DNA of 64,000 bases from the NCBI RefSeq assembly GCF_001652265.1, contig NZ_LWBS01000220.1:62001-126000 (forward strand), written 5' to 3'. This stretch comes from Rhizobium leguminosarum. Lineage in GTDB: Bacteria > Pseudomonadota > Alphaproteobacteria > Rhizobiales > Rhizobiaceae. The notes beneath the pieces are model-generated. The model was not told the origin of the DNA. It ran no database searches and was given only the letters and a program-made list of their open reading frames with translations. A program made the position numbers and the translations under genes. Positions 1-64,000 of the stretch are shown piece after piece (position 1 is the stretch's first letter; every line of letters begins with the position of its first letter).

Positions 1-360
1 GACGCGCGGTGGCGGCAGGTCGCCGTCCGGCTCGATCGAGATCTGCAGGCTGAGCTGATCGCGGGCGATACGGATGATCTCGCTATAATCCGAATTTTGC
101 GGATAGGTCTCGATGATCTCGATGATCGCGGCGATGTCACGGGTGACGGCAAGCGACAGCCGCTCCGTCACCATTTGCCAATGGCGCTCCATGAAGACGG
201 CGGCGACGACGGATTGCAAGAGCACCATCGGAATGATGATGATCAGCAGCGAGCGCGCGTAAAGTCCGGTCGGCAGCCGGCGGCGCAGCCAGCGGACGAC
301 CCAGCGCCAGCCCGGCGCAGAAGTGCGGTCTTCCCGCCGCAAGCTGTCGATCGTCACCAT
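1..360 (-). CDS. Sensor histidine kinase, N-terminal part (cut by window edge)
   Basis: This is the first 120 residues of a protein that runs off the left edge of the window. It starts at an ATG (358-360), 24 bases after the stop of the response regulator gene upstream, so the two are almost certainly co-transcribed partners. The visible part has a basic cytoplasmic N-terminus (WLRRRLP at about residues 24-30), one hydrophobic segment at about 34-57 (LLIIIIPMVLLQSVVAAVF) and the start of a periplasmic sensor region. This is the usual N-terminus of EnvZ-type membrane kinases. The HAMP, His-box and ATPase domains are outside the window, so the kinase call rests on position, the membrane segment and general resemblance. 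Confidence 0.75.
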   Translation of the reverse strand, partial: MVTIDSLRREDRTSAPGWRWVVRWLRRRLPTGLYARSLLIIIIPMVLLQSVVAAVFMERHWQMVTERLSLAVTRDIAAIIEIIETYPQNSDYSEIIRIARDQLSLQISIEPDGDLPPPRV

Positions 361-384
361 CAGCGCCGGTCCCGAACCTTGAGT

Positions 385-1086
385 TTAGTCGATGCTCAGC
401 CTGTATCCGATGCCGCGCACGGTCTGCAGCCAGACGGGATTGGCGGGATCATCCTCGATCTTACGCCGCAGCCGGTTGATCTGCACGTCGATCGTCCGCT
501 CGCCGACTTCGGTGTCGTTGCCGATCAGTTCATGGCGGGGGATCGTGTCACCGGCGCGCCGTGCAAAGAGCAGCATGATCTCCTGCTCGCGGTCGGTGAG
601 CCGGATGACCTCGCTGGCTTTCTTCAGCTCCTTGCGGGTCAGCGAGAAGGTGTAGGGGCCGAACATCACTTGTTCGATCTTCGGTCCCTCGCCGCCCGCA
701 TTGCGACGCAGGATGTTGTTGATGCGCAGCACCAACTCGCGCGGGTCGAAGGGCTTGGAGAGATAATCGTCAGCGCCGGCCTCGAGGCCTTCGATGCGAT
801 TGCCCGATTCCGCCAGCGCCGTCAGCATGATGATCGGGACGTTCTTGATGGCGCGAAGTCCGCGGGTGACGTCGATGCCGGATTCGCCGGGCATCATCAC
901 ATCCATGATGATGAGGTCAAAATCCAGACCAGTGAGCTTGCGCTGCGCCTCGGCGCCGTCGGCGGCGACGGTGACGCGGAAGCCGTTCTCGGCGAGATAA
1001 CGATTGAGCAGCGCGCGGATGCGGGAGTCGTCATCGACCACCAGCAAGTGCGCCGCATCGTCGGAAATACCTGTCTTGACCGCCAT
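385..1086 (-). CDS. petR: OmpR-family response regulator, PetR-like
   Basis: A 233-residue two-domain DNA-binding response regulator. The receiver domain (about residues 13-125) has the acidic pair D18/D19, the phosphoacceptor D62 in IIMDVMMP, T89 and K111 (LSKPFDP). The C-terminal winged helix (about 140-230) ends with the OmpR signature RTIDVQINRLRRKIEDDP and GIGYRL. The start ATG directly follows the TGA of the MarR-type gene upstream, so translation is coupled. A MarR regulator followed by an OmpR regulator matches the petP-petR pair of Rhodobacter, where both are needed for cytochrome bc1 expression. The petABC operon is also in this window, about 31 kb away. The symbol is inferred from that arrangement. 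The downstream kinase is the likely phosphodonor. Confidence 0.85.
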   Translation of the reverse strand: MAVKTGISDDAAHLLVVDDDSRIRALLNRYLAENGFRVTVAADGAEAQRKLTGLDFDLIIMDVMMPGESGIDVTRGLRAIKNVPIIMLTALAESGNRIEGLEAGADDYLSKPFDPRELVLRINNILRRNAGGEGPKIEQVMFGPYTFSLTRKELKKASEVIRLTDREQEIMLLFARRAGDTIPRHELIGNDTEVGERTIDVQINRLRRKIEDDPANPVWLQTVRGIGYRLSID

Positions 1087-1578
1087 TCAATCCGCCCTCT
1101 GTCTGTCCCGCATTCCGCTGAGGAAAGCTTTTACGCCCTCCCGCACCTCCGCAGAAGCCCCTTCGAATGCCCGCTCAATGCGGCGCGATTGCGGCTCAGC
1201 AAGGGCAAGCGCCAGCTCTCGTCCCGATTTCGTCGGATAAAGCTTGCGCTGCCGCCGATCCTCGGGGCCGGCCACCTGGCGAATATAGCCTGAATCGATC
1301 AGCTGTTTCAGCACCCTTGCGAGGCTCTGCTTGGTGATCTTTAAGGTATCAAGAAGATCGGCAACCGTCATGCCAGGGTTGCGGTTGACGAAATGCACGA
1401 CGCGATGGTGGGCCCGGCCGAAGCCGCTCTTTTCGAGGATGGCGTCAGGATCGGAAACGAAGTCGCGATAAGCGAAGAAGAACAGCTCGATGATCTCGAA
1501 ATCGATAATCCCTGTATCTTCCATCGGCGTGGCCAGCGGCTCTGGCTTGCTTGCTTTCGGGCCGGTCTGTCGTGACAC
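1087..1578 (-). CDS. petP: MarR-family transcriptional regulator, PetP-like
   Basis: A 163-residue winged-helix regulator of the MarR family. The HTH and wing lie at about residues 65-125: LLDTLKITKQSLARVLKQL forms the recognition region and PEDRRQRKLYPT is the classic MarR wing with its conserved DxR. The N-terminus has an acidic segment followed by an aromatic-rich dimerisation helix (IIELFFFAYRDF). The TGA stop abuts the ATG of the response regulator. The first ATG encoding MSRQTGPK lies 248 bases from the ilvE remnant, which points the other way, so this intergenic region should hold the operon promoter. Family and operon context fit PetP; the ligand, if any, is not visible. Confidence 0.85.
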   Translation of the reverse strand: MSRQTGPKASKPEPLATPMEDTGIIDFEIIELFFFAYRDFVSDPDAILEKSGFGRAHHRVVHFVNRNPGMTVADLLDTLKITKQSLARVLKQLIDSGYIRQVAGPEDRRQRKLYPTKSGRELALALAEPQSRRIERAFEGASAEVREGVKAFLSGMRDRQRAD

Positions 1579-1825
1579 TCGGCATTTCCTTTTCTCTTTC
1601 CGCGCGCTGCGGGAAACTTTCGCGAAGATATGTCAGCTTTACTGAGATAAATTTGCGTCGCTGCTAACTTTCCCGAACTCTGCGGGAGCGCCGCACGGTC
1701 TCTAATTCCCTGGAAACCAAGGCCCGTCCGGCACTCCGACGCAATAGGCGATTTCCCTTGCGTCTGTGGATAAGACGTAATGGGGACAACAATCAACAGG
1801 CATGGCGCTCAAGCACCGGAGGAGT

Positions 1826-2153
1826 TTAGGGAAGGCTTCAGTTCCTTTCGACCAGGTGGACGGCGAAGTCTGGTTCAACGGCGAGTTCGCCGCCTGGGAA
1901 AGACGCCAAGATCCACGCATCAACGTCGCCATCGGGCAATGGAGCAGCTATTTCAACCCGACCGAAAAGCTGAAGGGCATTCGCCTCGATATCGCCGAAT
2001 CCGCCGTCCGATCCGAAGACGGCGCCCTGCGCCTCCAAGGCTGCCGGTCCCTACAGGATCTGCACCATTTCCAAGCACGCTACGCCGATACCATGATGCT
2101 CGATGAACAACTACATGAAGGAAGTCTATCCGGCGGCGATCGCCGCCGAATAA
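1826..2153 (+). pseudogene. ilvE: Decayed branched-chain aminotransferase (ilvE) remnant
   Basis: Pieces of an IlvE-type aminotransferase appear in order but in different frames. The first is ASVPFDQVDGEVWFNGEFAAW (1826-1888). A +1 shift then gives KDAKIHA, followed directly by INVAIGQW and SSYFNPTEKLKGIRLDIAE in the original frame (to about 2000). A shift then gives DPKTAPCASKAAG and RICTISKHA (about 2012-2080), then YADTMMLD, and a terminal NNYMKEVYPAAIAAE with stop TAA at 2151-2153. From knowledge of rhizobial IlvE, about 100 residues are missing after KIH and another large block after MMLD. The Met expected before ASVPFDQ is now AAG. The gene cannot make an active enzyme; an intact ilvE must exist elsewhere if the pathway is functional. 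Confidence 0.8.
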
Positions 2154-2185
2154 GGCCGTCACGCAATCGGTCCGGCTACTGCATT

Positions 2186-2283
2186 CCTTAAATCGGAATC
2201 GATTTAAGGCTAAACTTTTGCAGCAATTTAAAGTGCTACAGCGTCCTTTGCGCGTCTCATAAAGACGCGCGGCGCTGTAGCAC
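2186..2283. repeat. Mosaic palindromic intergenic repeat, copy 1
   Basis: Two palindromic modules. The first (2186-2209) has arms CCTTAAATC and GATTTAAGG around GGAATC. The second (2233-2283) has outer arms GTGCTACAGCG and CGCTGTAGCAC and an inner GCGCGTC/GACGCGC pair. Both modules recur at 61.8 kb in the opposite order and orientation, and with variations at 54.6 and 56.4 kb. The element separates the end of the ilvE remnant from the convergent small membrane protein gene. It resembles the RIME-type mosaic elements of rhizobia and could act as a bidirectional transcript end. Confidence 0.85.
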
Positions 2284-2299
2284 CGACCCATCGGGCCTT

Positions 2300-2569
2300 T
2301 TATCTATGCGCCCGTGCCATGACCAGTCCGGCGAGCGTCGAGAGAATGCCGCCGCCGATCAGGCCGCCGATGCCGTCGGCGATCAGCCCGGTCATGGCCG
2401 CTTCGCCGCCGACCGTGCTGAGCAGCATACCGCCGGCGACGCCGCCGATCGCGCCTGCGATCGTCCGGGCGACGACATTGATCGCTTGCTGCTTCAAAGC
2501 AGCACTCGCGGCGTTGCCGCCGATTGCACCGGCTATCAATTGTGTGATGAGCGGAAGTAGCGCTTCCAT
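2300..2569 (-). CDS. Small glycine-rich hydrophobic protein
   Basis: An 89-residue hypothetical protein starting MEALLPLITQLIAG. The start at 2569 is preceded by a perfect AGGAGGAAATC Shine-Dalgarno; a longer reading of 13 more residues has none. Almost the whole chain is small and hydrophobic, with repeated glycine patterns (GAIGG at residues 13-17 and 39-43, then GGVAGG and GGLIGGGIL). These look like glycine-zipper membrane helices, probably two or three spans. The C-terminus is basic (MARAHR). Function is unknown; a membrane or pore-like role is only a guess from composition. Confidence 0.75.
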   Translation of the reverse strand: MEALLPLITQLIAGAIGGNAASAALKQQAINVVARTIAGAIGGVAGGMLLSTVGGEAAMTGLIADGIGGLIGGGILSTLAGLVMARAHR

Positions 2570-2606
2570 GATTTCCTCCTCTGGCGATCTCCCCGATCGC
2601 CGATCC

Positions 2607-2624
2607 ATGCCGAACCTTCGGCAT
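2607..2624 (-). promoter_or_regulatory. Palindrome upstream of the small membrane protein gene
   Basis: ATGCCGAA and TTCGGCAT are perfect 8-base arms around CC, 38 bases upstream of the ATG at 2569. Immediately beyond lies an AT-rich stretch (about 2624-2645, containing TATTAGTATATTATCATAT) that could supply the -10 region. The palindrome is therefore placed as an operator or 5' UTR hairpin. No regulator is identified. Confidence 0.45.
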
Positions 2625-2752
2625 ATTAGTATATTATCATATTTTGGAGGAAAGCGTTAAGAAAAATCAACCGATGCGGGATTAAGGCAGGGAGAAGCGC
2701 CCCGGAACGAGGCGGTCCGACGTCCGCCTCGCCTCAGTTTCAGTCGATCACG

Positions 2753-3370
2753 TCATTGATAGACGTAGACGATCCGGCGTGTACCGGGATCGACCAGCAC
2801 CGGCCGATCGTTGATCCTGACATAGCGGTATTCGTAGTCGGGAATCGACTGGAATGTGACATCGTCAGGCACCTCGGCGCCGACGACGACATCTCCGCCG
2901 AGCTGCACTGTCTGGGCCGGATTGGTTTCGATATAAGTGCGGACCGTCTCCGGCGGGGTGATGGTCTCGACCGCTCCGACGGGGCCGAGCAACTCGTCGC
3001 CAGGTGCCGGCTGTGGCTCGGCCGGCACGACACTCGCGGTCGACTCATAAGTCACGCTGGGTACGCCGATCTCGGCACGGTGCTGCTCGACGATGACAGG
3101 GCTGCCGCCTTGATCGACCTGCAGATAATCGGCATAGACCCAACCGCGCATGCCGTTGACGTCGACACGGCACCAGCGGCTGCCTTCGATGCAGCCGTCG
3201 AGGACCGCTGTCGAGCCGCGGGTGGCAAGGCCGACCGTCGGATATTGCGGGCCCGGACCGGCACGGACGTTGAGATCGTTGACCGTCGTCGCCATCATCT
3301 CAGCCTGCGCGAGACCGCCGCTCGCCAGGAGCACGGCTCCAGCCAACAGAATGTTTCTCTTCAAGGTCAT
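2753..3370 (-). CDS. Secreted SH3b and DUF1236 protein
   Basis: A 205-residue exported protein. The start at 3370 is supported by AAGGAGACGCTCAC. A signal peptide covers residues 1-23 (MTLKRNILLAGAVLLASGG then AQA). A bacterial SH3 domain follows at about 26-85 (VNDLNVRAGPGPQYPTVGL, then CRVDVNGMRGWVYADYLQV). The C-terminal 45 residues match the DUF1236 pattern (VPDDVTFQSIPDYEYRYVRI then PVLVDPGTRRIVYVY). SH3b domains often bind peptidoglycan or other periplasmic ligands, so a cell-envelope role is likely. It is a single-gene unit. Confidence 0.85.
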   Translation of the reverse strand: MTLKRNILLAGAVLLASGGLAQAEMMATTVNDLNVRAGPGPQYPTVGLATRGSTAVLDGCIEGSRWCRVDVNGMRGWVYADYLQVDQGGSPVIVEQHRAEIGVPSVTYESTASVVPAEPQPAPGDELLGPVGAVETITPPETVRTYIETNPAQTVQLGGDVVVGAEVPDDVTFQSIPDYEYRYVRINDRPVLVDPGTRRIVYVYQ

Positions 3371-3657
3371 GTGAGCGTCTCCTTGGTTTCGATGGGCTGA
3401 CAACGCGCGGGGTTCCACGATGTTCCCATGCGCTCCGACGAGCGAAATGCGGCTTATGGGAGATTTCATCCAAGTGCTTCGAAGAATTGAACAAAATTCA
3501 ATTTTTCCGCTCTATTACGATGGCGGAGAGGGGCGTAAATTCTTGTTGCAGTCCGTCATTTTGCCGTGAGGCGGACCGCAAATGGCGGAAGATTCCGGCT
3601 GCCCTTGCCAGGGTTTCGGACTATACCGAAGCAGTAGAGACACCAAGCGAGGCACTT

Positions 3658-4353
3658 ATGGGCATGCTCCAGGCCGGCATCATTCCGGTGACACCCTTCC
3701 AGCAGAACTGCACGATCTTCTTCGATCCCGATACCAAGGAAGGCGTCGTCGTCGATCCCGGCGGCGACATACCGCTCATTCTGCAGGCGATTGCCCAGAA
3801 CGGCCTGACCATCAAGGAAATCTGGCTGACACACGGCCATCTCGACCATGCCGGCGGTGCCCGCGAACTGAAGGAAGCTCTCGGCATCGACGTGGTCGGC
3901 CCGCATCAGGACGACCTGCCGCTGCTGCAGCGGATCGAGACCCAGGCCGCGAAATATGGCATATCAGGGTTGCGGAATGTCGTGCCCGACCGCTGGCTGA
4001 AGGATGGCGACAAGATCTCTTTCGGCGCCCATGAATTCGAGGTCTATCACACACCCGGCCATGCCCCCGGCCACGTCATCTATTTCAACCGTGCGCAGAA
4101 TTTCGCCCATCTCGGCGATGTCCTCTTCAACGGCTCGATCGGTCGCACCGACCTGCCCGGCGGCGATCATCAGCAGCTTCTCGATTCGATCCGCGACAAG
4201 GTATTGCCGCTCGGCGACGAGGTCGGCTTCATCTGCGGCCACGGCCCGGGCAGCCGCATCGGCGACGAGCGGCGAAGCAATCCATTTCTGCAGGAAATCA
4301 GATCTCGTGGAGGATCCGATGCCGGCGCATCGGGCGAAGCCCCGAACAACTAG
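3658..4353 (+). CDS. MBL-fold metallohydrolase, glyoxalase II-like
   Basis: A 231-residue metallo-beta-lactamase-fold hydrolase. The zinc signature THGHLDH is at residues 58-64, followed by HTPGHAPGH, LGDVLFNGSIGRTDLPGG and a C-terminal CGHGPGS, the arrangement of the short YcbL/GloB-like type. Likely activity is thioester hydrolysis of the glyoxalase II kind, but the substrate is unknown. I chose the ATG at 3658 (MGMLQAG, with GAGG just before it); a much longer reading back to 3487 has low-complexity N-terminal sequence unlike the family. The stop codon TAG is the first base triplet of a mosaic repeat. Confidence 0.88.
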   Translation: MGMLQAGIIPVTPFQQNCTIFFDPDTKEGVVVDPGGDIPLILQAIAQNGLTIKEIWLTHGHLDHAGGARELKEALGIDVVGPHQDDLPLLQRIETQAAKYGISGLRNVVPDRWLKDGDKISFGAHEFEVYHTPGHAPGHVIYFNRAQNFAHLGDVLFNGSIGRTDLPGGDHQQLLDSIRDKVLPLGDEVGFICGHGPGSRIGDERRSNPFLQEIRSRGGSDAGASGEAPNN

Positions 4354-4561
4354 AGCATGATGCCGAAAAGTGTGCGCGGTTTTCGGACGACATCATGCTC
4401 TATTTCTTTGATTTAGATCAGGGTGATTTTAGGCCGATCAGGCTTAAAATCACCCTGATCTAATGCATGTCGACAAAAAGTGCGCAGCGGTTTTCGGATA
4501 ACGACTTGCATAAAGACTTAAAGCGCGTCGCATGAATCCGATTCGACGCGACGCGCTTTAA
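4353..4561. repeat. Mosaic palindromic intergenic repeat, copy 2 (long form)
   Basis: A chain of four palindromic modules fills the gap between two convergent genes. The first runs from GAGCATGATG (4353-4362) to CATCATGCTC (4391-4400), with CCGAAAAG and CGGTTTTCGG inside. The second has perfect 19-base arms at 4413-4431 and 4445-4463 (TTAGATCAGGGTGATTTTA and its complement). The third is a diverged GCATGTCG..CGACTTGCAT hairpin at 4465-4511. The fourth, about 4516-4561, runs from CTTAAAGCGCGTCG to CGACGCGACGCGCTTTAAG. Module 1 recurs at 30,992 and, diverged, at 60,275. Confidence 0.88.
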
Positions 4562-4575
4562 GTGTGAACTCGCGC

Positions 4576-4917
4576 TCACATCATCTTTCGGCCGTTTGGC
4601 ACCGGCTGTTCGACCGCAGCAAGCACGATCGCGCCGTTCTCGTCTTCGAATCCCAGCGTCAGCACTTCCGAGCGGAACGGCCCGATCTGGCGCGGCGGGA
4701 AATTGACGACGCCGAGAACTTGCCGGCCCAGCAGGCTTTCCGGCGTATAATGCATGGTGATCTGCGCCGAGGATTTTTTAACGCCGATCTCAGGGCCGAA
4801 ATCGATCACCAGCTTGATTGCCGGCTTGCGCGCTTCCGGAAAGGGACTGGCCTCGATGATCGTGCCGACACGAATGTCGACACCCTCGAAATCGGCGTAG
4901 TTGATCTCTTCTGCCAT
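4576..4917 (-). CDS. csaA: tRNA-binding protein CsaA
   Basis: A 113-residue single-domain protein of the CsaA/EMAP-II OB-fold family. Characteristic parts are [24 protein letters not shown] at the N-terminus, then KKSSAQIT and the terminal QPVPNGRKM motif. CsaA dimers bind tRNA and have been described as secretion-related chaperones. The start ATG at 4917 ([12 protein letters not shown]) has a GGAGA Shine-Dalgarno; upstream in-frame sequence belongs to the proC end region. The gene follows proC by 10 bases and is probably the last gene of a YbjN-proC-csaA operon that ends at the long repeat. Confidence 0.9.
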
Positions 4918-4927
4918 ATTGTCTCCG

Positions 4928-5755
4928 TCAGCCGGCCAGTTCCTCGGCCCGCTTGCGCGCCGCCGCAAGGGCTGCGTCGAACAGAGGCTGCATGCCGTTC
5001 TCGGCCATCAGCACGGCGAGCGCCGCCGCCGTGGTGCCGCCGGGAGAAGTCACATTCTCTCGCAGCCGCGAAGCGTCGTCGGGGGACTGGTGCATGAGTT
5101 CACCAGCCCCCGCGACTGTTTCCCGCGCAAGACGCATGGCGAGGTCCGCCTGCAGGCCGAGTTTACGGCCTGCCTCCGCCATACATTCGACGAGATAGAA
5201 TACGTAAGCGGGCCCGCTGCCCGAAAGCGCCGTCACGGCATCGATATCGGTTTCCGCCGGCACCCATTCGACCGGGCCCGAGACGCGCAGAAGGGAATGG
5301 ACGCGTTTGCGCTGCTGACCGCTGACCCCTGAATTGGCAAAGGCGCCGGTGATGCCGCGCCCGACCATGGCCGGCGTGTTCGGCATGGCCCGCACCATGG
5401 CGGCCTTGCCGAGATGTCTCTCGAGGAAATCGAGCGTCTTGCCGGCTGCGACCGAGACGACGACCGTGCCCGACCCGACCGCACTTTTCACCGCCGGCAG
5501 CACCGTTTCCATCACCTGCGGCTTGACCGCCAGGAACAGCACGCTTGCCTTCAAATCCATGGGAAGCGCGGTCAGATGGGTCGCGCCGGCCTCGTTGATC
5601 GTCGCCAGCATCGCCGGCGACGGGCCGGGATCGACGACAATGACGGCCGAGCCCGGAACGCCGCTTTTCAGCCAGCCGGAGAGCATCGCCCCACCCATGT
5701 TTCCGGCGCCGATCAGAACGACGGGACGTGTCGAGGAGAAAGCCTTCGTCGGCAT
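4928..5755 (-). CDS. proC: Pyrroline-5-carboxylate reductase
   Basis: A 275-residue NAD(P)H-dependent enzyme that makes the last step of proline synthesis, reducing pyrroline-5-carboxylate. The Rossmann motif [13 protein letters not shown] is near the N-terminus (about 13-25). [24 protein letters not shown] and the C-terminal signature region [19 protein letters not shown] and [21 protein letters not shown] are all present. Length matches the family. The start ATG at 5755 lies one base after the stop codon of the YbjN-like gene, so the two are translationally linked; a longer reading would overlap that gene in another frame. Confidence 0.95.
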
Positions 5756-5756
5756 C

Positions 5757-6257
5757 TTAAGCCTCGCCGACCGTTTCGAACAGCACGGCTTCCATCGCCT
5801 TCGTCGCTTCCATGCCGGACCAGACGACGAACTGGAATGCCTGGAAATAGGCCTCGCAGGTGTCGAGCGCACTGGAAAGCAGCACCTCAACCTGGCGGTT
5901 GGTAGGCTCCGCACCGCCGGCAAGCAGCAGCGATTGGCGGAAAATGACGACATCTTCCTGGCGCCACAGGTCGAAATGACCCATCAGCACCTGCCCGTTG
6001 ATCGCCGAGAGCAGCTTGACCACCTCGTTGACCCTGATGTCGGGAACTTTGATATCGAAGGCGCAGCCAAGATGCAGCGCCTCGAACTCCTCCATCCAGG
6101 AGAAAGAGACGTGGTAGTCCGTCCAGCGGCCCTCGACCGTCATCGCGATCTCGTCCTCGCCGGACCGTTCGAACGACCAGTCGTTGTTGGAGGCAACGTA
6201 CTCGATCATATCGACCGGGTTCGACTGACGCTCGACTTCCAATTCCATCAGGTTCAT
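5757..6257 (-). CDS. YbjN-domain protein
   Basis: A 166-residue acidic protein of the YbjN type, a fold related to type III secretion chaperones. Typical features are the sensory-type beginning (NPVDMIEYVASNNDWSFERSGEDEIAMTVEG), the FSWMEEFEALHLGCAFDIKVP strand region and a helical C-terminus. The ATG at 6257 follows AAGAAGGTGCTGC. In rhizobia and relatives this gene commonly precedes proC, as here with a one-base gap. No catalytic residues are expected; function is unknown, probably chaperone-like or regulatory. Confidence 0.85.
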   Translation of the reverse strand: MNLMELEVERQSNPVDMIEYVASNNDWSFERSGEDEIAMTVEGRWTDYHVSFSWMEEFEALHLGCAFDIKVPDIRVNEVVKLLSAINGQVLMGHFDLWRQEDVVIFRQSLLLAGGAEPTNRQVEVLLSSALDTCEAYFQAFQFVVWSGMEATKAMEAVLFETVGEA

Positions 6258-6646
6258 GCAGCACCTTCTTGACCGGAACGAATGCGACCTAACTTGGTGT
6301 ACGAACACAAGAAAGACACACGCAAAATACCGGAACCACCACTCGGATGATCGTTGAACCGCTGCCAGACTTAACGCAGATAACCTGCCCGGAGCTTACC
6401 AAGTCGCTTCGAATCATCATTTAAAATCAGTGTATAGCGCCCCTTGCCCCCTGCCAGCCCCCCGAACGGAAAATAGGACCGGCCACTGTGGAAAGGCTCT
6501 TCGAAATTCAATTCAGAAGGGAGAATAAGCGACTCTGCGAATTGGCTTTTTTGGCAGTGTCCACAGGTGGAAAACCCATCTGGTTTTTTTACGGAAGATG
6601 CGGCGTGTGGCATGAAGGCAACGCCGCACCTGTGTCTTATCGGGAC
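6258..6646. other. 389-base intergenic region, no gene supported
   Basis: This region lies upstream of the YbjN gene and downstream of ubiK. It must contain the promoter of the YbjN-proC-csaA unit. An 80-codon minus-strand reading frame (6371-6613) has no Shine-Dalgarno, no recognised domain and odd composition, so I do not call it. A hairpin with arms TGCGGCGT/ACGCCGCA (6599-6606 and 6621-6628) lies just below ubiK but lacks a T tract on the ubiK strand. Confidence 0.6.
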
Positions 6647-6907
6647 TTAAGCGTTCTCGCCGGCAAGTTTCGCCTCGAGCACTGCGATGCGGGCGGCAAG
6701 CGCCTCGTTCTCGTCGCGTGCCTTGATCGCCATCTCGCGCACGGCCTCGAACTCCTCGCGCTTGACGATGTCCATGCTGTTCAGCCAACGCTCGGCCTGG
6801 GCGTTGAAGGCGGTTTCGATCTCCTTGCGGACGCCCTGGGCGGCACCGGCCGCATCGGTCATCAGCTTGGCGAATTCGTCCATGATGCGGTTCGTTCCGG
6901 TCGTCAT
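6647..6907 (-). CDS. ubiK: UbiK-family accessory factor (BMFP)
   Basis: An 86-residue helical protein of the DUF526/BMFP family. It begins MTTGTNRIMDEFAKLMTDAAGAAQG, has the conserved GVRKEIETAFNAQAERWLNSMDIVKREEF core, and ends in a leucine/alanine coiled coil (about 60-84). In gammaproteobacteria UbiK assists aerobic ubiquinone synthesis; in Brucella the BMFP protein was studied for membrane fusogenic activity. The ATG at 6907 follows GGGAGA; seven upstream codons were left off. It is divergent from lgt. Confidence 0.88.
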   Translation of the reverse strand: MTTGTNRIMDEFAKLMTDAAGAAQGVRKEIETAFNAQAERWLNSMDIVKREEFEAVREMAIKARDENEALAARIAVLEAKLAGENA

Positions 6908-7108
6908 GGCGTTTTTCTCCCTTCGCATGAGGTGAATTCAGCCCTTCGGGGCCTCGAGGATTGAGGTAGGACTTCGCCACCGACGATGCAAGCGCTTTGC
7001 ACGGATATAAGCTTGCCGCACCGGCCAGGAACGAGCCATCACGAACAATGGACTTGACCGTCCGGGATCGCAGCGGCATGTTCCGCGCAACTCAACGGGT
7101 GGAAAACC

Positions 7109-7957
7109 TTGCCGATAGCAGCCGATCTCCTTGCCATCATGCCTTTCCCGGATATCGATCCGATTGCCTTTTCGATCGGTCCGCTGGCGATTCACTGGTA
7201 CGGCCTCGCCTACGTCGCCGGCATCCTGCTCGGCTGGGCCTATGCGCGCCGCCTCGCCGCCAATGAAAGTCTCTGGCCCGGCAACGTCTCGCCGATGTCA
7301 AGGACGCAGCTCGACGATTTCATCGTCTGGGCAGCGCTTGGCGTCGTCCTCGGCGGCCGTCTCGGCTATATTTTCTTCTATGATCTCCCCGCCGTCCTGC
7401 GCAGTCCCGTCCGTGCGCTCGAGATCTGGAACGGTGGCATGTCCTTCCATGGCGGCCTCACCGGCACGACGATTGCCATGATCCTCTTTGCGCGCCGCAA
7501 CGCCATACCGATCTGGAGCCTGTTCGACATCGTCGCCACCGTCGTTCCCTTCGGTCTGCTTTTTGGCCGCATCGCCAATTTCATCAATGGCGAGCTGTGG
7601 GGCCGATTGACCGACGTGCCCTGGGCCGTGGTCTTTCCGACCGGCGGTCCCTTCGCCCGCCACCCAAGCCAGCTTTACGAAGCCGGCCTCGAAGGCATTG
7701 TTCTGCTCTTGGTGCTGGCCGCCCTGGTCTACGGCATGCGCGCGCTGAAAAGCCCCGGCTTCATCACAGGCGTCTTCGTGTGCGGCTATGCGCTGTCGCG
7801 CATCTTCGTCGAATTCTTCCGCGAGCCCGACGCCCAGATCGGTTACCTCCTCGGCACGAACTGGCTGACCATGGGCATGGTGCTCTCCTCCCCGATGATC
7901 CTGCTCGGCCTTTGGGCGATGCTGCGGGCCCGCCGCCGGGCTGCGCTGCAGCTTTGA
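7109..7957 (+). CDS. lgt: Prolipoprotein diacylglyceryl transferase
   Basis: A 282-residue inner-membrane enzyme that moves diacylglycerol from phosphatidylglycerol to the lipobox cysteine of prolipoproteins. About seven membrane helices are visible. Diagnostic parts are [27 protein letters not shown], the MSFHGGLTG motif and the Lgt signature [13 protein letters not shown]. The start is uncertain: TTG at 7109 ([18 protein letters not shown]) gives the usual rhizobial length, while ATG at 7139 would shorten it by ten residues. It heads a run of same-strand genes reaching prs, the next gene starting 19 bases downstream. Confidence 0.94.
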
Positions 7958-7976
7958 AAACGGCAGGACGCGCGAC

Positions 7977-9077
7977 ATGACCACCGCTCTCGGCAAAAAG
8001 ATCAAGGCGATCATCCAGGCCAACGGCCCGATCAGCGTCACCGATTATTTCTCGCTCTGCCTCGCCGATCCCGAACACGGCTATTACCGGACGCGTGAGC
8101 CTTTCGGCCGTTCCGGCGATTTCGTCACCGCGCCCGAGGTCAGCCAGATCTTCGGCGAGATGATCGGCGTCTTCATCGTCCATGCATGGCAGCGCCACGG
8201 CGCACCGACGGATGTCCGCCTCGTCGAGATCGGCCCCGGCCGCGGCACGATGATGGCTGACATGCTGCGCGTCATCTCCCACATCGCCCCGTCACTCCTG
8301 GATGCGATGAGCGTGCATCTCGTCGAAACCAGCGAGCGCCTGCGCGACGTCCAGAGCCAGACACTCGAGCCTTACGGCGAGAAAATCGCCTGGCATAATG
8401 GCTTCGACGAAGTGCCGCCCGGCTTCACGCTGATTGCCGCCAACGAACTCTTCGACGCCATCCCGATCCGCCAGTTCGTCCGTATGCCGACGGGTTTCCG
8501 CGAGCGCATGGTCGGCATCGACGCCGATGGCGAGCTGACCTTCGCCGCCGGCGTCGCCGGCCTCGATCCCGCCTTGCTGCCCGAACCGGTGCAGAACGTG
8601 CCGGTCGGCACCCTCTTTGAAATCTCGCCGGCCCGCCAGGCGGTGATGGTCGCAATCTGCGAGCGGCTGCGCGTCTTCGGCGGCACGGCGCTTACGATCG
8701 ACTACGGCCATCTCGTCACCGGCTTCGGCGATACGCTCCAGGCCGTGCGCATGCATGAATTCGACCCGCCGCTCGCCCATCCCGGTGAAGCCGATCTGAC
8801 AAGCCATGTCGACTTCCAGCAGCTCGCCGAAACGGCGCTTGCGGCCGGCCTCCATCTGAACGGCGCCCTGCATCAAGGTGATTTTCTAAGTGGCCTCGGC
8901 ATTCTCGAACGTGCGGCGGCCCTCGGTCGGGATCGCGAGCCGCAAACCCAGCAGGTCATCCAGGCGGCGGTCGAAAGGCTTGCCGGCGCCGGTGAAGGCC
9001 GGATGGGCGAACTCTTCAAGGTGATGGCGGTCTCCCATCCCGCCATCGATCTCATGCCCTTTCGTCCGGTGGATTGA
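7977..9077 (+). CDS. SAM-dependent methyltransferase, MidA/NDUFAF7 family
   Basis: A 366-residue member of the MidA (NDUFAF7) class I methyltransferases. Motifs are the N-terminal ISVTDYFSLCLADPEHGYY, then GDFVTAPEVSQIFGEMIG, the SAM-binding VEIGPGRGTMMADML (about 83-97) and ANELFDAIPIRQFV. The mitochondrial homologue symmetrically dimethylates an arginine of complex I subunit NDUFS2, so a similar role on NuoD is plausible. The ATG follows GCAGGACGCGCGAC. The placement lgt-MidA-pgeF is a common alphaproteobacterial order. Confidence 0.9.
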   Translation: MTTALGKKIKAIIQANGPISVTDYFSLCLADPEHGYYRTREPFGRSGDFVTAPEVSQIFGEMIGVFIVHAWQRHGAPTDVRLVEIGPGRGTMMADMLRVISHIAPSLLDAMSVHLVETSERLRDVQSQTLEPYGEKIAWHNGFDEVPPGFTLIAANELFDAIPIRQFVRMPTGFRERMVGIDADGELTFAAGVAGLDPALLPEPVQNVPVGTLFEISPARQAVMVAICERLRVFGGTALTIDYGHLVTGFGDTLQAVRMHEFDPPLAHPGEADLTSHVDFQQLAETALAAGLHLNGALHQGDFLSGLGILERAAALGRDREPQTQQVIQAAVERLAGAGEGRMGELFKVMAVSHPAIDLMPFRPVD

Positions 9078-9188
9078 CAGGGCGCACGCGGCTGGTTCAA
9101 CATCGGCCCGAAACAAGAACTTGAAGCGCGCCGCATATGCGATGCGCTTGGGATAATAACAAACCCCTCGAAAACCCCGGAATCACAG

Positions 9189-9983
9189 ATGCAGGACGCG
9201 GCCTCTCCCGCACCGATCGAAAGCGCCCTGCTGAACGAAGCGGCGGGCAGCACCATCCGGCACGGTTATTTCACGCGGGCCGGCGGCGTTTCCGAAGGTC
9301 TGTATCGTGGCCTCAATGTCGGCCTCGGCTCCAGCGACGAACGTGACAAGGTCCTCGAAAACCGGCGCCGTGTCGCCGCCTGGTTCGGCTTGCCGGTCGA
9401 GCGGCTGGCAACCGTGCATCAGGTCCATTCTCCCGATGTCGTGGTGGTCGGTACCGATTATGACGGCGCCCGCCCTGACGCCGATGCGATGGTAACGCGC
9501 ACCCCTGGTATCGCGCTTGGCGTGCTCGCCGCCGATTGCGGGCCGATCCTCTTTGCCGATCCCGATAACCGCGTCATCGGCGCAGCCCATGCCGGCTGGA
9601 AGGGCGCGCTGACGGGCGTGCTCGAAAATACCATCGCCGCCATGGAGGCGCTGGGTGCGGATCGCGCTCGCATCGTCGCCTGCCTCGGCCCCTCGATCAG
9701 CCAGGCAAGTTATGAGGTCGGTCCCGAGTTCGTCGAGCGTTTCGTCGCCGAAAACCCGGAGGACGTGCGCTTTTTTGTGCCTTCCGCAACGCCCGGCCAT
9801 GCCATGTTCAACCTGCCGGCGTTGACCGTCGACCGGCTGACGAAAGCCGGCGTGCGTGCCGAAAGCCTCGGCCTCTGCACCTATCCGGATAGCGAGCGCT
9901 TCTTTTCCTACCGCAGGACGACACATCGCAAGGAGCCGGATTACGGCCGCCAGATTTCCGCGATATCAATCAGGGAGACTTGA
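9189..9983 (+). CDS. pgeF: Peptidoglycan editing factor PgeF (laccase-domain protein)
   Basis: A 264-residue YfiH/PgeF-type protein. The zinc and active-site residues lie in ATVHQVHSPD, LAADCGPIL and AAHAGWKGALTGV, with CLGPSISQASYEVG and a C-terminal CTYPDSERFFSYRR. PgeF hydrolyses wrongly built muropeptide precursors carrying L-Ser, keeping L-Ala at stem position 1. A 111-base gap upstream contains GATAATAAC near 9151, a possible -10, so an internal promoter is likely. The M24-type gene starts five bases after its stop. Confidence 0.92.
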   Translation: MQDAASPAPIESALLNEAAGSTIRHGYFTRAGGVSEGLYRGLNVGLGSSDERDKVLENRRRVAAWFGLPVERLATVHQVHSPDVVVVGTDYDGARPDADAMVTRTPGIALGVLAADCGPILFADPDNRVIGAAHAGWKGALTGVLENTIAAMEALGADRARIVACLGPSISQASYEVGPEFVERFVAENPEDVRFFVPSATPGHAMFNLPALTVDRLTKAGVRAESLGLCTYPDSERFFSYRRTTHRKEPDYGRQISAISIRET

Positions 9984-9988
9984 GCAGA

Positions 9989-11140
9989 ATGGCACTGCAT
10001 TTCGAAAAGGCCGAATTCGCAAGCCGGCTTGCGCGCCTCACCGAGAAGATGAAGGAAGAAAAGCTCGACGCCTTGCTGCTCTTCGCCCAGGAAAGCATGT
10101 ACTGGCTGACCGGCTACGACACCTTCGGCTACTGCTTCTTCCAGACGCTGGTCGTCAAGAGCGACGGCACCATGGCGCTGATGACCCGCTCGGCCGATCT
10201 TCGCCAGGCGAGGCATACCTCGATCCTCGAGGACATCCATATCTGGGTCGATCGGGTCAATGCCGATCCGACGCTCGACCTGAAGAACCTGCTGGTCGAG
10301 ATGGATCTGCTCGGCGCCCGCATCGGTGTCGAATATGATACGCACGGCATGACCGGCCGCGTCGCCCGTCTGCTCGACGCGCAATTGACCACCTTCGGCC
10401 AGATCGTCGACGCTTCCTACCTCGTCAGCCGCCTGCGCCTGATCAAGAGCCCGACGGAGGTCGCCTATGTCGAGCGCGCCGCCGTTCTCGCCGACGATGC
10501 GCTCGATGCCGCGATCCGGCTGACAAAGCCCGGCGCCGACGAGGCCGATATCCTCGCTGCCATGCAGGGAGCGGTCTTTTCCGGCGGCGGCGACTACCCC
10601 GCCAACGAGTTCATCATCGGCTCCGGTGCCGACGCGCTGCTCTGCCGCTACAAGGCCGGCCGCCGCAAGCTCGACGCCAACGACCAGCTGACGCTCGAAT
10701 GGGCCGGCGCCTATGCGCATTACCATGCCGCCATGATGCGCACGATCGTCATCGGCGAACCGACGCACCGCCACCGCGAACTCTACAACGCCTGCCGCGA
10801 AACCATCGAGGCGATCGAGACCGTGCTGAAGCCCGGCCAGACCTTTGGTGATGTCTTCGACATGCATGCCAAGATAATCGACGAGCGCGGCCTGGCCCGC
10901 CACCGGCTGAATGCCTGCGGTTATTCGCTCGGCGCCCGCTTCTCGCCCTCCTGGATGGAGCATCAGATGTTCCATGTCGGCAATCCGCAGCCGATCGAGC
11001 CGAACATGTCGCTCTTCGTGCACATGATCATCGCCGATTCCGATACGGGCACGGCGATGACGCTCGGCCAGACTTATCTGACGACAACGGATGCGCCGCG
11101 CGCGCTGTCCCGCCATCCGCTCGATTTCATCGGCCTCTGA
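9989..11140 (+). CDS. M24-fold peptidase/creatinase-like protein lacking metal ligands
   Basis: A 383-residue protein with the N-terminal creatinase domain (about 1-140) and C-terminal pita-bread domain (about 150-380) of peptidase family M24. The usual five metal ligands are not visible. Where aminopeptidases have DxG..SDxTRT this protein has LEWAGAYAHYHAAMMRT; the GHxIG histidine is Tyr (CGYSLGA); the two late glutamates fall in SLFVHMIIAD and AMTLGQTYLTT. It therefore resembles the creatinase or ectoine-hydrolase-like branch, which acts without metals. The ATG at 9989 has GGGAGA upstream and lies five bases after pgeF. A strong hairpin follows the gene. Confidence 0.85.
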   Translation: MALHFEKAEFASRLARLTEKMKEEKLDALLLFAQESMYWLTGYDTFGYCFFQTLVVKSDGTMALMTRSADLRQARHTSILEDIHIWVDRVNADPTLDLKNLLVEMDLLGARIGVEYDTHGMTGRVARLLDAQLTTFGQIVDASYLVSRLRLIKSPTEVAYVERAAVLADDALDAAIRLTKPGADEADILAAMQGAVFSGGGDYPANEFIIGSGADALLCRYKAGRRKLDANDQLTLEWAGAYAHYHAAMMRTIVIGEPTHRHRELYNACRETIEAIETVLKPGQTFGDVFDMHAKIIDERGLARHRLNACGYSLGARFSPSWMEHQMFHVGNPQPIEPNMSLFVHMIIADSDTGTAMTLGQTYLTTTDAPRALSRHPLDFIGL

Positions 11141-11172
11141 CCGGTGAGAATCCGGAATTGACAGACGACGGT

Positions 11173-11198
11173 CCCCACCCGCATAAATTCGGGTGGGG
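11173..11198 (+). terminator. Hairpin after the M24-type gene
   Basis: Perfect 9-base arms CCCCACCCG and CGGGTGGGG around an 8-base loop, 32 bases after the M24 gene stop. The following sequence CTGATTG has only a weak T content, so termination may be partial and the lipoprotein gene could still be read from upstream. Confidence 0.6.
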
Positions 11199-11231
11199 CT
11201 GATTGCGATTGTGGGAAGGACGGATCAAGGG

Positions 11232-12053
11232 ATGACGCGAGCTGCGATTGTGCCCACGCTCCTATTCGTCATGGCTCTGCTGACCGCCTGCAATACCACC
11301 GATGCGTTGACGCCGCAGGTCGATATCGGCGATTCCTCCGGCCGCGCGTCGTCGAGCCCGGTGACGCAGAGTGAAGCCGAGCGTTTGGCAGGCACCCGCC
11401 AGCCGACTTTCGCGGGAAATCCGCAGCCGGGCGGCTACCATCCAGCCTATGATCAGTCGCAGCAGGCCTATCGACCCGGCACCGGCGCGCCACCGACGAC
11501 AATGCAGGAGCAGGCAAACGCCCTATCGAGGAGCGGCTCCTCGCCGGCTGCCTCCGCCCCGATCGAGGAACAATCGCTGCCACCGCCGGCGGCCAGTGGC
11601 GGGCTTCCCGCACAATTGGCTGAACCGGCCGGGACGCAACAGCCGCAGCAGACCGCCGCCCTCAGCCCTGCCCCCTCCTCCGCCCGCGGCAATACCGTGC
11701 GCTTCTTGCCGATCATCGGCGCGCCGGTGCAGGCCGTGACCCCGCTCTCGCGCCAGCTCGGCGCCGAGGCACGCGCGCATGGCCTTTCCATCAAGAGTTC
11801 CAACGATGCGAGCAGCGATTATATTCTCAAAGGTTACCTCTCCGCCTTCGGCGACGATGGCAAGGTCACCGTGGTCTATGTCTGGGATATTCTCGACAGC
11901 GGCGGGGGCCGCCTGCACCGCATCCAGGGGCAAGAAAGCGTGCCGACGGCGGCGACCGATCCATGGGCGGGCGTTCCGGCCTCGGTGATGCAGCAGATCG
12001 GCTCAAAAACGATCGCGGAATTCTCCTCCTGGCGGCAGACTCAGGGTGGTTAG
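11232..12053 (+). CDS. Predicted lipoprotein
   Basis: A 273-residue lipoprotein. The ATG at 11232 gives a short signal peptide with lipobox LLTAC, Cys at residue 20. The region from about 25 to 155 is low-complexity and rich in Pro, Gln, Ser and Ala, probably a disordered tether. The C-terminal globular part (about 160-270) contains RFLPIIGAPVQAVTPLSRQL, YILKGYLSAFGDDGKVTVVYVWDILD and AEFSSWRQTQ and looks like a small periplasmic beta domain seen in conserved rhizobial lipoproteins. Function is unknown. It lies between the M24 gene and prs on the same strand. Confidence 0.85.
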   Translation: MTRAAIVPTLLFVMALLTACNTTDALTPQVDIGDSSGRASSSPVTQSEAERLAGTRQPTFAGNPQPGGYHPAYDQSQQAYRPGTGAPPTTMQEQANALSRSGSSPAASAPIEEQSLPPPAASGGLPAQLAEPAGTQQPQQTAALSPAPSSARGNTVRFLPIIGAPVQAVTPLSRQLGAEARAHGLSIKSSNDASSDYILKGYLSAFGDDGKVTVVYVWDILDSGGGRLHRIQGQESVPTAATDPWAGVPASVMQQIGSKTIAEFSSWRQTQGG

Positions 12054-12158
12054 TCACAAACTTTTTGCAAATATGGAAGCCTGTGGCGCCTTTGCCCTTG
12101 CATTCACGGGGAAGCTGACTAAAAAGCGCGGCTATCAGCGCATAACAGGCGGACCAAA

Positions 12159-13091
12159 ATGAAGGTTTTCGCAGGCAATTCGAACCGGCAACTCGCCGAA
12201 GCGATCTGCAACTATCTCAATGTTCCCTTGGGGAAAGCCAGTGTTCGAAGGTTTGCCGATCAGGAAATCTTCGTGGAGATCCAGGAAAATGTGCGCGGTG
12301 AGGATGTTTTCCTCGTGCAACCGACCGCCTTTCCCGCCAACGATCATCTGATGGAACTGCTGATCATGATCGACGCCATGCGTCGTTCGTCAGCCCGCCG
12401 CATCACCGCCGTCCTACCCTATTTCGGCTATGCCCGTCAGGACCGCCGGGCTTCCGGCCGCACGCCGATCTCCGCCAAGCTGGTCGCAAACCTCATTACC
12501 GAGGCCGGCGCTGACCGCGTCATGACGCTCGATCTCCATGCCGGGCAGATCCAGGGCTTCTTCGATATACCCACAGACAACCTCTTTGCCATGCCCGTGC
12601 TGACCCGCGACATCAAGAGCCACTATGACCTCAGCAACGTCGTGGTCGTCTCGCCCGACGTCGGCGGCGTGGTTCGCGCCCGCGCGCTCGCGAAGCGCCT
12701 GGACTGTCTTCTGGCCATCGTCGACAAGCGCCGCGATCGGCCGGGTGAATCCGAAGTCATGAACATCATCGGCGACATTGCCGGCAAGGACTGCCTGCTG
12801 ATCGACGATATCGTCGATTCCGGCGGCACGCTCTGCAACGCGGCCGACGCGATGCTGGCCGAGGGCGCATCCAGCGTCACCGCCTATATCACCCACGGCG
12901 TTCTTTCCGGCGGCGCGGTCACCCGCGTCACCTCCTCGAAGCTGCGCGAACTCGTCATCACGGATTCGATCCAGCCGACCACGGCCGTGCTTTCGGCACA
13001 CAATATCCGCGTCGTAACGACGGCGCCGCTGATCGGCGAAGCCATCAGCCGAACGGCCCAGGAAGAGTCCGTCTCCAGCCTGTTTGACTGA
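12159..13091 (+). CDS. prs: Ribose-phosphate pyrophosphokinase
   Basis: A 310-residue enzyme making PRPP from ribose-5-phosphate and ATP for nucleotide, His and Trp synthesis. Conserved parts are [54 protein letters not shown] and the PRPP-binding loop [18 protein letters not shown]. It has the standard length of class I Prs. The ATG at 12159 follows GGCGG. About 105 bases separate it from the lipoprotein gene, enough for its own promoter. Confidence 0.96.
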
Positions 13092-13102
13092 AAACATCAG
13101 GC

Positions 13103-13125
13103 ATCCGACGAACCTCCGGATTTTG
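13103..13125 (+). terminator. Weak hairpin after prs
   Basis: ATCCG (13103-13107) and CGGAT (13117-13121) form a short stem directly followed by TTTG, 11 bases below the prs stop. It is a short but correctly placed rho-independent terminator candidate between prs and the convergent flavin monooxygenase gene. Confidence 0.4.
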
Positions 13126-13144
13126 TTGATTGTCAGCGACTAGC

Positions 13145-14443
13145 TTAGTTTTCGCCGCGAACTCGCATCATCTGCCGAAAGGCGCGCCGCTTTAGTGCAG
13201 GTATTGCGTTGACGATGCGCATTATGCTGCGCATGAAAGCGAGCTGAACTGTGCCGACAATCGGCCGATGAGCCAGATCGTTAGCATCCATCTGCTTTTT
13301 CGATTCTTGGACTGCTTCGGTACTGTAGCGAAGCATCTCGATTTCGTAGGCGTGTATGGCTTCGACGAGCGGTTTTCGCCCTTGGTTCGCTTCGACCAGC
13401 ATGCGTCCAAGCAGAGCTGCATCGCGAAGTGCGGTGTTGGCGCCCGCGCCTCGTCCGGGTGTCATCGTATGGACGGCGTCACCGAGCAGAGTGACATTCG
13501 AACTTGTCCAAAGCGTCAGCGGAACGGAGGTCCTGACCTTGACATCGTAGATCGTCGAGGGCTCCGTCATAAGGATGAGAGCACGTAAGTGCGGATGCCA
13601 GTCTCGAGCGAGCTCCAGGCCCAGCTCTCTCAATTGTTCACCGTTCAGGCCGGACGGATCCCGCGGGCAATTCTGCCGGGCGCCCCAGATACCCCAGCCG
13701 ATGCTGTCTTCGTCGAGTGCTTCGACGAAATCCGGCCAACGCGCAGCAAACCCGGGGTCCCCTCGGCTGTCGGCGAACTCGAGCGAGTGAATGATTGCGC
13801 CGAAGCCCATCGGCGCCATAATCAGCGACATGCCTTTGAACATTTTGTCCGACAGCAGAGCTTTCGTCTCGGCCGACATAGGAATTTTGCCGCCGAGCGA
13901 TACGATCCCAGTGTCTTCCAGACGCGCGTCCGGCAAGCGTTGCTTGCATACAGTGGAACTCGTGCCGTCAGCACCCACCAGGACATCTCCCGTCGCGAGG
14001 CTTCCATCCTGAAAGCACGCGGTGACGGACCCGTCCGCATTACTTGTGTAACCTTGAAGCGCCTTCCCGAAGAACACGTCGTCTTCAAGTCCCCTGAGCA
14101 GAACCCGCCTCAGCGTCTTTCGAACCACGTTCTTTTCACCGTCGAGAGCGTTCGGCTCTGCATCATCGACGTCGAAGCTCAGCACTTCGCCGAGCTGTTC
14201 CGTGAGCATGTTGAAATAGCGCGGCGACCTGGCGCAGGTGGCGACATAGAGGTCGTAGAGTTCGCCGGGGATACAGGCTTTTAGCGCTCGGCTTCCAGCC
14301 GGGCCGATGCCGACGCGATAGCCACCGGTGTCGGCGTTCGGCGCGAGGTCGCGCTCATACACCGCTATGCAAACCCCAGCCTGCTTAAGCAGATGGGCGA
14401 GTGCCAAACCGCCGGTCCCGGCGCCGATAATCAAAACCTTCAT
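13145..14443 (-). CDS. FAD-dependent class A monooxygenase
   Basis: A 432-residue flavoprotein hydroxylase. The dinucleotide fold is at residues 1-32 (MKVLIIGAGTGGLALAHLLKQAG), the DG motif is VLVGADGTSSTVCKQRLP, and the GD motif is NVTLLGDAVHTMTPGRGAGAN. These three define the group A monooxygenases that hydroxylate small aromatic or polycyclic compounds, including antibiotic-inactivating members. The substrate is unknown. The ATG at 14443 is four bases after the stop of the PadR regulator, so the pair forms an operon. Base use seems less GC-biased than in neighbouring genes, which fits acquisition by transfer, though I did not calculate this. Confidence 0.88.
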   Translation of the reverse strand: MKVLIIGAGTGGLALAHLLKQAGVCIAVYERDLAPNADTGGYRVGIGPAGSRALKACIPGELYDLYVATCARSPRYFNMLTEQLGEVLSFDVDDAEPNALDGEKNVVRKTLRRVLLRGLEDDVFFGKALQGYTSNADGSVTACFQDGSLATGDVLVGADGTSSTVCKQRLPDARLEDTGIVSLGGKIPMSAETKALLSDKMFKGMSLIMAPMGFGAIIHSLEFADSRGDPGFAARWPDFVEALDEDSIGWGIWGARQNCPRDPSGLNGEQLRELGLELARDWHPHLRALILMTEPSTIYDVKVRTSVPLTLWTSSNVTLLGDAVHTMTPGRGAGANTALRDAALLGRMLVEANQGRKPLVEAIHAYEIEMLRYSTEAVQESKKQMDANDLAHRPIVGTVQLAFMRSIMRIVNAIPALKRRAFRQMMRVRGEN

Positions 14444-14447
14444 GGTA

Positions 14448-15074
14448 CTAGTCCGGGTCAAGGTTGGGGTCGATGGAGAACTTCGCGGCGATCTGCCTCA
14501 GCCACTCGTCTGTCCAGGTGATGCGCTCGGCGCTGAGGTCCTCGACAACGCCGTTGACCCAAGACAATTCGGTTGCGTGAAGCGCCCGGAGATATTCCGT
14601 CTCCAGAAGGAAGAGCCTTGGTACGGCCTGCGCCTCCTGCAGGACTTCGTCGATCCGGCGAAGTTCTGACTCGATGGCTTTTGCTCTGCGCTCAAGCTGG
14701 CTCGCCACATCGCTCGGCGCAAGCAGAGGAAGAAATGATATGGCTGCGGGGAATTCCGGATATTCCCGCGTCACGGTCGACAACATCTCCCGCATCCATT
14801 CCAGCGCGATGTCGCGGCCCTTCTCGGTTATCTCGTACACGGTCCGCTCGGGACGCTTGTCATCCCGGACTGTTTTCTGCGCAGCGATCAAACCCTCGCG
14901 TTCGAGCCGCTGGATTGTTTGATAGAGGCTCGCCCTCTGCGCGACATTGATCACCTCGCCCTTGCCGCGCTCCTTGATGAGCCGCTGCATCCGGTAAGGA
15001 TGCAGCGGCTCCTCCATGAGCATTCCAAGAACAGCGAGCGCGGTTGGAGAGCGTTTGATTGATGTCATAGTCAT
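14448..15074 (-). CDS. PadR-family transcriptional regulator
   Basis: A 208-residue PadR regulator. The winged helix is at about residues 8-85 (SPTALAVLGMLMEEPLHPYRMQRLIKER, then SLYQTIQRLEREGLI and RPERTVYEITEKG), and a helical C-terminal dimerisation domain follows at about 95-190. PadR proteins repress nearby genes and respond to small aromatic or drug-like ligands. The start is ATG at 15074 or 15068 (MTMTSIKRSP); a palindrome and promoter lie directly upstream. The downstream flavin monooxygenase is its probable target, so the repressor may sense the enzyme's substrate. Confidence 0.88.
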   Translation of the reverse strand: MTMTSIKRSPTALAVLGMLMEEPLHPYRMQRLIKERGKGEVINVAQRASLYQTIQRLEREGLIAAQKTVRDDKRPERTVYEITEKGRDIALEWMREMLSTVTREYPEFPAAISFLPLLAPSDVASQLERRAKAIESELRRIDEVLQEAQAVPRLFLLETEYLRALHATELSWVNGVVEDLSAERITWTDEWLRQIAAKFSIDPNLDPD

Positions 15075-15080
15075 AGTGTT

Positions 15081-15104
15081 ACTAGTTAATTTACAACTAG
15101 TCAA
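15081..15104 (-). promoter_or_regulatory. Palindromic operator overlapping the padR promoter
   Basis: ACTAGTT (15081-15087) and AACTAGT (15095-15101) are perfect inverted arms around a 7-base AT-rich spacer, seven bases upstream of the padR start. On the minus strand a -35-like TTGACT (15104-15099) overlaps the palindrome. A repressor bound here would block the promoter, which fits PadR autoregulation. Confidence 0.65.
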
Positions 15105-15195
15105 TACGATGACGATTGCCGGAGCCCCGGCTCGACGTAAGTTCGACCCAATGGCGTGGCGACAGGCCTCTTGCGACAAAAACCTCTATCGGCGA

Positions 15196-16224
15196 TCAGC
15201 GGCCGAGGGCCGCCTTCTGCGGCTGGTCGACGAGATTGTCGATGAACCAGTTCGGATAGACCGGGGCCGGCTCAGTCGCCGCATCGAGCGCTGTAAGGTC
15301 GCCTTCATCAAGTACCAGCTTCGCCGCACCGAGATTGTCGGCCAGTTGATGCGGTTTCGAGGCGCCGAGCAACACGCTTGAGACCGTCTTTTTCGCAAGC
15401 AGCCAGGCGATCGCCACCTGGGCGACGCTCGCCCCGTTCGCGGCGGCGATCACCCGCATGCGCTCGACCAGCGCGAAGCCCCGTTCCTTGTCGAAGGGCA
15501 GGATATCGAAACCGGAATAGCGGTTGTCGGGATCACCGAGTGTTTCGCGGGTGTATTTGCCGGAGAGAAAACCGGAGGCGAGCGGGCTCCAGACGGTCAG
15601 CCCGAGGCCATAACGCTGCATCATGGGAAGAATGTCGCGCTCGACGTCGCGGCCAAGCAGCGAATAATACATCTGTCCATGCGTGAAGGGCGCCAGCCCG
15701 TTCGCCTTCTGGATTTCGAGCGCCGCCGCCACCTTCCAGGCCGACCAGTTGGAAAAGCCGATATAACGTACCTTGCCGGAGCGCACCACCGCATCGAGCG
15801 CCGACAGCGTCTCTTCGAGCGGCGTGAACGGATCCTCCTTGTGGACGATATAGACGTCGATCCAGTCGGTTCTGAGCCGTTTCAGGCTTTCCTCGACCGA
15901 CCAGAGGATGTGGCGGCGGGAAAGTCCGGCCTGGCCGAGAGGCGTGCCGGTGCGGAAGCCGACCTTGGTGGCAATCACCACCTCGCTGCGCCGCGCCATC
16001 AGCACCTGTCCGAGGATCGTTTCCGACTGGCCGGATGCATAGGCGTCTGCCGTATCGAAGAAGTTGATGCCGGCATCAAGTGCCTGTCCGACAAGCGCAT
16101 CGGCAACATCGGCATCGGTCTTGTAGATCGCGCCTAAGCTGCGGTCGCCCGATGTGAAAGTCATCGCCCCGAAGGCAAGCCTGGAAACGGCAAGGCCGGT
16201 CCGGCCGAGGGTCGTATATTGCAT
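15196..16224 (-). CDS. Aldo/keto reductase
   Basis: A 342-residue NADPH-dependent aldo/keto reductase. It has the N-terminal MQYTTLGRTGLAVSRLAFGAM strand, the catalytic Asp/Tyr region NFFDTADAYASGQSE, the Lys in VVIATKVGF, the conserved His in IDVYIVHKEDP and the C-terminal cofactor motif LLGASKPHQLADNLGA. The ATG at 16224 is set by GGAGG six bases upstream. It is divergent from a LysR regulator across 117 bases carrying a perfect palindrome, so that LysR protein is the likely controller. Substrate unknown. Confidence 0.92.
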   Translation of the reverse strand: MQYTTLGRTGLAVSRLAFGAMTFTSGDRSLGAIYKTDADVADALVGQALDAGINFFDTADAYASGQSETILGQVLMARRSEVVIATKVGFRTGTPLGQAGLSRRHILWSVEESLKRLRTDWIDVYIVHKEDPFTPLEETLSALDAVVRSGKVRYIGFSNWSAWKVAAALEIQKANGLAPFTHGQMYYSLLGRDVERDILPMMQRYGLGLTVWSPLASGFLSGKYTRETLGDPDNRYSGFDILPFDKERGFALVERMRVIAAANGASVAQVAIAWLLAKKTVSSVLLGASKPHQLADNLGAAKLVLDEGDLTALDAATEPAPVYPNWFIDNLVDQPQKAALGR

Positions 16225-16314
16225 GTCATCCTCCATCCATTGGATTGTCGTGATCGGATGGAAAGACAATGCCTCAAAACATTGTTGCGAAAAATCCGCC
16301 GAATCGATAAGGCT

Positions 16315-16333
16315 TATGAAGTTCAACTTCATA
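16315..16333. promoter_or_regulatory. Perfect palindrome between aldo/keto reductase and lysR genes
   Basis: TATGAAGTT (16315-16323), a central C, then AACTTCATA (16325-16333). It lies nine bases before the lysR start and about 90 bases from the reductase start. A second, looser pair CAATG/CATTG (16267-16271, 16280-16284) lies nearer the reductase. This is the usual layout of a LysR autoregulatory site with an activation site, although the long perfect palindrome is tighter than the common T-N11-A core. Confidence 0.6.
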
Positions 16334-16341
16334 ATAGACCG

Positions 16342-17247
16342 ATGGCGCCCGACCCCTTTAACGGCTTGACGGAATTCCTGGCCGTCGCCGACGCCAGGAG
16401 CTTCACCGCTGCCGCCGCATCGCTCGGCGTCACGCCGACTGCCGTCAGCCAGACGATCCGCGCGCTCGAGGCGAGGCTCGGCGTGCCGCTCTTCGTCCGC
16501 ACCACGCGGCGCGTCGCGCTCACCGAAGCCGGTGCCGCGCTCTTCCAGCGCGTCCGTCCGGCTGCCGGCGACATTGCCGATGCCTTCGACATGCTGGGTG
16601 GCTTCCGCGACCGCCCGCTCGGGCACCTGCGCCTCACCGTGCCGCGCATGGCCGTGCCTCTGATCGTGACGCCGCTGCTGCCGCAATTTCGCAACGCCTA
16701 TCCCGATATCTCCGTCGAGATCTCAGTCGATGATGCGGCAATCGATATCACCGAACGCGGTTTCGACGCTGGCATCCGCATCGGCGAAGCGATCGAAAAG
16801 GACATGATCGTCATGCGGCTGACATCTGATATCACCTGGACCGTCGTCGGCTCGCCCGGCTATTTCGCCCGATATGGCCGGCCGCTAACGCCGGAGGACC
16901 TCACCCGCCATCAGGCGATCCGCTACCGCTATCCGACATCGGGCGTCATCTATCGCTGGGAATTCGAGCGAGACGGGCGCGACTTCTCCGTCGATGCGCC
17001 CGGCAACCTGATGGTCAACGATTTCCTGCTGCTGCTCGAGCTCGCCGAGGCCGGGCTCGGTCTTGCCTATTTGCCGGATATTTCCGTCGGCGAGGCCGTG
17101 GCATCAGGGCGGCTCGAACGCGTGCTCGATCCCTTCTTGCCGACCACGCCCGGTCTCTTTGCCTATTTCCCCGCCCGCTCGCAGACGCAGCTGAAGTTGC
17201 GCGCCTTTCTCGACATGGCAACGGCGCTGCTGCGCCGCAAAGGATGA
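16342..17247 (+). CDS. LysR-family transcriptional regulator
   Basis: A 301-residue LysR-type regulator. The HTH is at about residues 8-67 (LTEFLAVADARSFTAAAASLGVTPTAVSQTIRALEARLGVPLFVRTTRRV), and a periplasmic-binding-like effector domain covers about 90-295. It begins MAPDPFNGLTEF at 16342; an in-frame extension back to 16219 would run across the palindrome and the reductase start region, so I reject it. It belongs to the group often paired divergently with aldo/keto reductases, and probably regulates that gene and itself. Confidence 0.92.
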   Translation: MAPDPFNGLTEFLAVADARSFTAAAASLGVTPTAVSQTIRALEARLGVPLFVRTTRRVALTEAGAALFQRVRPAAGDIADAFDMLGGFRDRPLGHLRLTVPRMAVPLIVTPLLPQFRNAYPDISVEISVDDAAIDITERGFDAGIRIGEAIEKDMIVMRLTSDITWTVVGSPGYFARYGRPLTPEDLTRHQAIRYRYPTSGVIYRWEFERDGRDFSVDAPGNLMVNDFLLLLELAEAGLGLAYLPDISVGEAVASGRLERVLDPFLPTTPGLFAYFPARSQTQLKLRAFLDMATALLRRKG

Positions 17248-17294
17248 GACCCTAGGCGGCGCATCTGCTCTTCGGTCGAAAGACCCTGGATACT

Positions 17295-18770
17295 CTATTG
17301 CGGCTGGACCGTTTCCTGGTCCGCTTCCTTGACCACCTGGCCGTTGACGGCGACAGCGCCGTCGCGGCTGATGCTGATGTCCCAGCGCGAGCGGCCATCT
17401 GCATCGGTCTTGGCGAAGCCCTTCACCATCATGATGCCGAAGGAGACCTGGTTGAGGTCGGGATCCGTCTTGACAAGCTCCTGAACCGCGGCAATCGTCT
17501 TGTCGAGGTCGCGGGCAAGGATCGTCGCCTCCATCGAATAGTCCTTCTGGGTATCGACCCGTCCCTCGATCTTGCCGGTCATGTCGACGTCGTAGACATC
17601 GGATTTGGCGCTGACCTTAGGAAACTCGATGGTGAGCCGGCCATCGCGGAAGAGCTTTTTCGCCATCTCGTCGCCGCTTTGCTCCGGCGGCTTGGCGTTG
17701 AAATCCATCGCCATGAGTGCGTCGCCGAAGGTGGCGAAATCCAGATTCGGAATGGCGAGCTGCAGATCGAAATTGGTCGGCACGAAGGGCGAATAACTTG
17801 CCGGCATTGCCGGGCTGTCGAGGCTGATGTCCTGCGCATCGATGCCGAAGCCGAAACGCATGGCGTCGCTCGGCCCGTCCATGACCAGGTTGTAACCGAA
17901 TGCCTTCACGCCGCCATTGCCCATCTGGCTGCTGACGGTCAGATTATTGACCCCGATCGTCTCGCTGAACGAGGCAAGAATCGGAAAGGCTTGCTTGAGC
18001 ATTCCCTTTATCTTGTCGCTGTTCTCTGGGCTTAGTTCCTTCTCCTCGAGATGGTCGAGAATGAAAAGGACGATCTCGCGGATTTGCTTGGCCGGCAGGC
18101 CGTTCAGCTTGGCATCGAAATCGATCGAGTCGGCACGGATTTCAACAGGCGGCATTTGCAGGCCGGAAACCTGCTCGACGAAAGTCGACATGGAGCCGCT
18201 GCCCGCAAAATCGATACGCCCATTGCCGCCTGCGCTGTCGGTCGAGGTCAGCTTTTGGTCCATCCCGGCAAAGCTGGTATGGACTTCCTCGGTGTCGGAC
18301 TTGCTGGCGACCTTGATGTCCTTGGCGGTGAAGGTGCCGGAGCGCAGGTAGCTGATCGCCGGGTCGAACACGCCGGTATAGACAAGCGAAGCGATGGAGT
18401 AGGAGAAATCCGTCGGCTTCTGGTCGGGGCCTTTGAAATGGCCGGAGACATTGAGGTTGTTGTCACCCTCAATGTTCCAGAGCCCGCTGTCGAGCGGCGT
18501 AGCGAACATCGAGAACGGCGTCAGCCCGCTGATCGCAAATGTCGCTGGATCGGCCTTGGCAAGCAGCTTCGCCAGATCGTAGATGATCTCGTAGCGTGTG
18601 CCCGCCGGATTGACGGTGAGCATGCCGCTCTTCGCCAGATCCTCGGGAAGCAGCTTCGTCAGATTGTCCTTGACCGCATTGGCGCCATCCTGATTGATCT
18701 CGACGCCCTGGGCCGTGGTGACAAGGCAAAGTGCCAGCAAGCTCGTTGCCGTGACAAGTTTGAGACGCAT
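17295..18770 (-). CDS. Exported DUF945-like protein
   Basis: A 491-residue protein with a clear signal peptide (MRLKLVTATSLLALCLVTTAQG, residues 1-22). The rest is soluble and beta-rich with many short amphipathic strands (for example FSYSIASLVYTGVFDPAISY, VEIRADSIDFDAKLNGLP, YDVDMTGKIEGRVDTQKDY). This pattern resembles YdgA/DUF945-type periplasmic proteins or AsmA-like lipid-carrier folds. The ATG at 18770 follows GGAGA. The gene has its own 99-base upstream gap from the cyclic-di-GMP protein gene. No catalytic motif is visible and function is unknown. Confidence 0.75.
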   Translation of the reverse strand: MRLKLVTATSLLALCLVTTAQGVEINQDGANAVKDNLTKLLPEDLAKSGMLTVNPAGTRYEIIYDLAKLLAKADPATFAISGLTPFSMFATPLDSGLWNIEGDNNLNVSGHFKGPDQKPTDFSYSIASLVYTGVFDPAISYLRSGTFTAKDIKVASKSDTEEVHTSFAGMDQKLTSTDSAGGNGRIDFAGSGSMSTFVEQVSGLQMPPVEIRADSIDFDAKLNGLPAKQIREIVLFILDHLEEKELSPENSDKIKGMLKQAFPILASFSETIGVNNLTVSSQMGNGGVKAFGYNLVMDGPSDAMRFGFGIDAQDISLDSPAMPASYSPFVPTNFDLQLAIPNLDFATFGDALMAMDFNAKPPEQSGDEMAKKLFRDGRLTIEFPKVSAKSDVYDVDMTGKIEGRVDTQKDYSMEATILARDLDKTIAAVQELVKTDPDLNQVSFGIMMVKGFAKTDADGRSRWDISISRDGAVAVNGQVVKEADQETVQPQ

Positions 18771-18869
18771 AGTCCGATTTCTCCTCAGCCCTTTTTGAAC
18801 GCGGCCATCCAAAGATGCGAAGCGCGCCGATGTCAACCTCAGCTGCGGCAGAGAATGGCAATTTGCCAC

Positions 18870-20954
18870 TCACGCGGCCGCGGATTTCGTCACGGCGAGC
18901 GCAAGAACCGTTTCCTGCTGTACGGCCGGCACCTCGCCGTTGACGATCGCCTCGATGCCCGAGCGCGGTCTCGGCTTACCGAAGAGGAAGCCCTGCACCT
19001 GCAGGCAGCCTTCCCGTCGAAGGAAGTCGATATGGTCTTCGTTTTCGACGCCTTCAGCAAGCACCGGTATGTCGAGGCTTGCCGCAAGAATGAGCGTCGA
19101 ACGCACGATCGCCGCAGACTGCTTGTTGGTGACGACGCCGTCGACGAAGGCGCGGTCGATCTTGATCTTGTCGAACGGGAAGCTCTGCAGTGTCGACAGT
19201 GACGAATAACCCGTGCCATAATCGTCCATCGCCACCTTTACGCCCAGCGCTTTCAGCCGGCGGATTGCCTGCAGCGCATGTTGATGATCGGCGATGATGC
19301 CGGATTCGTTGATCTCGATCTCGAGTCGCGCCGCCGGCAGGCCGGTCTCGAGCAGGATCTGATGCACGATCTGCGGTAGGCGGTTGTCGCCGAGCTGCTG
19401 CGGCGCGACGTTGACGGCGATGCGTAATGGGTTCTTCCAGGTCACCGCTTCCGCGCAAGCGGCCCGCAGCACCCATTCACCAAGCTCAATGATAAAGCCG
19501 GTCTTTTCCGCGATCGGAATGAATTCGACGGGTGAGATGTAGCCGCGCGCGGGATGTCTCCAGCGCAGGAGCACTTCCAGGCCAACGATGTCGCGCGTCA
19601 CCGCGTCATTCTGCTGCTGGTAGAACAGCTCGAATTCGCCGCGCGCCAATCCCTCCCGCATCTCGCTCGCCAGCGCGTTGCGTTCGCGCGCTGCCTGGTC
19701 CATCGAGGGCTCGTAGAAGCATATGCTGTTGGTCGCTGTCGATTTTGCCCGATACATGGCGATATCGGCCTGCGACAACAGGTCGTCCAAATTGTCCGCC
19801 TGTCCGGGATAGGTGGAGATACCGATACTGGAGCCGACGGTCAGCGCATGGCCGTTCCATTCGATCGGCCGTGCGATCTCGTCGAGCATACGTTGTGCCA
19901 GTCCCTTGGCGTCCGAACGGACGAAATAATCGCACATGACGGCCACGAACTCGTCGCCGCCGACCCGCGCCACGAACTGGCCGTTCTGCATGATCTTGAA
20001 CAGCCGCTCGGCGACGGCGCGCAGCACGGCATCGCCGGCGGCGTGACCGTGAACGTCGTTGATTTCCTTGAAACGGTCGAGGTCGAAGGAGAGCACGGCG
20101 ATATTGGCCGTCATGTCCCTCGGCTTGTTGACCAGCGCCGACAGATGCTCGTTGAAGGCGGCGCGATTGGCAAGATTGGTCAGCGGGTCATGCAGCGACA
20201 GATGGCGGTAACGCTCGACGGCTGCCTGCGTCGACTGCATGTCGATGATATAGGTGGAAGCACCCAGCGCCAGGATGATGATCATGACGGCGCTAACGAG
20301 ACCGGTCATGATGCCGTCCGAGATGATCTCGGTGGGTGCCGCAACAGTGGCATCCGGCAGGATCGTCAGCCCCGCCATGCCGGTGAAATGCGTGAGCACG
20401 ATCGCAAGGATCAGCGAAAGGGCAGCTCCGTGCCGGCAGAAACGCGTGATCGGCCGGCCGACGCGATTGGTGGCGACTGCGCCGAACAAGCCGGCCAAGA
20501 CCAGCGAGGCGACGACATAGGAGGGCTGCCATTCGAGACGACCCTCGACCTCGTAACCGGCGATCCCGACATAGTGCATGACCGCGATGCCGAGGCCGAC
20601 GATCACGCCGCCTGCCTCGATAAGCGCGCTCTTCTGCGCGATTGACGCGATGGCAAAGCCGATCATCGTCGTCGCGACGGCGGCGAACAGCGACAGCAGC
20701 GTCAGCGTCGGCTCATAGCCGTTCGCCACCGGCGTCTGGTAACCGAGCATCGCGATGAAATGCGTCGTCCAGATGGTCGAGCCGCCAACGAAACCGGAGA
20801 GAAACAGCCAGTTGGTTTTCTGCAGCCCCTGCGATCGGCGCACCCGGGTGAAGAGGCGCATCGACAGCATCGATCCGAGCACACAGATAACGGTGGCGAA
20901 GATCAGATGCGGAAGGCTGTGTTCGACGGTGATGCAGGAAAGGACGCGCAACAT
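18870..20954 (-). CDS. MHYT-GGDEF-EAL cyclic-di-GMP signalling protein
   Basis: A 694-residue inner-membrane protein. The N-terminal 240 residues form the seven-helix MHYT sensor, with metal-binding motifs at about 64-70 (THFIAML), 126-130 (MHYVG) and 188-192 (THFTG); this domain is thought to sense gases such as O2, CO or NO through copper. The GGDEF domain follows with intact GGDEF at 332-336 but no RxxD inhibitory site. The EAL domain has EVL at 460-462 in place of EAL, with DDYGTGYSSL and LAEGVEN intact, so phosphodiesterase activity remains possible. The start may be ATG 20954 or TTG 20963. Confidence 0.92.
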   Translation of the reverse strand: MLRVLSCITVEHSLPHLIFATVICVLGSMLSMRLFTRVRRSQGLQKTNWLFLSGFVGGSTIWTTHFIAMLGYQTPVANGYEPTLTLLSLFAAVATTMIGFAIASIAQKSALIEAGGVIVGLGIAVMHYVGIAGYEVEGRLEWQPSYVVASLVLAGLFGAVATNRVGRPITRFCRHGAALSLILAIVLTHFTGMAGLTILPDATVAAPTEIISDGIMTGLVSAVMIIILALGASTYIIDMQSTQAAVERYRHLSLHDPLTNLANRAAFNEHLSALVNKPRDMTANIAVLSFDLDRFKEINDVHGHAAGDAVLRAVAERLFKIMQNGQFVARVGGDEFVAVMCDYFVRSDAKGLAQRMLDEIARPIEWNGHALTVGSSIGISTYPGQADNLDDLLSQADIAMYRAKSTATNSICFYEPSMDQAARERNALASEMREGLARGEFELFYQQQNDAVTRDIVGLEVLLRWRHPARGYISPVEFIPIAEKTGFIIELGEWVLRAACAEAVTWKNPLRIAVNVAPQQLGDNRLPQIVHQILLETGLPAARLEIEINESGIIADHQHALQAIRRLKALGVKVAMDDYGTGYSSLSTLQSFPFDKIKIDRAFVDGVVTNKQSAAIVRSTLILAASLDIPVLAEGVENEDHIDFLRREGCLQVQGFLFGKPRPRSGIEAIVNGEVPAVQQETVLALAVTKSAAA

Positions 20955-21250
20955 GAGAGGCAACCGGCAAATTGAGACGGCCCTGCTTATATTGGCGGGT
21001 AAGCGCAGGATTTATTAATCGCCGCCGATTTCGTTTTCGATGGTTAAACCTTGGCGAAGGCGTGTATATGGGCAAAAAACAACCCAAATCCGCAACTTGC
21101 GTTTCCGATCGACTTATAATATAGGCCACCGGTCCGTGTAGACACCCTTGGAGGCAACGCGGATGAGGTCGGGTCATACCGCCTCCGGTTCGTCGGAACA
21201 AGGCTTTTGCCCGCCGCCGAACTCTCCAAATAACCTCGAAAGGAATAGCC

Positions 21251-21859
21251 ATGAGCCAGGAAACTTACGAGCTCAAGGCCGAGGCGCGCGAACGGGTTGG
21301 TAAGGGGTCCGCCCGTGAACTTCGCCGCAACGGTTTGATTCCCGCTGTCATCTACGGTGACAAGCAGGCCCCCATTGCCATCGCTCTCAACACCAATGAG
21401 GTGACGAAGCGCATTCACGCCGGTGGTTTTATGACCACCGTGGCGACGATCGAAGTCGACGGCAAGAAGCACAAGGTTCTGCCGAAGGACTACCAGCTCG
21501 ATCCGGTCCGTGACTTCACGTTGCATGTCGATTTCCTGCGCGTCTCCGGTAACACCCAGGTGACCGTCGAAATTCCGGTTCACTTCATCAACGAAGAGAA
21601 GTCTCCGGGCCTCAAGGTCGGCGGCGTTCTGAACATCGTTCGCCATGAAGTTGAAGTTCATTGCCCGGCCGATGCGATCCCTGAGTTCTTCAACATTGAC
21701 CTCAGCGGCAAGAAGATCGGCGACAGCATCCATATCTCGGAAGTCACTCTGCCGAAGGGTGTCACCCCGGTCATCGACCGCGACTTCACGATCGCGACCA
21801 TCATTGCCCCGGCTGGCGGCATTGACGAGACTGCTGCGGAAGGTGGAGCCGAAGCCTGA
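21251..21859 (+). CDS. rplY: 50S ribosomal protein L25 (CTC form)
   Basis: A 202-residue long-form L25, which binds 5S rRNA. The L25 domain is at about 1-95 ([34 protein letters not shown]), followed by the TL5/CTC C-terminal domain and a short acidic Gly/Glu/Ala tail. The ATG follows AAAGGAATAGCC. The gene has a candidate -10 TATAAT at 21115-21120 and a clean terminator 28 bases after its stop. In many rhizobia rplY is followed directly by pth; here a cyclic-di-GMP gene and a solute-binding protein gene lie between. Confidence 0.96.
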
Positions 21860-21887
21860 TCGCTTCGACCAATTTGTAAAGCATATG

Positions 21888-21916
21888 GCCCGCTTTCCCC
21901 TGGAAAGCGGGCTTTT
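21888..21916 (+). terminator. Rho-independent terminator after rplY
   Basis: GCCCGCTTTCC (21888-21898) and GGAAAGCGGGC (21902-21912) form a perfect 11-bp stem with loop CCT, followed by TTTTC. It is the strongest textbook terminator on the plus strand in this window. Confidence 0.9.
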
Positions 21917-22043
21917 CATTGTCCGCAAACGCCCCGTTTCAGCAACATTTAACAAATTCGTGAAAGCATGTTCCGTCAGCTGCGAAGAAGCCCGCCTTAA
22001 TGCGCGACGGCAAATATGGCGGCCCGGGGGAGTAGACGGAAAC

Positions 22044-24395
22044 ATGAACAATTCCGTTGAGAACAGATTTTTTGCGATAGTTTGCGGAGCGCTGCTTGTT
22101 TTTGTTGCCCCCCTCTTTGTTCTCTTCCTTTTTCTTTCCTCGGAACGAGCCGACAAGGAAATACGCGATCATATCTCCGTTCTTCTCGTCGCCAATGCCC
22201 AGGCGCTGGCCAAACCGCTGTGGGACCTCGATGAGGAGAGCGTTACCCAGATCAGCGCGACGGTCGTTTCCCAGGGCGCCATCGTCAAGGTCGAAGTGCG
22301 TGACCAGTCAAGCCAGCTCGATGTCAGCCAGTCCACCATTCCGCGCTCCTTCGACGGCAAGCTGGTGCAGGTGTCACGCGCCATCATCTACAACACTGTC
22401 GACGGTCCGAAGAACCTCGGCAGCATCAGCGTCTATTATCCCACGCTCGGCCTGTTTTCCGGCCTGAAGCAGGAAGAGGTCGTTTTCATTTCGATCTTCA
22501 TCTTCGCGGTGCTGACCGTTTTCGGCACGGCGCTGATCGGCAACCGTTTCTTCGTCATCCAGCCGCTGATGCGGCTGACGGCGGCGATCGAGGCCACCCG
22601 CCAGCTAGGCTCCCGCCATCATGTCGACTGGCAGTCAAACGACGAGATGGGACGGCTTGCCCATAGCTTTAACGAAATGCAGACCAAGCTCGAAAGCGAG
22701 GAAAAGGAGCTGAAGCTCGCCCACCACCGCGCCACCGACATCTACAATCTGACGCCCGCCATGCTCTTCTCGCTCGATGAGGAAGACCGCATCACCGCCA
22801 TCAGTGATTATTGGCTGCTTGCCACAGGTTATAACCGCGCTGCCGTCATCGGCCGCAACTTCGCCGATCTCGTCACTTCCGCCACCCGCGACAAATTCGT
22901 CAAGCGCCGCCGGGCCGAAAGCGGTATGACCGTCACCGTCAAGTTTGTCTGCCTGGACGGTCGCACCATGGACGTCCTGATCATGGAATCAGAGGCGGGA
23001 GCCGGCGCTCACGACCGCCTCTCGCTATCGGTCATGACCGATGTCACCGAACTCAAGGCTTCCGAGGACCGCAACCACCGCCAGGCAATCACCGATCACC
23101 TGACCGGGCTTCTTAATCGCCAGGGCTTCGAGGCCGTCCTCGACAATAAGATCGCCGCCGCCGACGCCGCCGGCCAGGAGCTCGCCTGTCTCTTCGTCGA
23201 TCTCGACCGCTTCAAGTGGATCAACGACAATATGGGCCATGCCGCCGGCGACCTGGCGCTGGTCGAGCTCGTCGAGCGCCTGAAAACCCATCTTGCCCCC
23301 TCCGACGAGGCGGCCCGTCTCGGCGGCGACGAATTTGCTATCTTGCTGCCGGCGAAGGATGCCGAAAAACGCGCCAAGGCAATGTGCGAGCAGATTGCCA
23401 CGCTCTTCGAAACGCCATTCGCCCCGGACATGCATCTGAGCGCTTCCGTCGGCATTGCCATCTATCCGCATCATGCCGCAACCGCGGCCGAACTGCTGCA
23501 GAAATCCGACATGGCGATGTATGCCAAGAAACGCGACGGCAAAAACGGCGCGCAGCTCTTCGACAATGCCATGCTCGACCGTGCCCGCAGCCGCGCCGAG
23601 ATCGAAGCCAATATCGAAGCCGGCCTCGTCGACAACTGGTTCGAGGCCTTCCTGCAGCCGATCGTCAACCTGAACGGTCGCGGCATATCAGGTTTCGAGG
23701 CGCTAATGCGCCTCAACCATCCACAGAAGGGCCTGATGCCGCCGGCCGAGATCATCAGTGTCGCCGAGGAGACGGCAAAAATTGTCCGCGTCGGCAACGT
23801 CATCATGGAAAAGGCGGTCGCCAACCTCGCGAAGATTTCCCGCATCCCCGGTATGCAGGATACCTATCTCGCCATCAACTTCTCGCCACTGCAGTTCGAG
23901 CCGGCGCTGCCGGCCCGTCTTGCCGCCATCGTCGGTCGCCACGGCATCCGTCCCGAGCGCATCGTCGTCGAGATCACCGAGGCTGTGCTGATGCACGACA
24001 ACCCTGAGATCCGCATGATCGTCACCGAGCTTCGTCGCTTCGGCTGCCGTATCGCGCTTGACGATTTCGGCACCGGCTATTCGTCGCTGAGCTACCTTAA
24101 CCGCTTCCCTGTCGACATCATCAAGATCGACCAGTCTTTCACCCGCGCGATCAACGACGGCGATGACGACGTGCGCCAGAAGAGCCGCATGCTGATCGAA
24201 GGCATCACCACGCTCTCCCACAAGATGGACTGCACCGTTATTGCCGAAGGCATCGAGACCGAAGAGGAGTGCCGCACGCTCCACCAGATGGGGCTTGATC
24301 ATGGCCAGGGCTACCTCTTCCACCGTCCGCAGCACGCAGCCACGCTGATCGAGGAACTGATGGCCTCGCAATCGGCCATCGCACGCGCCTCGTAA
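22044..24395 (+). CDS. HAMP-PAS-GGDEF-EAL cyclic-di-GMP signalling protein
   Basis: A 783-residue membrane receptor. TM1 is at 10-32, a periplasmic sensor loop at about 33-145, TM2 at 146-168, HAMP at about 168-222, PAS at about 230-335 (YNLTPAMLFSLDEEDRITAISDYW), GGDEF with intact LGGDEF at 426-431, and EAL with FEALMRL (EAL at 552-554), DDFGTGYSSL and IAEGIET. No RxxD inhibitory site precedes GGDEF. The PDE half looks fully active. The ATG at 22044 puts TM1 at the N-terminus; longer readings would start inside rplY. A solute-binding protein gene begins 25 bases downstream, suggesting that a periplasmic ligand is passed to this receptor. Confidence 0.93.
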   Translation: MNNSVENRFFAIVCGALLVFVAPLFVLFLFLSSERADKEIRDHISVLLVANAQALAKPLWDLDEESVTQISATVVSQGAIVKVEVRDQSSQLDVSQSTIPRSFDGKLVQVSRAIIYNTVDGPKNLGSISVYYPTLGLFSGLKQEEVVFISIFIFAVLTVFGTALIGNRFFVIQPLMRLTAAIEATRQLGSRHHVDWQSNDEMGRLAHSFNEMQTKLESEEKELKLAHHRATDIYNLTPAMLFSLDEEDRITAISDYWLLATGYNRAAVIGRNFADLVTSATRDKFVKRRRAESGMTVTVKFVCLDGRTMDVLIMESEAGAGAHDRLSLSVMTDVTELKASEDRNHRQAITDHLTGLLNRQGFEAVLDNKIAAADAAGQELACLFVDLDRFKWINDNMGHAAGDLALVELVERLKTHLAPSDEAARLGGDEFAILLPAKDAEKRAKAMCEQIATLFETPFAPDMHLSASVGIAIYPHHAATAAELLQKSDMAMYAKKRDGKNGAQLFDNAMLDRARSRAEIEANIEAGLVDNWFEAFLQPIVNLNGRGISGFEALMRLNHPQKGLMPPAEIISVAEETAKIVRVGNVIMEKAVANLAKISRIPGMQDTYLAINFSPLQFEPALPARLAAIVGRHGIRPERIVVEITEAVLMHDNPEIRMIVTELRRFGCRIALDDFGTGYSSLSYLNRFPVDIIKIDQSFTRAINDGDDDVRQKSRMLIEGITTLSHKMDCTVIAEGIETEEECRTLHQMGLDHGQGYLFHRPQHAATLIEELMASQSAIARAS

Positions 24396-24420
24396 ACGAA
24401 GAACGAAGGAGATGATGCCG

Positions 24421-25134
24421 ATGAAAAAGCTCCTGCTTCTCGCATGCCTGGCGCTGCCATGCACAGCCCATGCGCAAACGGTGACCTTCGCGACCGAGGA
24501 TTATGCCCCCTTCAACTATCGCGAAGGCAAGGAGATCAAGGGCGCGACCGTCGAGCAGGTCGAAAAGAAAATGGCCGCGATCGGCGTCGACTACACGATC
24601 GAAATCATGCCCTGGGCGCGCGCTTTCAGCCTTGGCCGCACGGCGCCGATGACCTGTGTCTTCGCGACCGCCCACAACGGCGCACGCGACCCGTTGTTCA
24701 AATGGGTCGAGCCGCTGCTCATCGACCGCAACATCCTGATCACCCGCAAGGGCTCTGATGTCACCGCCAGCAATCTGGACGAGGCGAAGAAATATACGGT
24801 CGGCACGCAGCGCGAGGATTACACCGAGACGATCCTGAAGGAGAAGGGCTTCACCAAGCTCGATGTCGCCAGCGACTTCAACGCGACGCTGCGCAAACTG
24901 CTTGGCGGGCGCATCGACATGATGCCGATCTCCGAACTCTATTTCGAAAAGCTGCAGGTCGACCAGCCGGTGGAGATGGTGACCGTGCTCTCCTCCCAGC
25001 CGATGGGCATCGCCTGCGAGAAGAGCTTTCCGGCCGATCTGCTCGCCAGGATGCAGGCTGCCCTCGACAAGCTGATCGCCGATGGCGACCAGAAGCAGAT
25101 CTTCCTGAAATACGGCATGAACCTGTCGGACTGA
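24421..25134 (+). CDS. Periplasmic solute-binding protein, family 3-like
   Basis: A 237-residue exported protein with signal peptide MKKLLLLACLALPCTAHA (1-18) and an SBP_bac_3 fold: VTFATEDYAPFNYREGKEIKGATVEQ, TIEIMPWARAF, ARDPLFKWVEPLL and IDMMPISELYFEKLQ. Such proteins bind amino acids or similar polar ligands. No ABC permease genes are nearby. Instead it follows a membrane GGDEF-EAL gene by 25 bases, so it may be a signalling co-receptor rather than a transport component. I chose ATG 24421 because AAGGAG ends nine bases before it; ATG 24412 is too close. Confidence 0.88.
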   Translation: MKKLLLLACLALPCTAHAQTVTFATEDYAPFNYREGKEIKGATVEQVEKKMAAIGVDYTIEIMPWARAFSLGRTAPMTCVFATAHNGARDPLFKWVEPLLIDRNILITRKGSDVTASNLDEAKKYTVGTQREDYTETILKEKGFTKLDVASDFNATLRKLLGGRIDMMPISELYFEKLQVDQPVEMVTVLSSQPMGIACEKSFPADLLARMQAALDKLIADGDQKQIFLKYGMNLSD

Positions 25135-25240
25135 CCCTGTCTGAGTGATCTTGGCCGACAGACCGCTGCCCTTTCCGCTTGACTTTGCTTTCATTTCGCG
25201 GTGGTGAACGGCGGGAAGCTCTAGCAAGGAAAAACAGACC

Positions 25241-25972
25241 ATGCTGATCATCGCGGGTCTCGGCAATCCCGGCGGCAAATACGCCGGCAACCGCCACAAT
25301 ATCGGCTTCATGGCCGTCGATGCCATTCATCGGCGCCACAACTTTTCGCCCTGGTCGAAGAAGTTCAGGGCCGAGATCGCCGAGGGCGAGCTCGGCGGCG
25401 AGAAGGTACTGCTGATCAAGCCACAGACCTTCATGAATCTTTCCGGCGAGTCCGTCGGCGAAGCGATGCGTTTCTACAAGCTCCAGCCGGCTGATCTCGT
25501 CGCGATCTACGACGAACTCGACCTTCCCCAGGGCAAGGCGCGGCTGAAGACCGGTGGCGGCCACAACGGCCACAACGGCATCAAGTCGCTCGACGCCCAT
25601 TGCGGCAAGGAGTACCGGCGGCTGCGCCTCGGCATCGGTCATCCCGGCGTCAAGGAGATGGTGCAGAGCCACGTGCTCGGCGATTTCGCCAAGGCCGACA
25701 AGGCCTGGGTGGAGCCGCTTCTGGACACGCTCGCCGACAATGCCGATATGCTGGTGCGAAACGAGGATTCGCAGTTGATGAACAAGATCGCGCTGGCGCT
25801 CGGCGGCAAGGCCGAGGAGGAGAAGCCAGCGAAGGAAAAAAAGGACGCCGAGAAGAAGCCGGCCGGCCAGTCGCATATCCATCAGGCTCGCGGCCACAAC
25901 CAGCCGAAGCTGCCGGTGACCGGCCCGATGGCCGACATGCTGAAAAAGATGTTCGGCAACAAGGGCGATTGA
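25241..25972 (+). CDS. pth: Peptidyl-tRNA hydrolase with basic C-terminal tail
   Basis: A 243-residue Pth. It has [21 protein letters not shown] with catalytic His19, the [10 protein letters not shown] motif, [24 protein letters not shown] and RLGIGHP. The core ends near 190. The last 50 residues are an extra Lys/Glu-rich linker ([18 protein letters not shown]) and a conserved-looking end ([17 protein letters not shown]), a tail typical of rhizobial Pth and of unknown role. The enzyme frees peptides from dropped-off peptidyl-tRNA. A GNAT gene starts five bases downstream. Confidence 0.96.
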
Positions 25973-25977
25973 GATTA

Positions 25978-26412
25978 ATGCCGGATGGAGACGTCATCAT
26001 CCGCCCTGCAGTCCGCGGCGATCTTCCCGGTCTCCTGGCCCTCTACCGCCAGCTGAACCCCACCGATCCGGTTCTTGACGAGGCCATTGCCGAAGAACGC
26101 TTTTCCGCCATCCTGGCCCAGCCCGGCATGACCGTCTTCATCGGTGTTGCGGGTGAGGTCGCCGTCGCCACCGTCACAAGCGTCGTCGCGCCGAACCTGA
26201 CACGGAACGGCGCGCCCTATGCGCTCATCGAAAACGTCGTCACCCATGCCGATCATCGCAAGCGCGGTTATGCCCGCACCGTCATCGGCCACGCGGTCGC
26301 CGAGGCCTGGAACGCTGGATGCTACAAGGTGATGCTGCTTACCGGCTCCAAGAATCCGGCAACGTTGCGCTTCTATGAGAATTGCGGTTTCGTGCAGGAA
26401 AAGACCGGCTAA
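25978..26412 (+). CDS. GNAT-family N-acetyltransferase
   Basis: A 144-residue acetyltransferase beginning MPDGDVIIRPAVRGDLPGLLALY. The acetyl-CoA pyrophosphate loop is VVTHADHRKRGYARTVIG (the R/QxxGxG/A position has RGYA), and the end LLTGSKNPATLRFYENCGF is typical of the family. It starts five bases after the pth stop, with no good Shine-Dalgarno of its own, so it is probably translated by coupling. Acceptor unknown. It is convergent with clpS across 49 bases with no strong hairpin. Confidence 0.88.
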   Translation: MPDGDVIIRPAVRGDLPGLLALYRQLNPTDPVLDEAIAEERFSAILAQPGMTVFIGVAGEVAVATVTSVVAPNLTRNGAPYALIENVVTHADHRKRGYARTVIGHAVAEAWNAGCYKVMLLTGSKNPATLRFYENCGFVQEKTG

Positions 26413-26461
26413 CAGATCCGCCGGCCCTGACTCCATATTCGCGGCGGCCCTCGGAAAGCGC

Positions 26462-26773
26462 CTATTCCTCCGGTTCGGTGGTGAACATCAGCGGAAAGCC
26501 CATGCCCTTGGCAAGGTCGATGCCTTCCTTGGCCTTGGTCTCGGCGATATCTCTGGCGCAGACTACGACCACGCAGGAACCGAGCTTGTGCGCCGTCATC
26601 ATCACCCGGTAGCCGGTCTCCTCGCTCATGCGGAAGACGGCTTTCAGGACCAGGATGACGAATTCGCGCGGCGTAAAATCGTCATTGACGAGAATGACCT
26701 TGTATAGCTTCGGCTTGTCCAGCTTGAGCTTCACCTTGGCCTTCGGTTTCAGGGCAATGTCATTGTCACTCAT
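26462..26773 (-). CDS. clpS: ATP-dependent protease adaptor ClpS
   Basis: A 103-residue ClpS. The disordered N-terminal arm (MSDNDIALKPKAKVKLKLDKPK) is followed by the core YKVILVNDDFTPREFVILVLKAVF, AHKLGSCVVVVCARDIAETKA and the C-terminal FPLMFTTEPE. ClpS delivers N-degron substrates to ClpAP. The NDDFTPREFV loop and the binding-pocket residues are present. The ATG at 26773 is preferred because the upstream in-frame residues do not match the family. Rhizobia usually have two ClpS proteins; this may be either. Confidence 0.95.
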   Translation of the reverse strand: MSDNDIALKPKAKVKLKLDKPKLYKVILVNDDFTPREFVILVLKAVFRMSEETGYRVMMTAHKLGSCVVVVCARDIAETKAKEGIDLAKGMGFPLMFTTEPEE

Positions 26774-26868
26774 CGGAAAAATCCACCCGTTGATGACATG
26801 GAAAAGGCGGAGAAAACATCCGCCATCAATATATTGCACCGTAAGCGCGGCAGTTCAATGACGGAGTG

Positions 26869-27267
26869 TTATTCCACGGAGAGCAGGAGGCAATTCTGGC
26901 CGGCTTTTTCCAGGATTGCGGCAGCCTTCTTGTCGAATGTCACGAATGTTTCGCCGCCAAGCCTGCGACCTTCGAAGACGATGATGCCATCGGCGAAATC
27001 CCCGCCAGCATCGAGAAAGGATAATCCGGCTTCGACGGCAACTCTGTCGTAGACAACCTTCCTGTCCGATATTAGCAGCCGGATGGCCGCTGATATCTCT
27101 GAAGCGCTCTTGCGGTAGACCCGGCTGGCGACCCAGACGAATTCGCAAAACGTCAGATTGGAAATGAACAGGCGTTCGGCCTCGCGCATGAACGTCCTTG
27201 CACGCTCGGTTTGCTTCGGATCGTCGTGCACGGCCGAACGTACGAGCACATTCGTATCAACGATCAT
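26869..27267 (-). CDS. PIN-domain toxin (VapC-like)
   Basis: A 132-residue PIN ribonuclease. The acidic active-site residues are visible: D4 in MIVDTNVLVR, E42 in FCEFVWV, D93 in GDFADGIIV and D112 in TFDKKAA. VapC-type toxins cleave tRNA or rRNA and inhibit translation. The first 11 bases overlap the end of the antitoxin gene, the standard toxin-antitoxin arrangement. The unit sits between clpS and ychF, an accessory insertion in a housekeeping neighbourhood. Confidence 0.92.
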   Translation of the reverse strand: MIVDTNVLVRSAVHDDPKQTERARTFMREAERLFISNLTFCEFVWVASRVYRKSASEISAAIRLLISDRKVVYDRVAVEAGLSFLDAGGDFADGIIVFEGRRLGGETFVTFDKKAAAILEKAGQNCLLLSVE

Positions 27268-27535
27268 TGTCGACGACGACCTCGCCTGCCCAGCCCGCCT
27301 TTATGGCCTCATCGATCTCTTCGAGCGTCGCATGAATATTCTCCTTGTTCTCCAGACTCCCGAAGAAGCTTTCCACCGAGCCGGCGACCGGTCGCCTCTT
27401 AACAGCAATGACCTCAAGTTTCCCGCCAGGCAGGAGATCGACATCGATCCTGTCGCCGGGCCTGACCCCGAGATGCTGAAGCACCTCCTTTTTCAGGGTG
27501 ACCTGCCCCTTTGCCGTCACAGTCAGAGTTGGCAT
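27257..27535 (-). CDS. AbrB/MazE-type antitoxin
   Basis: A 92-residue antitoxin. The N-terminal swapped-hairpin AbrB DNA-binding domain is MPTLTVTAKGQVTLKKEVLQHLGVRPGDRIDVDLLPGGKLEV (about 1-45). The C-terminal part (about 50-92) is acidic and helical (SFFGSLENKENIHATLEEIDEAIKAGWA) and would thread over the PIN toxin. The start ATG at 27535 follows AAAGGAC. It precedes and overlaps the toxin gene by 11 bases and probably represses its own promoter. Confidence 0.9.
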   Translation of the reverse strand: MPTLTVTAKGQVTLKKEVLQHLGVRPGDRIDVDLLPGGKLEVIAVKRRPVAGSVESFFGSLENKENIHATLEEIDEAIKAGWAGEVVVDNDR

Positions 27536-27688
27536 GCTGATGGTGTCCTTTGCTCCAAAAGTAAGGCTAAGTCGCCTTACCTTCAAGCCGAGCGCCTCAG
27601 CTTTTTCAATTCATGTTGCGAACCCTTGACCCAGGGCGGCCATTCCCGCATAGGCAGGGCAAAGTTACCAATAGATATGGATCAAGCC

Positions 27689-28792
27689 ATGGGCTTCAAA
27701 TGCGGTATCGTCGGGCTGCCGAATGTCGGCAAATCGACCCTCTTCAACGCGCTCACCAAGACGGCCGCCGCACAGGCGGCGAATTATCCCTTCTGCACCA
27801 TCGAGCCGAACACCGGCGAAGTCGCCGTTCCCGATCCGCGCATGCGCAAGCTTGCCGACATCGCCAAGTCGAAGGAATTGATCCCGACCCGCATCTCCTT
27901 CGTCGATATCGCCGGCCTGGTGCGCGGCGCCTCGAAGGGTGAAGGCCTCGGCAACCAGTTCCTCGCCAATATCCGCGAGGTCGATGCTATCGTGCATGTG
28001 CTGCGCTGCTTCGAAGACAGCGACATCACTCATGTCGAGGGCCGCATCAACCCGGTCGCCGATGCTGAGACGATCGAGACCGAGCTGATGCTTGCCGACC
28101 TCGAAAGCCTGGAGCGCCGCACCGAGCAGACCCGCAAGCGCGCCACCGGCAAGGACAAGGAATCGGTGGCGATGCTGCCGATCATGGAAGCCTCGCTGAA
28201 GCTGCTCAACGAAGGCAAGCCGGTTCGCACGCTGCTGTCGACGCTCGATGCGGAAGAAATCGTCATCCTCAAGAGCCTCAATCTTCTGACTTCGCATCCG
28301 GTGCTCTACGTCTGCAACGTCGCCGAAGGCGATGCCTCGACCGGCAACGAATTCACCGAGGCCGTCGCGGTGATGGCGAAGGAGCAGGGTGCCGAAACCG
28401 TCATTATCTCGGCGGCGATCGAGTCTGAGGTCGCCCAGCTTCCCGAGGAGGAAGCCAAGGAATTCCTCTCCGCCCTCGACCTTGACGAGGCGGGCCTCGA
28501 CCGGCTGATCCGTGCCGGCTACAAGCTGCTCCACCTCATCACCTATTTTACTGTCGGCCCGAAGGAAACGCGCGCCTGGACGATCGAGCGCGGCACCAAG
28601 GCGCCGCAGGCCGCCGGCGTCATCCATTCGGATTTCGAACGCGGCTTCATCCGCGCCAACACCATCGCCTATGACGACTACATCAAATACAACGGTGAAG
28701 TCGGCGCCAAGGATGCCGGCAAGGCACGCGACGAAGGCAAGGAATACGTCGTCCAGGACGGCGACGTCATCCACTTCCGCTTCAACACCTGA
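27689..28792 (+). CDS. ychF: Redox-regulated ATPase YchF (OLA1 family)
   Basis: A 367-residue Obg-superfamily NTPase. The P-loop is GLPNVGKST at residues 9-17, G3 is DIAGLVRGASKGEGLGNQFL, and the C-terminal TGS domain ends VVQDGDVIHFRFN. YchF proteins favour ATP over GTP and bind ribosomes. I begin at ATG 27689 (MGFKCGIVG), the usual family start; ATG 27677 would add MDQA. Neither has a good Shine-Dalgarno. A perfect 16-bp hairpin follows the stop. Confidence 0.95.
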   Translation: MGFKCGIVGLPNVGKSTLFNALTKTAAAQAANYPFCTIEPNTGEVAVPDPRMRKLADIAKSKELIPTRISFVDIAGLVRGASKGEGLGNQFLANIREVDAIVHVLRCFEDSDITHVEGRINPVADAETIETELMLADLESLERRTEQTRKRATGKDKESVAMLPIMEASLKLLNEGKPVRTLLSTLDAEEIVILKSLNLLTSHPVLYVCNVAEGDASTGNEFTEAVAVMAKEQGAETVIISAAIESEVAQLPEEEAKEFLSALDLDEAGLDRLIRAGYKLLHLITYFTVGPKETRAWTIERGTKAPQAAGVIHSDFERGFIRANTIAYDDYIKYNGEVGAKDAGKARDEGKEYVVQDGDVIHFRFNT

Positions 28793-28821
28793 ACGGAAAC
28801 TGCCGCTATCCCGATCTATTC

Positions 28822-28856
28822 ATTTCGCCCAAATCGCTCAGCGATTTGGGCGAAAT
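28822..28856. terminator. Perfect hairpin between ychF and the DUF2157 gene
   Basis: Two 16-base arms (28822-28837, ATTTCGCCCAAATCGC; 28841-28856, its exact complement) flank the loop TCA. It stands midway between convergent genes, and both ends of the stem are AAAT/ATTT, so it can terminate transcription from either side. It is not obviously a copy of the mosaic repeats. Confidence 0.75.
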
Positions 28857-28864
28857 CGTAAGAT

Positions 28865-29959
28865 TTACGGAGTTGCCCCTAAGACGGCCGGCGGCAGTCT
28901 TTGCGAAATGGCGGCCGGCAGCGCCCGCAGCACGATGCGGCGCAGCGGCATCCAGCCCGTTCCGATGACGAGCACGATCGCCCCGACGACGATCAGCGTC
29001 GTGAAGATATAGGTATCAACCGTCGCACTTCCCTGCCGGAAAATGCCGTAAATCGCAAAACCGAGCGACAGCAGTCCAGACGTGACGAAAGCCCGCCGGT
29101 CGATGACAAGGCCGATCAGCATCAGCACCGCAACGCTGATAACGATGATCGGCGTCTTGATCGAAACCGTCTGGGCAACATCCAGCAAATTGCCGTCGAA
29201 CGAAATCAGCAGGCGGACGCTGAAGAGCAGCGCCGGTGCGGCACCCAGATGAAGCCAGAAGGCGATATCGGAGCGTGTCGTCCGGCGCATCCGATCGCCA
29301 AGGTCGAAATACAGCGCCGTTGCGAACAGTCCGAGCGCACAAACGAGGCAGACCACCGCGAGCAAGACGGGATGGTTGGCGAAGAATTGCGGATCCCCGC
29401 TCGCCCATTGCATGAGCCGCAAAAACAGGGTGAGGACGAATGCAAGGGCCGACATGATGCAGAGCGCCAACGCCAACGGCACACGATAGCGGACATAATA
29501 GGCGCCGAGAATGATAGGGAAGCCGGCAACGAACTGCGTCGCCTCCGCGCCGTTGAAAGCGGGTGTTATCGGCTTGAAGAAGAAGGACATCAGCAGGAAC
29601 GTCCAGCAGAACAGCGCGATCGTCAGGCTGACTGCCGGCAGAGCAAGCCGCTGCCGGCGCACCAGGATCTCCGAAAGCACAATGATTGCAGGCAGCACGG
29701 CATAAAGTGCGGCAAGCCCCCAGAGGCCGCCGAGCGCCACGACGACACCGATCGTGATCAGCACATCGTGAAAGCCGCGCACGAAACGCGGTGTCTCGGT
29801 ATCCGACCAGGCCTGCTCTTCCTGCGCTGCCATTACCGGTCGCGCCTCTATGACGGTGACGCCGCGCTCGGCCAGAAACGGCAAAAGCCGCCCGCCTGCC
29901 TCCGGCGAAATCAGCCCCTGGCGTGCAGCTTCGTCGAGTATCGATCTCAGTTCCGTCAT
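28865..29959 (-). CDS. DUF2157 multi-pass membrane protein
   Basis: A 364-residue inner-membrane protein. The N-terminal 45 residues are soluble (MTELRSILDEAARQGLISPEAGGRLLPFLAERG), matching the DUF2157 start in which a short helical motif resembling an antisense regulator precedes the membrane part. About ten hydrophobic helices follow from residue 65 to 345. Function is unknown. The ATG at 29959 has no clear partner gene; it is divergent from the MaoC pair across 81 bases. Confidence 0.8.
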   Translation of the reverse strand: MTELRSILDEAARQGLISPEAGGRLLPFLAERGVTVIEARPVMAAQEEQAWSDTETPRFVRGFHDVLITIGVVVALGGLWGLAALYAVLPAIIVLSEILVRRQRLALPAVSLTIALFCWTFLLMSFFFKPITPAFNGAEATQFVAGFPIILGAYYVRYRVPLALALCIMSALAFVLTLFLRLMQWASGDPQFFANHPVLLAVVCLVCALGLFATALYFDLGDRMRRTTRSDIAFWLHLGAAPALLFSVRLLISFDGNLLDVAQTVSIKTPIIVISVAVLMLIGLVIDRRAFVTSGLLSLGFAIYGIFRQGSATVDTYIFTTLIVVGAIVLVIGTGWMPLRRIVLRALPAAISQRLPPAVLGATP

Positions 29960-30040
29960 ACCCGTTTATCTCCCCGGAATCATTGAGCCCGCGCGGATGC
30001 TATTGTAAGCATTGTGCGCTGCATATGGCGGGAGGAACGA

Positions 30041-30505
30041 ATGTCGGCAGAAAAACTTTCCTTCGAGGATTTCCGGCCCGGCTGCCGCTTCGCGCTTGGC
30101 CCGAAGCTGGTCATCGCCGAGGAAATCATTGAGTTCGCAAGGGAATTCGATCCGCAGCCGATGCATCTCGACGAGGCTGCCGGCCGCGCCAGCATTCTCG
30201 GCGGGCTTGCCGCCTCCGGCTGGCACACCTCTTCGATGTTCATGCGCATGATGGCCGACAGCTATCTCCTGAACGCGCTCGCCGAGGGCGCGCCTGGTAT
30301 CGATTTGATGGAATGGCGCAAGCCTGTCCTTGCCGGCGACACGCTGTCGGGCCATTCGACTGTGCTCGAATCCCGGCCGATGCGCTCGCGGCCCGGCATG
30401 GGCATCGTCAAGTTCCGCCATGAGGTGGAAAACCAGCGAGGCCAACTCGTCTTGGTCTCAGAAAATTCGGTCATGCTCCGCATGCGCCCGGAGACATCAG
30501 CATGA
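30041..30505 (+). CDS. MaoC-family hydratase, first of a pair
   Basis: A 154-residue hot-dog-fold hydratase. The (R)-specific hydratase elements EFAREFDPQPMHLDEAAGR and LAASGWHTSSMFMRM are visible; the Asp and His of the FDPQPMHLD motif correspond to the catalytic pair of MaoC enzymes. The ATG at 30041 has GGAGG upstream. It overlaps the next MaoC gene by four bases (ATGA), so the two are translated together and may form a heterodimer. The substrate is probably an enoyl-CoA or similar thioester. Confidence 0.92.
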   Translation: MSAEKLSFEDFRPGCRFALGPKLVIAEEIIEFAREFDPQPMHLDEAAGRASILGGLAASGWHTSSMFMRMMADSYLLNALAEGAPGIDLMEWRKPVLAGDTLSGHSTVLESRPMRSRPGMGIVKFRHEVENQRGQLVLVSENSVMLRMRPETSA

Positions 30506-30969
30506 AAATGTCCGACCTCTACACCGTCGGCGAGAAGGCCGAGATCGGCAGCTACACCTTCACCGAGGAAAGCATCATCCGCTTCGCCAAGCGCTTCGAT
30601 CCACAGCGTTTTCATATCGACAGGCAGGCGGCAAAGGAAAGCCTCTTCGGCGACCTCTGCGCCTCGGGGTGGCACACAACAGCCGCCTGGATGCAGACTT
30701 TCATCGCCTTTTGGGAAAGGCAGAGCGCAGCACTCGCGGAAAAGGGCCTGACAGCACCGAAGCTCGGCCCCTCACCGGGTTTTCAGAACCTGCAATGGCT
30801 GCGGCCGGTGTTCGTCGACGATGACGTGACCTATTCCGTCGCCTTGCTCTCCAGCCGGGCGCTCGCCTCACGGCCGGGCTGGCACGTCAACACGATCCTC
30901 TGCGAAGGCGTCAATCAAAACGGCGATCCCGTTATCCGTTTCGAAAGCGGCGTCCTCGAATTCGACTGA
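30502..30969 (+). CDS. MaoC-family hydratase, second of a pair
   Basis: A 155-residue hot-dog-fold protein related to the gene before it: FAKRFDPQRFHIDRQAAKES and LCASGWHTTAAWMQTF align with that copy. The proline-methionine before the catalytic His is arginine-phenylalanine here. The start overlaps the upstream stop (ATGA at 30502-30505). Tandem, overlapping MaoC genes are common in alphaproteobacteria and suggest a two-subunit hydratase. It is followed by a mosaic repeat. Confidence 0.92.
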   Translation: MKMSDLYTVGEKAEIGSYTFTEESIIRFAKRFDPQRFHIDRQAAKESLFGDLCASGWHTTAAWMQTFIAFWERQSAALAEKGLTAPKLGPSPGFQNLQWLRPVFVDDDVTYSVALLSSRALASRPGWHVNTILCEGVNQNGDPVIRFESGVLEFD

Positions 30970-30991
30970 CGCCCGCAAGGGACGCGGTTCG

Positions 30992-31050
30992 GAGCATGAT
31001 GCCGAAAAGTGTGAGCGGTTTTCGGACGATATCATGCTCTATTTCTTTGA
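30992..31050. repeat. Mosaic palindromic intergenic repeat, copy 3
   Basis: GAGCATGAT (30992-31000) and ATCATGCTC (31031-31039) enclose CCGAAAAGTG and CGGTTTTCGG, followed by TATTTCTTTGAT. It is nearly identical to the first module at 4353-4411. It lies between the second MaoC gene and the convergent apt gene and may end both transcripts. Confidence 0.88.
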
Positions 31051-31051
31051 T

Positions 31052-31594
31052 CTAATGCCCGGAGAATTCGACCAGCGTGTGCACGATAACGCCGAGTTCT
31101 TCCAGCTTCCTGCGGCCGCCGAGATCAGGCAGGTCGATGACGAAGCAGGCGCCGACCACTTCCGCGCCGATCTGGCGCAGCAGCTTGGTTGCGCCGACGG
31201 CCGTGCCGCCGGTGGCGATCAGGTCGTCGACCAGGATCACCTTCTCGCCGGGCTGCACCGCATCGCGATGCATCTCCATCTCGTCGACGCCATATTCCAG
31301 GCTGTAGGCGATACGCACGGTCTCGTGCGGCAGTTTGCCCTTCTTGCGGATCGGCACGAAGCCCGAGGAAAGCTGGTGGGCCACCGCACCGCCCAGAATG
31401 AAGCCGCGCGCCTCCATGCCGGCGATCTTGTCGATTTTCGTGCCCGCATAGGGCTGCACTAGTTCGTCAACCGCCCTGCGGAAAGTGCGTGGATTGCCGA
31501 GCAGCGTGGTGATGTCACGGAAAATGATGCCGGGCTTGGGATAGTCGGAAATGGAGCGGATGCTGGCTGCGAGCTCCGAAGTCGTATTGTCCAT
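31052..31594 (-). CDS. apt: Adenine phosphoribosyltransferase
   Basis: A 180-residue type I phosphoribosyltransferase salvaging adenine with PRPP to AMP. Diagnostic parts are [22 protein letters not shown], the [15 protein letters not shown] loop, [20 protein letters not shown] and the PRPP motif [17 protein letters not shown]. Length is standard. The ATG at 31594 ([11 protein letters not shown]) is preferred over an upstream in-frame start that lacks family similarity. It lies downstream of the pet operon terminator on the same strand and needs its own promoter. Confidence 0.96.
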
Positions 31595-31662
31595 GGAAAG
31601 TCCATATTCTGCGAGGGCATGAAACTGGCCGCACCCTATCAATTGCCAGGGGCGGAACCAAC

Positions 31663-31689
31663 AAAAAAGGCGGCCCGAGGCCGCCTTTT
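31663..31689 (-). terminator. Rho-independent terminator of the pet operon
   Basis: Read on the minus strand, AAAAGGCGGCC and GGCCGCCTTTT form an 11-bp stem with a 3-base loop, followed by TTG after six T residues. It lies 21 bases beyond the petC stop and is a strong terminator for petABC. Confidence 0.88.
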
Positions 31690-31709
31690 GAATGTCGATC
31701 GGGAACCGC

Positions 31710-32594
31710 TCAATGTTCCTTGTTGGCGTAGATCGAGCGCTTCGTCAGGTAAATCAGCACCGTGAAGATCAAGAGGAAGATCATTACCATGAAGCCCGTA
31801 CGCTTGCGCTCCTCGAGATGCGGCTCGGCGGCCCACATCAAGAAGGCGGAGACGTCCCTCGAATACTGGTCGACCGTCGCCGGCGCACCATCGTCATAGG
31901 TCACCTGGCCGTCGGAGAGCGGCTTCGGCATGGCAAGGACAGCCGCGGCATGGAAATAAGGGTTATAATGTCCGCCCTGCGGCACCTGGAAACCGGCCGG
32001 CGGCTCTTCATAGCCGGTCAGCAGCGAATGGATGTAATCCGGGCCACCTTCCTGATACTGCGTGAAGATGTCGAAGACGAATTGCGGGAAGCCGCGCTCG
32101 ACTTCGCGAGCCTTTGCAATCAGCGAAAAGTCGGGCGGAGCCGCACCGTTGTTGGAAGCAGCAGCGGCCTCCGCGTTGGGGAAAGGCGCCGGGAAGTGAT
32201 CGGAAGGGACCGCTTTGCGGGTGAACATCTCGCCAGCAGCGTTCGGGCCGTCCTGAACCTCGTAATTCGCTGCGAAAGCCTTCACCTGCGCCTCGGAATA
32301 ACCGAGCTCGTCGAGCATGCGGAAGGGCACGAGGTTCATCGAGTGGCAGGCGGAACAGACTTCGGTGTAGACCTTGAGGCCGCGCTGAAGCTGGCCCTTG
32401 TCGTAATGGCCGAATGGACCGGCAAAAGTCCATTCCTCCTCCTTCGGCTCCTTCAGCGGATAGTGCGGCGTCGCACTTTCCTCGTGATGGGCCGGAGCCG
32501 CGCCGTTTGCGGGCGTCGCTTCCTGGGCAAAGGCGGCGCTGCTGAGAACGGTAGCGACAGCGAGCGGCAGAATGCTTGCAACAAGCTTTTTCAT
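31710..32594 (-). CDS. petC: Cytochrome c1 of the bc1 complex
   Basis: A 294-residue cytochrome c1. The signal peptide is residues 1-23 ([20 protein letters not shown] then AFA). The haem-attachment motif CSACH is at 80-84 with HSMNLVPFR after it, and the Met ligand is expected in the later [14 protein letters not shown] region. A C-terminal membrane anchor covers about 263-283. It passes electrons from the Rieske centre to soluble or membrane cytochrome c. It is a separate gene rather than the fused fbcH form of Bradyrhizobium. It lies 20 bases after petB. Confidence 0.96.
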
Positions 32595-32614
32595 ATTCCT
32601 ATTCCTTCGCTCGC

Positions 32615-33895
32615 TTACGCTTTGGCCGCCGCACTGGCTGCAGCTGTTTTGTTGCGCTTTTCGAGCACCGCTTCGGTGATCGAGTTCGGGATGCGGCGCG
32701 GCGTTTCCACCAGGCCGAGAACTGGCATCGCGACCAGGAAGAAAGCGAAGTAGAGGAGTGTGCAGAACTGCGAGATCATGACATAGCCACCTTCCGCCGG
32801 CTGCGAACCGAGCCAGCCGAGGATGATCGCATTGATCACGAACAGCCAGTAGAACAGCTTGTACCAGGGGCGGTAGACGGCCGAGCGGACCTTCGACGTA
32901 TCGAGCCAGGGCAGGAAGAACAGCACGATGATCGCGCCGAACATCACGAGCACGCCGCCAAGCTTGGAGTCGATCGGGCCGACGTTGAAGGTGATCGAGC
33001 GCAGCATCGCGTAGAACGGCAGGAAGTACCATTCCGGAACGATATGGGCCGGCGTCTTCAACGGGTCGGCCGGGATGTAGTTGTCGGCGTGGCCGAGGAA
33101 GTTCGGCATGTAGAAGACGAAATAGGCATAGACCAGCAGGAAGATCGAAACGCCGAGAGCATCCTTCATCGTCGCATAAGGCGTGAAGCGCACAGTGTCT
33201 GTCTTCGTCTTGACCTCGACGCCCGTCGGGTTCGTCTGGCCGACGACGTGCAGCGCCCAGATGTGCAGGATGACGACGCCGGCGATCATGAACGGCAGCA
33301 GGTAGTGCAGCGAGAAGAAGCGGTTCAGCGTCGGGTTTTCGACCGCGAAACCGCCGAGCAGGAACTGCTGCACCCATTCGCCGATCAGCGGGAAGGCCGA
33401 GAAGAATCCAGTGATGACGGTGGCGCCCCAGAAGGACATCTGGCCCCAGGGCAGAACGTAGCCCATGAAGCCGGTCGCCATCATCAGGAGGTAGATGACC
33501 ACGCCGAGGATCCAGAGGATTTCGCGGGGCGCCTTGTAGGAGCCGTAATAGAGACCGCGGGCGATGTGCAGGTACACCGCGACGAAGAAGAAGGATGCGC
33601 CGTTGGCATGCATATAGCGCAGCAGCCAGCCGTGGTTGACGTCGCGCATGATCTTCTCGACGGAGTTGAAGGCGACCGACGATTCGGCAGCGTAATGCAT
33701 GGCGAGCGTGACACCCGTCAGGATCTGCACCACCAGCATGACGGCGAGCATGGCGCCGAAGGTGTAGGCATAATTCAGGTTACGCGGAACCGGATAGGCG
33801 ATGAAGCTGTCATAGACCATGCGCGGCAGTGGAAGGCGCGCATCGACCCATTTCTCGAGGCCGGTTGATGGCTCGTAGCTGGAATGGCCACTCAT
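32615..33895 (-). CDS. petB: Cytochrome b of the bc1 complex
   Basis: A 426-residue integral membrane subunit with eight predicted helices that binds haems bL and bH and both quinone sites. Haem ligands lie in the TLAMHYAAE and [15 protein letters not shown] helix pair and in [12 protein letters not shown]. The Qo-site loop [15 protein letters not shown] is intact (PEWY at residues 295-298 approximately). The gene follows petA by 14 bases. Typical alphaproteobacterial length. Confidence 0.97.
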
Positions 33896-33909
33896 TAATC
33901 AGTCTCCCC

Positions 33910-34488
33910 TCAACCGATCTTGATCTTGGTATCGGACAAAAATGAAAAGGTCGGAATCGCCAGGTTCTGCGGCGCCGGGCCTTTGCGGATGCGGCCGGCC
34001 GTGTCGTAGACCGAGCCATGGCAGGGACAGAACCAACCATTGTATTCGCCGGCCTGGCCGAGAGGCACGCAGCCGAGATGCGTGCAGGTGCCGATCATGA
34101 CGATCCAGTTTTCCTTGCCCTTGCCGCCCGAACGGTCAACACCCGTTGCCTGAGCGTCGACAGGAAGGTTTGCATTGCGCGCGATCGGGTCCTTCAGATC
34201 ACCAAGCTGGACGGCGTTTGCCGCTTCCACTTCCTCAGGCGTGCGATTGCGGATGAAGATCGGCTTTCCGCGCCATTTGACCGTCAGTGACATGCCAGGC
34301 TCAAGGCTGGCAACGTCGACTTCGATGGAGGCGAGAGCGAGCGTCGAAGCGTCAGGACGCATCTGATCGATGAATGGCCAAGCGACTGCAACGGCGCCGA
34401 CGGCGCCTGCCATACCAGTGGTGAGATAAAGGAAATCACGGCGAGTGGGTTCGCCCATGCCCTCGCTTGTCGTTTCGTGTTCGCTCAC
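33910..34488 (-). CDS. petA: Rieske iron-sulphur subunit of the bc1 complex
   Basis: A 192-residue Rieske protein. The Tat signal RRDFLYLTTGMAGAVGAVAVAWPFI (RR at 16-17) also serves as membrane anchor. The 2Fe-2S ligands are C135, H137, C154 and H157 in CTHLGC (135-140) and CPCHG (154-158); C140 and C156 form the disulphide. The start is set as GTG 34488 because AGAGGA lies eight bases before it, while the nearest ATG overlaps that Shine-Dalgarno. First gene of petABC. Confidence 0.95.
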   Translation of the reverse strand: MSEHETTSEGMGEPTRRDFLYLTTGMAGAVGAVAVAWPFIDQMRPDASTLALASIEVDVASLEPGMSLTVKWRGKPIFIRNRTPEEVEAANAVQLGDLKDPIARNANLPVDAQATGVDRSGGKGKENWIVMIGTCTHLGCVPLGQAGEYNGWFCPCHGSVYDTAGRIRKGPAPQNLAIPTFSFLSDTKIKIG

Positions 34489-34700
34489 GGCTAACATCCT
34501 CTGCGCAATTTTCGCGGAATTCCGCCCTACCCCCTCTACCGGCGAATCTCTCTGGACACAATTCGGCCATAGATTCCCCGGCAATCCGGCGCGTTCTATG
34601 CTTGATCGCAAATTATGTCCAGCCTTGGCAAGGGGATGAGGGCACAATGTCGCGGGAAATTTCGGATGAATTTTTTAAGGCAAACACGCGCTTGCCATTA

Positions 34701-34715
34701 TGTTGCATTGCAACA
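34701..34715. promoter_or_regulatory. Palindrome in the petA upstream region
   Basis: TGTTGCA and TGCAACA flank a single T. It lies 213 bases upstream of the petA start and 58 bases upstream of the divergent EEP gene, so it could serve either. It does not match FNR, Irr or RirA sites that I know. A regulator such as PetR could be tested here, but nothing in the sequence proves it. Confidence 0.4.
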
Positions 34716-34772
34716 AAAACGGCCTCGTGATAGGCGCAGTCGCAGCCAAGCCAGCGAGCCGGACCGGAGCGG

Positions 34773-35705
34773 ATGAGAGACACGATTTTTTGCGTATTCA
34801 GCGTCCTCACGACCCTCGTTCTCGCCATCGTCTCTCTGCGATACGTTGCCGATTTCTATCTGCTGTCGTTCTTTTACAGCTTCCAGGTCCATCTGGCGGC
34901 GGCCAGCGTGGTGGCCTCGGTCGCAGCCCTTCTCGTCAAGCGGCATTGGTATGCGCTGCTGACCCTCGCGGTATCGGTGGTCCTTGCCGTCCACGGCGTC
35001 GTGATGATGCGCGAGTTCATCGAACCATCAGTCGAGGAGAGCCGGCCGGCCCTGTTCAGGCTGATGTCCTTCAATATCGAGAACGATAATTTCGCAAACG
35101 GCCCTGACATCGCCGACATGGTCATCACCTCGAGCGCCGATGTCGTCAACATCCTGGAGGCCGAACCGCTGCTGTCGGAACTGCCGCGGTTGTTGAAGGC
35201 CTATCCCTATTATATCGGATGCGGCGTCGGCATGGAGCAATGCGATACGCTGGTCTTGTCGAAACGCCCGCTGATCGAATCCCACATCCGCAATCTCGGC
35301 CTGCTCTGGCGCAATCGGCTGACGATCTCGACGATCGATTTCGACGGCCAGAAGGTCAATTTCCTCGCCGCGCACCTGACAAAACCTTATTACGATGAGT
35401 TCCACGGCCTCGAAATCTGGGATCTCGCGGAGATCATCCCTTCCCTTTCGGGACCGCTCGTCCTTTCCGGTGATTTCAATACGTCGATCCTGGCGCCAGA
35501 CGTGCAGTATCTCATGCGCACTCAAAGCTTGGGCACGGCATCGCTGGAGCCCGCGACATGGCCGATCCGGGCTGGCGCCTTCGGTATTCCGATCGATCAC
35601 GTCTTTACCCGGGCGCCGCTGCGGCTGAAATCGGTGCGCCGCATCGAGAACGGCTTCGGATCAAATCATTTTGGCCTCATGGCGGAATTTGTCATCGATC
35701 CTTGA
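34773..35705 (+). CDS. Endonuclease/exonuclease/phosphatase (EEP) family membrane protein
   Basis: A 310-residue protein with three N-terminal hydrophobic helices (about 5-25, 32-55 and 58-80) and an EEP catalytic domain from about 90. Active-site elements are RLMSFNIENDN (Asn), VVNILEAEP (Glu, metal), LSGDFNTS (Asp/Asn) and a C-terminal IDHVF and GSNHFGLMAEF (catalytic Asp-His). Such proteins are phosphodiesterases or nucleases facing the periplasm. The last 45 bases overlap the convergent ABC exporter gene. The ATG at 34773 has GGAGCGG before it. Confidence 0.88.
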   Translation: MRDTIFCVFSVLTTLVLAIVSLRYVADFYLLSFFYSFQVHLAAASVVASVAALLVKRHWYALLTLAVSVVLAVHGVVMMREFIEPSVEESRPALFRLMSFNIENDNFANGPDIADMVITSSADVVNILEAEPLLSELPRLLKAYPYYIGCGVGMEQCDTLVLSKRPLIESHIRNLGLLWRNRLTISTIDFDGQKVNFLAAHLTKPYYDEFHGLEIWDLAEIIPSLSGPLVLSGDFNTSILAPDVQYLMRTQSLGTASLEPATWPIRAGAFGIPIDHVFTRAPLRLKSVRRIENGFGSNHFGLMAEFVIDP

Positions 35706-37574
35706 GCCCGCGTGCTCATCCGTAGCGAGGAAGCCGCCGGACTGGCGCGCCCAAAGTTCGGCATAGAGCCCGCCGTGGCGAAGCAGTTCGTCATGACTGC
35801 CTTCCTCGATGATCCGGCCGAGATCGACGACGATCAGCCGGTTGAGCGCGGCAATCGTCGACAGCCGATGGGCGATCGCAAGCACCGTCTTGCCTTCCAT
35901 GATTCGATGGAGATTGGACTGGATCGCTTCCTCCACTTCTGAATCGAGCGCCGATGTCGCTTCGTCGAGAACGAGGATTGGGGCGTCCTTCAGCATGACG
36001 CGGGCAATGGCGATGCGCTGCCGCTGCCCGCCTGACAGTTTGACGCCGCGTTCCCCGACATGCGCATCGAAACCTCTGCGGCCCTGCTGATCCTGCAGGC
36101 GGGCGATGAAGTCGATGGCTTCGGCGCGCCTGGCTGCCTCGACCAACCCCTCCTCGCCGGCATCCGGCCGTCCGAACAGGATATTGTCCCGCACGGAACG
36201 ATGCAGCAGCGAGGTGTCCTGGCTGACGACGCCGATCTGCATCCTGAGAGATTCCTGCGTCACGGCTGCAATATCCTGGCCGTCGATCAGAATGCGGCCA
36301 TCCTGAATATCATAGAGGCGCAGCAGCAGGTTCATCAGCGTTGATTTCCCCGCGCCCGAACGACCAACGATCCCGACCTTCTCGCCGGGCCGGATGGTCA
36401 GGGAGAAATTCTCGACGACCGGCTGGTGACCCCTGCCGTAGCGGAAGGAAACATTGTCGAAGCGGATACCGGGTTGCCGGATCACCAGGCTTTTGGCATC
36501 CGGCCGATCGACGAGCCCCAGAGGCTGGGAGATCAGATCGGCGGCGTTCTGGATGGTGCCGAGATTGCGCATGATGCCGTTGAACTGCGTCATCAGCCGC
36601 CCGAGCAGGAAATTCAACCTCAGCACCAGTGCCAGAGAGAATGCCACGGCGCCCGAACTGACCAGGCCGCGCAGCCAGAGATCGACGCTCAGCCCGGCCA
36701 TCGTCACGATCATCAGGCCGGAGAGCAGCGCCATGGAGGCCCTGACGCCGGTGATGAACCGCGTGAAGCGCAGCACCGTATCCTGATAGATATCGAAGCC
36801 CTGCCGCATGTAGCGGTCGCTCTCCTCATCGCGCGCAAACAGCTTCAGCGTCTGCATGTTGCTGTAGGAGTCGACCATCCTGCCATTCAGCATCGATCCG
36901 GCTTCCGCCGTTTCGCGGGAATGATGGCGGATGCGCGGAACGAAGTGGCGCGCAAGCAGGCTGAAGGCGCCAAGCCAGAACAGCACGACGGCGGCAAGGG
37001 AAAAGTCCAGCCGGGCGACGAGCACGAGCGTCGTTGCGGCATAGATGCCGACGAACCAGACGCTTTCCATCAACGAGGTGACGAGATCGCCGGTTGCCTG
37101 CCCCGCCGACCACACCTTGGTGACGATGCGCCCGGAGAAATCGCTCTGGAAGAACGACAATGACTGCCTGGAGACGTGAAGATAGGATTGCCAGCGAGCG
37201 AGATTGTAGAAGCCCGGCGTGATCACCTGCTGGTCGACGAGCGCGATCAGGAAGGCGACGACGAAGCGTACGAGCCCGATAAGGGCGAGCATGCCGAACA
37301 ATTCGCCGCCATGGGCGGCGAGAAGACCGTTCCAACCGGCACCCGGCGTGATGCTCCCGAGGATATCGACCAAGCGTCCGACGAACCAGAACAGTGCAGC
37401 CTCGATTGCCGCCGATGTCCCACCGAGAACGAGCATGGCGATAAACGGCATCCTCGCCTGGCCGATATAGAACCAGATGAATCCGAGCGTCGAGCGCGGC
37501 GGCTGCAGATTGGCGCGTGGGCGGAACGGGTCGATCCAGGTTTCGAACCGGCGGAGGATGGGCTTCAGCAACAT
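35661..37574 (-). CDS. ABC exporter, fused membrane and ATPase domains (A)
   Basis: A 637-residue half-size exporter of the MsbA/multidrug type. The six-helix membrane domain covers about 35-330. The ATPase domain (about 370-610) has Walker A GRSGAGKST, the Q-loop SQDTSLL, signature LSGGQRQR, Walker B ILVLDEATSALD and switch His AIAHRLS. It is a clear paralogue of the exporter at 38,071-39,927; both end with RQSGGFL followed by an unrelated tail. The last 15 codons lie within the end of the convergent EEP gene. Substrate unknown; it could pair with its paralogue or form a homodimer. Confidence 0.94.
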   Translation of the reverse strand: MLLKPILRRFETWIDPFRPRANLQPPRSTLGFIWFYIGQARMPFIAMLVLGGTSAAIEAALFWFVGRLVDILGSITPGAGWNGLLAAHGGELFGMLALIGLVRFVVAFLIALVDQQVITPGFYNLARWQSYLHVSRQSLSFFQSDFSGRIVTKVWSAGQATGDLVTSLMESVWFVGIYAATTLVLVARLDFSLAAVVLFWLGAFSLLARHFVPRIRHHSRETAEAGSMLNGRMVDSYSNMQTLKLFARDEESDRYMRQGFDIYQDTVLRFTRFITGVRASMALLSGLMIVTMAGLSVDLWLRGLVSSGAVAFSLALVLRLNFLLGRLMTQFNGIMRNLGTIQNAADLISQPLGLVDRPDAKSLVIRQPGIRFDNVSFRYGRGHQPVVENFSLTIRPGEKVGIVGRSGAGKSTLMNLLLRLYDIQDGRILIDGQDIAAVTQESLRMQIGVVSQDTSLLHRSVRDNILFGRPDAGEEGLVEAARRAEAIDFIARLQDQQGRRGFDAHVGERGVKLSGGQRQRIAIARVMLKDAPILVLDEATSALDSEVEEAIQSNLHRIMEGKTVLAIAHRLSTIAALNRLIVVDLGRIIEEGSHDELLRHGGLYAELWARQSGGFLATDEHAGSRIDDKFRHEAKMI

Positions 37575-37736
37575 AGAAGCGATATAGGCGGATTAGCCGA
37601 CCCGGCAAAGAGAATGAAAAGCGGACAGAATGTTATATTTTGGTAATTATCGATAACATCGGCGGCATCGGCATTGACTGCCCCTCAACCGGTCACAATC
37701 TGACGTTACGATCGCGCTTCACCGGAGACAACGTCC

Positions 37737-37967
37737 ATGGAAACGAAAATGCTCGATGCGCATATTCCGCTTCCGCTTGCAGAGAGGCTGGATGCCCTGG
37801 CCATCGACCTGGCGCTGCCGCGCGATGAAATCGTCACCGAGGCCATCACCGCCTGGATCGACCAGGAGGAGCGCCGCCGCATCACAGCGCTGCGCACGAT
37901 CGCCGCCGGCAACACCATCGTCCTCATCGAACATCACCGCGCGATTGATTGGGCCGACAGCCTTTGA
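37737..37967 (+). CDS. Ribbon-helix-helix (CopG-like) protein, orphan
   Basis: A 76-residue protein with a predicted ribbon-helix-helix fold: DAHIPLPLAERLDALAIDLALPRDEIVTEAITAWIDQEERRR has the beta strand and two helices of CopG/ParD antitoxins. The C-terminal part (TIVLIEHHRAIDWADSL) resembles the toxin-binding tail seen in some RHH antitoxins. The ATG has GGAG nine bases upstream. No toxin gene is next to it: the following 100 bases hold only a terminator. It may be an orphan antitoxin or a small regulator of the flanking ABC exporters. Confidence 0.82.
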   Translation: METKMLDAHIPLPLAERLDALAIDLALPRDEIVTEAITAWIDQEERRRITALRTIAAGNTIVLIEHHRAIDWADSL

Positions 37968-38034
37968 ACGGCTAAGAAGCAACCGCGGTCTTCAGCAACC
38001 GTCCAGCAAGCTCATAGCCATCCTAATAATTTAA

Positions 38035-38067
38035 GAGGCCCTCCCCCGCTTCCGTGGGGAGGGCCTC
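38035..38067. terminator. Bidirectional terminator between RHH and ABC exporter genes
   Basis: GAGGCCCTCCCC (38035-38046) and GGGGAGGGCCTC (38056-38067) form a perfect 12-bp stem with a 9-base loop. The plus-strand side is followed by ATTTCATT and the minus-strand side by TTAAATTATTA, so both convergent transcripts can end here. Confidence 0.88.
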
Positions 38068-38070
38068 ATT

Positions 38071-39927
38071 TCATTCCGCCGCTACTTCCGCCTCCTCGGC
38101 ATGATCGGAGAGGAAGCCGCCGGACTGGCGGTTCCAGAGGTCGGCATAGATGCCGCCTCCCGCGATCAGTTCGCTGTGCGAACCGGCCTCGATGATCCGG
38201 CCCTTGTCGAGCACGATCAGCCGGTCCATCTCCGTCAGCGTCGAAAGCCGGTGGGCGATCGCGATCACCGTCTTGCCCTCCATCAGGGCGAAGAGGTTTT
38301 CCTGGATCGCCGCCTCAACTTCCGAATCGAGCGCCGACGTCGCCTCGTCGAGCACCAGGATCGGAGCGTCCTTGAGGAAGACGCGGGCGATCGCGATGCG
38401 CTGCCGCTGGCCGCCGGAGAGCTTGACGCCGCGTTCGCCGACCTGCGCATCCAGCCCTTCGCGGCCCTGCAAGTCGACGAGACCCTCGATGAACTCCCAG
38501 GCATTCGCGCGTTTGGCGGCCTCGATCACCTCGGCGTCCGTTGCATCGGGGCGACCATAGGCGATGTTGTCGCGGATCGAGCGATGCAGCAGCGAGGTGT
38601 CCTGCGTCACCACGCCGATCAGCGAGCGCAGGCTTTCCTGCGAGACGCCGGCGATGTCCTGCCCGTCGATGGTGATGCGGCCGGCCTCCAAATCATAGAA
38701 GCGCAGCAGCAGGTTCATCAGCGTCGTCTTGCCGGCGCCGGAACGCCCGACCAGGCCGACCTTCTCACCCGCCTTGATGTCGAGCGAAAGGTTGTCGATG
38801 ACGCCCTTGCTCTTGCCGTAGTGAAAGCGGATGCGGTCGTAGTGGATCGCACCCTTCTTCGCCGTCAGGGTGGGTGCGCCCGGCTTGTCGACGATGTCGT
38901 GCTGCTTGCTCATCATCTCCATGCCGTCATAGACCGTGCCGATATTCTCGAACAGTGCCGAGACTTCCCACATGATCCATTGCGACATGCCGTTGACACG
39001 CATGGCAAGACCGATGGCGATGGCGATGGCGCCGACCGAGATCGCTCCATTCAGCCAGAACCAGATCGACAGGCCCGAGATGACGAAGAGCGCGATGCAG
39101 TTGTTCATATAGACGCTGATATGGAAGAGCGTCACCTTGCGCATCTGCTTGTGCACGGTCTGCAGGAACTCGTCCATGCCCTGCTTGGCGTAAACCTCCT
39201 CGCGCCCCGCATGCGAAAACAGCTTGACGGTCGCGATATTCGTATAGCTGTCGACCACGCGTCCCGTCATCATCGAGCGCGCATCCGCCTGCGCCGCCGC
39301 GATCTTGCGAAGCCGCGGCACGAAATAGGCGACGATGCTGATATAGACCGCCAGCCAGACAAGGATCGGGATCATCAGCCGCCAGTCGGCAGCTGCGATG
39401 ACGATGATCATCGTCAGGAAGTAGGTGACGACATAGACGAAGACGTCGAGGATCTTCATCACCGTTTCGCGCACCGCAAGCGACGTCTGCATCACCTTGG
39501 TCGCGACACGCCCGGCAAACTCGTTGGCAAAGAACGACATGCTGTGGCGCAGCAGGAAGCGGTGCATCTGCCAGCGTGCGATCATCGGATAATTGCCGAG
39601 CATCATCTGATGCATAATGAGAGAATCGAGTCCGGCCGTCAGCGGCAGGCCGACCAGCACCAGCGCCGCCATCCAGAACAGCTTGTGGCCTTCTCTCTCC
39701 AGGAAGGTGGCACGGTCGGCATTGGTCAGCCAGTCGACGATGTCGCCGAGGAACTGGAACAGCGCCACTTCGCCGATCGCGATCAGCGCGGTCAGCACGG
39801 CCATCAGGCCGAGCCAGGGCGCGGCCGGTTTGCTGTAGTGCCAGCAGAAGGCAAAAAGACCCTTCGGCGGGACGACGGGGTCCTCGCTTGGAAAGGGATT
39901 GAGTCGCTGTTCGAACCAGCCAAACAT
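38071..39927 (-). CDS. ABC exporter, fused membrane and ATPase domains (B)
   Basis: A 618-residue half-size exporter, paralogous to the one at 35,661-37,574. The membrane domain covers about 30-325. The ATPase domain (about 360-600) has Walker A GRSGAGKTT, signature LSGGQRQR, Walker B ILVLDEATSALD and AIAHRLS. Long stretches of the ATPase domain match the paralogue almost residue for residue, including TQDTSLLHRS. The tail after RQSGGFL is acidic (SDHAEEAEVAAE). Substrate unknown; possibly lipid or drug export. Its start is ATG 39927. Confidence 0.94.
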   Translation of the reverse strand: MFGWFEQRLNPFPSEDPVVPPKGLFAFCWHYSKPAAPWLGLMAVLTALIAIGEVALFQFLGDIVDWLTNADRATFLEREGHKLFWMAALVLVGLPLTAGLDSLIMHQMMLGNYPMIARWQMHRFLLRHSMSFFANEFAGRVATKVMQTSLAVRETVMKILDVFVYVVTYFLTMIIVIAAADWRLMIPILVWLAVYISIVAYFVPRLRKIAAAQADARSMMTGRVVDSYTNIATVKLFSHAGREEVYAKQGMDEFLQTVHKQMRKVTLFHISVYMNNCIALFVISGLSIWFWLNGAISVGAIAIAIGLAMRVNGMSQWIMWEVSALFENIGTVYDGMEMMSKQHDIVDKPGAPTLTAKKGAIHYDRIRFHYGKSKGVIDNLSLDIKAGEKVGLVGRSGAGKTTLMNLLLRFYDLEAGRITIDGQDIAGVSQESLRSLIGVVTQDTSLLHRSIRDNIAYGRPDATDAEVIEAAKRANAWEFIEGLVDLQGREGLDAQVGERGVKLSGGQRQRIAIARVFLKDAPILVLDEATSALDSEVEAAIQENLFALMEGKTVIAIAHRLSTLTEMDRLIVLDKGRIIEAGSHSELIAGGGIYADLWNRQSGGFLSDHAEEAEVAAE

Positions 39928-40313
39928 GAAATTGCTCCGAAACGTCAGCGTTCCGGCTCCCGGCTTCGCGCCATCCCAGCGCTATGCAAGCACATATGGG
40001 AACCGAACGTTCAAGGGGCGAGGCTGAGACAGCCGCACAAGGGATCAAAAAAGGAAATTCAGGGAAGAAACCCGCACTATCGGCGGAAAATCGCACTGCT
40101 TGGCATCACGGCCGGGAGGCGCACATACAGCAAAATATTCATTCTGGCGCTCCTTGCTGGCGATTGAAGATATGCACCGATAACGCGAAAACGAGGAATT
40201 TTCCAGCCCTGTTCTGCCAAAAATTTCATCTTTTCGGGCCCAAACGCGCCATGTTGCTTCGAAATCACAGTTGCATTAGGCCTTTGGCGGTGAAAGCGGG
40301 AAGATGGCGCATT
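39928..40313. other. 386-base divergent intergenic region
   Basis: Promoters for ABC exporter B (minus) and trmL (plus) must lie here. I see no gene: minus-strand and plus-strand readings through it are extensions of neighbouring frames without Shine-Dalgarno sequences. Several AT-rich patches occur (around 40,130 and 40,195-40,235). No repeat or long hairpin is present. Confidence 0.6.
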
Positions 40314-40775
40314 ATGACTTCACTCAGACTGGCACTCTATCAGCCGGATATAGCAGGCAATACAGGCACGATCCTGCGCCTTGCCGCCTGCGTTGGTTTC
40401 GCGGTCGATCTGATCGAGCCCGCCGGCTTCGACATCTCCGACCGCAACCTGAAACGGGCGGGAATGGATTATATCGCCGCCGCCGCACTCACCCGCCATG
40501 TCAGCTGGGACCGCTTCGAGGCGTGGCGTCTGACCACCGGCCGCCGCCTGATCCTCGCCTCGACCCAGGCGGCGGAGCGCTACACCGATCTTGCCTTTCG
40601 CCCGGACGATATCCTGCTCTTCGGTCGCGAAAGCGCCGGTGTGCCGGATCAGGTGCATGAAGCAGCCGATGCGCGCGTGCTGATCCCGATGCTCGAAGGC
40701 CAGCGCTCGATCAACGTCGCCATGTCGGCCGCCATGATCGTCGGCGAGGCGATGCGCCAAACCGTGTGGGCCTGA
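40314..40775 (+). CDS. trmL: tRNA (cytidine/uridine-34 2'-O)-methyltransferase
   Basis: A 153-residue SPOUT methyltransferase acting on the wobble base of leucine tRNAs. The three SPOUT motifs are visible: PDIAGNTGTILRLAACVG (motif 1), ILLFGRESAGVPDQV (motif 2) and IPMLEGQRSINVAMSAAMIVGEAMRQ (motif 3, forming the trefoil knot). The ATG at 40314 (MTSLRLALYQPD) has GGAAGA upstream. In related genomes trmL is divergent from petABC and near hemF; here two ABC exporters and other genes separate it from petA. Confidence 0.94.
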   Translation: MTSLRLALYQPDIAGNTGTILRLAACVGFAVDLIEPAGFDISDRNLKRAGMDYIAAAALTRHVSWDRFEAWRLTTGRRLILASTQAAERYTDLAFRPDDILLFGRESAGVPDQVHEAADARVLIPMLEGQRSINVAMSAAMIVGEAMRQTVWA

Positions 40776-40904
40776 CGGACACCGGCGCTGGCGGAGCAAA
40801 AGCCCGCGGAATTGCCGATCCGCTCCAGAATATGTCGCAAAATAGCGTTGTCTATCTGTCAAACCGGCGTATATTTATTAGCCGGGCAATCAAAAATTCA
40901 GTAT

Positions 40905-40938
40905 TGGCCTTCATAATTCCAATAAGTTGGAATGGCCA
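40905..40938. promoter_or_regulatory. Nested inverted repeat upstream of the Na/Pi cotransporter gene
   Basis: An inner pair ATTCCAA (40916-40922) and TTGGAAT (40927-40933) with loop TAAG is nested in an outer TGGCC (40905-40909) and GGCCA (40934-40938). It ends 53 bases before the gene start. It can be an operator or a folded 5' UTR. It does not resemble a Pho box. Confidence 0.5.
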
Positions 40939-40991
40939 TGCGAGGAAAATCGCATTTCTCCACATCTGTGAAAGAAGAATAAAACAACAAA

Positions 40992-42638
40992 ATGGACTCT
41001 ACAATCATCATGATCAACCTGTTCGGCGCCGTGGCTCTGCTGCTGTTCGGCCTCGCGCAGGTGAAGGATGGCGTGTCCAGGGCCTTCGGCGCCCGCCTGA
41101 GAACAGGTCTGGCGACCGGCACACGCGGCAGCCTTCGTTCTTTCCTGTCAGGCCTCGTCGCAACCATCGCGCTGCAGAGCTCGACGGCAACGGCATTGAT
41201 GACGGCCTCCTTCGTCGAGCGTGACCTGATCAAGCCGCGCATGGCGCAGATCGTCCTGCTCGGCGCTAATGTCGGTACCGCGATCACCGCCTGGATCGTG
41301 GCAACGGGCATCGAATGGCTCTCTCCTCTCCTGATTCTTGCCGGCATCGTGCTTTACCGCGGCCGTTCAAGCACCAGCCAGGGCGGCGGTACGGCACTGA
41401 TCGGCATCGGGCTGATGCTGTTGTCGCTGCACCTGCTTGGCCTTGCGACGGAACCGATGCGCGCCTCTCCCGCCCTTGCCGCCTTCATCGGCCTGCTGGA
41501 CGGCGCCTTGCCCGTGGCGATGATCGTCTCGGCAGCACTTGCCTTCGCGTCCTCGTCGAGCCTTGCGGTGGTGGTGCTCATCCTCTCGCTCGCCTCGGCC
41601 GGGGTGGTCTCCGCCGAACTCGTCATCGTGCTCGTGCTCGGCGCCAATCTCGGCGGCGCAATACCGCCTGTCGTCGCGACATTGTCCGGCCCGGTTTCGG
41701 CTCGGCGCGTCACCCTCGGCAATCTCGCCGTCCGCACGCTCGGCTGCCTTATCGCCCTGCCGCTGGCGGGATATGGAGCGGAACTCATCCAAATGCTGCC
41801 CTTCGGCCCTGCCAAGCTGCCGGTCGATGCGCATCTTGCCTTCAACCTTCTGCTGGCGGCGCTGGCCTGGCCATTCTCCCGGCCGCTCGCCGCCCTGATG
41901 GCCCGGCTGGTACCGGATCAGGCCGAGCCCGATAACGCCCCAAAATATCTGGATGCGCAGGAGCTTGCGACGCCGGTCGTTGCCCTTACCAGCGCCACCC
42001 GCGAAGTGCTCGGCGTCGGCGACTTGATCGAGCGCATGCTGATCCGGGTGTCCGAAGCCTTCGAGCACGGTGATCCCTCCAAACTTGCCGAGATTCCCGC
42101 CCTCGAAGAGCGCGTCGACCGGCTGCAGCAGGCGGTGAAGGTCTATCTTTCGAAGCTCGGCCGCGAGGGTCTCAGCGACGAGAACGCCCGCCGCTCGATC
42201 GTCGTCATCGATTATGCGATCAACCTCGAACATATGGGCGATATCATCGAGAAGGGCTTGCTGGAGCAGGTCGCGAAGAAGATCTCCCTTGGCCTGAAAT
42301 TTTCCGAGGACGGTCATCAGGAACTGCGCAAGCTGTTCGACCTGACGATCGACAATCTGCGCGTCGCCCAGACGATCTTCGTCACCCGCGATTTCAATCT
42401 CGCGCGTCAGATGATGGAGGTAAAGGTCGAGGTGCGCCGGATGGAAAAACAGTCTGCCGAGCGCCACCTCGAACGCCTGCGTGACGGCCGTGCCGACAGC
42501 CTGCAGACGAGTTCGCTGCATCTCGACATGCTGCGCGACCTGAAGCGCCTCAACGCCCACATCGTCTCGGTGGCGCATCCGATCATGGATGAAAGCGGCC
42601 TGCTGATCGAAAGCCGCGTGCGGGCGACCGCAAAGTGA
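40992..42638 (+). CDS. Na/Pi-cotransporter family protein with PhoU-like tail
   Basis: A 548-residue membrane protein. The first 310 residues hold two Na/Pi cotransporter repeats with the paired QSSTATALM (about 62-70) and FASSSSLAVVV signatures and GANVGTAITAW/GANLGGAIPPV motifs. The C-terminal part (about 335-540) is a soluble helical PhoU-like domain (LEERVDRLQQAVKVYLSKL, YAINLEHMGDIIEKG). Such NptA/YjbB-like proteins move phosphate, often outward, with PhoU sensing. Start ATG 40992 (MDSTIIMINLFG) has no strong Shine-Dalgarno. It is convergent with a small gene three bases away. Confidence 0.92.
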   Translation: MDSTIIMINLFGAVALLLFGLAQVKDGVSRAFGARLRTGLATGTRGSLRSFLSGLVATIALQSSTATALMTASFVERDLIKPRMAQIVLLGANVGTAITAWIVATGIEWLSPLLILAGIVLYRGRSSTSQGGGTALIGIGLMLLSLHLLGLATEPMRASPALAAFIGLLDGALPVAMIVSAALAFASSSSLAVVVLILSLASAGVVSAELVIVLVLGANLGGAIPPVVATLSGPVSARRVTLGNLAVRTLGCLIALPLAGYGAELIQMLPFGPAKLPVDAHLAFNLLLAALAWPFSRPLAALMARLVPDQAEPDNAPKYLDAQELATPVVALTSATREVLGVGDLIERMLIRVSEAFEHGDPSKLAEIPALEERVDRLQQAVKVYLSKLGREGLSDENARRSIVVIDYAINLEHMGDIIEKGLLEQVAKKISLGLKFSEDGHQELRKLFDLTIDNLRVAQTIFVTRDFNLARQMMEVKVEVRRMEKQSAERHLERLRDGRADSLQTSSLHLDMLRDLKRLNAHIVSVAHPIMDESGLLIESRVRATAK

Positions 42639-42641
42639 CGG

Positions 42642-42902
42642 TCAGTCGGCCGAAGGCAGGCGGCGCATGGTGAATTCGATCTGGTCGCCGTCGAGCTGAC
42701 GCCAACTCTCCACTTCGGTCCAGTAGGCGGCTTTCGGATATTCGTCGAACCATTCGCGCGCCTTGGCGCGTGCGTCCATGAGGCCGAGGCAATAAGTCTC
42801 ACGCACGAAATGGTCTTTCTTGCTCGGGGGATTTTCCGCCCGATGTCTCGCTATCCTGCGCTTCAGGCCGTCGAAGGACGGAGGCCCTGGAACTTTTTTC
42901 AT
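42642..42902 (-). CDS. Conserved small hypothetical protein
   Basis: An 86-residue soluble, basic protein beginning MKKVPGPPSFDGLKRRIARHRAEN. The ATG at 42902 has a strong GGAGG. The chain has aromatic, charged helices (FDEYPKAAYWTEVESWRQLDGDQIEF) and no membrane part. Its stop lies three bases from that of the Na/Pi cotransporter. I do not recognise a family. Confidence 0.72.
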   Translation of the reverse strand: MKKVPGPPSFDGLKRRIARHRAENPPSKKDHFVRETYCLGLMDARAKAREWFDEYPKAAYWTEVESWRQLDGDQIEFTMRRLPSAD

Positions 42903-43084
42903 CAAACCTACCTCCTCGGAAAAAGGTAATATCGAAATTCTTGATTTGCGAGTCGAATCTTGGAGGCGCTCGGCAGTGCTGCCTCGGCTTGGCGAGATGC
43001 AGCACCAACTGCTAATCATGGCGTGCAATCAAGAATGAGCGAGTCGCCTCCGAAGGAGATGTCGACCGTCGGAGGCATAAATAA

Positions 43085-43996
43085 ATGGAAAGACCGGAAC
43101 TGCCGATCGGCTTGCCTGACGATATCGAAGACAAGAAGGCTGCCGCCCGCAATTGGTTCGAGGGATTGCGCGATACGATCTGCGCCTCCTTCGAGGCTCT
43201 CGAGGATGAGCTGGAAGGGCCGCTTTCCGACCAGGAGCCTGGCCGCTTCGTCGCCAAGGACTGGTCACGCGAAAACGGCGCCGGCGGCGGTGGCCGGATG
43301 TCGACGATGGAAGGCCGCGTCTTCGAGAAGGTCGGCGTCCACACCTCCACGGTCCACGGCGAGTTCTCTCCGGATTTCCGTGGCCAGATACCTGGCGCCA
43401 AGGACGATCCGCGTTTCTGGGCCTCGGGCATTTCCCTGATCGCCCATCCCGTCAATCCAAACGTTCCGGCGGTGCATATGAACACCCGCATGGTGGTCAC
43501 ATCAAGCCGCTGGTTCGGCGGCGGGGCCGATCTGACGCCGGTGCTGTCGCGCCGCCGCACGCAGGAGGACGAAGACAGCCAGCTCTTCCACAAGGCCATG
43601 GAGATCGCCTGCCGCAATCATGCCGTCGCCGATTACGATGCCTACAAGGCCTGGTGCGACGACTATTTCTTCCTGAAACACCGCAACGAGGCCCGCGGCA
43701 TCGGCGGCATCTTCTACGACTGGCTGCATTCGAGCGAGGAAGCCGGCGGCTGGGATGCCGATTTCGCCTTCACGCGCGATGTCGGCCGGGCCTTCTCCAT
43801 GGTCTATCCAAAGATCGTCCGCTCCAACTTCAATAAATTGTGGACAGAGGCCGATCGCGACGAACAATTGATCCGCCGAGGCCGCTACGTCGAATTTAAT
43901 CTGCTGTATGATCGCGGCACGATCTTCGGCCTGAAGACCGGCGGCAACGTTGAATCCATTCTCTCATCGTTGCCCCCCGTCGTCCGCTGGCCATGA
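43085..43996 (+). CDS. hemF: Oxygen-dependent coproporphyrinogen III oxidase
   Basis: A 303-residue HemF, which makes protoporphyrinogen IX from coproporphyrinogen III with O2. The signature region [25 protein letters not shown] is complete, as are [32 protein letters not shown] and the C-terminal [31 protein letters not shown]. The ATG at 43085 has GGAGG. Upstream, 182 bases contain no recognisable FNR or Fur-type box. It is in the usual vicinity of trmL. Confidence 0.96.
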
Positions 43997-44099
43997 AGCT
44001 GTGAGATCTCATCGATAAATTCGAGGTGATAGACCTTCACGAAAACTCAGTGCGTCCTAACTTTATATGTATGTGCGTAACAATCGGAGGAGGATTGTC

Positions 44100-44369
44100 A
44101 TGACGATACAAAGTGGCTCGCCAGCGTCCACGGATGTCCAGGAAACATCCCGCACGATCGACACATCCGAGTTTCTGACGCGCATTGCCGAGAAACTGCG
44201 GGCCAAGAGCGGCTCGGATCTGCCGCTGTCCTGCTTCATCGAGCAGGTCAAGCTGCAACTGGCCAGCGGAAAGTCGCCGGAACAGCTGCAGAATGAAGCA
44301 GCGGCCGCCAACAGCAACATGCCCCGCCATCTCTTGGATACCTACAAAGCCTGGGCGATGCCCGACTGA
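44100..44369 (+). CDS. Small hypothetical soluble protein
   Basis: An 89-residue protein beginning MTIQSGSPASTDVQETSRT, set by a long GGAGGAGGATTGTC Shine-Dalgarno. A disordered N-terminal third is followed by a helical part (FLTRIAEKLRAKSGSDLPLSCFIEQVKLQL and AAAANSNMPRHLLDTYKAW). I do not recognise a family; short proteins of this look are conserved in Rhizobium. It is followed by a DUF1059 gene on the same strand. Confidence 0.7.
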   Translation: MTIQSGSPASTDVQETSRTIDTSEFLTRIAEKLRAKSGSDLPLSCFIEQVKLQLASGKSPEQLQNEAAAANSNMPRHLLDTYKAWAMPD

Positions 44370-44483
44370 CTTTGCCTTTGCTGGCCGGCATGTCGTTGCC
44401 GGCCGGAACCTTCCCTCCCCCCGCACATTCATAAATCGCGTAAGATCGCGATCGTCGTTGTGTTTCGAACAGAGGAGAAGATC

Positions 44484-44669
44484 ATGCGACTTTTCGAATG
44501 CGGCACTCTCGTTCCGGGCTGCGCCTGGCATACACGGGCGGATAGCGACGCCGAGGTGGTCCGCCGTGCCGTTGAGCACCTGAAAAATGCTCACGGAGAA
44601 ACCACGATCCGCGAAAACATGGTGGACAATATCAAGGCTCGCATCCGCGACGAGGTGAACGCAGCCTGA
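44484..44669 (+). CDS. DUF1059 small protein
   Basis: A 61-residue protein beginning MRLFECGTLVPGCAWHTRADSD. It has the two conserved cysteines and the HTRADSDAEVVRRAVEHLKNAHG helix of the DUF1059 family, a small possibly metal-binding protein group of unknown role. The ATG at 44484 follows AGAGGAG. Its stop touches the stop of the convergent cca gene with no spacer. Confidence 0.85.
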   Translation: MRLFECGTLVPGCAWHTRADSDAEVVRRAVEHLKNAHGETTIRENMVDNIKARIRDEVNAA

Positions 44670-45923
44670 TTATTGCACGCGTTCCTGCAGCCGGGCGAGC
44701 AGCGCCGCCCGGTCGGAAACGAAATTTTCCTCCACCCACTGGTTTTCCAGGCCGGCAAGCAGCTCGCCGACACGCGGACCGGACGCGATTCCCGCCGAAA
44801 TCACATCGCCGCCGTTCAGCGGAAACTGCGGTTTCTTCCAGTGCATTGCCTTGTCCAGCAGCTTGATGAGCCGCGCCGACCGCGCCATTTCGTCGAAATC
44901 ACTTTCAGCCTTGCCGCGCGCAACCGCAAGCGCCAGCTTCAGCCGCGTCGTGATGCCGTCGGCGCCGTTGCGGTAAAGCAGCCTTTCGAAGGCGGCCGGC
45001 GACATATCGTCATTAACAGGCGCTGCCATTGCCCAGGCCTTGAGAGTGGCCGCCTCGGCATTCGAGAGCTTGAGCCGGGCTGCAAGCACCTCCATGCGCT
45101 CAGCATCGGGCGGCACGATCGCCGCAAGGCGCAGCAGCGGATCGGGCGTCCAGCCGAGCGCCTTTTCGGTGGTAATCAGCGAAGGGATCGCATCGATCCC
45201 CCATCGTTCCGACTCCGGCAGGATTTCCGTCAGCACCGCCACCTGCCGCATCCAGAGCAGCGCCCGGCCGGGATCGTCGGCGCCAAGCAGCTTTCGCAGT
45301 TCAGACCAGACGCGTTCTGCCGAAAGCGTCGTCAGTTTCGAACGGGCGAGGGAACACGCCTTCAGCCCCTCGGCATCCGGCCGCCCGGAACCGTAATAGG
45401 CAAAGAAGCGGAAGAAGCGCAGGATGCGCAAATGATCCTCGGCAATACGCCGTGCGGCATCGCCGATGAAGCGGATGTTGCGCGTCTCAATGTCGGCAAG
45501 TCCATCAACGAGATCCACCACCTCGCCCTTTGCATCGGCATAAAGCGCGTTGATCGTCAGATCCCGCCGTTCGGCGTCTGCCTTCCAGTCGGTGCTGAAG
45601 GCAACCTTGGCATGCCGTCCGTCGGTCTCGACGTCGGTGCGAAGGGTCGTCACCTCGAAGGGCTTGCCGTCGATGACGAGCGTCACTGTGCCGTGCTCGA
45701 GGCCGGTTGGGACTGCCTTGATGCCGGCCGCCGCGGCCCGCTCCATCACCGCCTCCGGTCTGAGTGTCGTCGCTATGTCGACATCATTGACCGGCAGGCC
45801 CATCAGGCTGTTGCGCACCGCTCCGCCAACCACCCGCCCTTCCCCGCCATCGGCGTTGAGAAGCGCCAAGATCCGCCCGAGGGCGGGGTCGCGAAACCAT
45901 GCTTGGTCGGCGATGCCGGTCAT
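44670..45923 (-). CDS. cca: CCA tRNA nucleotidyltransferase
   Basis: A 417-residue class II nucleotidyltransferase that adds or repairs the CCA end of tRNAs. Motif A is VVGGAVRNSLMGLPVNDVDIAT (the usual GGAVRD Asp is Asn here, while the metal-binding DVD is intact); the RRDLTINALY motif, RFIGDAARRIAEDHLRILRFFRFFAYYG and an extended C-terminal domain follow. It belongs to the alphaproteobacterial form or a CCA-adding/poly(A)-like type. The start overlaps the nudix stop (ATGA), placing it last in a three-gene operon. Confidence 0.93.
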   Translation of the reverse strand: MTGIADQAWFRDPALGRILALLNADGGEGRVVGGAVRNSLMGLPVNDVDIATTLRPEAVMERAAAAGIKAVPTGLEHGTVTLVIDGKPFEVTTLRTDVETDGRHAKVAFSTDWKADAERRDLTINALYADAKGEVVDLVDGLADIETRNIRFIGDAARRIAEDHLRILRFFRFFAYYGSGRPDAEGLKACSLARSKLTTLSAERVWSELRKLLGADDPGRALLWMRQVAVLTEILPESERWGIDAIPSLITTEKALGWTPDPLLRLAAIVPPDAERMEVLAARLKLSNAEAATLKAWAMAAPVNDDMSPAAFERLLYRNGADGITTRLKLALAVARGKAESDFDEMARSARLIKLLDKAMHWKKPQFPLNGGDVISAGIASGPRVGELLAGLENQWVEENFVSDRAALLARLQERVQ

Positions 45924-46570
45924 GCATAAAGCCTTTCATAAAGCGTGCGGACGATGCCGGCGGTGATGCCCCAGATCATTCTGGTTTCATAGGGCACGCG
46001 GTAGAAATGCCGGTCGATGCCGTCGATGACACGTCTGTCCCGGGTGTGATTGGCAGGATCCATCAGGAAGGAAAGCGGCACCTCGAACACGTCGTCCACC
46101 TCGGTTGGGTTCAGCGTCAGCGCAAAGCCCGGCGAGACGACGCCGAGCACCGGCGTGATGCGGAAGCCCGTCGAGGCAAGGTAATTCGGCAGCCGTCCGA
46201 CGGTTTCGACGAAGGAGCCGGCCAGGCCGATCTCCTCCTCCGTCTCGCGGATCGCTGCCATTTCAGGCGAGATATCGGCGGGATCGATCGAGCCGCCGGG
46301 AAAGGCGATCTGCCCGGAATGTTTGCGCAGCGTCGTCGTGCGCTTGGTGAAGATCACATACGCCTCCTCGCCGTCGTCGACGACGGGCACGAGCACGGCG
46401 GCGTCGCGCAGCTTGAAGGTCTCGACCTCGGCCACGATATCGGGATTGAGGATGTGGTCCCCGTGATCGCGCCAGGCACGGTCGACCGGCCCGCCATTCT
46501 GGTTGAGCGCGCGGCGGCGGAATTCGGCTGCGGAAAACAGCGGGTAGCGGTGGGTGATCGCATCATTCAT
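45920..46570 (-). CDS. Nudix hydrolase, CoA-pyrophosphatase type
   Basis: A 216-residue nudix protein with the complete box GGSIDPADISPEMAAIRETEEEIGL and an upstream LRKHSGQIAFPGG, typical of CoA pyrophosphatases (NudL/YeaB-like). It probably splits CoA or similar to phosphopantetheine and ADP. The ATG at 46570 overlaps the DUF1285 stop by four bases, and its own stop overlaps the cca start by four bases, so all three are coupled. Confidence 0.93.
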   Translation of the reverse strand: MNDAITHRYPLFSAAEFRRRALNQNGGPVDRAWRDHGDHILNPDIVAEVETFKLRDAAVLVPVVDDGEEAYVIFTKRTTTLRKHSGQIAFPGGSIDPADISPEMAAIRETEEEIGLAGSFVETVGRLPNYLASTGFRITPVLGVVSPGFALTLNPTEVDDVFEVPLSFLMDPANHTRDRRVIDGIDRHFYRVPYETRMIWGITAGIVRTLYERLYA

Positions 46571-47190
46571 CGGCAAAGCGCATCCAGTTCGTCGGCCGGC
46601 ATGATCGGGAAGACTTCGCCGGCGGAGCGGATCGCAAACATCGCCTGCCCCTCCACCTTCAAAGTCTCGCCGAGCGCGACCAGTTCATACATCACTGCAC
46701 GCGACACCAGCGCCTCCAGCCGCCCGCGCACATGCAGATAGGGTTTCAATTCGGCATTCTCGCCCGCAATGGCAAAGCGCAGCCGATGCTCTCCTCCCGC
46801 CTCCACGACATCGCCGACATTGGTGCGAAAAGTCAGCACCTGTTGGCCTTGCCCCTCCGTCACGCTCATCTCCACGGCGATGAAAGGCGCGTCGACGACC
46901 CTTATACCGACCTTTTCCACAGGAGTTACGAGATAGGTCTTCTGGTCGTCATCTTTCCTCAAAACCGTCGAGAACAGCCGCACCAGCGCCGGTCGGCCGA
47001 TCGGCGTGCCCATGTAGAACCAGGTGCCGTCCGCCCGGATTTCCATGTCGATATCGCCGCAGAAAGGCGGATTCCACCGCTCGACTGGCGGTAATCCTCG
47101 CTTTTTACCGGCATTTTCCTCAGACGCGCGCGAAATCAGTGCGGCAAGTCCCGCCGCATCCGCCTGTCCGCTGATTTCTTCGGCTGCCAT
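46567..47190 (-). CDS. DUF1285 family protein
   Basis: A 207-residue soluble protein. The core PPVERWNPPFCGDIDMEIRADGTWFYMGTPIGRPALVRLFSTVLRKDDD is the DUF1285 signature, which folds as a beta-rich ligand-binding domain with no known enzyme activity. It is the first gene of the DUF1285-nudix-cca operon, with four-base overlaps throughout. It is divergent from the moxR operon across 158 bases. Confidence 0.9.
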   Translation of the reverse strand: MAAEEISGQADAAGLAALISRASEENAGKKRGLPPVERWNPPFCGDIDMEIRADGTWFYMGTPIGRPALVRLFSTVLRKDDDQKTYLVTPVEKVGIRVVDAPFIAVEMSVTEGQGQQVLTFRTNVGDVVEAGGEHRLRFAIAGENAELKPYLHVRGRLEALVSRAVMYELVALGETLKVEGQAMFAIRSAGEVFPIMPADELDALCR

Positions 47191-47348
47191 TCTTCCGTCC
47201 CGGTTTGTCCTTAACGAAGTAAAGTCACGAGATAGTCATTCGCAACGAACTTGTCAGCCCGTCACATCTCCATAACTCTATCGGGTATGAGGCACATGTA
47301 TAAGTCCGCCGATTCGCTGCCGAATGATTTCAGCCGTTGGAGATGCCC

Positions 47349-48359
47349 GTGGGTATGATGAAGACCGAAGCCAGCCTCGATGAAAAGGCGATCGTCGCCG
47401 CCGCCGAAAAGGCGCTCTCCGATATCGCCGCCATCCGCGGGGAAGTCTCGAAGGTGATCTTCGGTCAGGAAAGCGTCGTCGAGAACACCATTCTCGCCGT
47501 GCTGTCAGGCGGTCATGCTCTGCTCGTGGGCGTTCCCGGCCTTGCCAAGACCAGACTGGTGTCGACCCTCGGCGAGGTGCTCGGCCTTGCCGCCAACCGC
47601 ATCCAGTTCACGCCGGACCTGATGCCCTCAGATATTCTCGGCTCCGAGGTGATGGACCAGGACGACAGTGGACGCCGCTCCTTCCGTTTCGTCAAGGGTC
47701 CGGTGTTCGCCCAGCTCCTGATGGCCGACGAGATCAACCGTGCCTCACCGCGTACCCAATCGGCCCTTCTGCAATCCATGCAGGAATATCACATCACGAT
47801 CGCCGGCCAGCGCTATGACCTGCCGGCGCCCTTCCATGTGCTTGCCACCCAGAACCCGCTCGAGCAGGAAGGCACCTATCCTCTGCCTGAAGCCCAGCTC
47901 GACCGCTTTCTGCTGCAAGTCGACGTCAACTATCCCGAACTCGCCGCCGAGCGGCAGATCCTGCTCGAGACGACGGGCTTGGGCGAAACCCGGCCGGAAG
48001 CCATCATCGATGCGCAGCGGCTGATCGAGATCCAGACCCTGGTGCGCCAGATGCCGGTGAGCGACACGGTTGTCGATGCCATCCTGGCGCTGGTACGTTC
48101 CGCCCGCCCAGGACAGGGCAATGCCTCGACCGACAAGAACGTCGCCTGGGGTCCAGGCCCGCGCGCCGGCCAAGCGATGATGCTCTGCGCGCGTGCCCGC
48201 GCGCTCTACGAAGGCCGTCTCGCACCGTCTCTGGACGACATCTTCGCGCTCGCCGAACCCATTCTCCAGCACCGCATGGCGCTGACTTTCGCCGCCCGCG
48301 CCGAAGGCATGTCGGTGCGCGACGTCATCGCCGGACTGGTCAAGCAGGCAAAGGGATAA
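47349..48359 (+). CDS. MoxR-family AAA+ ATPase
   Basis: A 336-residue MoxR ATPase. Walker A is LLVGVPGLAKTRL, Walker B LLMADEINRASPRTQSALLQSMQE, sensor ATQNPLEQEGTYPLPEAQLDRFLL and the C-terminal lid follows. MoxR proteins act with VWA-domain partners as chaperones for metal insertion or complex assembly. The start GTG 47349 has GGAG six bases upstream; ATG 47343 overlaps it. It leads an operon with DUF58, DUF4159 and a large membrane protein (spacings 13, -4 and 1 base). Confidence 0.92.
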   Translation: MGMMKTEASLDEKAIVAAAEKALSDIAAIRGEVSKVIFGQESVVENTILAVLSGGHALLVGVPGLAKTRLVSTLGEVLGLAANRIQFTPDLMPSDILGSEVMDQDDSGRRSFRFVKGPVFAQLLMADEINRASPRTQSALLQSMQEYHITIAGQRYDLPAPFHVLATQNPLEQEGTYPLPEAQLDRFLLQVDVNYPELAAERQILLETTGLGETRPEAIIDAQRLIEIQTLVRQMPVSDTVVDAILALVRSARPGQGNASTDKNVAWGPGPRAGQAMMLCARARALYEGRLAPSLDDIFALAEPILQHRMALTFAARAEGMSVRDVIAGLVKQAKG

Positions 48360-48372
48360 GGAAGCCGGACGC

Positions 48373-49293
48373 GTGGCATCTATCGGACAGATCGTCAATC
48401 CGACACCCGGCAGCGATGCCCTTTCCCGCGCCAGGCAGCGGGCCGCCCTGGTGCCGGACTGCCTGGTGGAAGCCAAGCGTATCGCCAACACCGTGATCGC
48501 CGGCTGGCATGGCCGCCGCAAGCGCGGCATCGGCGAGAATTTCTGGCAGTTTCGCCCCTATGCTGAAGGCGAGAGCCTGTCGCGCATCGATTGGCGCCGC
48601 TCCGCCCGCGACGACCATACCTACGTGCGCGAGCGCGAGTGGGAGGCCGCGCACACCATCTGGCTCTGGTGCGACATGTCGCCCTCGATGATGTACAAGT
48701 CGAGCTATGGCAGCGTCTCCAAGGAAAGCCGCGCGCTGGTCATCATGCTGGCGCTTGCCGAAATCCTCGCCCGCTCCGGCGAGCGCATCGGCTGCCCCGG
48801 CATCATGGAACCCGCTTCCGCCCGCAACGCCGCAGAACGCCTCGCAGCCGCTCTCATGCACACACCGCTGACCGGCGGCCTGCCGGAAACGGCGATGATC
48901 CGCGGCTGGAGCGACCTCGTCCTCATCGGCGATTTCCTCGACGATGCGCCGGCAATCATGGAACGGCTCGGCCCGCTTGCCCGCCGCGGCCTGCGCGGCC
49001 ACGTGGTCGAGATATCAGATCCCGCCGAAGAGATATTCCCCTATAGCGGCCGCACCGAATTCACAGATCCGGAGAGCGGCGCCAAGCTTATCTCCGGGCG
49101 GGCCGAACACATCCGCGAGGCCTATCGCAACGCCTATCTCGCCCGCAGGGACAGCCTCGGCCAGTCGCTGCGCCATCTCGGCTGGACCTTCGCAACCCAC
49201 CGCACCGATCGTCTTGCTTCGGAGGCACTGGTCGCGGTGCACATGTATCTGTCCGGCATGCCGGCCAAGGCTACGCATGGAGGGCAGCTATGA
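48373..49293 (+). CDS. DUF58 protein
   Basis: A 306-residue DUF58 protein of the VWA-like type that accompanies MoxR ATPases. The DUF58 core GENFWQFRPYAEGESLSRIDWRRSARDDHTYVREREWE is complete. A MIDAS-like IWLWCDMSPSM follows, resembling the DxSxS of VWA domains but with Pro inside. It starts with GTG 48373, 13 bases after moxR, and its TGA overlaps the next ATG (ATGA). It probably binds MoxR through this domain. Confidence 0.9.
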   Translation: MASIGQIVNPTPGSDALSRARQRAALVPDCLVEAKRIANTVIAGWHGRRKRGIGENFWQFRPYAEGESLSRIDWRRSARDDHTYVREREWEAAHTIWLWCDMSPSMMYKSSYGSVSKESRALVIMLALAEILARSGERIGCPGIMEPASARNAAERLAAALMHTPLTGGLPETAMIRGWSDLVLIGDFLDDAPAIMERLGPLARRGLRGHVVEISDPAEEIFPYSGRTEFTDPESGAKLISGRAEHIREAYRNAYLARRDSLGQSLRHLGWTFATHRTDRLASEALVAVHMYLSGMPAKATHGGQL

Positions 49294-52103
49294 ACGCCCT
49301 TCCCTTCGCTTTTGCCTATCCCACCATTCTCGGCGCGCTCCTTGCCTTGCCGGTTATCTGGTGGCTGCTCCGGCTGACGCCGCCACGTCCAAAGGCCGAA
49401 GTCTTCCCGCCGCTGAAGATCCTCGCCTCCGTGCTGAAGCGCGAGGAAACGCCGGCGCAAAGCCCGTGGTGGCTGACGCTGCTGCGCATGCTGCTCGCCG
49501 CCGCCATCATCCTTGCGATCGCCGATCCGGTTTTCAATCCGCGCACCAGTTCGCTCGCATCTGGTGGCCCGCTCGTCCTCTTCGTCGACAACAGCTGGGC
49601 GGCGGCACCCGACTGGGAGCGCCGCATCCAGACCGCCGACGCATTGATAGACGATGCCGAATCCGCCGGCACGCCTGTGTCGATCGCCTTCACCGCCGAT
49701 CCGACCAACGATGCCGTGCCCGGCACCGCCGTTGCCGCCCGCGACAAGCTGCGCGCCGCCGAGCCACGACCGCTTGTGCCGGACCGCGAACGCGCCTTCC
49801 AGGCGCTGCGCGCCGCGCTGAACGGCATCAAGCCCGGTACCCTCGCCTTCCTGACCGACGGCGCCGCCGCCAAGCCCGACGACGCGACGGTGCGCCGGCT
49901 CGCCGAACTCCAGCCCGCCGATCTGCGCCTGATCGAGGGCGATGCCGCGCGGACAGTCGCGATCACGGCGGCTAACAATGCGGCGGATGCCATGACCGTC
50001 AAGGTTACGCGGCTCAACAGTGCACAGGCCGCATCGGTAGCACTGAACGCCGTCGATACCCAGGGCCGCTCGATCGCCAATGGCAGGGCGGATTTCCGCC
50101 CGGGCCAGAGCGTCGCGACGAGTTCGATCACCGCCCCCTTCGAGATGCGCAACGATTTCGCGCGCGTCAGCGTCGATAATGGCGCGACGGCAGGCGCCGT
50201 CCACCTTCTCGACGACGCATTCAAGCGCCGCCGCGTCGTCTTGCTGTCAGGTGAAGGAGGGGACGAGTTCCAGCCGCTGCTCTCGCCGCTCTATTATATC
50301 CAGCGGGCACTGCAACCCTATGCGGATCTGATCCAACCTGCCGATTCCGATCTTTCGGTCGCGATACCAAAACTTCTCGCCAACAATCCCTCCATCATCA
50401 TCATGGCCGATATCGGCCGGCTGCCGGAGGAAACCTACGAGCCTTTGACGCGCTGGATATCGAATGGCGGCATGCTCCTGCGTTTTGCCGGCCCGCGTAT
50501 GGCGGCAGCCCCTGCAGACGATCCGCTGATCCCCGTCATCCTGCGTCAGGGAGAACGGGCGTTGGGCGGCACCTTGTCCTGGAGCGAGCCGCAGTCGCTT
50601 GCCGAATTTCCAAGTTTCGGGCCTTTCGCCGGCATAGCGCGTCCTGCCGATGTCGTCGTCAAGCGGCAGGTGCTTGCCGAACCGACGCCCGATCTTGCCG
50701 AACGCACCTGGGCGAGCCTGGCTGACGGCACGCCGCTCGTGACGATGAAGCAGCTCGCATCCGGCCAGATCGTCCTGTTTCACGTCACCGCGGAAGCAAC
50801 CTGGTCCGATCTGCCGATCTCCGGCACTTTCGTCGACATGCTGCGTCACCTCCTGCAGATATCGCGCTCGGGCGGCGTGACTTCGGAGGCGCGCGGCAAT
50901 GCGCGTATCTCCGAAACCCTGCCGCCATTCCGCATGCTGACGGCCAAGGGCACGCTCGTTTCCGAGACGGGTTCGGCGCGGCCGCTCATTCCACAGGCCG
51001 GAGCTGAACCGACGGCGAATTTCGACAACCCGCCCGGGCTCTACGGTTCGGAGGATGGTTTCACCTCCCTGAACGTGCTGCCCGAGAGCGCCGAACTGAC
51101 GCCGCTCGACATAACAGGGACCAATGCCGTGCGCGAAGGCCTGGTCGGCGGCGAAAGCTGGTCGGCAAAACCGGCACTTTTTCTCGCAGCCTTTCTGCTG
51201 CTCTTGGCCGATAGCCTGATCGTCCTCTTCATGAACGGCGCATTCTCGCGATTGCGTCCGGCTGTCCGCACCGCCGCGATGATCGCGGTCGCCGTCGGCG
51301 CCGGATTTCTCATCCAACCCGGCACACTTCACGCCGACGACTCCCAGCCCGGCGACGACCTCATCTTGCAGAGGCTTGATAATACACACCTCGCCTATGT
51401 CGTCACCGGCGAACAGGAGGTGGACAATATATCCGCGCGCGGTCTCGAGGGACTCACCCAGTTCCTGACTTTTCGCACGACGCTGGAGCCGGCACCGCCC
51501 GTGGGTATCGACCTCACCAAAGACGAGCTCTCCTTCTATCCGATCATCTATTGGCCGGTTTCGGCGACGGCGCCGATGCCGTCGACGGCGGCGATCAGCC
51601 GTATCGACGCCTATATGCGCAATGGCGGCACCGTGCTTTTCGATACGCGCGATCAGATCAGCGCATTGGACAATGGCGGCAATGTCAGCGCCAACGGTGA
51701 GAGGCTGCAGGCAATCCTCGCCAATCTCGATATTCCGGCGCTCGAACCGGTACCATCAGACCATGTGCTGACGAAGTCCTTCTACCTCCTGTCGAGCTTT
51801 CCCGGTCGTTATACCGGCAGCCCCCTCTGGATCGAGTCCCGGCAGGGCGGTCAGGGGCCGAGCGAAAAATCGGCGGCGACAGCCGACGGCGTTTCGCCGA
51901 TCCTGATCACCGGCAATGATTTCGCCGGCGCTTGGGCGATCGACGACAACGGCGTACCGATACTGCCGACCGTGCCGTCGGATGAAACGCAGCGCGAATA
52001 TGCCTACCGTTCCGGTGTCAACATCATGATGTATATGCTGACCGGCAACTACAAGACCGACCAGGTCCATGTTCCCGACCTCCTCGAACGGTTAGGACAA
52101 TGA
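49290..52103 (+). CDS. BatA-N/DUF4159 membrane protein
   Basis: A 937-residue membrane protein. The BatA-like N-terminal domain has TM helices at about 8-28 and 60-82 (YPTILGALLALPVIWWLL, LLRMLLAAAIILAIAD). A VWA-like region follows (GPLVLFVDNSWAAAPDWE), then a long periplasmic part, two further TM helices at about 630-672, and a C-terminal DUF4159 domain from about 690 (LILQRLDNTHLAYVVTGEQEVDN). It is the third gene in the MoxR operon and overlaps the DUF58 stop. Function unknown; likely the envelope partner in a MoxR chaperone system. Confidence 0.9.
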   Translation: MNALPFAFAYPTILGALLALPVIWWLLRLTPPRPKAEVFPPLKILASVLKREETPAQSPWWLTLLRMLLAAAIILAIADPVFNPRTSSLASGGPLVLFVDNSWAAAPDWERRIQTADALIDDAESAGTPVSIAFTADPTNDAVPGTAVAARDKLRAAEPRPLVPDRERAFQALRAALNGIKPGTLAFLTDGAAAKPDDATVRRLAELQPADLRLIEGDAARTVAITAANNAADAMTVKVTRLNSAQAASVALNAVDTQGRSIANGRADFRPGQSVATSSITAPFEMRNDFARVSVDNGATAGAVHLLDDAFKRRRVVLLSGEGGDEFQPLLSPLYYIQRALQPYADLIQPADSDLSVAIPKLLANNPSIIIMADIGRLPEETYEPLTRWISNGGMLLRFAGPRMAAAPADDPLIPVILRQGERALGGTLSWSEPQSLAEFPSFGPFAGIARPADVVVKRQVLAEPTPDLAERTWASLADGTPLVTMKQLASGQIVLFHVTAEATWSDLPISGTFVDMLRHLLQISRSGGVTSEARGNARISETLPPFRMLTAKGTLVSETGSARPLIPQAGAEPTANFDNPPGLYGSEDGFTSLNVLPESAELTPLDITGTNAVREGLVGGESWSAKPALFLAAFLLLLADSLIVLFMNGAFSRLRPAVRTAAMIAVAVGAGFLIQPGTLHADDSQPGDDLILQRLDNTHLAYVVTGEQEVDNISARGLEGLTQFLTFRTTLEPAPPVGIDLTKDELSFYPIIYWPVSATAPMPSTAAISRIDAYMRNGGTVLFDTRDQISALDNGGNVSANGERLQAILANLDIPALEPVPSDHVLTKSFYLLSSFPGRYTGSPLWIESRQGGQGPSEKSAATADGVSPILITGNDFAGAWAIDDNGVPILPTVPSDETQREYAYRSGVNIMMYMLTGNYKTDQVHVPDLLERLGQ

Positions 52104-52104
52104 G

Positions 52105-54174
52105 ATGACGTTCGACTTTTCACCCTTCCTGCCTTGGCCTGTTTTGGCCGCACTGGCTGCTGTCAGCACGATCATCGCCGTCTTCGCGATCTGGCGCGGC
52201 ATCCGCGGCGCCTGGATCAGAACGCTGGCAGCACTCGCCATGCTGGCCGCGCTTGCCAATCCTGTGCTCCTGCAGGAGGACAGGGATCAGTTGTCGACGA
52301 TCGTCCCCGTTCTTGTCGATCGAAGCCAGAGCCAGCAGACGCCCGATCGCGTCAAGATGACCGACGATGCGCTTGCCGCCCTCAAAGGACAGCTCGCCCG
52401 CTTCCCCCAGATAGAACCCCGCTTCGTCGATGTCGAAGGCGACGTCAATTCCGACGTGCCGTCCACGCGCCTGTTCGACGCGCTGTCGGCCAACATTGCC
52501 GATGTCCCGCCCGCCCGTATCGGCGGCGCCATCATGCTGACCGACGGTGAAGTCCATGATGTTCCGGCCGCCAATCAGGCGCTCGGTTTCGACGCGCCGA
52601 TCCATGGCCTCGTAACCGGCAAGGCCAACGAATTCGATCGCCGCATCGAAGTCATCAAGGGGCCGCGCTTCGGCATCGTCAACGAAGAGCAGCAGGTGAT
52701 CTTGCGCGTCTTCGACGATGGCCCGAGCCCCGGCGGCACGGCCGATGTCACGGTGAAGCTGAATGGTGACGAGATCGCCACTCTGCAGGCGACACCCGGG
52801 CAGGATACGCCCTTCTCCTTCAAGGTGCCGGGTGGCGGTAGCAATGTGCTCGAATTCTCGGTCGCAGCCCTGCCCGGCGAAGTCACCACCGCCAACAACC
52901 GTGCCGTCCACGTCATCGACGGCATCCGCCAGAATCTCCGCGTCCTGCTCGTTTCCGGCGAGCCGCATGCCGGCGAGCGCGCCTGGCGCAACCTGCTGAA
53001 ATCCGATGCGTCGGTCGATCTCGTCCACTTCACCATCCTGCGTCCGCCGGAAAAACAGGACGGCACGCCGATCAACGAGCTGTCGCTAATCGCCTTCCCG
53101 ACGCGTGAGCTCTTCGTCGACAAGATCAAGGATTTCGACCTGATCATCTTTGATCGCTACCAACACCGCGGCGTGCTGCCGCTGCTCTATTACGACTACA
53201 TCGCGCAATATGTCGACAACGGCGGCGCGCTGCTGATCGCTGCCGGTCCCGAGCACGCTGGCCCCGATTCCATTGCACTGACGCCACTTTCCTCGGTCCT
53301 GCCGGCAACGCCCACCGGAGAGATGATCGAAAAGGCCTTCTATCCGCGCCTCTCCGAGGAAGGCCGCAAACATCCCGTCACGCGCGGCCTTGACGGGTCG
53401 GGCGAGGACCCGCCGCATTGGGGCCGCTGGTTCCGCAGCGTCGATGTCGACCGGCCGCAGGGCGAGACGATTATGCTTGGTGCCGACAATCACCCGCTGC
53501 TCGTGCTGAACCGCGCCGGCCAGGGCCGCGTCGCCATGCTGCTTTCCGATCAGGGCTGGCTCTGGGCGCGTGGCTTCGAAGGCGGCGGTCCGAACGTTTC
53601 GCTCTATCGCCGTATCGCCCATTGGCTGATGAAGGAGCCGGCGCTCGAGGAAGAAGCGCTGACGGCGCGCGCCTCCGGCCGGACCCTTGAGGTCACGCGC
53701 CAGACGATCGGCGACAATCCCGGCAACGCCACCGTGCGTTATCCCTCCGGCAAGACCGAAACCCTGCCGCTTACCCAGTCCGAACCGGGCCTTTACAAGG
53801 CCGAGAAAAGGATGGACGAAATCGGCCTCTTCGAAATCCGCAACGGCAAGCTGTCGACGCTTGTCCATATCGGCGCCGTCGACGCACCGGAATTCAAGGC
53901 GATGATTTCGACGACCGATGTGCTGAAACCGGTCGCCGACAGAAGCAAAGGTCTCGTCGCGCGCGTCTCCAATGCAAATGGCGCGATCTCGGTGCCGCCG
54001 ATCCTGCCAGTGCGCGGCCAGGTGCGCGTCTCCGACAACGATCGCATGATGATCCGCATGACCAGCGAGACCGTCTTGAAGGGCATCAACACGCTGCCGC
54101 TCTTTGCCGGTTTCGCCGGCGTCGGCATCCTGCTGCTCGCCTTCGGCGCCATGTGGTGGCGCGAAGGGCGCTAG
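52105..54174 (+). CDS. Large membrane protein of the MoxR operon, amidotransferase-like fold
   Basis: A 689-residue protein with two N-terminal membrane helices (about 10-28 and 33-55) and one at the C-terminus (about 663-683), leaving a large periplasmic body. Its middle part (about 300-520: RVLLVSGEPHAGERAWRNLLK, LIIFDRYQHRGVLPLLYYDYIAQYVDNGGALLIAAGPEH) has the class I glutamine amidotransferase-like fold that recurs in proteins of such clusters, without a catalytic Cys at the nucleophile position that I can see. A VWA-like domain precedes it. The ATG lies one base after the DUF4159 stop. Confidence 0.85.
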   Translation: MTFDFSPFLPWPVLAALAAVSTIIAVFAIWRGIRGAWIRTLAALAMLAALANPVLLQEDRDQLSTIVPVLVDRSQSQQTPDRVKMTDDALAALKGQLARFPQIEPRFVDVEGDVNSDVPSTRLFDALSANIADVPPARIGGAIMLTDGEVHDVPAANQALGFDAPIHGLVTGKANEFDRRIEVIKGPRFGIVNEEQQVILRVFDDGPSPGGTADVTVKLNGDEIATLQATPGQDTPFSFKVPGGGSNVLEFSVAALPGEVTTANNRAVHVIDGIRQNLRVLLVSGEPHAGERAWRNLLKSDASVDLVHFTILRPPEKQDGTPINELSLIAFPTRELFVDKIKDFDLIIFDRYQHRGVLPLLYYDYIAQYVDNGGALLIAAGPEHAGPDSIALTPLSSVLPATPTGEMIEKAFYPRLSEEGRKHPVTRGLDGSGEDPPHWGRWFRSVDVDRPQGETIMLGADNHPLLVLNRAGQGRVAMLLSDQGWLWARGFEGGGPNVSLYRRIAHWLMKEPALEEEALTARASGRTLEVTRQTIGDNPGNATVRYPSGKTETLPLTQSEPGLYKAEKRMDEIGLFEIRNGKLSTLVHIGAVDAPEFKAMISTTDVLKPVADRSKGLVARVSNANGAISVPPILPVRGQVRVSDNDRMMIRMTSETVLKGINTLPLFAGFAGVGILLLAFGAMWWREGR

Positions 54175-54178
54175 TCTC

Positions 54179-54595
54179 ATGCCGGAATTCGAGCTCACCG
54201 CCTCGCCCTCACCGGAGGAACTGGCAGTGATCACCGATGCGCTCTCGGCCTTCAACGATAGCGATGTCGGCCCCTCGGATCGCCGGCCGCTTGCGGTCCT
54301 CATCCGCGATACCGACGGCAAGGTGACGGGCGGTCTTTCCGGCTTTACCGCCTGGGGCTGGCTTTTCACCCAGATGCTCTACATTCCCGATACACTGCGC
54401 GGCACCGGTATATCAGGCAATATCCTCGCAAAGGCGGAAGAAGAGGCGAGAGCCCGGGGATGCCGCGGCGCCTGGATCGACACGTTCAACCCGCAGGCTC
54501 TGCGCGCCTATATGCGCCAGGGTTATGAGGTCTTCGGGGAGCTTGAGGATTTCCCGGAAGGGCGCACGCGCAGCTTCCTCCGGAAAAGCCTCTAG
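54179..54595 (+). CDS. GNAT-family N-acetyltransferase
   Basis: A 138-residue acetyltransferase beginning MPEFELTASPSPEELAVITDAL. The acetyl-CoA loop region is LYIPDTLRGTGISGNILAKAEEEARARGCRGAWIDTFNPQALRAYMRQGYEVFGEL. The ATG (54179) begins four bases after the stop of the MoxR-operon membrane protein, so it is probably the fifth cistron. Its stop is close to a mosaic repeat. Acceptor unknown. Confidence 0.9.
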   Translation: MPEFELTASPSPEELAVITDALSAFNDSDVGPSDRRPLAVLIRDTDGKVTGGLSGFTAWGWLFTQMLYIPDTLRGTGISGNILAKAEEEARARGCRGAWIDTFNPQALRAYMRQGYEVFGELEDFPEGRTRSFLRKSL

Positions 54596-54603
54596 CGGAT
54601 GGC

Positions 54604-54697
54604 CCGAAAATCGGAATCGATTTTCCGAAAGCACGATGCGAGGGTTGAAAGAGTTAGAGCGTCCTTTGTGCGTCCGAAAGGACGCACGGCGCTCTAA
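54604..54697. repeat. Mosaic palindromic intergenic repeat, copy 4 (diverged)
   Basis: A CCGAAAATCGGAATCGATTTTC module (54604-54625) is followed after 28 bases by a hairpin with arms TTAGAGCG (54654-54661) and CGCTCTAA (54690-54697) enclosing GTGCGTCcgaaagGACGCAC. The order and spacing parallel copies 1 and 6, with base changes kept in both arms. It sits between two convergent GNAT genes. Confidence 0.8.
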
Positions 54698-54698
54698 A

Positions 54699-55199
54699 TC
54701 ATTCACGCCAAGCGATCGTGCCCTTCAGCCGCGCCTGCACGCCCTCGGCAATCGGAACGACAAGCACACGACCAGGATCGACCGGGCCTGGAAAAGAAAG
54801 CGCATTGTAGGCGACCTTCTCGAAACCGAGCGGGCCGTAATAGGGCGGGTCGCCGACGAGGATGACGGCTTCCGAGCCCTTGCGCCTTGCCGCCTCCACC
54901 GCGATCCGCACCAGTTCCCGGCCGATGCCCTTGTTCTTGTGGGAGGGGCGGACGGCGAGCGGGCCGAGCAGATGGCCCTTCACCGTGCCGGCCAGTACCG
55001 GCGTCATACGCACGGAGGCGATCGTCTCACCGTTATCGGTGCAGATGAAGGAGAGCGACAGATCGTGCGGCCCCTGCTCACGGATGCGCGCAGCAGCGCG
55101 CGTGAAGCGGCCCGGACCGAAGGCTTCTTCGTTGATGTGTTCGATGGCGGCGTCATGAGACGCGTCTTCAGTGAGGTAGACGAGATCGTGCTTGTACAT
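54699..55199 (-). CDS. GNAT-family N-acetyltransferase (YhbS-like)
   Basis: A 166-residue acetyltransferase beginning MYKHDLVYLTEDASHDAAIEHI. It has the YhbS-type pattern HLLGPLAVRPSHKNKGIGRELVRIAVEAARRKG and EAVILVGDPPYYGPLGF. The start is uncertain: ATG 55199 gives the family length, while ATG 55262 would add 21 residues; neither has a Shine-Dalgarno. A stop-adjacent mosaic repeat follows. It is divergent from the glutathionyl-hydroquinone reductase gene. Confidence 0.87.
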   Translation of the reverse strand: MYKHDLVYLTEDASHDAAIEHINEEAFGPGRFTRAAARIREQGPHDLSLSFICTDNGETIASVRMTPVLAGTVKGHLLGPLAVRPSHKNKGIGRELVRIAVEAARRKGSEAVILVGDPPYYGPLGFEKVAYNALSFPGPVDPGRVLVVPIAEGVQARLKGTIAWRE

Positions 55200-55456
55200 G
55201 ATGACAGAAACCGGATGGACAGATTGATGGGTCTCGAACACGCCTTGGGCGTTCGGGAGCATCAGCGTCGTCGCGGGTTTCTGGAAATGAACATCAGGCA
55301 CGGGTCCGAAAATCGTGAAAACGCCGATAGCAGGAAAAATTTCCGCCGTCCAACGCAAAATGCGCGACGTGACGCACTGTTCAATCTTTGTCGCCTGTAA
55401 AGCCCTGCCATCTGCGATATCTTCCGTTCCAACACGCAATCAAGGGAATGAAGACC

Positions 55457-56467
55457 ATGGGAATGCTGGTGGATGGCGTCTGGCATGACGTCTGGTACGA
55501 CACGAAGGAGAGCAAGGGCCATTTCAAGCGGCAGCCCTCGCAGTTCCGCAACTGGGTGACATCGGACGGTGAGGCCGGCCCTTCGGGCAGCGGCGGCTTC
55601 AAGGCCGAGGCCGGGCGTTACCATCTCTATGTCTCGCTCGCCTGTCCCTGGGCGCACCGCACGTTGATTTTCCGCAAGCTGAAGAAGCTGGAAGAGCTGA
55701 TTTCGGTCTCGGTCGTTGATCCGCTGATGGTCGAAAACGGCTGGGAGTTCAAGGTCGGCGACGGTGCCACCGGCGACCACCTCTTCGACGCAGCCACGCT
55801 CTGGCAGATCTACGTCAGGGCCGATCCGCACTATTCCGGCCGCGTCACCGTTCCCGTCCTCTGGGACAAGAAAACCGGCACGATTGTCAGCAACGAATCC
55901 GCCGAAATCATCCGCATGTTCAACAGCGCCTTCGATGGGTTGACCGGCTCGAAGGTCGATTACTATCCCGAGGACCTTCGCTCCGAAATCGATGCTCTGA
56001 ACGCCACCGTGTACGACACCGTCAACAACGGCGTCTACAAGGCCGGCTTTGCCACCACCCAGCAAGCCTATGAAGAAAACGTCGGCAAGCTGTTCGAAAC
56101 GCTCGACATGCTCGATGAACGCCTCGGCAAGGGCCGCTACCTCTTCGGCAACCGCCAGACCGAGGCTGACTGGCGCCTGTTCACCACGCTGGTGCGCTTC
56201 GACGCCGTCTATGTCGGCCATTTCAAGTGCAACATCCGCCGCATTGCCGACTACCGCAACCTGCCCGGCTATCTGCGAGACCTGTACCAAACCGCAGGCG
56301 TTGCCGAGACGGTGAACCTCAACCACATCAAGCAGCACTATTATCGCAGCCACGAGACGATCAATCCGACCGGCATCGTTCCCGTCGGCCCGGCGCTCGA
56401 TCTCAGCAGTCCGCACGGCCGTGCGACAGCGCCGCGCGCCCTTTTAGACGTGCAAAGGACGCTGTAG
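55457..56467 (+). CDS. Glutathionyl-hydroquinone reductase with repeat-encoded C-terminus
   Basis: A 336-residue Xi-class glutathione transferase (YqjG/PcpF family). The catalytic Cys63 lies in SLACPWAHRTLI, and the C-terminal helical domain has KTGTIVSNESAEIIRMFNSAF and ADWRLFTTLVRFDAVYVGHFKCN. It removes glutathione from glutathionyl-hydroquinones. ATG 55457 is preferred to 55448 on Shine-Dalgarno spacing (AAGGGA). The family normally ends near NPTGIVPVGP; here the last 15 residues (RATAPRALLDVQRTL) and the stop are encoded by a mosaic repeat. Confidence 0.92.
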   Translation: MGMLVDGVWHDVWYDTKESKGHFKRQPSQFRNWVTSDGEAGPSGSGGFKAEAGRYHLYVSLACPWAHRTLIFRKLKKLEELISVSVVDPLMVENGWEFKVGDGATGDHLFDAATLWQIYVRADPHYSGRVTVPVLWDKKTGTIVSNESAEIIRMFNSAFDGLTGSKVDYYPEDLRSEIDALNATVYDTVNNGVYKAGFATTQQAYEENVGKLFETLDMLDERLGKGRYLFGNRQTEADWRLFTTLVRFDAVYVGHFKCNIRRIADYRNLPGYLRDLYQTAGVAETVNLNHIKQHYYRSHETINPTGIVPVGPALDLSSPHGRATAPRALLDVQRTL

Positions 56468-56525
56468 AATTTTGAGTTGCTGCATAATTTTATCCCTAAA
56501 TCGATTCCGATCTAAGAAATTATGC
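56423..56525. repeat. Mosaic palindromic repeat, copy 5, overlapping a CDS end
   Basis: Module CGACAGCGCCGCGCG...GACGTGCAAAGGACGCTGTAG (56423-56467) lies inside the last codons and stop of the hydroquinone reductase gene. It is followed by TGCATAATTTTATCCCTAAA and TCGATTCCGATCTAAGAAAT then TATGC (56481-56525). The same two modules, in the same order, occur at 61,777-61,880. It lies between convergent genes. Confidence 0.88.
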
Positions 56526-56544
56526 GCTTGCCGCCGCCTGAGGT

Positions 56545-57021
56545 TCACCAGCGGTGGTCGGGCTCCCGCTCGCCGCGAAGCTCCGCGAGACGGCGATGCG
56601 TCGCCTTGGTCGTGCCCTCAGGCAGGCCGTCGAGGGAAAAGAAGCCGCTGTCGGATATCTCCCAGTCCGGCGGCCGCGGCGCCGTCTGCTCGACGATTGC
56701 CCGGTAGAAGACGACATGGTCGCGCCTTGTGGTGGTGGTATTGAAATAGACCTGGATCAGCTGCGGCTTGCCGATGATCCTAAGGTTGCCCTCCTCGCGC
56801 AATTCCTTGGCAAGCGCTTCCTCGACCGTCTCGTTGCGCTCCAGCCCGCCGCCTGGCATATGCCAGCCGCCGACATAGCTGTGGCGCACGAGAAAGATGC
56901 GTCCGTCTGCATCGAAACAAGCGGCCCGCACGCCCACGGTCATGCTGCGGACGAAACTGAAATAGACATGCAGCAGGCGCAATGCCAGCCTCATGTGAAC
57001 GGGCCGGTTCTCGTTATCCAC
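56545..57021 (-). CDS. Nudix hydrolase with altered nudix box
   Basis: A 158-residue nudix protein: VGVRAACFDADGRIFLVRHSYVGGWHMPGGGLERNETVEEALAKELREEGNL. The nudix box deviates from G-x5-E-x7-REUxEExGU: the first Arg is Lys and the later Gly is Asn (KELREEGNL), though the three metal-binding glutamates are kept. Start uncertain: GTG 57021 has GGAG five bases upstream, while GTG 57027 overlaps it. Substrate unknown. It is convergent with the hydroquinone reductase gene and divergent from a metallophosphoesterase gene. Confidence 0.88.
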   Translation of the reverse strand: MDNENRPVHMRLALRLLHVYFSFVRSMTVGVRAACFDADGRIFLVRHSYVGGWHMPGGGLERNETVEEALAKELREEGNLRIIGKPQLIQVYFNTTTTRRDHVVFYRAIVEQTAPRPPDWEISDSGFFSLDGLPEGTTKATHRRLAELRGEREPDHRW

Positions 57022-57082
57022 TATCACTCCGTTTCAGCTCTTCATCGCGCCCGATGTGTTTGATTTGTCAATAAGCTGGTCT

Positions 57083-58003
57083 ATGTCTCGTAACATGTTC
57101 AAGCTCGCGCATATCTCCGACGTCCACCTCGGGCCGCTGCCCAGTCTTTCCATTCAAGAGCTGTTTTCAAAACGCATAACAGGCTTTGTGAACTGGCATC
57201 GAAATCGACGCAAGCACCTTTTCGGCAGCACGTTGGATCTGCTGCTCGACGACATCCGCGCCCACCAGGCCGATCACCTGGCCGTCACCGGCGACCTCGT
57301 CAATCTGGCGAGCGGAATTGAGATTCGCGCCGCCGCTGCATGGCTGCGCGCGTTCGGCGATCCCGCGAACACGTCAGTCGTTCCCGGCAATCATGACGCC
57401 TATGTACCAGGCGCCTATGAGAAGTCGATGCGCGCCTGGTATGATTATGTCCGCGGCGATCTGGCTCCGCCGCAATGGCAGGACGACCGCCATATCTTCC
57501 CTTATCTGCGTGTTCGCGGCAAAGTCGCGATTGTCGGCTGTTCGACGGCGGTCGCCACTCCTCCCTTCGCCGCCTCCGGCTTTTTCGGCGCGCGACAGGC
57601 TCGCGATACTGTCAACATGTTGCGCGCGGCTGGGGAGGCCGGGCTCTTCCGCGTTGTCATGATCCATCATCCGCCGATCCGCGGCGCCACGGCCTTCTAC
57701 AAACGGATGATCGGCATCCGCCGCTTCGCCGCCGTGATTTCGACGGGCGGCGCCGAACTCGTGCTGCACGGCCACACGCACCTGAACACGCTGCATTGGC
57801 TGCGCGGCCAGGTGCAGCCGGTGCCGGTCGTCGGCATTGCCTCAGCCTCGCAGGGACCGGGTAGCGTCAAGCCGCCCGCCGCCTACAACCTCTTCTCCAT
57901 CGACGGCTCTCCTGGCGCCTGGGAGCTCAGCGGCGAGCGCTTCAGCCTCAACAGGGCCGGCGACGCGGTGATGCCGGAAAGTGCCGATATTTTCGCGCCT
58001 TAG
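57083..58003 (+). CDS. Calcineurin-like metallophosphoesterase
   Basis: A 306-residue phosphoesterase with all five metal motifs: ISDVHLG, VTGDLVN, VPGNHDAY, MIHHPPI and VLHGHTHLN. It resembles the CpdA/YpeJ-like group of phosphodiesterases with a C-terminal extension (about 260-306). Start ATG 57083 (MSRNMFKLAHISD) or ATG 57095 (MFKLAHISD); neither has a strong Shine-Dalgarno. It may hydrolyse cyclic nucleotides or phosphomonoesters. It lies upstream of the TPR gene on the same strand. Confidence 0.92.
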   Translation: MSRNMFKLAHISDVHLGPLPSLSIQELFSKRITGFVNWHRNRRKHLFGSTLDLLLDDIRAHQADHLAVTGDLVNLASGIEIRAAAAWLRAFGDPANTSVVPGNHDAYVPGAYEKSMRAWYDYVRGDLAPPQWQDDRHIFPYLRVRGKVAIVGCSTAVATPPFAASGFFGARQARDTVNMLRAAGEAGLFRVVMIHHPPIRGATAFYKRMIGIRRFAAVISTGGAELVLHGHTHLNTLHWLRGQVQPVPVVGIASASQGPGSVKPPAAYNLFSIDGSPGAWELSGERFSLNRAGDAVMPESADIFAP

Positions 58004-58088
58004 CGTCACCTCTGAACGCTTTTTATGCAGCACTTGAATCGATCTGCGAGGACATCGGGCCACCGTCGCAACATTTGCCATGGAGGTT

Positions 58089-58119
58089 GCTTACCCTCTT
58101 GGTATTTTTAGTGGTAAGC
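58089..58119 (+). promoter_or_regulatory. Inverted repeat upstream of the TPR protein gene
   Basis: GCTTACC (58089-58095) and GGTAAGC (58113-58119) are perfect arms separated by 17 AT-rich bases, ending 43 bases before the TPR start. The spacing places both arms on one DNA face, so a dimeric regulator is possible. Confidence 0.4.
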
Positions 58120-58162
58120 GTACAATCCGAGCAACTGCATTGCCTGAGAATGGAGCGCGCCG

Positions 58163-58723
58163 ATGACTTCTTCTTTCCGTTACCTGTCCAGACTTTCGCT
58201 TGCCGCCGGCTTTGCCTTCGGCATCGCCACGGCCGCTTTTGCGGCCGGCGACAGCAACGATGACACCAATCCGCCGCCGAAGACCCAGACGACCAAGACC
58301 TGCACCGGCGGCAAGGTCTGGGACAAGGCCAAGAAGGAATGTGTCAACCCGAAGAAGAGCAGCTTCAACGACGACGATCTCTATCAGTTCGCCCGCGAGT
58401 TTGCCTATGCCGGGCAGTATGACAACGCCATCACGGTGCTCAATCTCGCTCGCAACCAGAACGACCCGCGCGTCCTGAACTATCTCGGCTACGCCAACCG
58501 CAAGGCCGGCCGCATGGAGCTCGGCATGTCCTACTACCGCAAGGCGCTGCAGGCGGATGAGAATTATATCCTCGCCCGCTCCTATATGGGCATGGCGCTG
58601 GTGGAACAGGGAGACATTCAGGGCGCCCGCGTCCAGCTTGTCGAAATCCGTGATCGCGGCGGCGAAGGCACCTGGGCCTATCGCTCCCTGCTGCAAAGCT
58701 TGAACGGCTACAAGACATATTGA
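58163..58723 (+). CDS. Exported tetratricopeptide-repeat protein
   Basis: A 186-residue protein with signal peptide MTSSFRYLSRLSLAAGFAFG then IATAAFA (1-27). Two cysteines (TKTCTGGKVWDKAKKECVN) may form a disulphide. Two to three TPR motifs follow at about 75-175 (DDLYQFAREFAYAGQYDNAITVLNLARNQ; RVLNYLGYANRKAGRMELGMSYYRKALQAD; ILARSYMGMALVEQGDIQGARVQL). TPRs mediate protein binding, so it is probably a periplasmic assembly factor. ATG 58163 follows GGAGCG. An ECF sigma gene lies 187 bases downstream. Confidence 0.9.
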   Translation: MTSSFRYLSRLSLAAGFAFGIATAAFAAGDSNDDTNPPPKTQTTKTCTGGKVWDKAKKECVNPKKSSFNDDDLYQFAREFAYAGQYDNAITVLNLARNQNDPRVLNYLGYANRKAGRMELGMSYYRKALQADENYILARSYMGMALVEQGDIQGARVQLVEIRDRGGEGTWAYRSLLQSLNGYKTY

Positions 58724-58910
58724 CGCAAGCTTTACGGACCACAATACGAAAATCCCTTGGGAAAGAGGGATGAAGACGACCGGATGCTTGCGAAGTGCAG
58801 GAGACTTGTTTCATAAAGCACATGCATCGACGGCGTCGATAAAGTCGGTTTCGCGCCCGACGGCGAACCCTTCGTCCGCGAAACCATTGTGAATGCTTCT
58901 TGGATAGACA

Positions 58911-59420
58911 ATGCGTCAGCCCGCAACGACCATCGATCTCCGGCGTGATCTCGTCGGCCTCCTGCCCCGCCTTCGCCGCTTCGCGATCACGCTCGCGGGT
59001 GAGGTTGCCGTGGCCGATGAACTCGTTCAGGCCGTCTGTCAGCGCGCCATTTCCAAAGGTCATCAATGGAGCGGCGAAGGCCGGCTGGAAAGCTGGATTT
59101 ACACGCTTGCCCGCCAGCAATGGACCGACGACAACCGCAAGCGCAAGCCGAAGGCTTCCGTCCGCGGCAACGTCACCGATATTCGCGAGGCCGCGCGCGA
59201 ACGCTCGGCTGCGGTCGATCCCGACACCATCCATCACATAATTTCCGATATGCCGGATGGCGTTTCCAGCATGTTCCTGCTCGTCGACGTCGAAGGCCAC
59301 AGCTACCAGCAGGCGGCCGACATCATGGGCATTCCGGTGGCAAACGTCGTCTCTCAGCTCGCCATCGCGAGGCTGCATTTCGCCGGGCTTGCCGGCACTC
59401 ACCCGATCCACAGGTACTGA
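58911..59420 (+). CDS. ECF RNA polymerase sigma factor
   Basis: A 169-residue small sigma factor. Region 2 is at about 15-80 (LVGLLPRLRRFAITLAGEVAVADELVQAVCQRAI, LESWIYTLARQQWTDDNRKRK), and region 4 at about 110-160 (VSSMFLLVDVEGHSYQQAADIMGIPVANVVSQLAIARLHF). The anti-sigma gene begins two bases after its stop, so its activity is probably held by that membrane partner. No promoter motif recognised by it is evident to me in the upstream sequence. Confidence 0.92.
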   Translation: MRQPATTIDLRRDLVGLLPRLRRFAITLAGEVAVADELVQAVCQRAISKGHQWSGEGRLESWIYTLARQQWTDDNRKRKPKASVRGNVTDIREAARERSAAVDPDTIHHIISDMPDGVSSMFLLVDVEGHSYQQAADIMGIPVANVVSQLAIARLHFAGLAGTHPIHRY

Positions 59421-59422
59421 AT

Positions 59423-60268
59423 TTGCTCGATTTTAGGAAATTGCCGCTCGAGGCCCAGCTCACCGCCCTTCTCGACGGCGAAGTCTCGCCCGAACAGCGG
59501 CACGAACTGGAACAGCGTCTGGCAAGTGACGAGAATGCGCGCCGGCTACATGAGAAGCTCCGTCACGGCGCCGATTTTGGCCGCCGCCGCCTCGACGATA
59601 TCCTGAAGGAGCCGGTGCCGCTCGCCCTCGTCCGCTCCATCAAGAGCACACAGCCGCCGAAAACGCCGATCGCCCAGCGCGCCATGCGTCCGCAGGTGAA
59701 ACTGGCGCCGAGCGGCCCGCAGGCGTTGGCCGCCGCCCTCATCCTCTTCGTCGTCGGATGCGGCATCGGCTATTTCGTGGGCGCGGGCCCCGATGCCGAC
59801 GAGATCGCCACCATGGCCACCACCAATACGGCACCGACCAATACCAACGACTGGCTGGGCGACGTCACCGCCTATCAGCGCCTGCTCATCCGCCAGCCCC
59901 GCCATCTCGTCGAAGTGCCCGCCTCGCAGGCCGAGGAAATCTCCAGCTGGCTGACGACCGCGATCGGCGTGCCCTTCCGCGTGCCTGATCTCAGCGCCGA
60001 AGCCTGGACCTTCCAAGGCGCGCGTGTCATCCTCGGCGACAGCCGCCCTGTCGGGCAGCTCGTTTATTCCAACGCCGACGGCGACGTTATCTCCATCTGT
60101 TTCCGCAAGGACGCGCAGCCACCCGAGACCGACGACTTCAAGGAAACGATCAAGGACGAGATCGGCCTCGTGACCTGGCACAATGCCGGCACCTCCTATG
60201 TGCTTGCCGGCCCCTCCGCCGAGGCAACCCTCGGACAGCTCGCCATGGAGATCGCCACGGCGATCTGA
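59423..60268 (+). CDS. Transmembrane anti-sigma factor
   Basis: A 281-residue protein with a cytoplasmic anti-sigma-like N-terminus (about 1-95: LPLEAQLTALLDGEVSPEQRHELEQRL), one membrane helix at about 100-120 (ALAAALILFVVGCGIGYFVG) and a periplasmic domain of about 160 residues that could sense envelope stress. No HxxxCxxC zinc motif is present. The likely start is TTG 59423, two bases after the sigma stop; no ATG gives the full N-terminal domain. Sigma and anti-sigma are translationally coupled. Confidence 0.85.
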   Translation: MLDFRKLPLEAQLTALLDGEVSPEQRHELEQRLASDENARRLHEKLRHGADFGRRRLDDILKEPVPLALVRSIKSTQPPKTPIAQRAMRPQVKLAPSGPQALAAALILFVVGCGIGYFVGAGPDADEIATMATTNTAPTNTNDWLGDVTAYQRLLIRQPRHLVEVPASQAEEISSWLTTAIGVPFRVPDLSAEAWTFQGARVILGDSRPVGQLVYSNADGDVISICFRKDAQPPETDDFKETIKDEIGLVTWHNAGTSYVLAGPSAEATLGQLAMEIATAI

Positions 60269-60274
60269 TTGACG

Positions 60275-60324
60275 GAGCATGACGTCGAGCGGTTTTCGCA
60301 CCACGTCGTGCTCGCCCTCTTTGA
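60275..60324. repeat. Mosaic palindromic intergenic repeat, copy 7 (diverged)
   Basis: GAGCATGACGT and ACGTCGTGCTC (60275-60285 and 60303-60313) enclose CGAGCGGTTTTCG, followed by GCCCTCTTTGATTT. It is a shortened, altered relative of the first module at 4353 and 30,992. It lies between the anti-sigma gene and the convergent quinone oxidoreductase gene. Confidence 0.8.
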
Positions 60325-60325
60325 T

Positions 60326-61306
60326 TTAAGGCACCAGCACCACCTTGCCGACTGCCCTCCGCCCTTCGATGGCGCGATGCGCTTCCGCCGCTTGATGCAG
60401 TGGGAAACGACCGCCGTCGATAACCGTCAGGGCGCCCGCCGCGGCAAACTCGAAGAGTTCGGCAAGATCCTCCCGCACACCCTGGGACGTCAGCAGCGGC
60501 AACAGCGAAAATCCCTTGATTGACTGATTGTCACCAAGCATGCGCTCGATATCGGCCGTCTCAAGCCCGAACCGCCCCATCGCCACCAGCACCAGCTCGC
60601 CGCAAGGCGCCAGCGCATCGAGCGCCGCCCTTGAAAACGCGCCGCCGACCGTCTCATAGATGATATCCGCACCGAGCCCTCCGGTCAGCCTCTTGATGTC
60701 CTCCTGCCAGGCAGGCGCCGTATAATCGACCGCATGATCGGCGCCGAGAGATAGGGCAAGCCCCCTCTTCTCGTTGCTGCTCGCCGCCGCGATCACCAAG
60801 CTCGCTGCGTCACGTCTCGCCAGCTGCGCCAGCAGCGACCCGACACCGCCGGCTGCCGCATTGACGAGAACGATTTTGCCTTTCACCGGACTGCGGCGTA
60901 GCAGGTGCAGCGCCGTCAACCCCTGCACCATCAGCGCGGCAGCCGCCTCGAAGGAGACCGCATCGGGCAGTTGCACCACCGCGCCGCCATCGACCGCGAC
61001 GAATTCGGCATAACCGCCCGAACCGCGCCCGATCGCAAAGAGAGGAACGGCAACCCGCGTGCCAATGAGCGAGCGGTCGGCACCAGGCCCTGCTCGCTCG
61101 ATCGTACCCGCGACCTCGATACCGGGAAACATCGGCAGGTTGGGCGTCACGGCATAACGGTCGGCCCGCATCAAGACCTCGAAGAAGTTGACGCCCGCCG
61201 CATGGACGCGGACGAGCACCTCGCCCGGCCCCGGCTCGGGGACCGGCAGTTCCACGAGCTCGAGGACATCGGGCGGACCGAAGCGAGTAAATTGGACGGC
61301 TTTCAT
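60326..61306 (-). CDS. Zinc-type alcohol dehydrogenase-like quinone oxidoreductase
   Basis: A 326-residue MDR-family reductase. The N-terminal domain is MKAVQFTRFGPPDVLELVELPVPEPGPGEVLVRVHAAGVNFFEVLMR, and the NADPH-binding fold is IVLVNAAAGGVGSLLAQLA. It lacks the zinc-binding cysteines of true alcohol dehydrogenases and belongs to the quinone oxidoreductase (QOR) type. It is divergent from an HxlR regulator gene across about 100 bases, a common pairing in which HxlR proteins control quinone or aldehyde detoxification enzymes. Confidence 0.92.
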   Translation of the reverse strand: MKAVQFTRFGPPDVLELVELPVPEPGPGEVLVRVHAAGVNFFEVLMRADRYAVTPNLPMFPGIEVAGTIERAGPGADRSLIGTRVAVPLFAIGRGSGGYAEFVAVDGGAVVQLPDAVSFEAAAALMVQGLTALHLLRRSPVKGKIVLVNAAAGGVGSLLAQLARRDAASLVIAAASSNEKRGLALSLGADHAVDYTAPAWQEDIKRLTGGLGADIIYETVGGAFSRAALDALAPCGELVLVAMGRFGLETADIERMLGDNQSIKGFSLLPLLTSQGVREDLAELFEFAAAGALTVIDGGRFPLHQAAEAHRAIEGRRAVGKVVLVP

Positions 61307-61407
61307 GGCAGGTGAACCTCACGTCTGATTGGCGTGGGGCAGGTTTAGCAATAGAATATCAGATGAAAATACAAACTCTTTCGTGCCCTACCCACCAGGA
61401 GGTGACC

Positions 61408-61821
61408 ATGGCTGAGCCGATGAAAAGACTCCCCGAACTGCCGGTCGAGCGGGCGCTGAAGGTGATCTCGGGGCGCTGGAAGCCGGTTATCCTCTATTAC
61501 GTCTTCTCCGGTCCGAAGCGTCTGTCGGAGTTGAAGCGGATGATGCCCGCCATTACCCAGAAGGTTCTGATCCAGCAGCTGCGCGAGATGGAGGAGCACG
61601 GGCTGGTCGCCCGCCAGATCTTCGCCGAAGTCCCTGCTCGCGTCGAATACAACGCGACCGAACTCGGCCTCCAGCTCGAACCGGTGCTGCTGGCGCTCTG
61701 CCAATGGGGCCAACGCCACGCCGAAGCGCGAAACGAAGCCGACAAAATCGCCGACTGCATCGTCAGGCCGCGCCGCGCTACAGCACCGCGCCTCTTTTCA
61801 GACGCGCATAAGGCGCTGTAA
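61408..61821 (+). CDS. HxlR-family transcriptional regulator with repeat-encoded C-terminus
   Basis: A 137-residue winged-helix regulator. The HxlR core is ALKVISGRWKPVILYYVFSGPKRLSELKRMMPAITQKVLIQQLREMEEHGLV, RQIFAEVPARVEYNATELG and LEPVLLALCQWG. The ATG at 61408 is set by AGGAGGTGACC. The last residues (RATAPRLFSDAHKAL) and the stop lie within a mosaic repeat, giving a tail nearly the same as that of the unrelated hydroquinone reductase at 55.5 kb. It probably regulates the divergent quinone oxidoreductase gene. Confidence 0.9.
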   Translation: MAEPMKRLPELPVERALKVISGRWKPVILYYVFSGPKRLSELKRMMPAITQKVLIQQLREMEEHGLVARQIFAEVPARVEYNATELGLQLEPVLLALCQWGQRHAEARNEADKIADCIVRPRRATAPRLFSDAHKAL

Positions 61822-61880
61822 CACTTTGAATTACTACATAATTTTATCCTTAAATCGATTCCGATTTAAGGAATTATGCA
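61777..61880. repeat. Mosaic palindromic repeat, copy 6, overlapping a CDS end
   Basis: Module CTACAGCACCGCGCC...GACGCGCATAAGGCGCTGTAA (61778-61821) carries the last codons and TAA stop of the HxlR gene. The second module (about 61,835-61,880) has arms ATCCTTAAATCG and CGATTTAAGGAAT around ATTCC. Same order as copy 5, reverse of copy 1. It separates the HxlR gene from the convergent leuA gene. Confidence 0.88.
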
Positions 61881-61912
61881 GTGGTGCGGTCGCGGCCTGA
61901 GTCCTTTTAAGA

Positions 61913-63682
61913 TCAGGCCTTGCCGGCCTTCACGTCGAGCACACGGTTGGCGGCCGAGACGATCGCTTCCAGCGATGCCGCGACGATGTTGGTATTGATG
62001 CCGGCGCCGAAGAGTTTGCCGCCGGGATAGGAGGTCTCGACATAGGAGATCGCCGCCGCGTTCGAGCCATGCTGGAGCGAATGCTCGGAATAGTCCTCGA
62101 CCGACATCTCGATGCCGAGATAATGCGACAGCGCGTTGATGAAGCCGTCGATCGGGCCGTTGCCGCGCCCTTCGATGCGCTTGATCTCCCCATTGTCGGT
62201 GATCTCGGCTGCGACGATCCGCTGGCCCTTGTGCTCAGTGTCAGGATAGGTGTGATGGTCGACGAAGCGCAGGCGGCCTTCCGGCTGCGTCACGTAGCGC
62301 TCGATGAAGCGGTCGTAGATGCGCCGGGACGGAAGCTCCTTGCCCTCTACGTCGGTGATGCGCTGGATCTCTTCGCGGAATTCCACCTGCAGGTTGCGCG
62401 GCAGGTTCAGCCCGTAATCCTGCTGCAGGATATAGGCGATGCCGCCCTTGCCGGACTGAGAGTTGATGCGGATGATCGCCTCGTAGGAACGACCGACATC
62501 GCGCGGATCAATCGGCAGGTACGGCACTTCCCACACGGGATGGTTGGCAACCTGTGCTGCCTTCATACCCTTGTTGATCGCATCCTGATGCGAGCCGGAG
62601 AAGGCCGTATAGACCAGTTCGCCGACATAGGGATGACGCTCGCCGATCACCATCTGGTTCGAATATTCGAACACTTCCTTGATGCGTTCGATATTCGAGC
62701 AATCGATCTCGGGATCGACGCCTTGCGTGAACATGTTCAGCGCCATCGTCACCATGTCGACATTGCCGGTGCGCTCGCCATTGCCGAACAGCGTGCCTTC
62801 GACGCGGTCGGCACCTGCGAGCAGTGCCAGTTCGGCAGCGGCAATGCCGGTGCCGCGATCGTTATGCGGATGCAGGGAAACGATCAGGTTCTCGCGATTG
62901 TCGAGGTTGCGGCACATCCATTCGATCTGGTCGGCATAGACGTTCGGCGTCGCCATCTCGACGGTGGATGGCAGGTTGATGATCAGCTTGTTATCGGGCG
63001 TCGGCTTGACGACCTCAATGACGGCGTTGCAGATCTCCAGCGCCACATCGAGTTCCGTGCCGGTAAAGCTCTCCGGCGAATATTCAAAACGGTAACCGCC
63101 GCCCGCCTTCGTGGCCATATCGGTGATCATCTTGGCGGCATCGACGGCGATCTGCTTGATGCCCTGCACATCCTTGGCGAAGACGACGCGGCGCTGCAAC
63201 TCGCTGGTGGAATTGTAGAAATGCACGATCGGCCGATTTGCGCCTTCCAGTGCTTCGAAGGTGCGGGTGATGAGTTCCGGGCGGCACTGCACCAACACCT
63301 GCAGCGAGACGTCATCGGGCACATTGCCCTCCTCCACGCACCAGCGGGCAAAGTCGAAATCGGTCTGCGAAGCCGAGGGGAAACCGATCTCGATTTCCTT
63401 GAAGCCCATCTCGATCAGCAGGTGGAACATCCGCGCCTTGCGATCGTGGCCCATCGGGTCGACGAGCGCCTGGTTGCCGTCGCGCAGGTCGACCGAGCAC
63501 CAGACCGGTGCCTTGGTAATGGTCTTCGTCGGCCATGTGCGGTCGGGAATATTCACCTGCGGGTAGGCTCGGTATTTTACCGCGGCGTCGGGCATGCCTT
63601 TTGCAAGGGCCGTCTTGTTTGTGGAGGCCATGTTATTCACGGAGGCCATCTTATCCTCGGAGGATTGCGTTTTCGCGTCCAT
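61913..63682 (-). CDS. leuA: 2-isopropylmalate synthase, long form
   Basis: A 589-residue LeuA, the first committed enzyme of leucine synthesis. The catalytic TIM barrel covers about 50-370: CSVDLRDGNQALVDP has the metal-binding Asp and catalytic Arg, and SLHPHNDRGTGIAAAEL is the second HMGL signature. The C-terminal domain (about 440-589) is the LeuA dimer type that binds leucine for feedback inhibition. The ATG at 63682 follows GAGGAG. The N-terminal 35 residues are an extra Met/Ser/Asn/Lys-rich extension with a short duplication (MASVNN, MASTNK). A leucine-rich leader ORF lies upstream. Confidence 0.95.
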   Translation of the reverse strand: MDAKTQSSEDKMASVNNMASTNKTALAKGMPDAAVKYRAYPQVNIPDRTWPTKTITKAPVWCSVDLRDGNQALVDPMGHDRKARMFHLLIEMGFKEIEIGFPSASQTDFDFARWCVEEGNVPDDVSLQVLVQCRPELITRTFEALEGANRPIVHFYNSTSELQRRVVFAKDVQGIKQIAVDAAKMITDMATKAGGGYRFEYSPESFTGTELDVALEICNAVIEVVKPTPDNKLIINLPSTVEMATPNVYADQIEWMCRNLDNRENLIVSLHPHNDRGTGIAAAELALLAGADRVEGTLFGNGERTGNVDMVTMALNMFTQGVDPEIDCSNIERIKEVFEYSNQMVIGERHPYVGELVYTAFSGSHQDAINKGMKAAQVANHPVWEVPYLPIDPRDVGRSYEAIIRINSQSGKGGIAYILQQDYGLNLPRNLQVEFREEIQRITDVEGKELPSRRIYDRFIERYVTQPEGRLRFVDHHTYPDTEHKGQRIVAAEITDNGEIKRIEGRGNGPIDGFINALSHYLGIEMSVEDYSEHSLQHGSNAAAISYVETSYPGGKLFGAGINTNIVAASLEAIVSAANRVLDVKAGKA

Positions 63683-63794
63683 TGTATCGTCTCCTCGTCC
63701 CGGCATTTGCCCGCTCTTAGCCGATCACGTCGGGCTTGGCGATAAACAAATGCGGACCCTGTCGGTCGTTAGGTGAATTTTGAAAGTGAGTCGC

Positions 63795-63838
63795 GAGGAG
63801 CGATGGCCGGGCGGGCTTTCGGCCGCCGGGCGCTCCTC
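63795..63838 (-). promoter_or_regulatory. Attenuator-like hairpin in the leuA leader
   Basis: On the minus strand a perfect GAGGAGCG/CGCTCCTC pair (63838-63831 and 63802-63795) encloses a second GC-rich stem of about eight paired bases with a GAAA loop. The 5' arm overlaps the stop of the leucine-rich leader ORF. The leader's Leu codons (CTTCTTCTCCTC, 63878-63867) contain the same CTCCTC as the 3' arm, so they can compete for GAGGAG. No clear T tract follows, so termination is not proved. Confidence 0.6.
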
Positions 63839-63962
63839 AAAGGACCCGGCAACCGCGCGTAAGGCCGAGGAGAAGAAGCGAGGTCAAGGCGCGCGTATTG
63901 TCACGCAGGGCGATACGGCCGCGTGCAATCGAGTCAGAAATTCTGGCGCCAGTGGTCTTCAT
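63837..63962 (-). CDS. leuL: Leucine-rich leader peptide of leuA
   Basis: A 41-codon ORF beginning MKTTGARISDSIARGRIALR and ending DNTRALTSLLLLGLTRGCRVL then TGA. Codons 29-32 are four consecutive Leu codons (CTT CTT CTC CTC, 63878-63867), with further Leu at 19, 26, 34 and 41. It lies 154 bases before leuA, with a strong hairpin starting at its stop, the plan of a leucine attenuator. A TTGCCA-17-TATAAG promoter ends seven bases before its ATG, so the transcript would begin at or next to the AUG with no Shine-Dalgarno. The symbol is by analogy. Confidence 0.72.
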   Translation of the reverse strand: MKTTGARISDSIARGRIALRDNTRALTSLLLLGLTRGCRVL

Positions 63963-63969
63963 GACCGCG

Positions 63970-63998
63970 CTTATAGCCTCGGGCGGTGATGCTGGCAA
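63970..63998 (-). promoter_or_regulatory. Sigma-70 promoter of the leuA leader
   Basis: On the minus strand, TTGCCA (63998-63993) and TATAAG (63975-63970) are separated by 17 bases. The -10 is followed by CGCGGTC and then the leader ATG (63962), so transcription should start within a base or two of the A of ATG. Confidence 0.75.
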
Positions 63999-64000
63999 GT

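Follow-up and report, generated by a model that had tools for sequence, protein, structure and literature searches.

A conserved, leaderless-looking probable leucine attenuator upstream of leuA in Rhizobium leguminosarum and its relatives

A question at the leuA locus of Rhizobium leguminosarum is whether the short, leucine-rich reading frame that precedes the gene acts as an attenuator and, if so, whether its peptide is read from an mRNA that begins at the start codon itself. We analysed a window of 64,000 nucleotides (the whole stretch of DNA studied), in which all features described here lie on the reverse strand. The leader ORF, referred to here as leuL (63962–63837; ATG at 63962, stop codon TGA at 63839–63837), has 41 codons, the sequence MKTTGARISDSIARGRIALRDNTRALTSLLLLGLTRGCRVL and the ending SLLLLGLTRGCRVL. 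It includes four Leu codons in a row (CTT CTT CTC CTC, 63878–63867), then GGC and a fifth Leu codon (CTT, 63863–63861), which together form the putative regulatory run (63861–63878). A GC-rich hairpin (63838–63795) sits between the leader ORF and leuA (61913–63682), which encodes a long-type 2-isopropylmalate synthase of 589 amino acids (NCBIfam match) with 96% identity to LeuA of Rhizobium aethiopicum in the best segment. The start of leuA was placed at 63682 rather than at 63706 because the Shine–Dalgarno sequence GAGGAG (63691–63696) favours it; the in-frame ATG at 63706 would give a longer LeuA (61913–63706). The window sequence thus bears out the order of a 41-codon ORF with four Leu codons, a hairpin and leuA given in a preliminary description of this DNA and, as expected of an attenuator, the leader ORF carries several successive codons for the amino acid of the pathway and lies directly before a biosynthetic gene. 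The leader peptide is 98% identical to part of an R. leguminosarum hypothetical protein, and it has 25 protein matches in databases, for which the names given are all ‘hypothetical’ or ‘uncharacterized’. Judged by its sequence, the element is real and conserved: a leucine attenuator of a known kind that looks leaderless and has an unusual termination step lacking a U-tract. It looks like a conserved switch that would turn leuA on when leucine is scarce, and we consider it probable that leuA is controlled in cis by a ribosome-mediated leucine attenuator with a leader peptide read from a leaderless mRNA.

Conservation was examined upstream of LeuA relatives, of which at least 592 were found and the best 80 taken; one of these (L078) had no upstream DNA. 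All 79 relatives that have upstream sequence carry, ahead of leuA, a leader with the Leu run and a tail that is likewise conserved (RGCRV, GDRRV/A or a variant of these). This count describes presence and is no blind test because the ORF was chosen by its Leu run and tail motif. The preliminary description had made its case depend on alignment of the leader across relatives and on conservation of the Leu codons, and the run was kept throughout. The genera include Rhizobium, Sinorhizobium/Ensifer, Agrobacterium, Shinella, Martelella, Hoeflea, Mesorhizobium, Phyllobacterium, Brucella/Ochrobactrum, Nitratireductor, Aurantimonas, Bartonella, Pleomorphomonas and others, and the leader is 37–41 codons long in 72 of the 80 rows of the alignment. 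Since the leader is present in 79 of 79 relatives and its promoter geometry (see below) is enriched compared with shuffled sequences and other ATGs, the sequences indicate that its occurrence at leuA is not due to chance.

The leader has no match in Rfam, Pfam or NCBIfam. Rfam covariance models gave 0 matches at E values up to 10 in window positions 63400–64000 and, at gathering scores, found two tRNAs only and no leader family in 20 loci. A model search of the genome itself returned one strong site (E = 3.9e-17; next best, 1.18). Searches at the class and order levels matched 6 of 289 and 18 of 297 genomes, respectively, at E = 0.01 or better, with the R. leguminosarum genome counted in each; at most 14 candidates were scored per genome, so these counts are lower bounds, and they were not taken as evidence of absence. 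Three of the five class-level matches outside the genome itself adjoin a long-type LeuA (L087–L089) and two do not (L090 and L091).

The RNA downstream of the Leu run can form two conserved hairpins. The first is a putative antiterminator helix of 11 bp, in which segment 2 (CGGTTGCCGGG, 63855–63845) pairs with segment 3 (CCCGGCGGCCG, 63830–63820); RNAalifold recovers it unguided. Across the alignment (80 rows, 74 distinct), 99.9% of 814 cells are paired and 30 are changed on both sides, and none of 500 shuffles was as high on either measure or reached the covariation score. Measures that count pairs and pair types were reached by 43 and 29 of the 500 shuffles, respectively, and slid versions of the helix drop to 20–56% paired. 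These shuffle counts are not probabilities because the rows are related. The second hairpin, in which segment 3 is reused as part of the 5′ side (3:4, 63838–63795; outer stem GAGGAGCG/CGCTCCTC, with AGGAGC at 63837–63832 and GCTCCT at 63801–63796), has 96.1% of 438 outer-stem cells paired and 10 changed on both sides, neither of which was matched by any of 500 shuffles. Its pair and type counts were reached by 153 and 414 of the 500 shuffles and slid stems match or beat the true stem on three of five measures, so the support for the outer stem consists mainly of the pairing itself. When 3:4 was folded alone, the downstream arm took up five or more segment-3 bases in 78 of the 79 rows analysed (L073, with missing columns, was left out), which means that both folds compete for segment 3. 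The mean number of segment-3 bases paired in this fold is 8.1, compared with 6.3 for shuffled linkers, and the mean energy is −22.2 compared with −18.8 kcal/mol, although the energy is unexceptional in many single rows and the outer stem is missing from the minimum free energy (MFE) fold of several divergent rows. In the window, the two competing folds differ little in stability (−25.3 and −26.9 kcal/mol). The leader therefore has two mutually exclusive conserved hairpins with compensatory changes, though not on every measure. Folds of the whole leader are unremarkable compared with shuffles (z = −1.58; z = −1.47 for a 111-nt piece). Segment 1 (CTCGGC, 63864–63869) may pair with GCCGGG (63850–63845) in a weak 1:2 hairpin (−9.6 kcal/mol, z = −0.36). 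This candidate protector hairpin is 87.6% paired, no better than shuffles, and has no covariation support.

These features of the sequence (the ORF, its promoter geometry and conservation, both helices, their mutual exclusion and the absence of a U-tract) suggest how the switch may work. Transcription would begin at or next to the A of the ATG at 63962, and a ribosome would start there without a Shine–Dalgarno sequence. If charged tRNA-Leu were scarce, the ribosome would stall in CTT CTT CTC CTC GGC CTT; given the usual size of the ribosome footprint, segment 2 would remain free whichever of the first four Leu codons occupied the A site. Segment 2 would then pair with segment 3, and with the 2:3 antiterminator formed transcription would run on into leuA. 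If leucine were plentiful, the ribosome would reach the stop codon and cover segment 2, segment 3 would join the hairpin at 63838–63795, and transcription would stop before leuA to yield a leader RNA of about 168 nt. This last step would probably use Rho or a U-tract-free terminator.

The first 8 nt after the 3:4 hairpin contain a mean of 1.85 U, and the longest T run in the following 12 nt is at most 2 in 66 of 79 rows, 3 in 12 rows and 5 in 1 row. A terminator scan of 63600–64000 found no terminator-like site. There is thus no terminator hairpin with a U-tract, and the leu leader fails one defining feature of a classical Rho-independent attenuator; the trp terminator in the same genome ends in the U-tract TTTTTTGTTTT. 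The attenuator proposed in the preliminary description is supported by the conserved Leu codons, the cognate gene and the competing conserved hairpins, but attenuation of transcription also requires a terminator, and hardly any row has a U-tract (78 of 79 have a T run of at most 3). C is more frequent than G over the 60 nt that follow 3:4 in 72 of 78 rows, whereas an upstream control shows such an excess in 18 of 79; this is a weak hint at Rho. Because there is no U-tract and sequestration of the leuA Shine–Dalgarno sequence by the Leu run is unsupported (see below), we infer the termination step, for which a Rho-dependent or U-tract-free mode is the likeliest. A candidate second promoter, TCGCCA-17-TAAGAG (63714–63742), lies between the attenuator and leuA. 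In 20 of the 22 rows with a recognisable block (at least 10 of 13 matches; the block of the window is one base longer and is not among the 22), TA occurs exactly 17 nt after the TCGnnA part. If this promoter is real, part of leuA transcription would bypass the attenuator. The block is partly a dyad (TTTGC-N4-GCAAA) in some relatives.

The missing U-tract also fits translational control, in which leader translation would set access to the leuA ribosome-binding site, as published for the actinobacterial LEU element (PMC1262725). The Leu run UCUCCUCG can pair with CGAGGAGA at the leuA Shine–Dalgarno sequence, and pairing of this region also appears in the full-length MFE fold. However, shuffled Leu runs pair with the spacer up to leuA almost as well as the true run does (mean −16.0 versus −17.2); only 9 of 79 rows have at most 5 of 100 shuffled Leu runs that pair as well, and sequestration by the Leu run, as suggested by the full-length fold, was rejected. 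Moreover, about 100 nt separate the second hairpin from the Shine–Dalgarno sequence in the window, and the rows differ widely in their distance to leuA. We therefore regard translational control as rather improbable.

The location of AGGAGC within the loop of the 2:3 hairpin, together with the conservation of both helices, raises a different alternative, an H-type pseudoknot in which AGGAGC pairs with GCTCCT while 2:3 stays in place, and the compact fold blocks RNA polymerase or binds a protein. A pseudoknot is also predicted for the actinobacterial leuA element (PMC1262725). Such a structure seems quite unlikely here, given that the downstream arm of 3:4, folded alone, takes up at least five segment-3 bases in 78 of 79 rows (mean of 8.1 versus 6.3 with shuffled linkers), which fits mutually exclusive hairpins.

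The preliminary description proposed a promoter TTGCCA-17-TATAAG that sets +1 within about a base of the ATG, and this geometry is present: the −35 hexamer TTGCCA (63993–63998) is followed after 17 nt by the −10 hexamer TATAAG (63970–63975), which ends 7 nt before the ATG. From the position of this promoter, the normal expectation is that +1 falls on the A of the leader ATG or about one base from it. In a restricted scan (−40 to −33 from the leader ATG, plausible spacings and a reward for TTG), the best hexamer starts with TTG and lies at −34 to −38 in 80 of 80 rows, with a spacer of 17 nt in 70 of 80. A fairer score counted matches to the promoter consensus TTGACA/TATAAT, with the −10 element ending 4–9 nt before the ATG and the best in-frame ATG taken. 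Of the 80 leader rows, 47 scored 8 of 12 or higher, whereas this level was reached by 5.7% of identically treated shuffles and by 13 of 779 further ATGs from these regions, which were scored one by one. The pattern extends to genomes listed as of the same class but not the same order. At the class level, 99 of 142 genomes had a LeuA match, and the 29 best loci besides that of the window were taken; in 20 of these, an in-frame Leu leader contains a CTT followed by A (the feature by which they were chosen), and 19 of the 20 have a usable ATG. Among these leaders of long-type leuA, 13 of 19 reach 8 of 12, whereas 4.9% of shuffles do so, as do 7 of 151 other ATGs. Leaders of short-type leuA reach it in only 4 of 19 cases (versus 8 of 188 other ATGs), and on this basis the leaderless geometry appears to go mainly with long-type leuA. 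An SD-like tetramer (GGAG, GAGG or AGGA) precedes the leader ATG in 1 of 80 rows, the window not among them. The leader thus resembles trpL both in a promoter that would set +1 on the leader ATG and in its lack of a Shine–Dalgarno sequence.

The trpL leader of the same genome, used as a positive control, shows the same geometry (TTGCGC-17-TAACAA-7-ATG, read by eye). This gene (MIKSLNIAVWWWVR, then a stop codon; L183, G000:C220) lies upstream of the window, about 8.7 kb upstream of the leuA start. A longer mRNA that carries the leader behind a 5′ untranslated region, the promoter match being accidental, would be in keeping with a strict sigma-70 scan of 63600–64000, which found no promoter match, and with the 33 of 80 leader rows and 6 of 19 class-level rows that score below 8 of 12. 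The enrichment of the geometry in two sets, the 79 of 80 rows with no SD-like tetramer and the identical geometry at trpL argue against it, and we consider such an mRNA quite unlikely. As the geometry is enriched in both sets and the same at trpL, and as trpL of S. meliloti is leaderless by experiment, leaderless translation of the leu leader is well supported, if indirectly. The claim of a leaderless leader in the preliminary description gains from a geometry that is common to the alignment and to trpL of the same genome.

The codon usage of the leader is distinctive. CTT accounts for 63.5% of the 395 Leu codons in the leaders, compared with 13.5% in 30 long ORFs of the window; the latter were selected for length and GC3 > 0.70, a choice that works somewhat against CTT. 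An in-frame CTT followed by A occurs within the leader in 79 of 80 rows (63861–63863 in the window) and is seen again in the short-type leuA leaders of other Rhizobiales families. No explanation for this near-invariant CUU-A was found in the literature seen, including the accessible part of PMC11805395. The N-terminal codons of the leader, compared in rows of the commonest length alone (so that three of nine Mesorhizobium rows are left out), have dN/dS values of 0.30 among 15 Rhizobium rows, 0.44, 0.54 and 0.61 in three further groups and 0.83 in a three-row group; the N-terminal part differs strongly from genus to genus. These values are compatible with a selected peptide and with RNA constraint alike. 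That trans action of the peptide (41 residues) or of the leader RNA (about 168 nt), rather than cis control, keeps the element is very improbable: the lower dN/dS values and the precedent of rnTrpL and peTrpL (PMC7298713) speak for it, and the strong divergence between genera, the value of 0.83 and the fact that these values do not separate RNA constraint from peptide constraint speak against it.

Related leaders occur at other leuA genes. In four Rhizobium genomes (L119–L122), a second leuA, about 50% identical, has a related Leu leader and hairpin ahead of it; these are four of five loci taken from six secondary matches in a search of the genus, the fifth (L123) having no LeuA in the stretch. 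The second-leuA leader is followed by a run of 5–6 T in three of the four cases, and leaderless geometry was not found at these four leaders (scores of 4, 4 and 5, and one without an ATG). Of 22 loci with a short-type leuA gene from other Rhizobiales families (L161–L182), 20 have a Leu leader that contains CTT followed by A; the leaders were picked by that feature, and a look without the requirement showed the same tails. They end in LLLxxP and a stop codon, or similar, and many have the stop codon inside CCCCTGAG, which is able to pair with the downstream CTCAGGGG. Rfam gave no match near these leaders in the seven loci scanned.

A broader interpretation, which we put forward tentatively and consider rather unlikely, is that an old family of leaderless leucine attenuators governs long-type leuA of Alphaproteobacteria beyond the order of the window, with a near-invariant CUU-A sensor. 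It would lack a U-tract in Rhizobiaceae and their kin and be Rho-dependent there, and every round would set free a leaderless mRNA, about 168 nt long, with a selected peptide, which may act in trans. A leaderless leu attenuator as such would make leaderless translation a recurrent design of alphaproteobacterial amino-acid attenuators and no peculiarity of trpL. The leu leader raises the testable question of how an attenuator works without a U-tract. It is also a conserved small ORF, without a function in databases, before a biosynthetic gene of agriculturally important symbionts.

Leader peptides with Leu codons before leu genes are known from the enterobacterial leu leader. Campylobacter jejuni LeuL is of the same sort (PMC3847290; LeuL also in PMC11955535), and small ORFs were sought in that species with an upstream ribosome-binding site (PMC3847290); no Rfam match links the Rhizobium leader to these systems. 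The actinobacterial LEU element has a Leu-codon leader before leuA without other attenuator elements, its Leu codons pair with the leuA Shine–Dalgarno sequence and a pseudoknot is predicted (PMC1262725). Comparable pairing with the Shine–Dalgarno sequence is not supported for the leader described here. In Corynebacterium, a leuA leader peptide with four Leu codons is described (PMC4046766 and PMC5784534; the peptide also in PMC3890552). The transcription start site of the Corynebacterium diphtheriae ilvB leader is at the start codon, and that of its leuA leader could not be assigned (PMC5784534). These leaders belong to another phylum and encode another peptide, and are likened to the leu leader here apart from their hairpins. 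The short-type leuA leaders share the Leu run and the CTT followed by A, but differ in a tail that ends in Pro, in a hairpin that is formed in many by CCCCTGAG and CTCAGGGG, and in a far lower frequency of leaderless geometry (4 of 19 versus 8 of 188 other ATGs).

Ribosome profiling of S. meliloti reports a small ORF before leuC, and leuA is absent from the main text of that paper (PMC10117765); the main text of a paper on transcription start sites in S. meliloti mentions neither leuA nor leu (PMC3616915). Attenuation of ilv is reported in Caulobacter (PMC4117421), and an alphaproteobacterial ilvB leader is credited to Vitreschak et al. 2004 (PMC1273637). Among the literature matches listed, which cover openly accessible text, there was no description of an alphaproteobacterial leuA leader. 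Vitreschak et al. 2004 is said to treat alphaproteobacterial attenuators. The suggestion in the preliminary description that the leader may be undescribed is therefore consistent with the literature searched as far as this leader is concerned, but attenuators with leaderless leaders are a known kind, represented by trpL of S. meliloti and ilvB of Corynebacterium.

The nearest likeness is to the trp attenuator of S. meliloti, which also has a leaderless leader ORF with a regulatory codon run before its cognate gene, and in which the 5′ end of rnTrpL coincides with the ATG of trpL (PMC7298713 and PMC10117765). The two differ in leader length (41 codons for leu compared with 14 for trp) and, in the R. 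leguminosarum genome, in the U-tract, which is present at trp and absent at leu while the promoter-to-ATG geometry is the same. Trans action is reported for rnTrpL and peTrpL of S. meliloti (PMC7298713); by analogy, it is a possibility for the leu leader.
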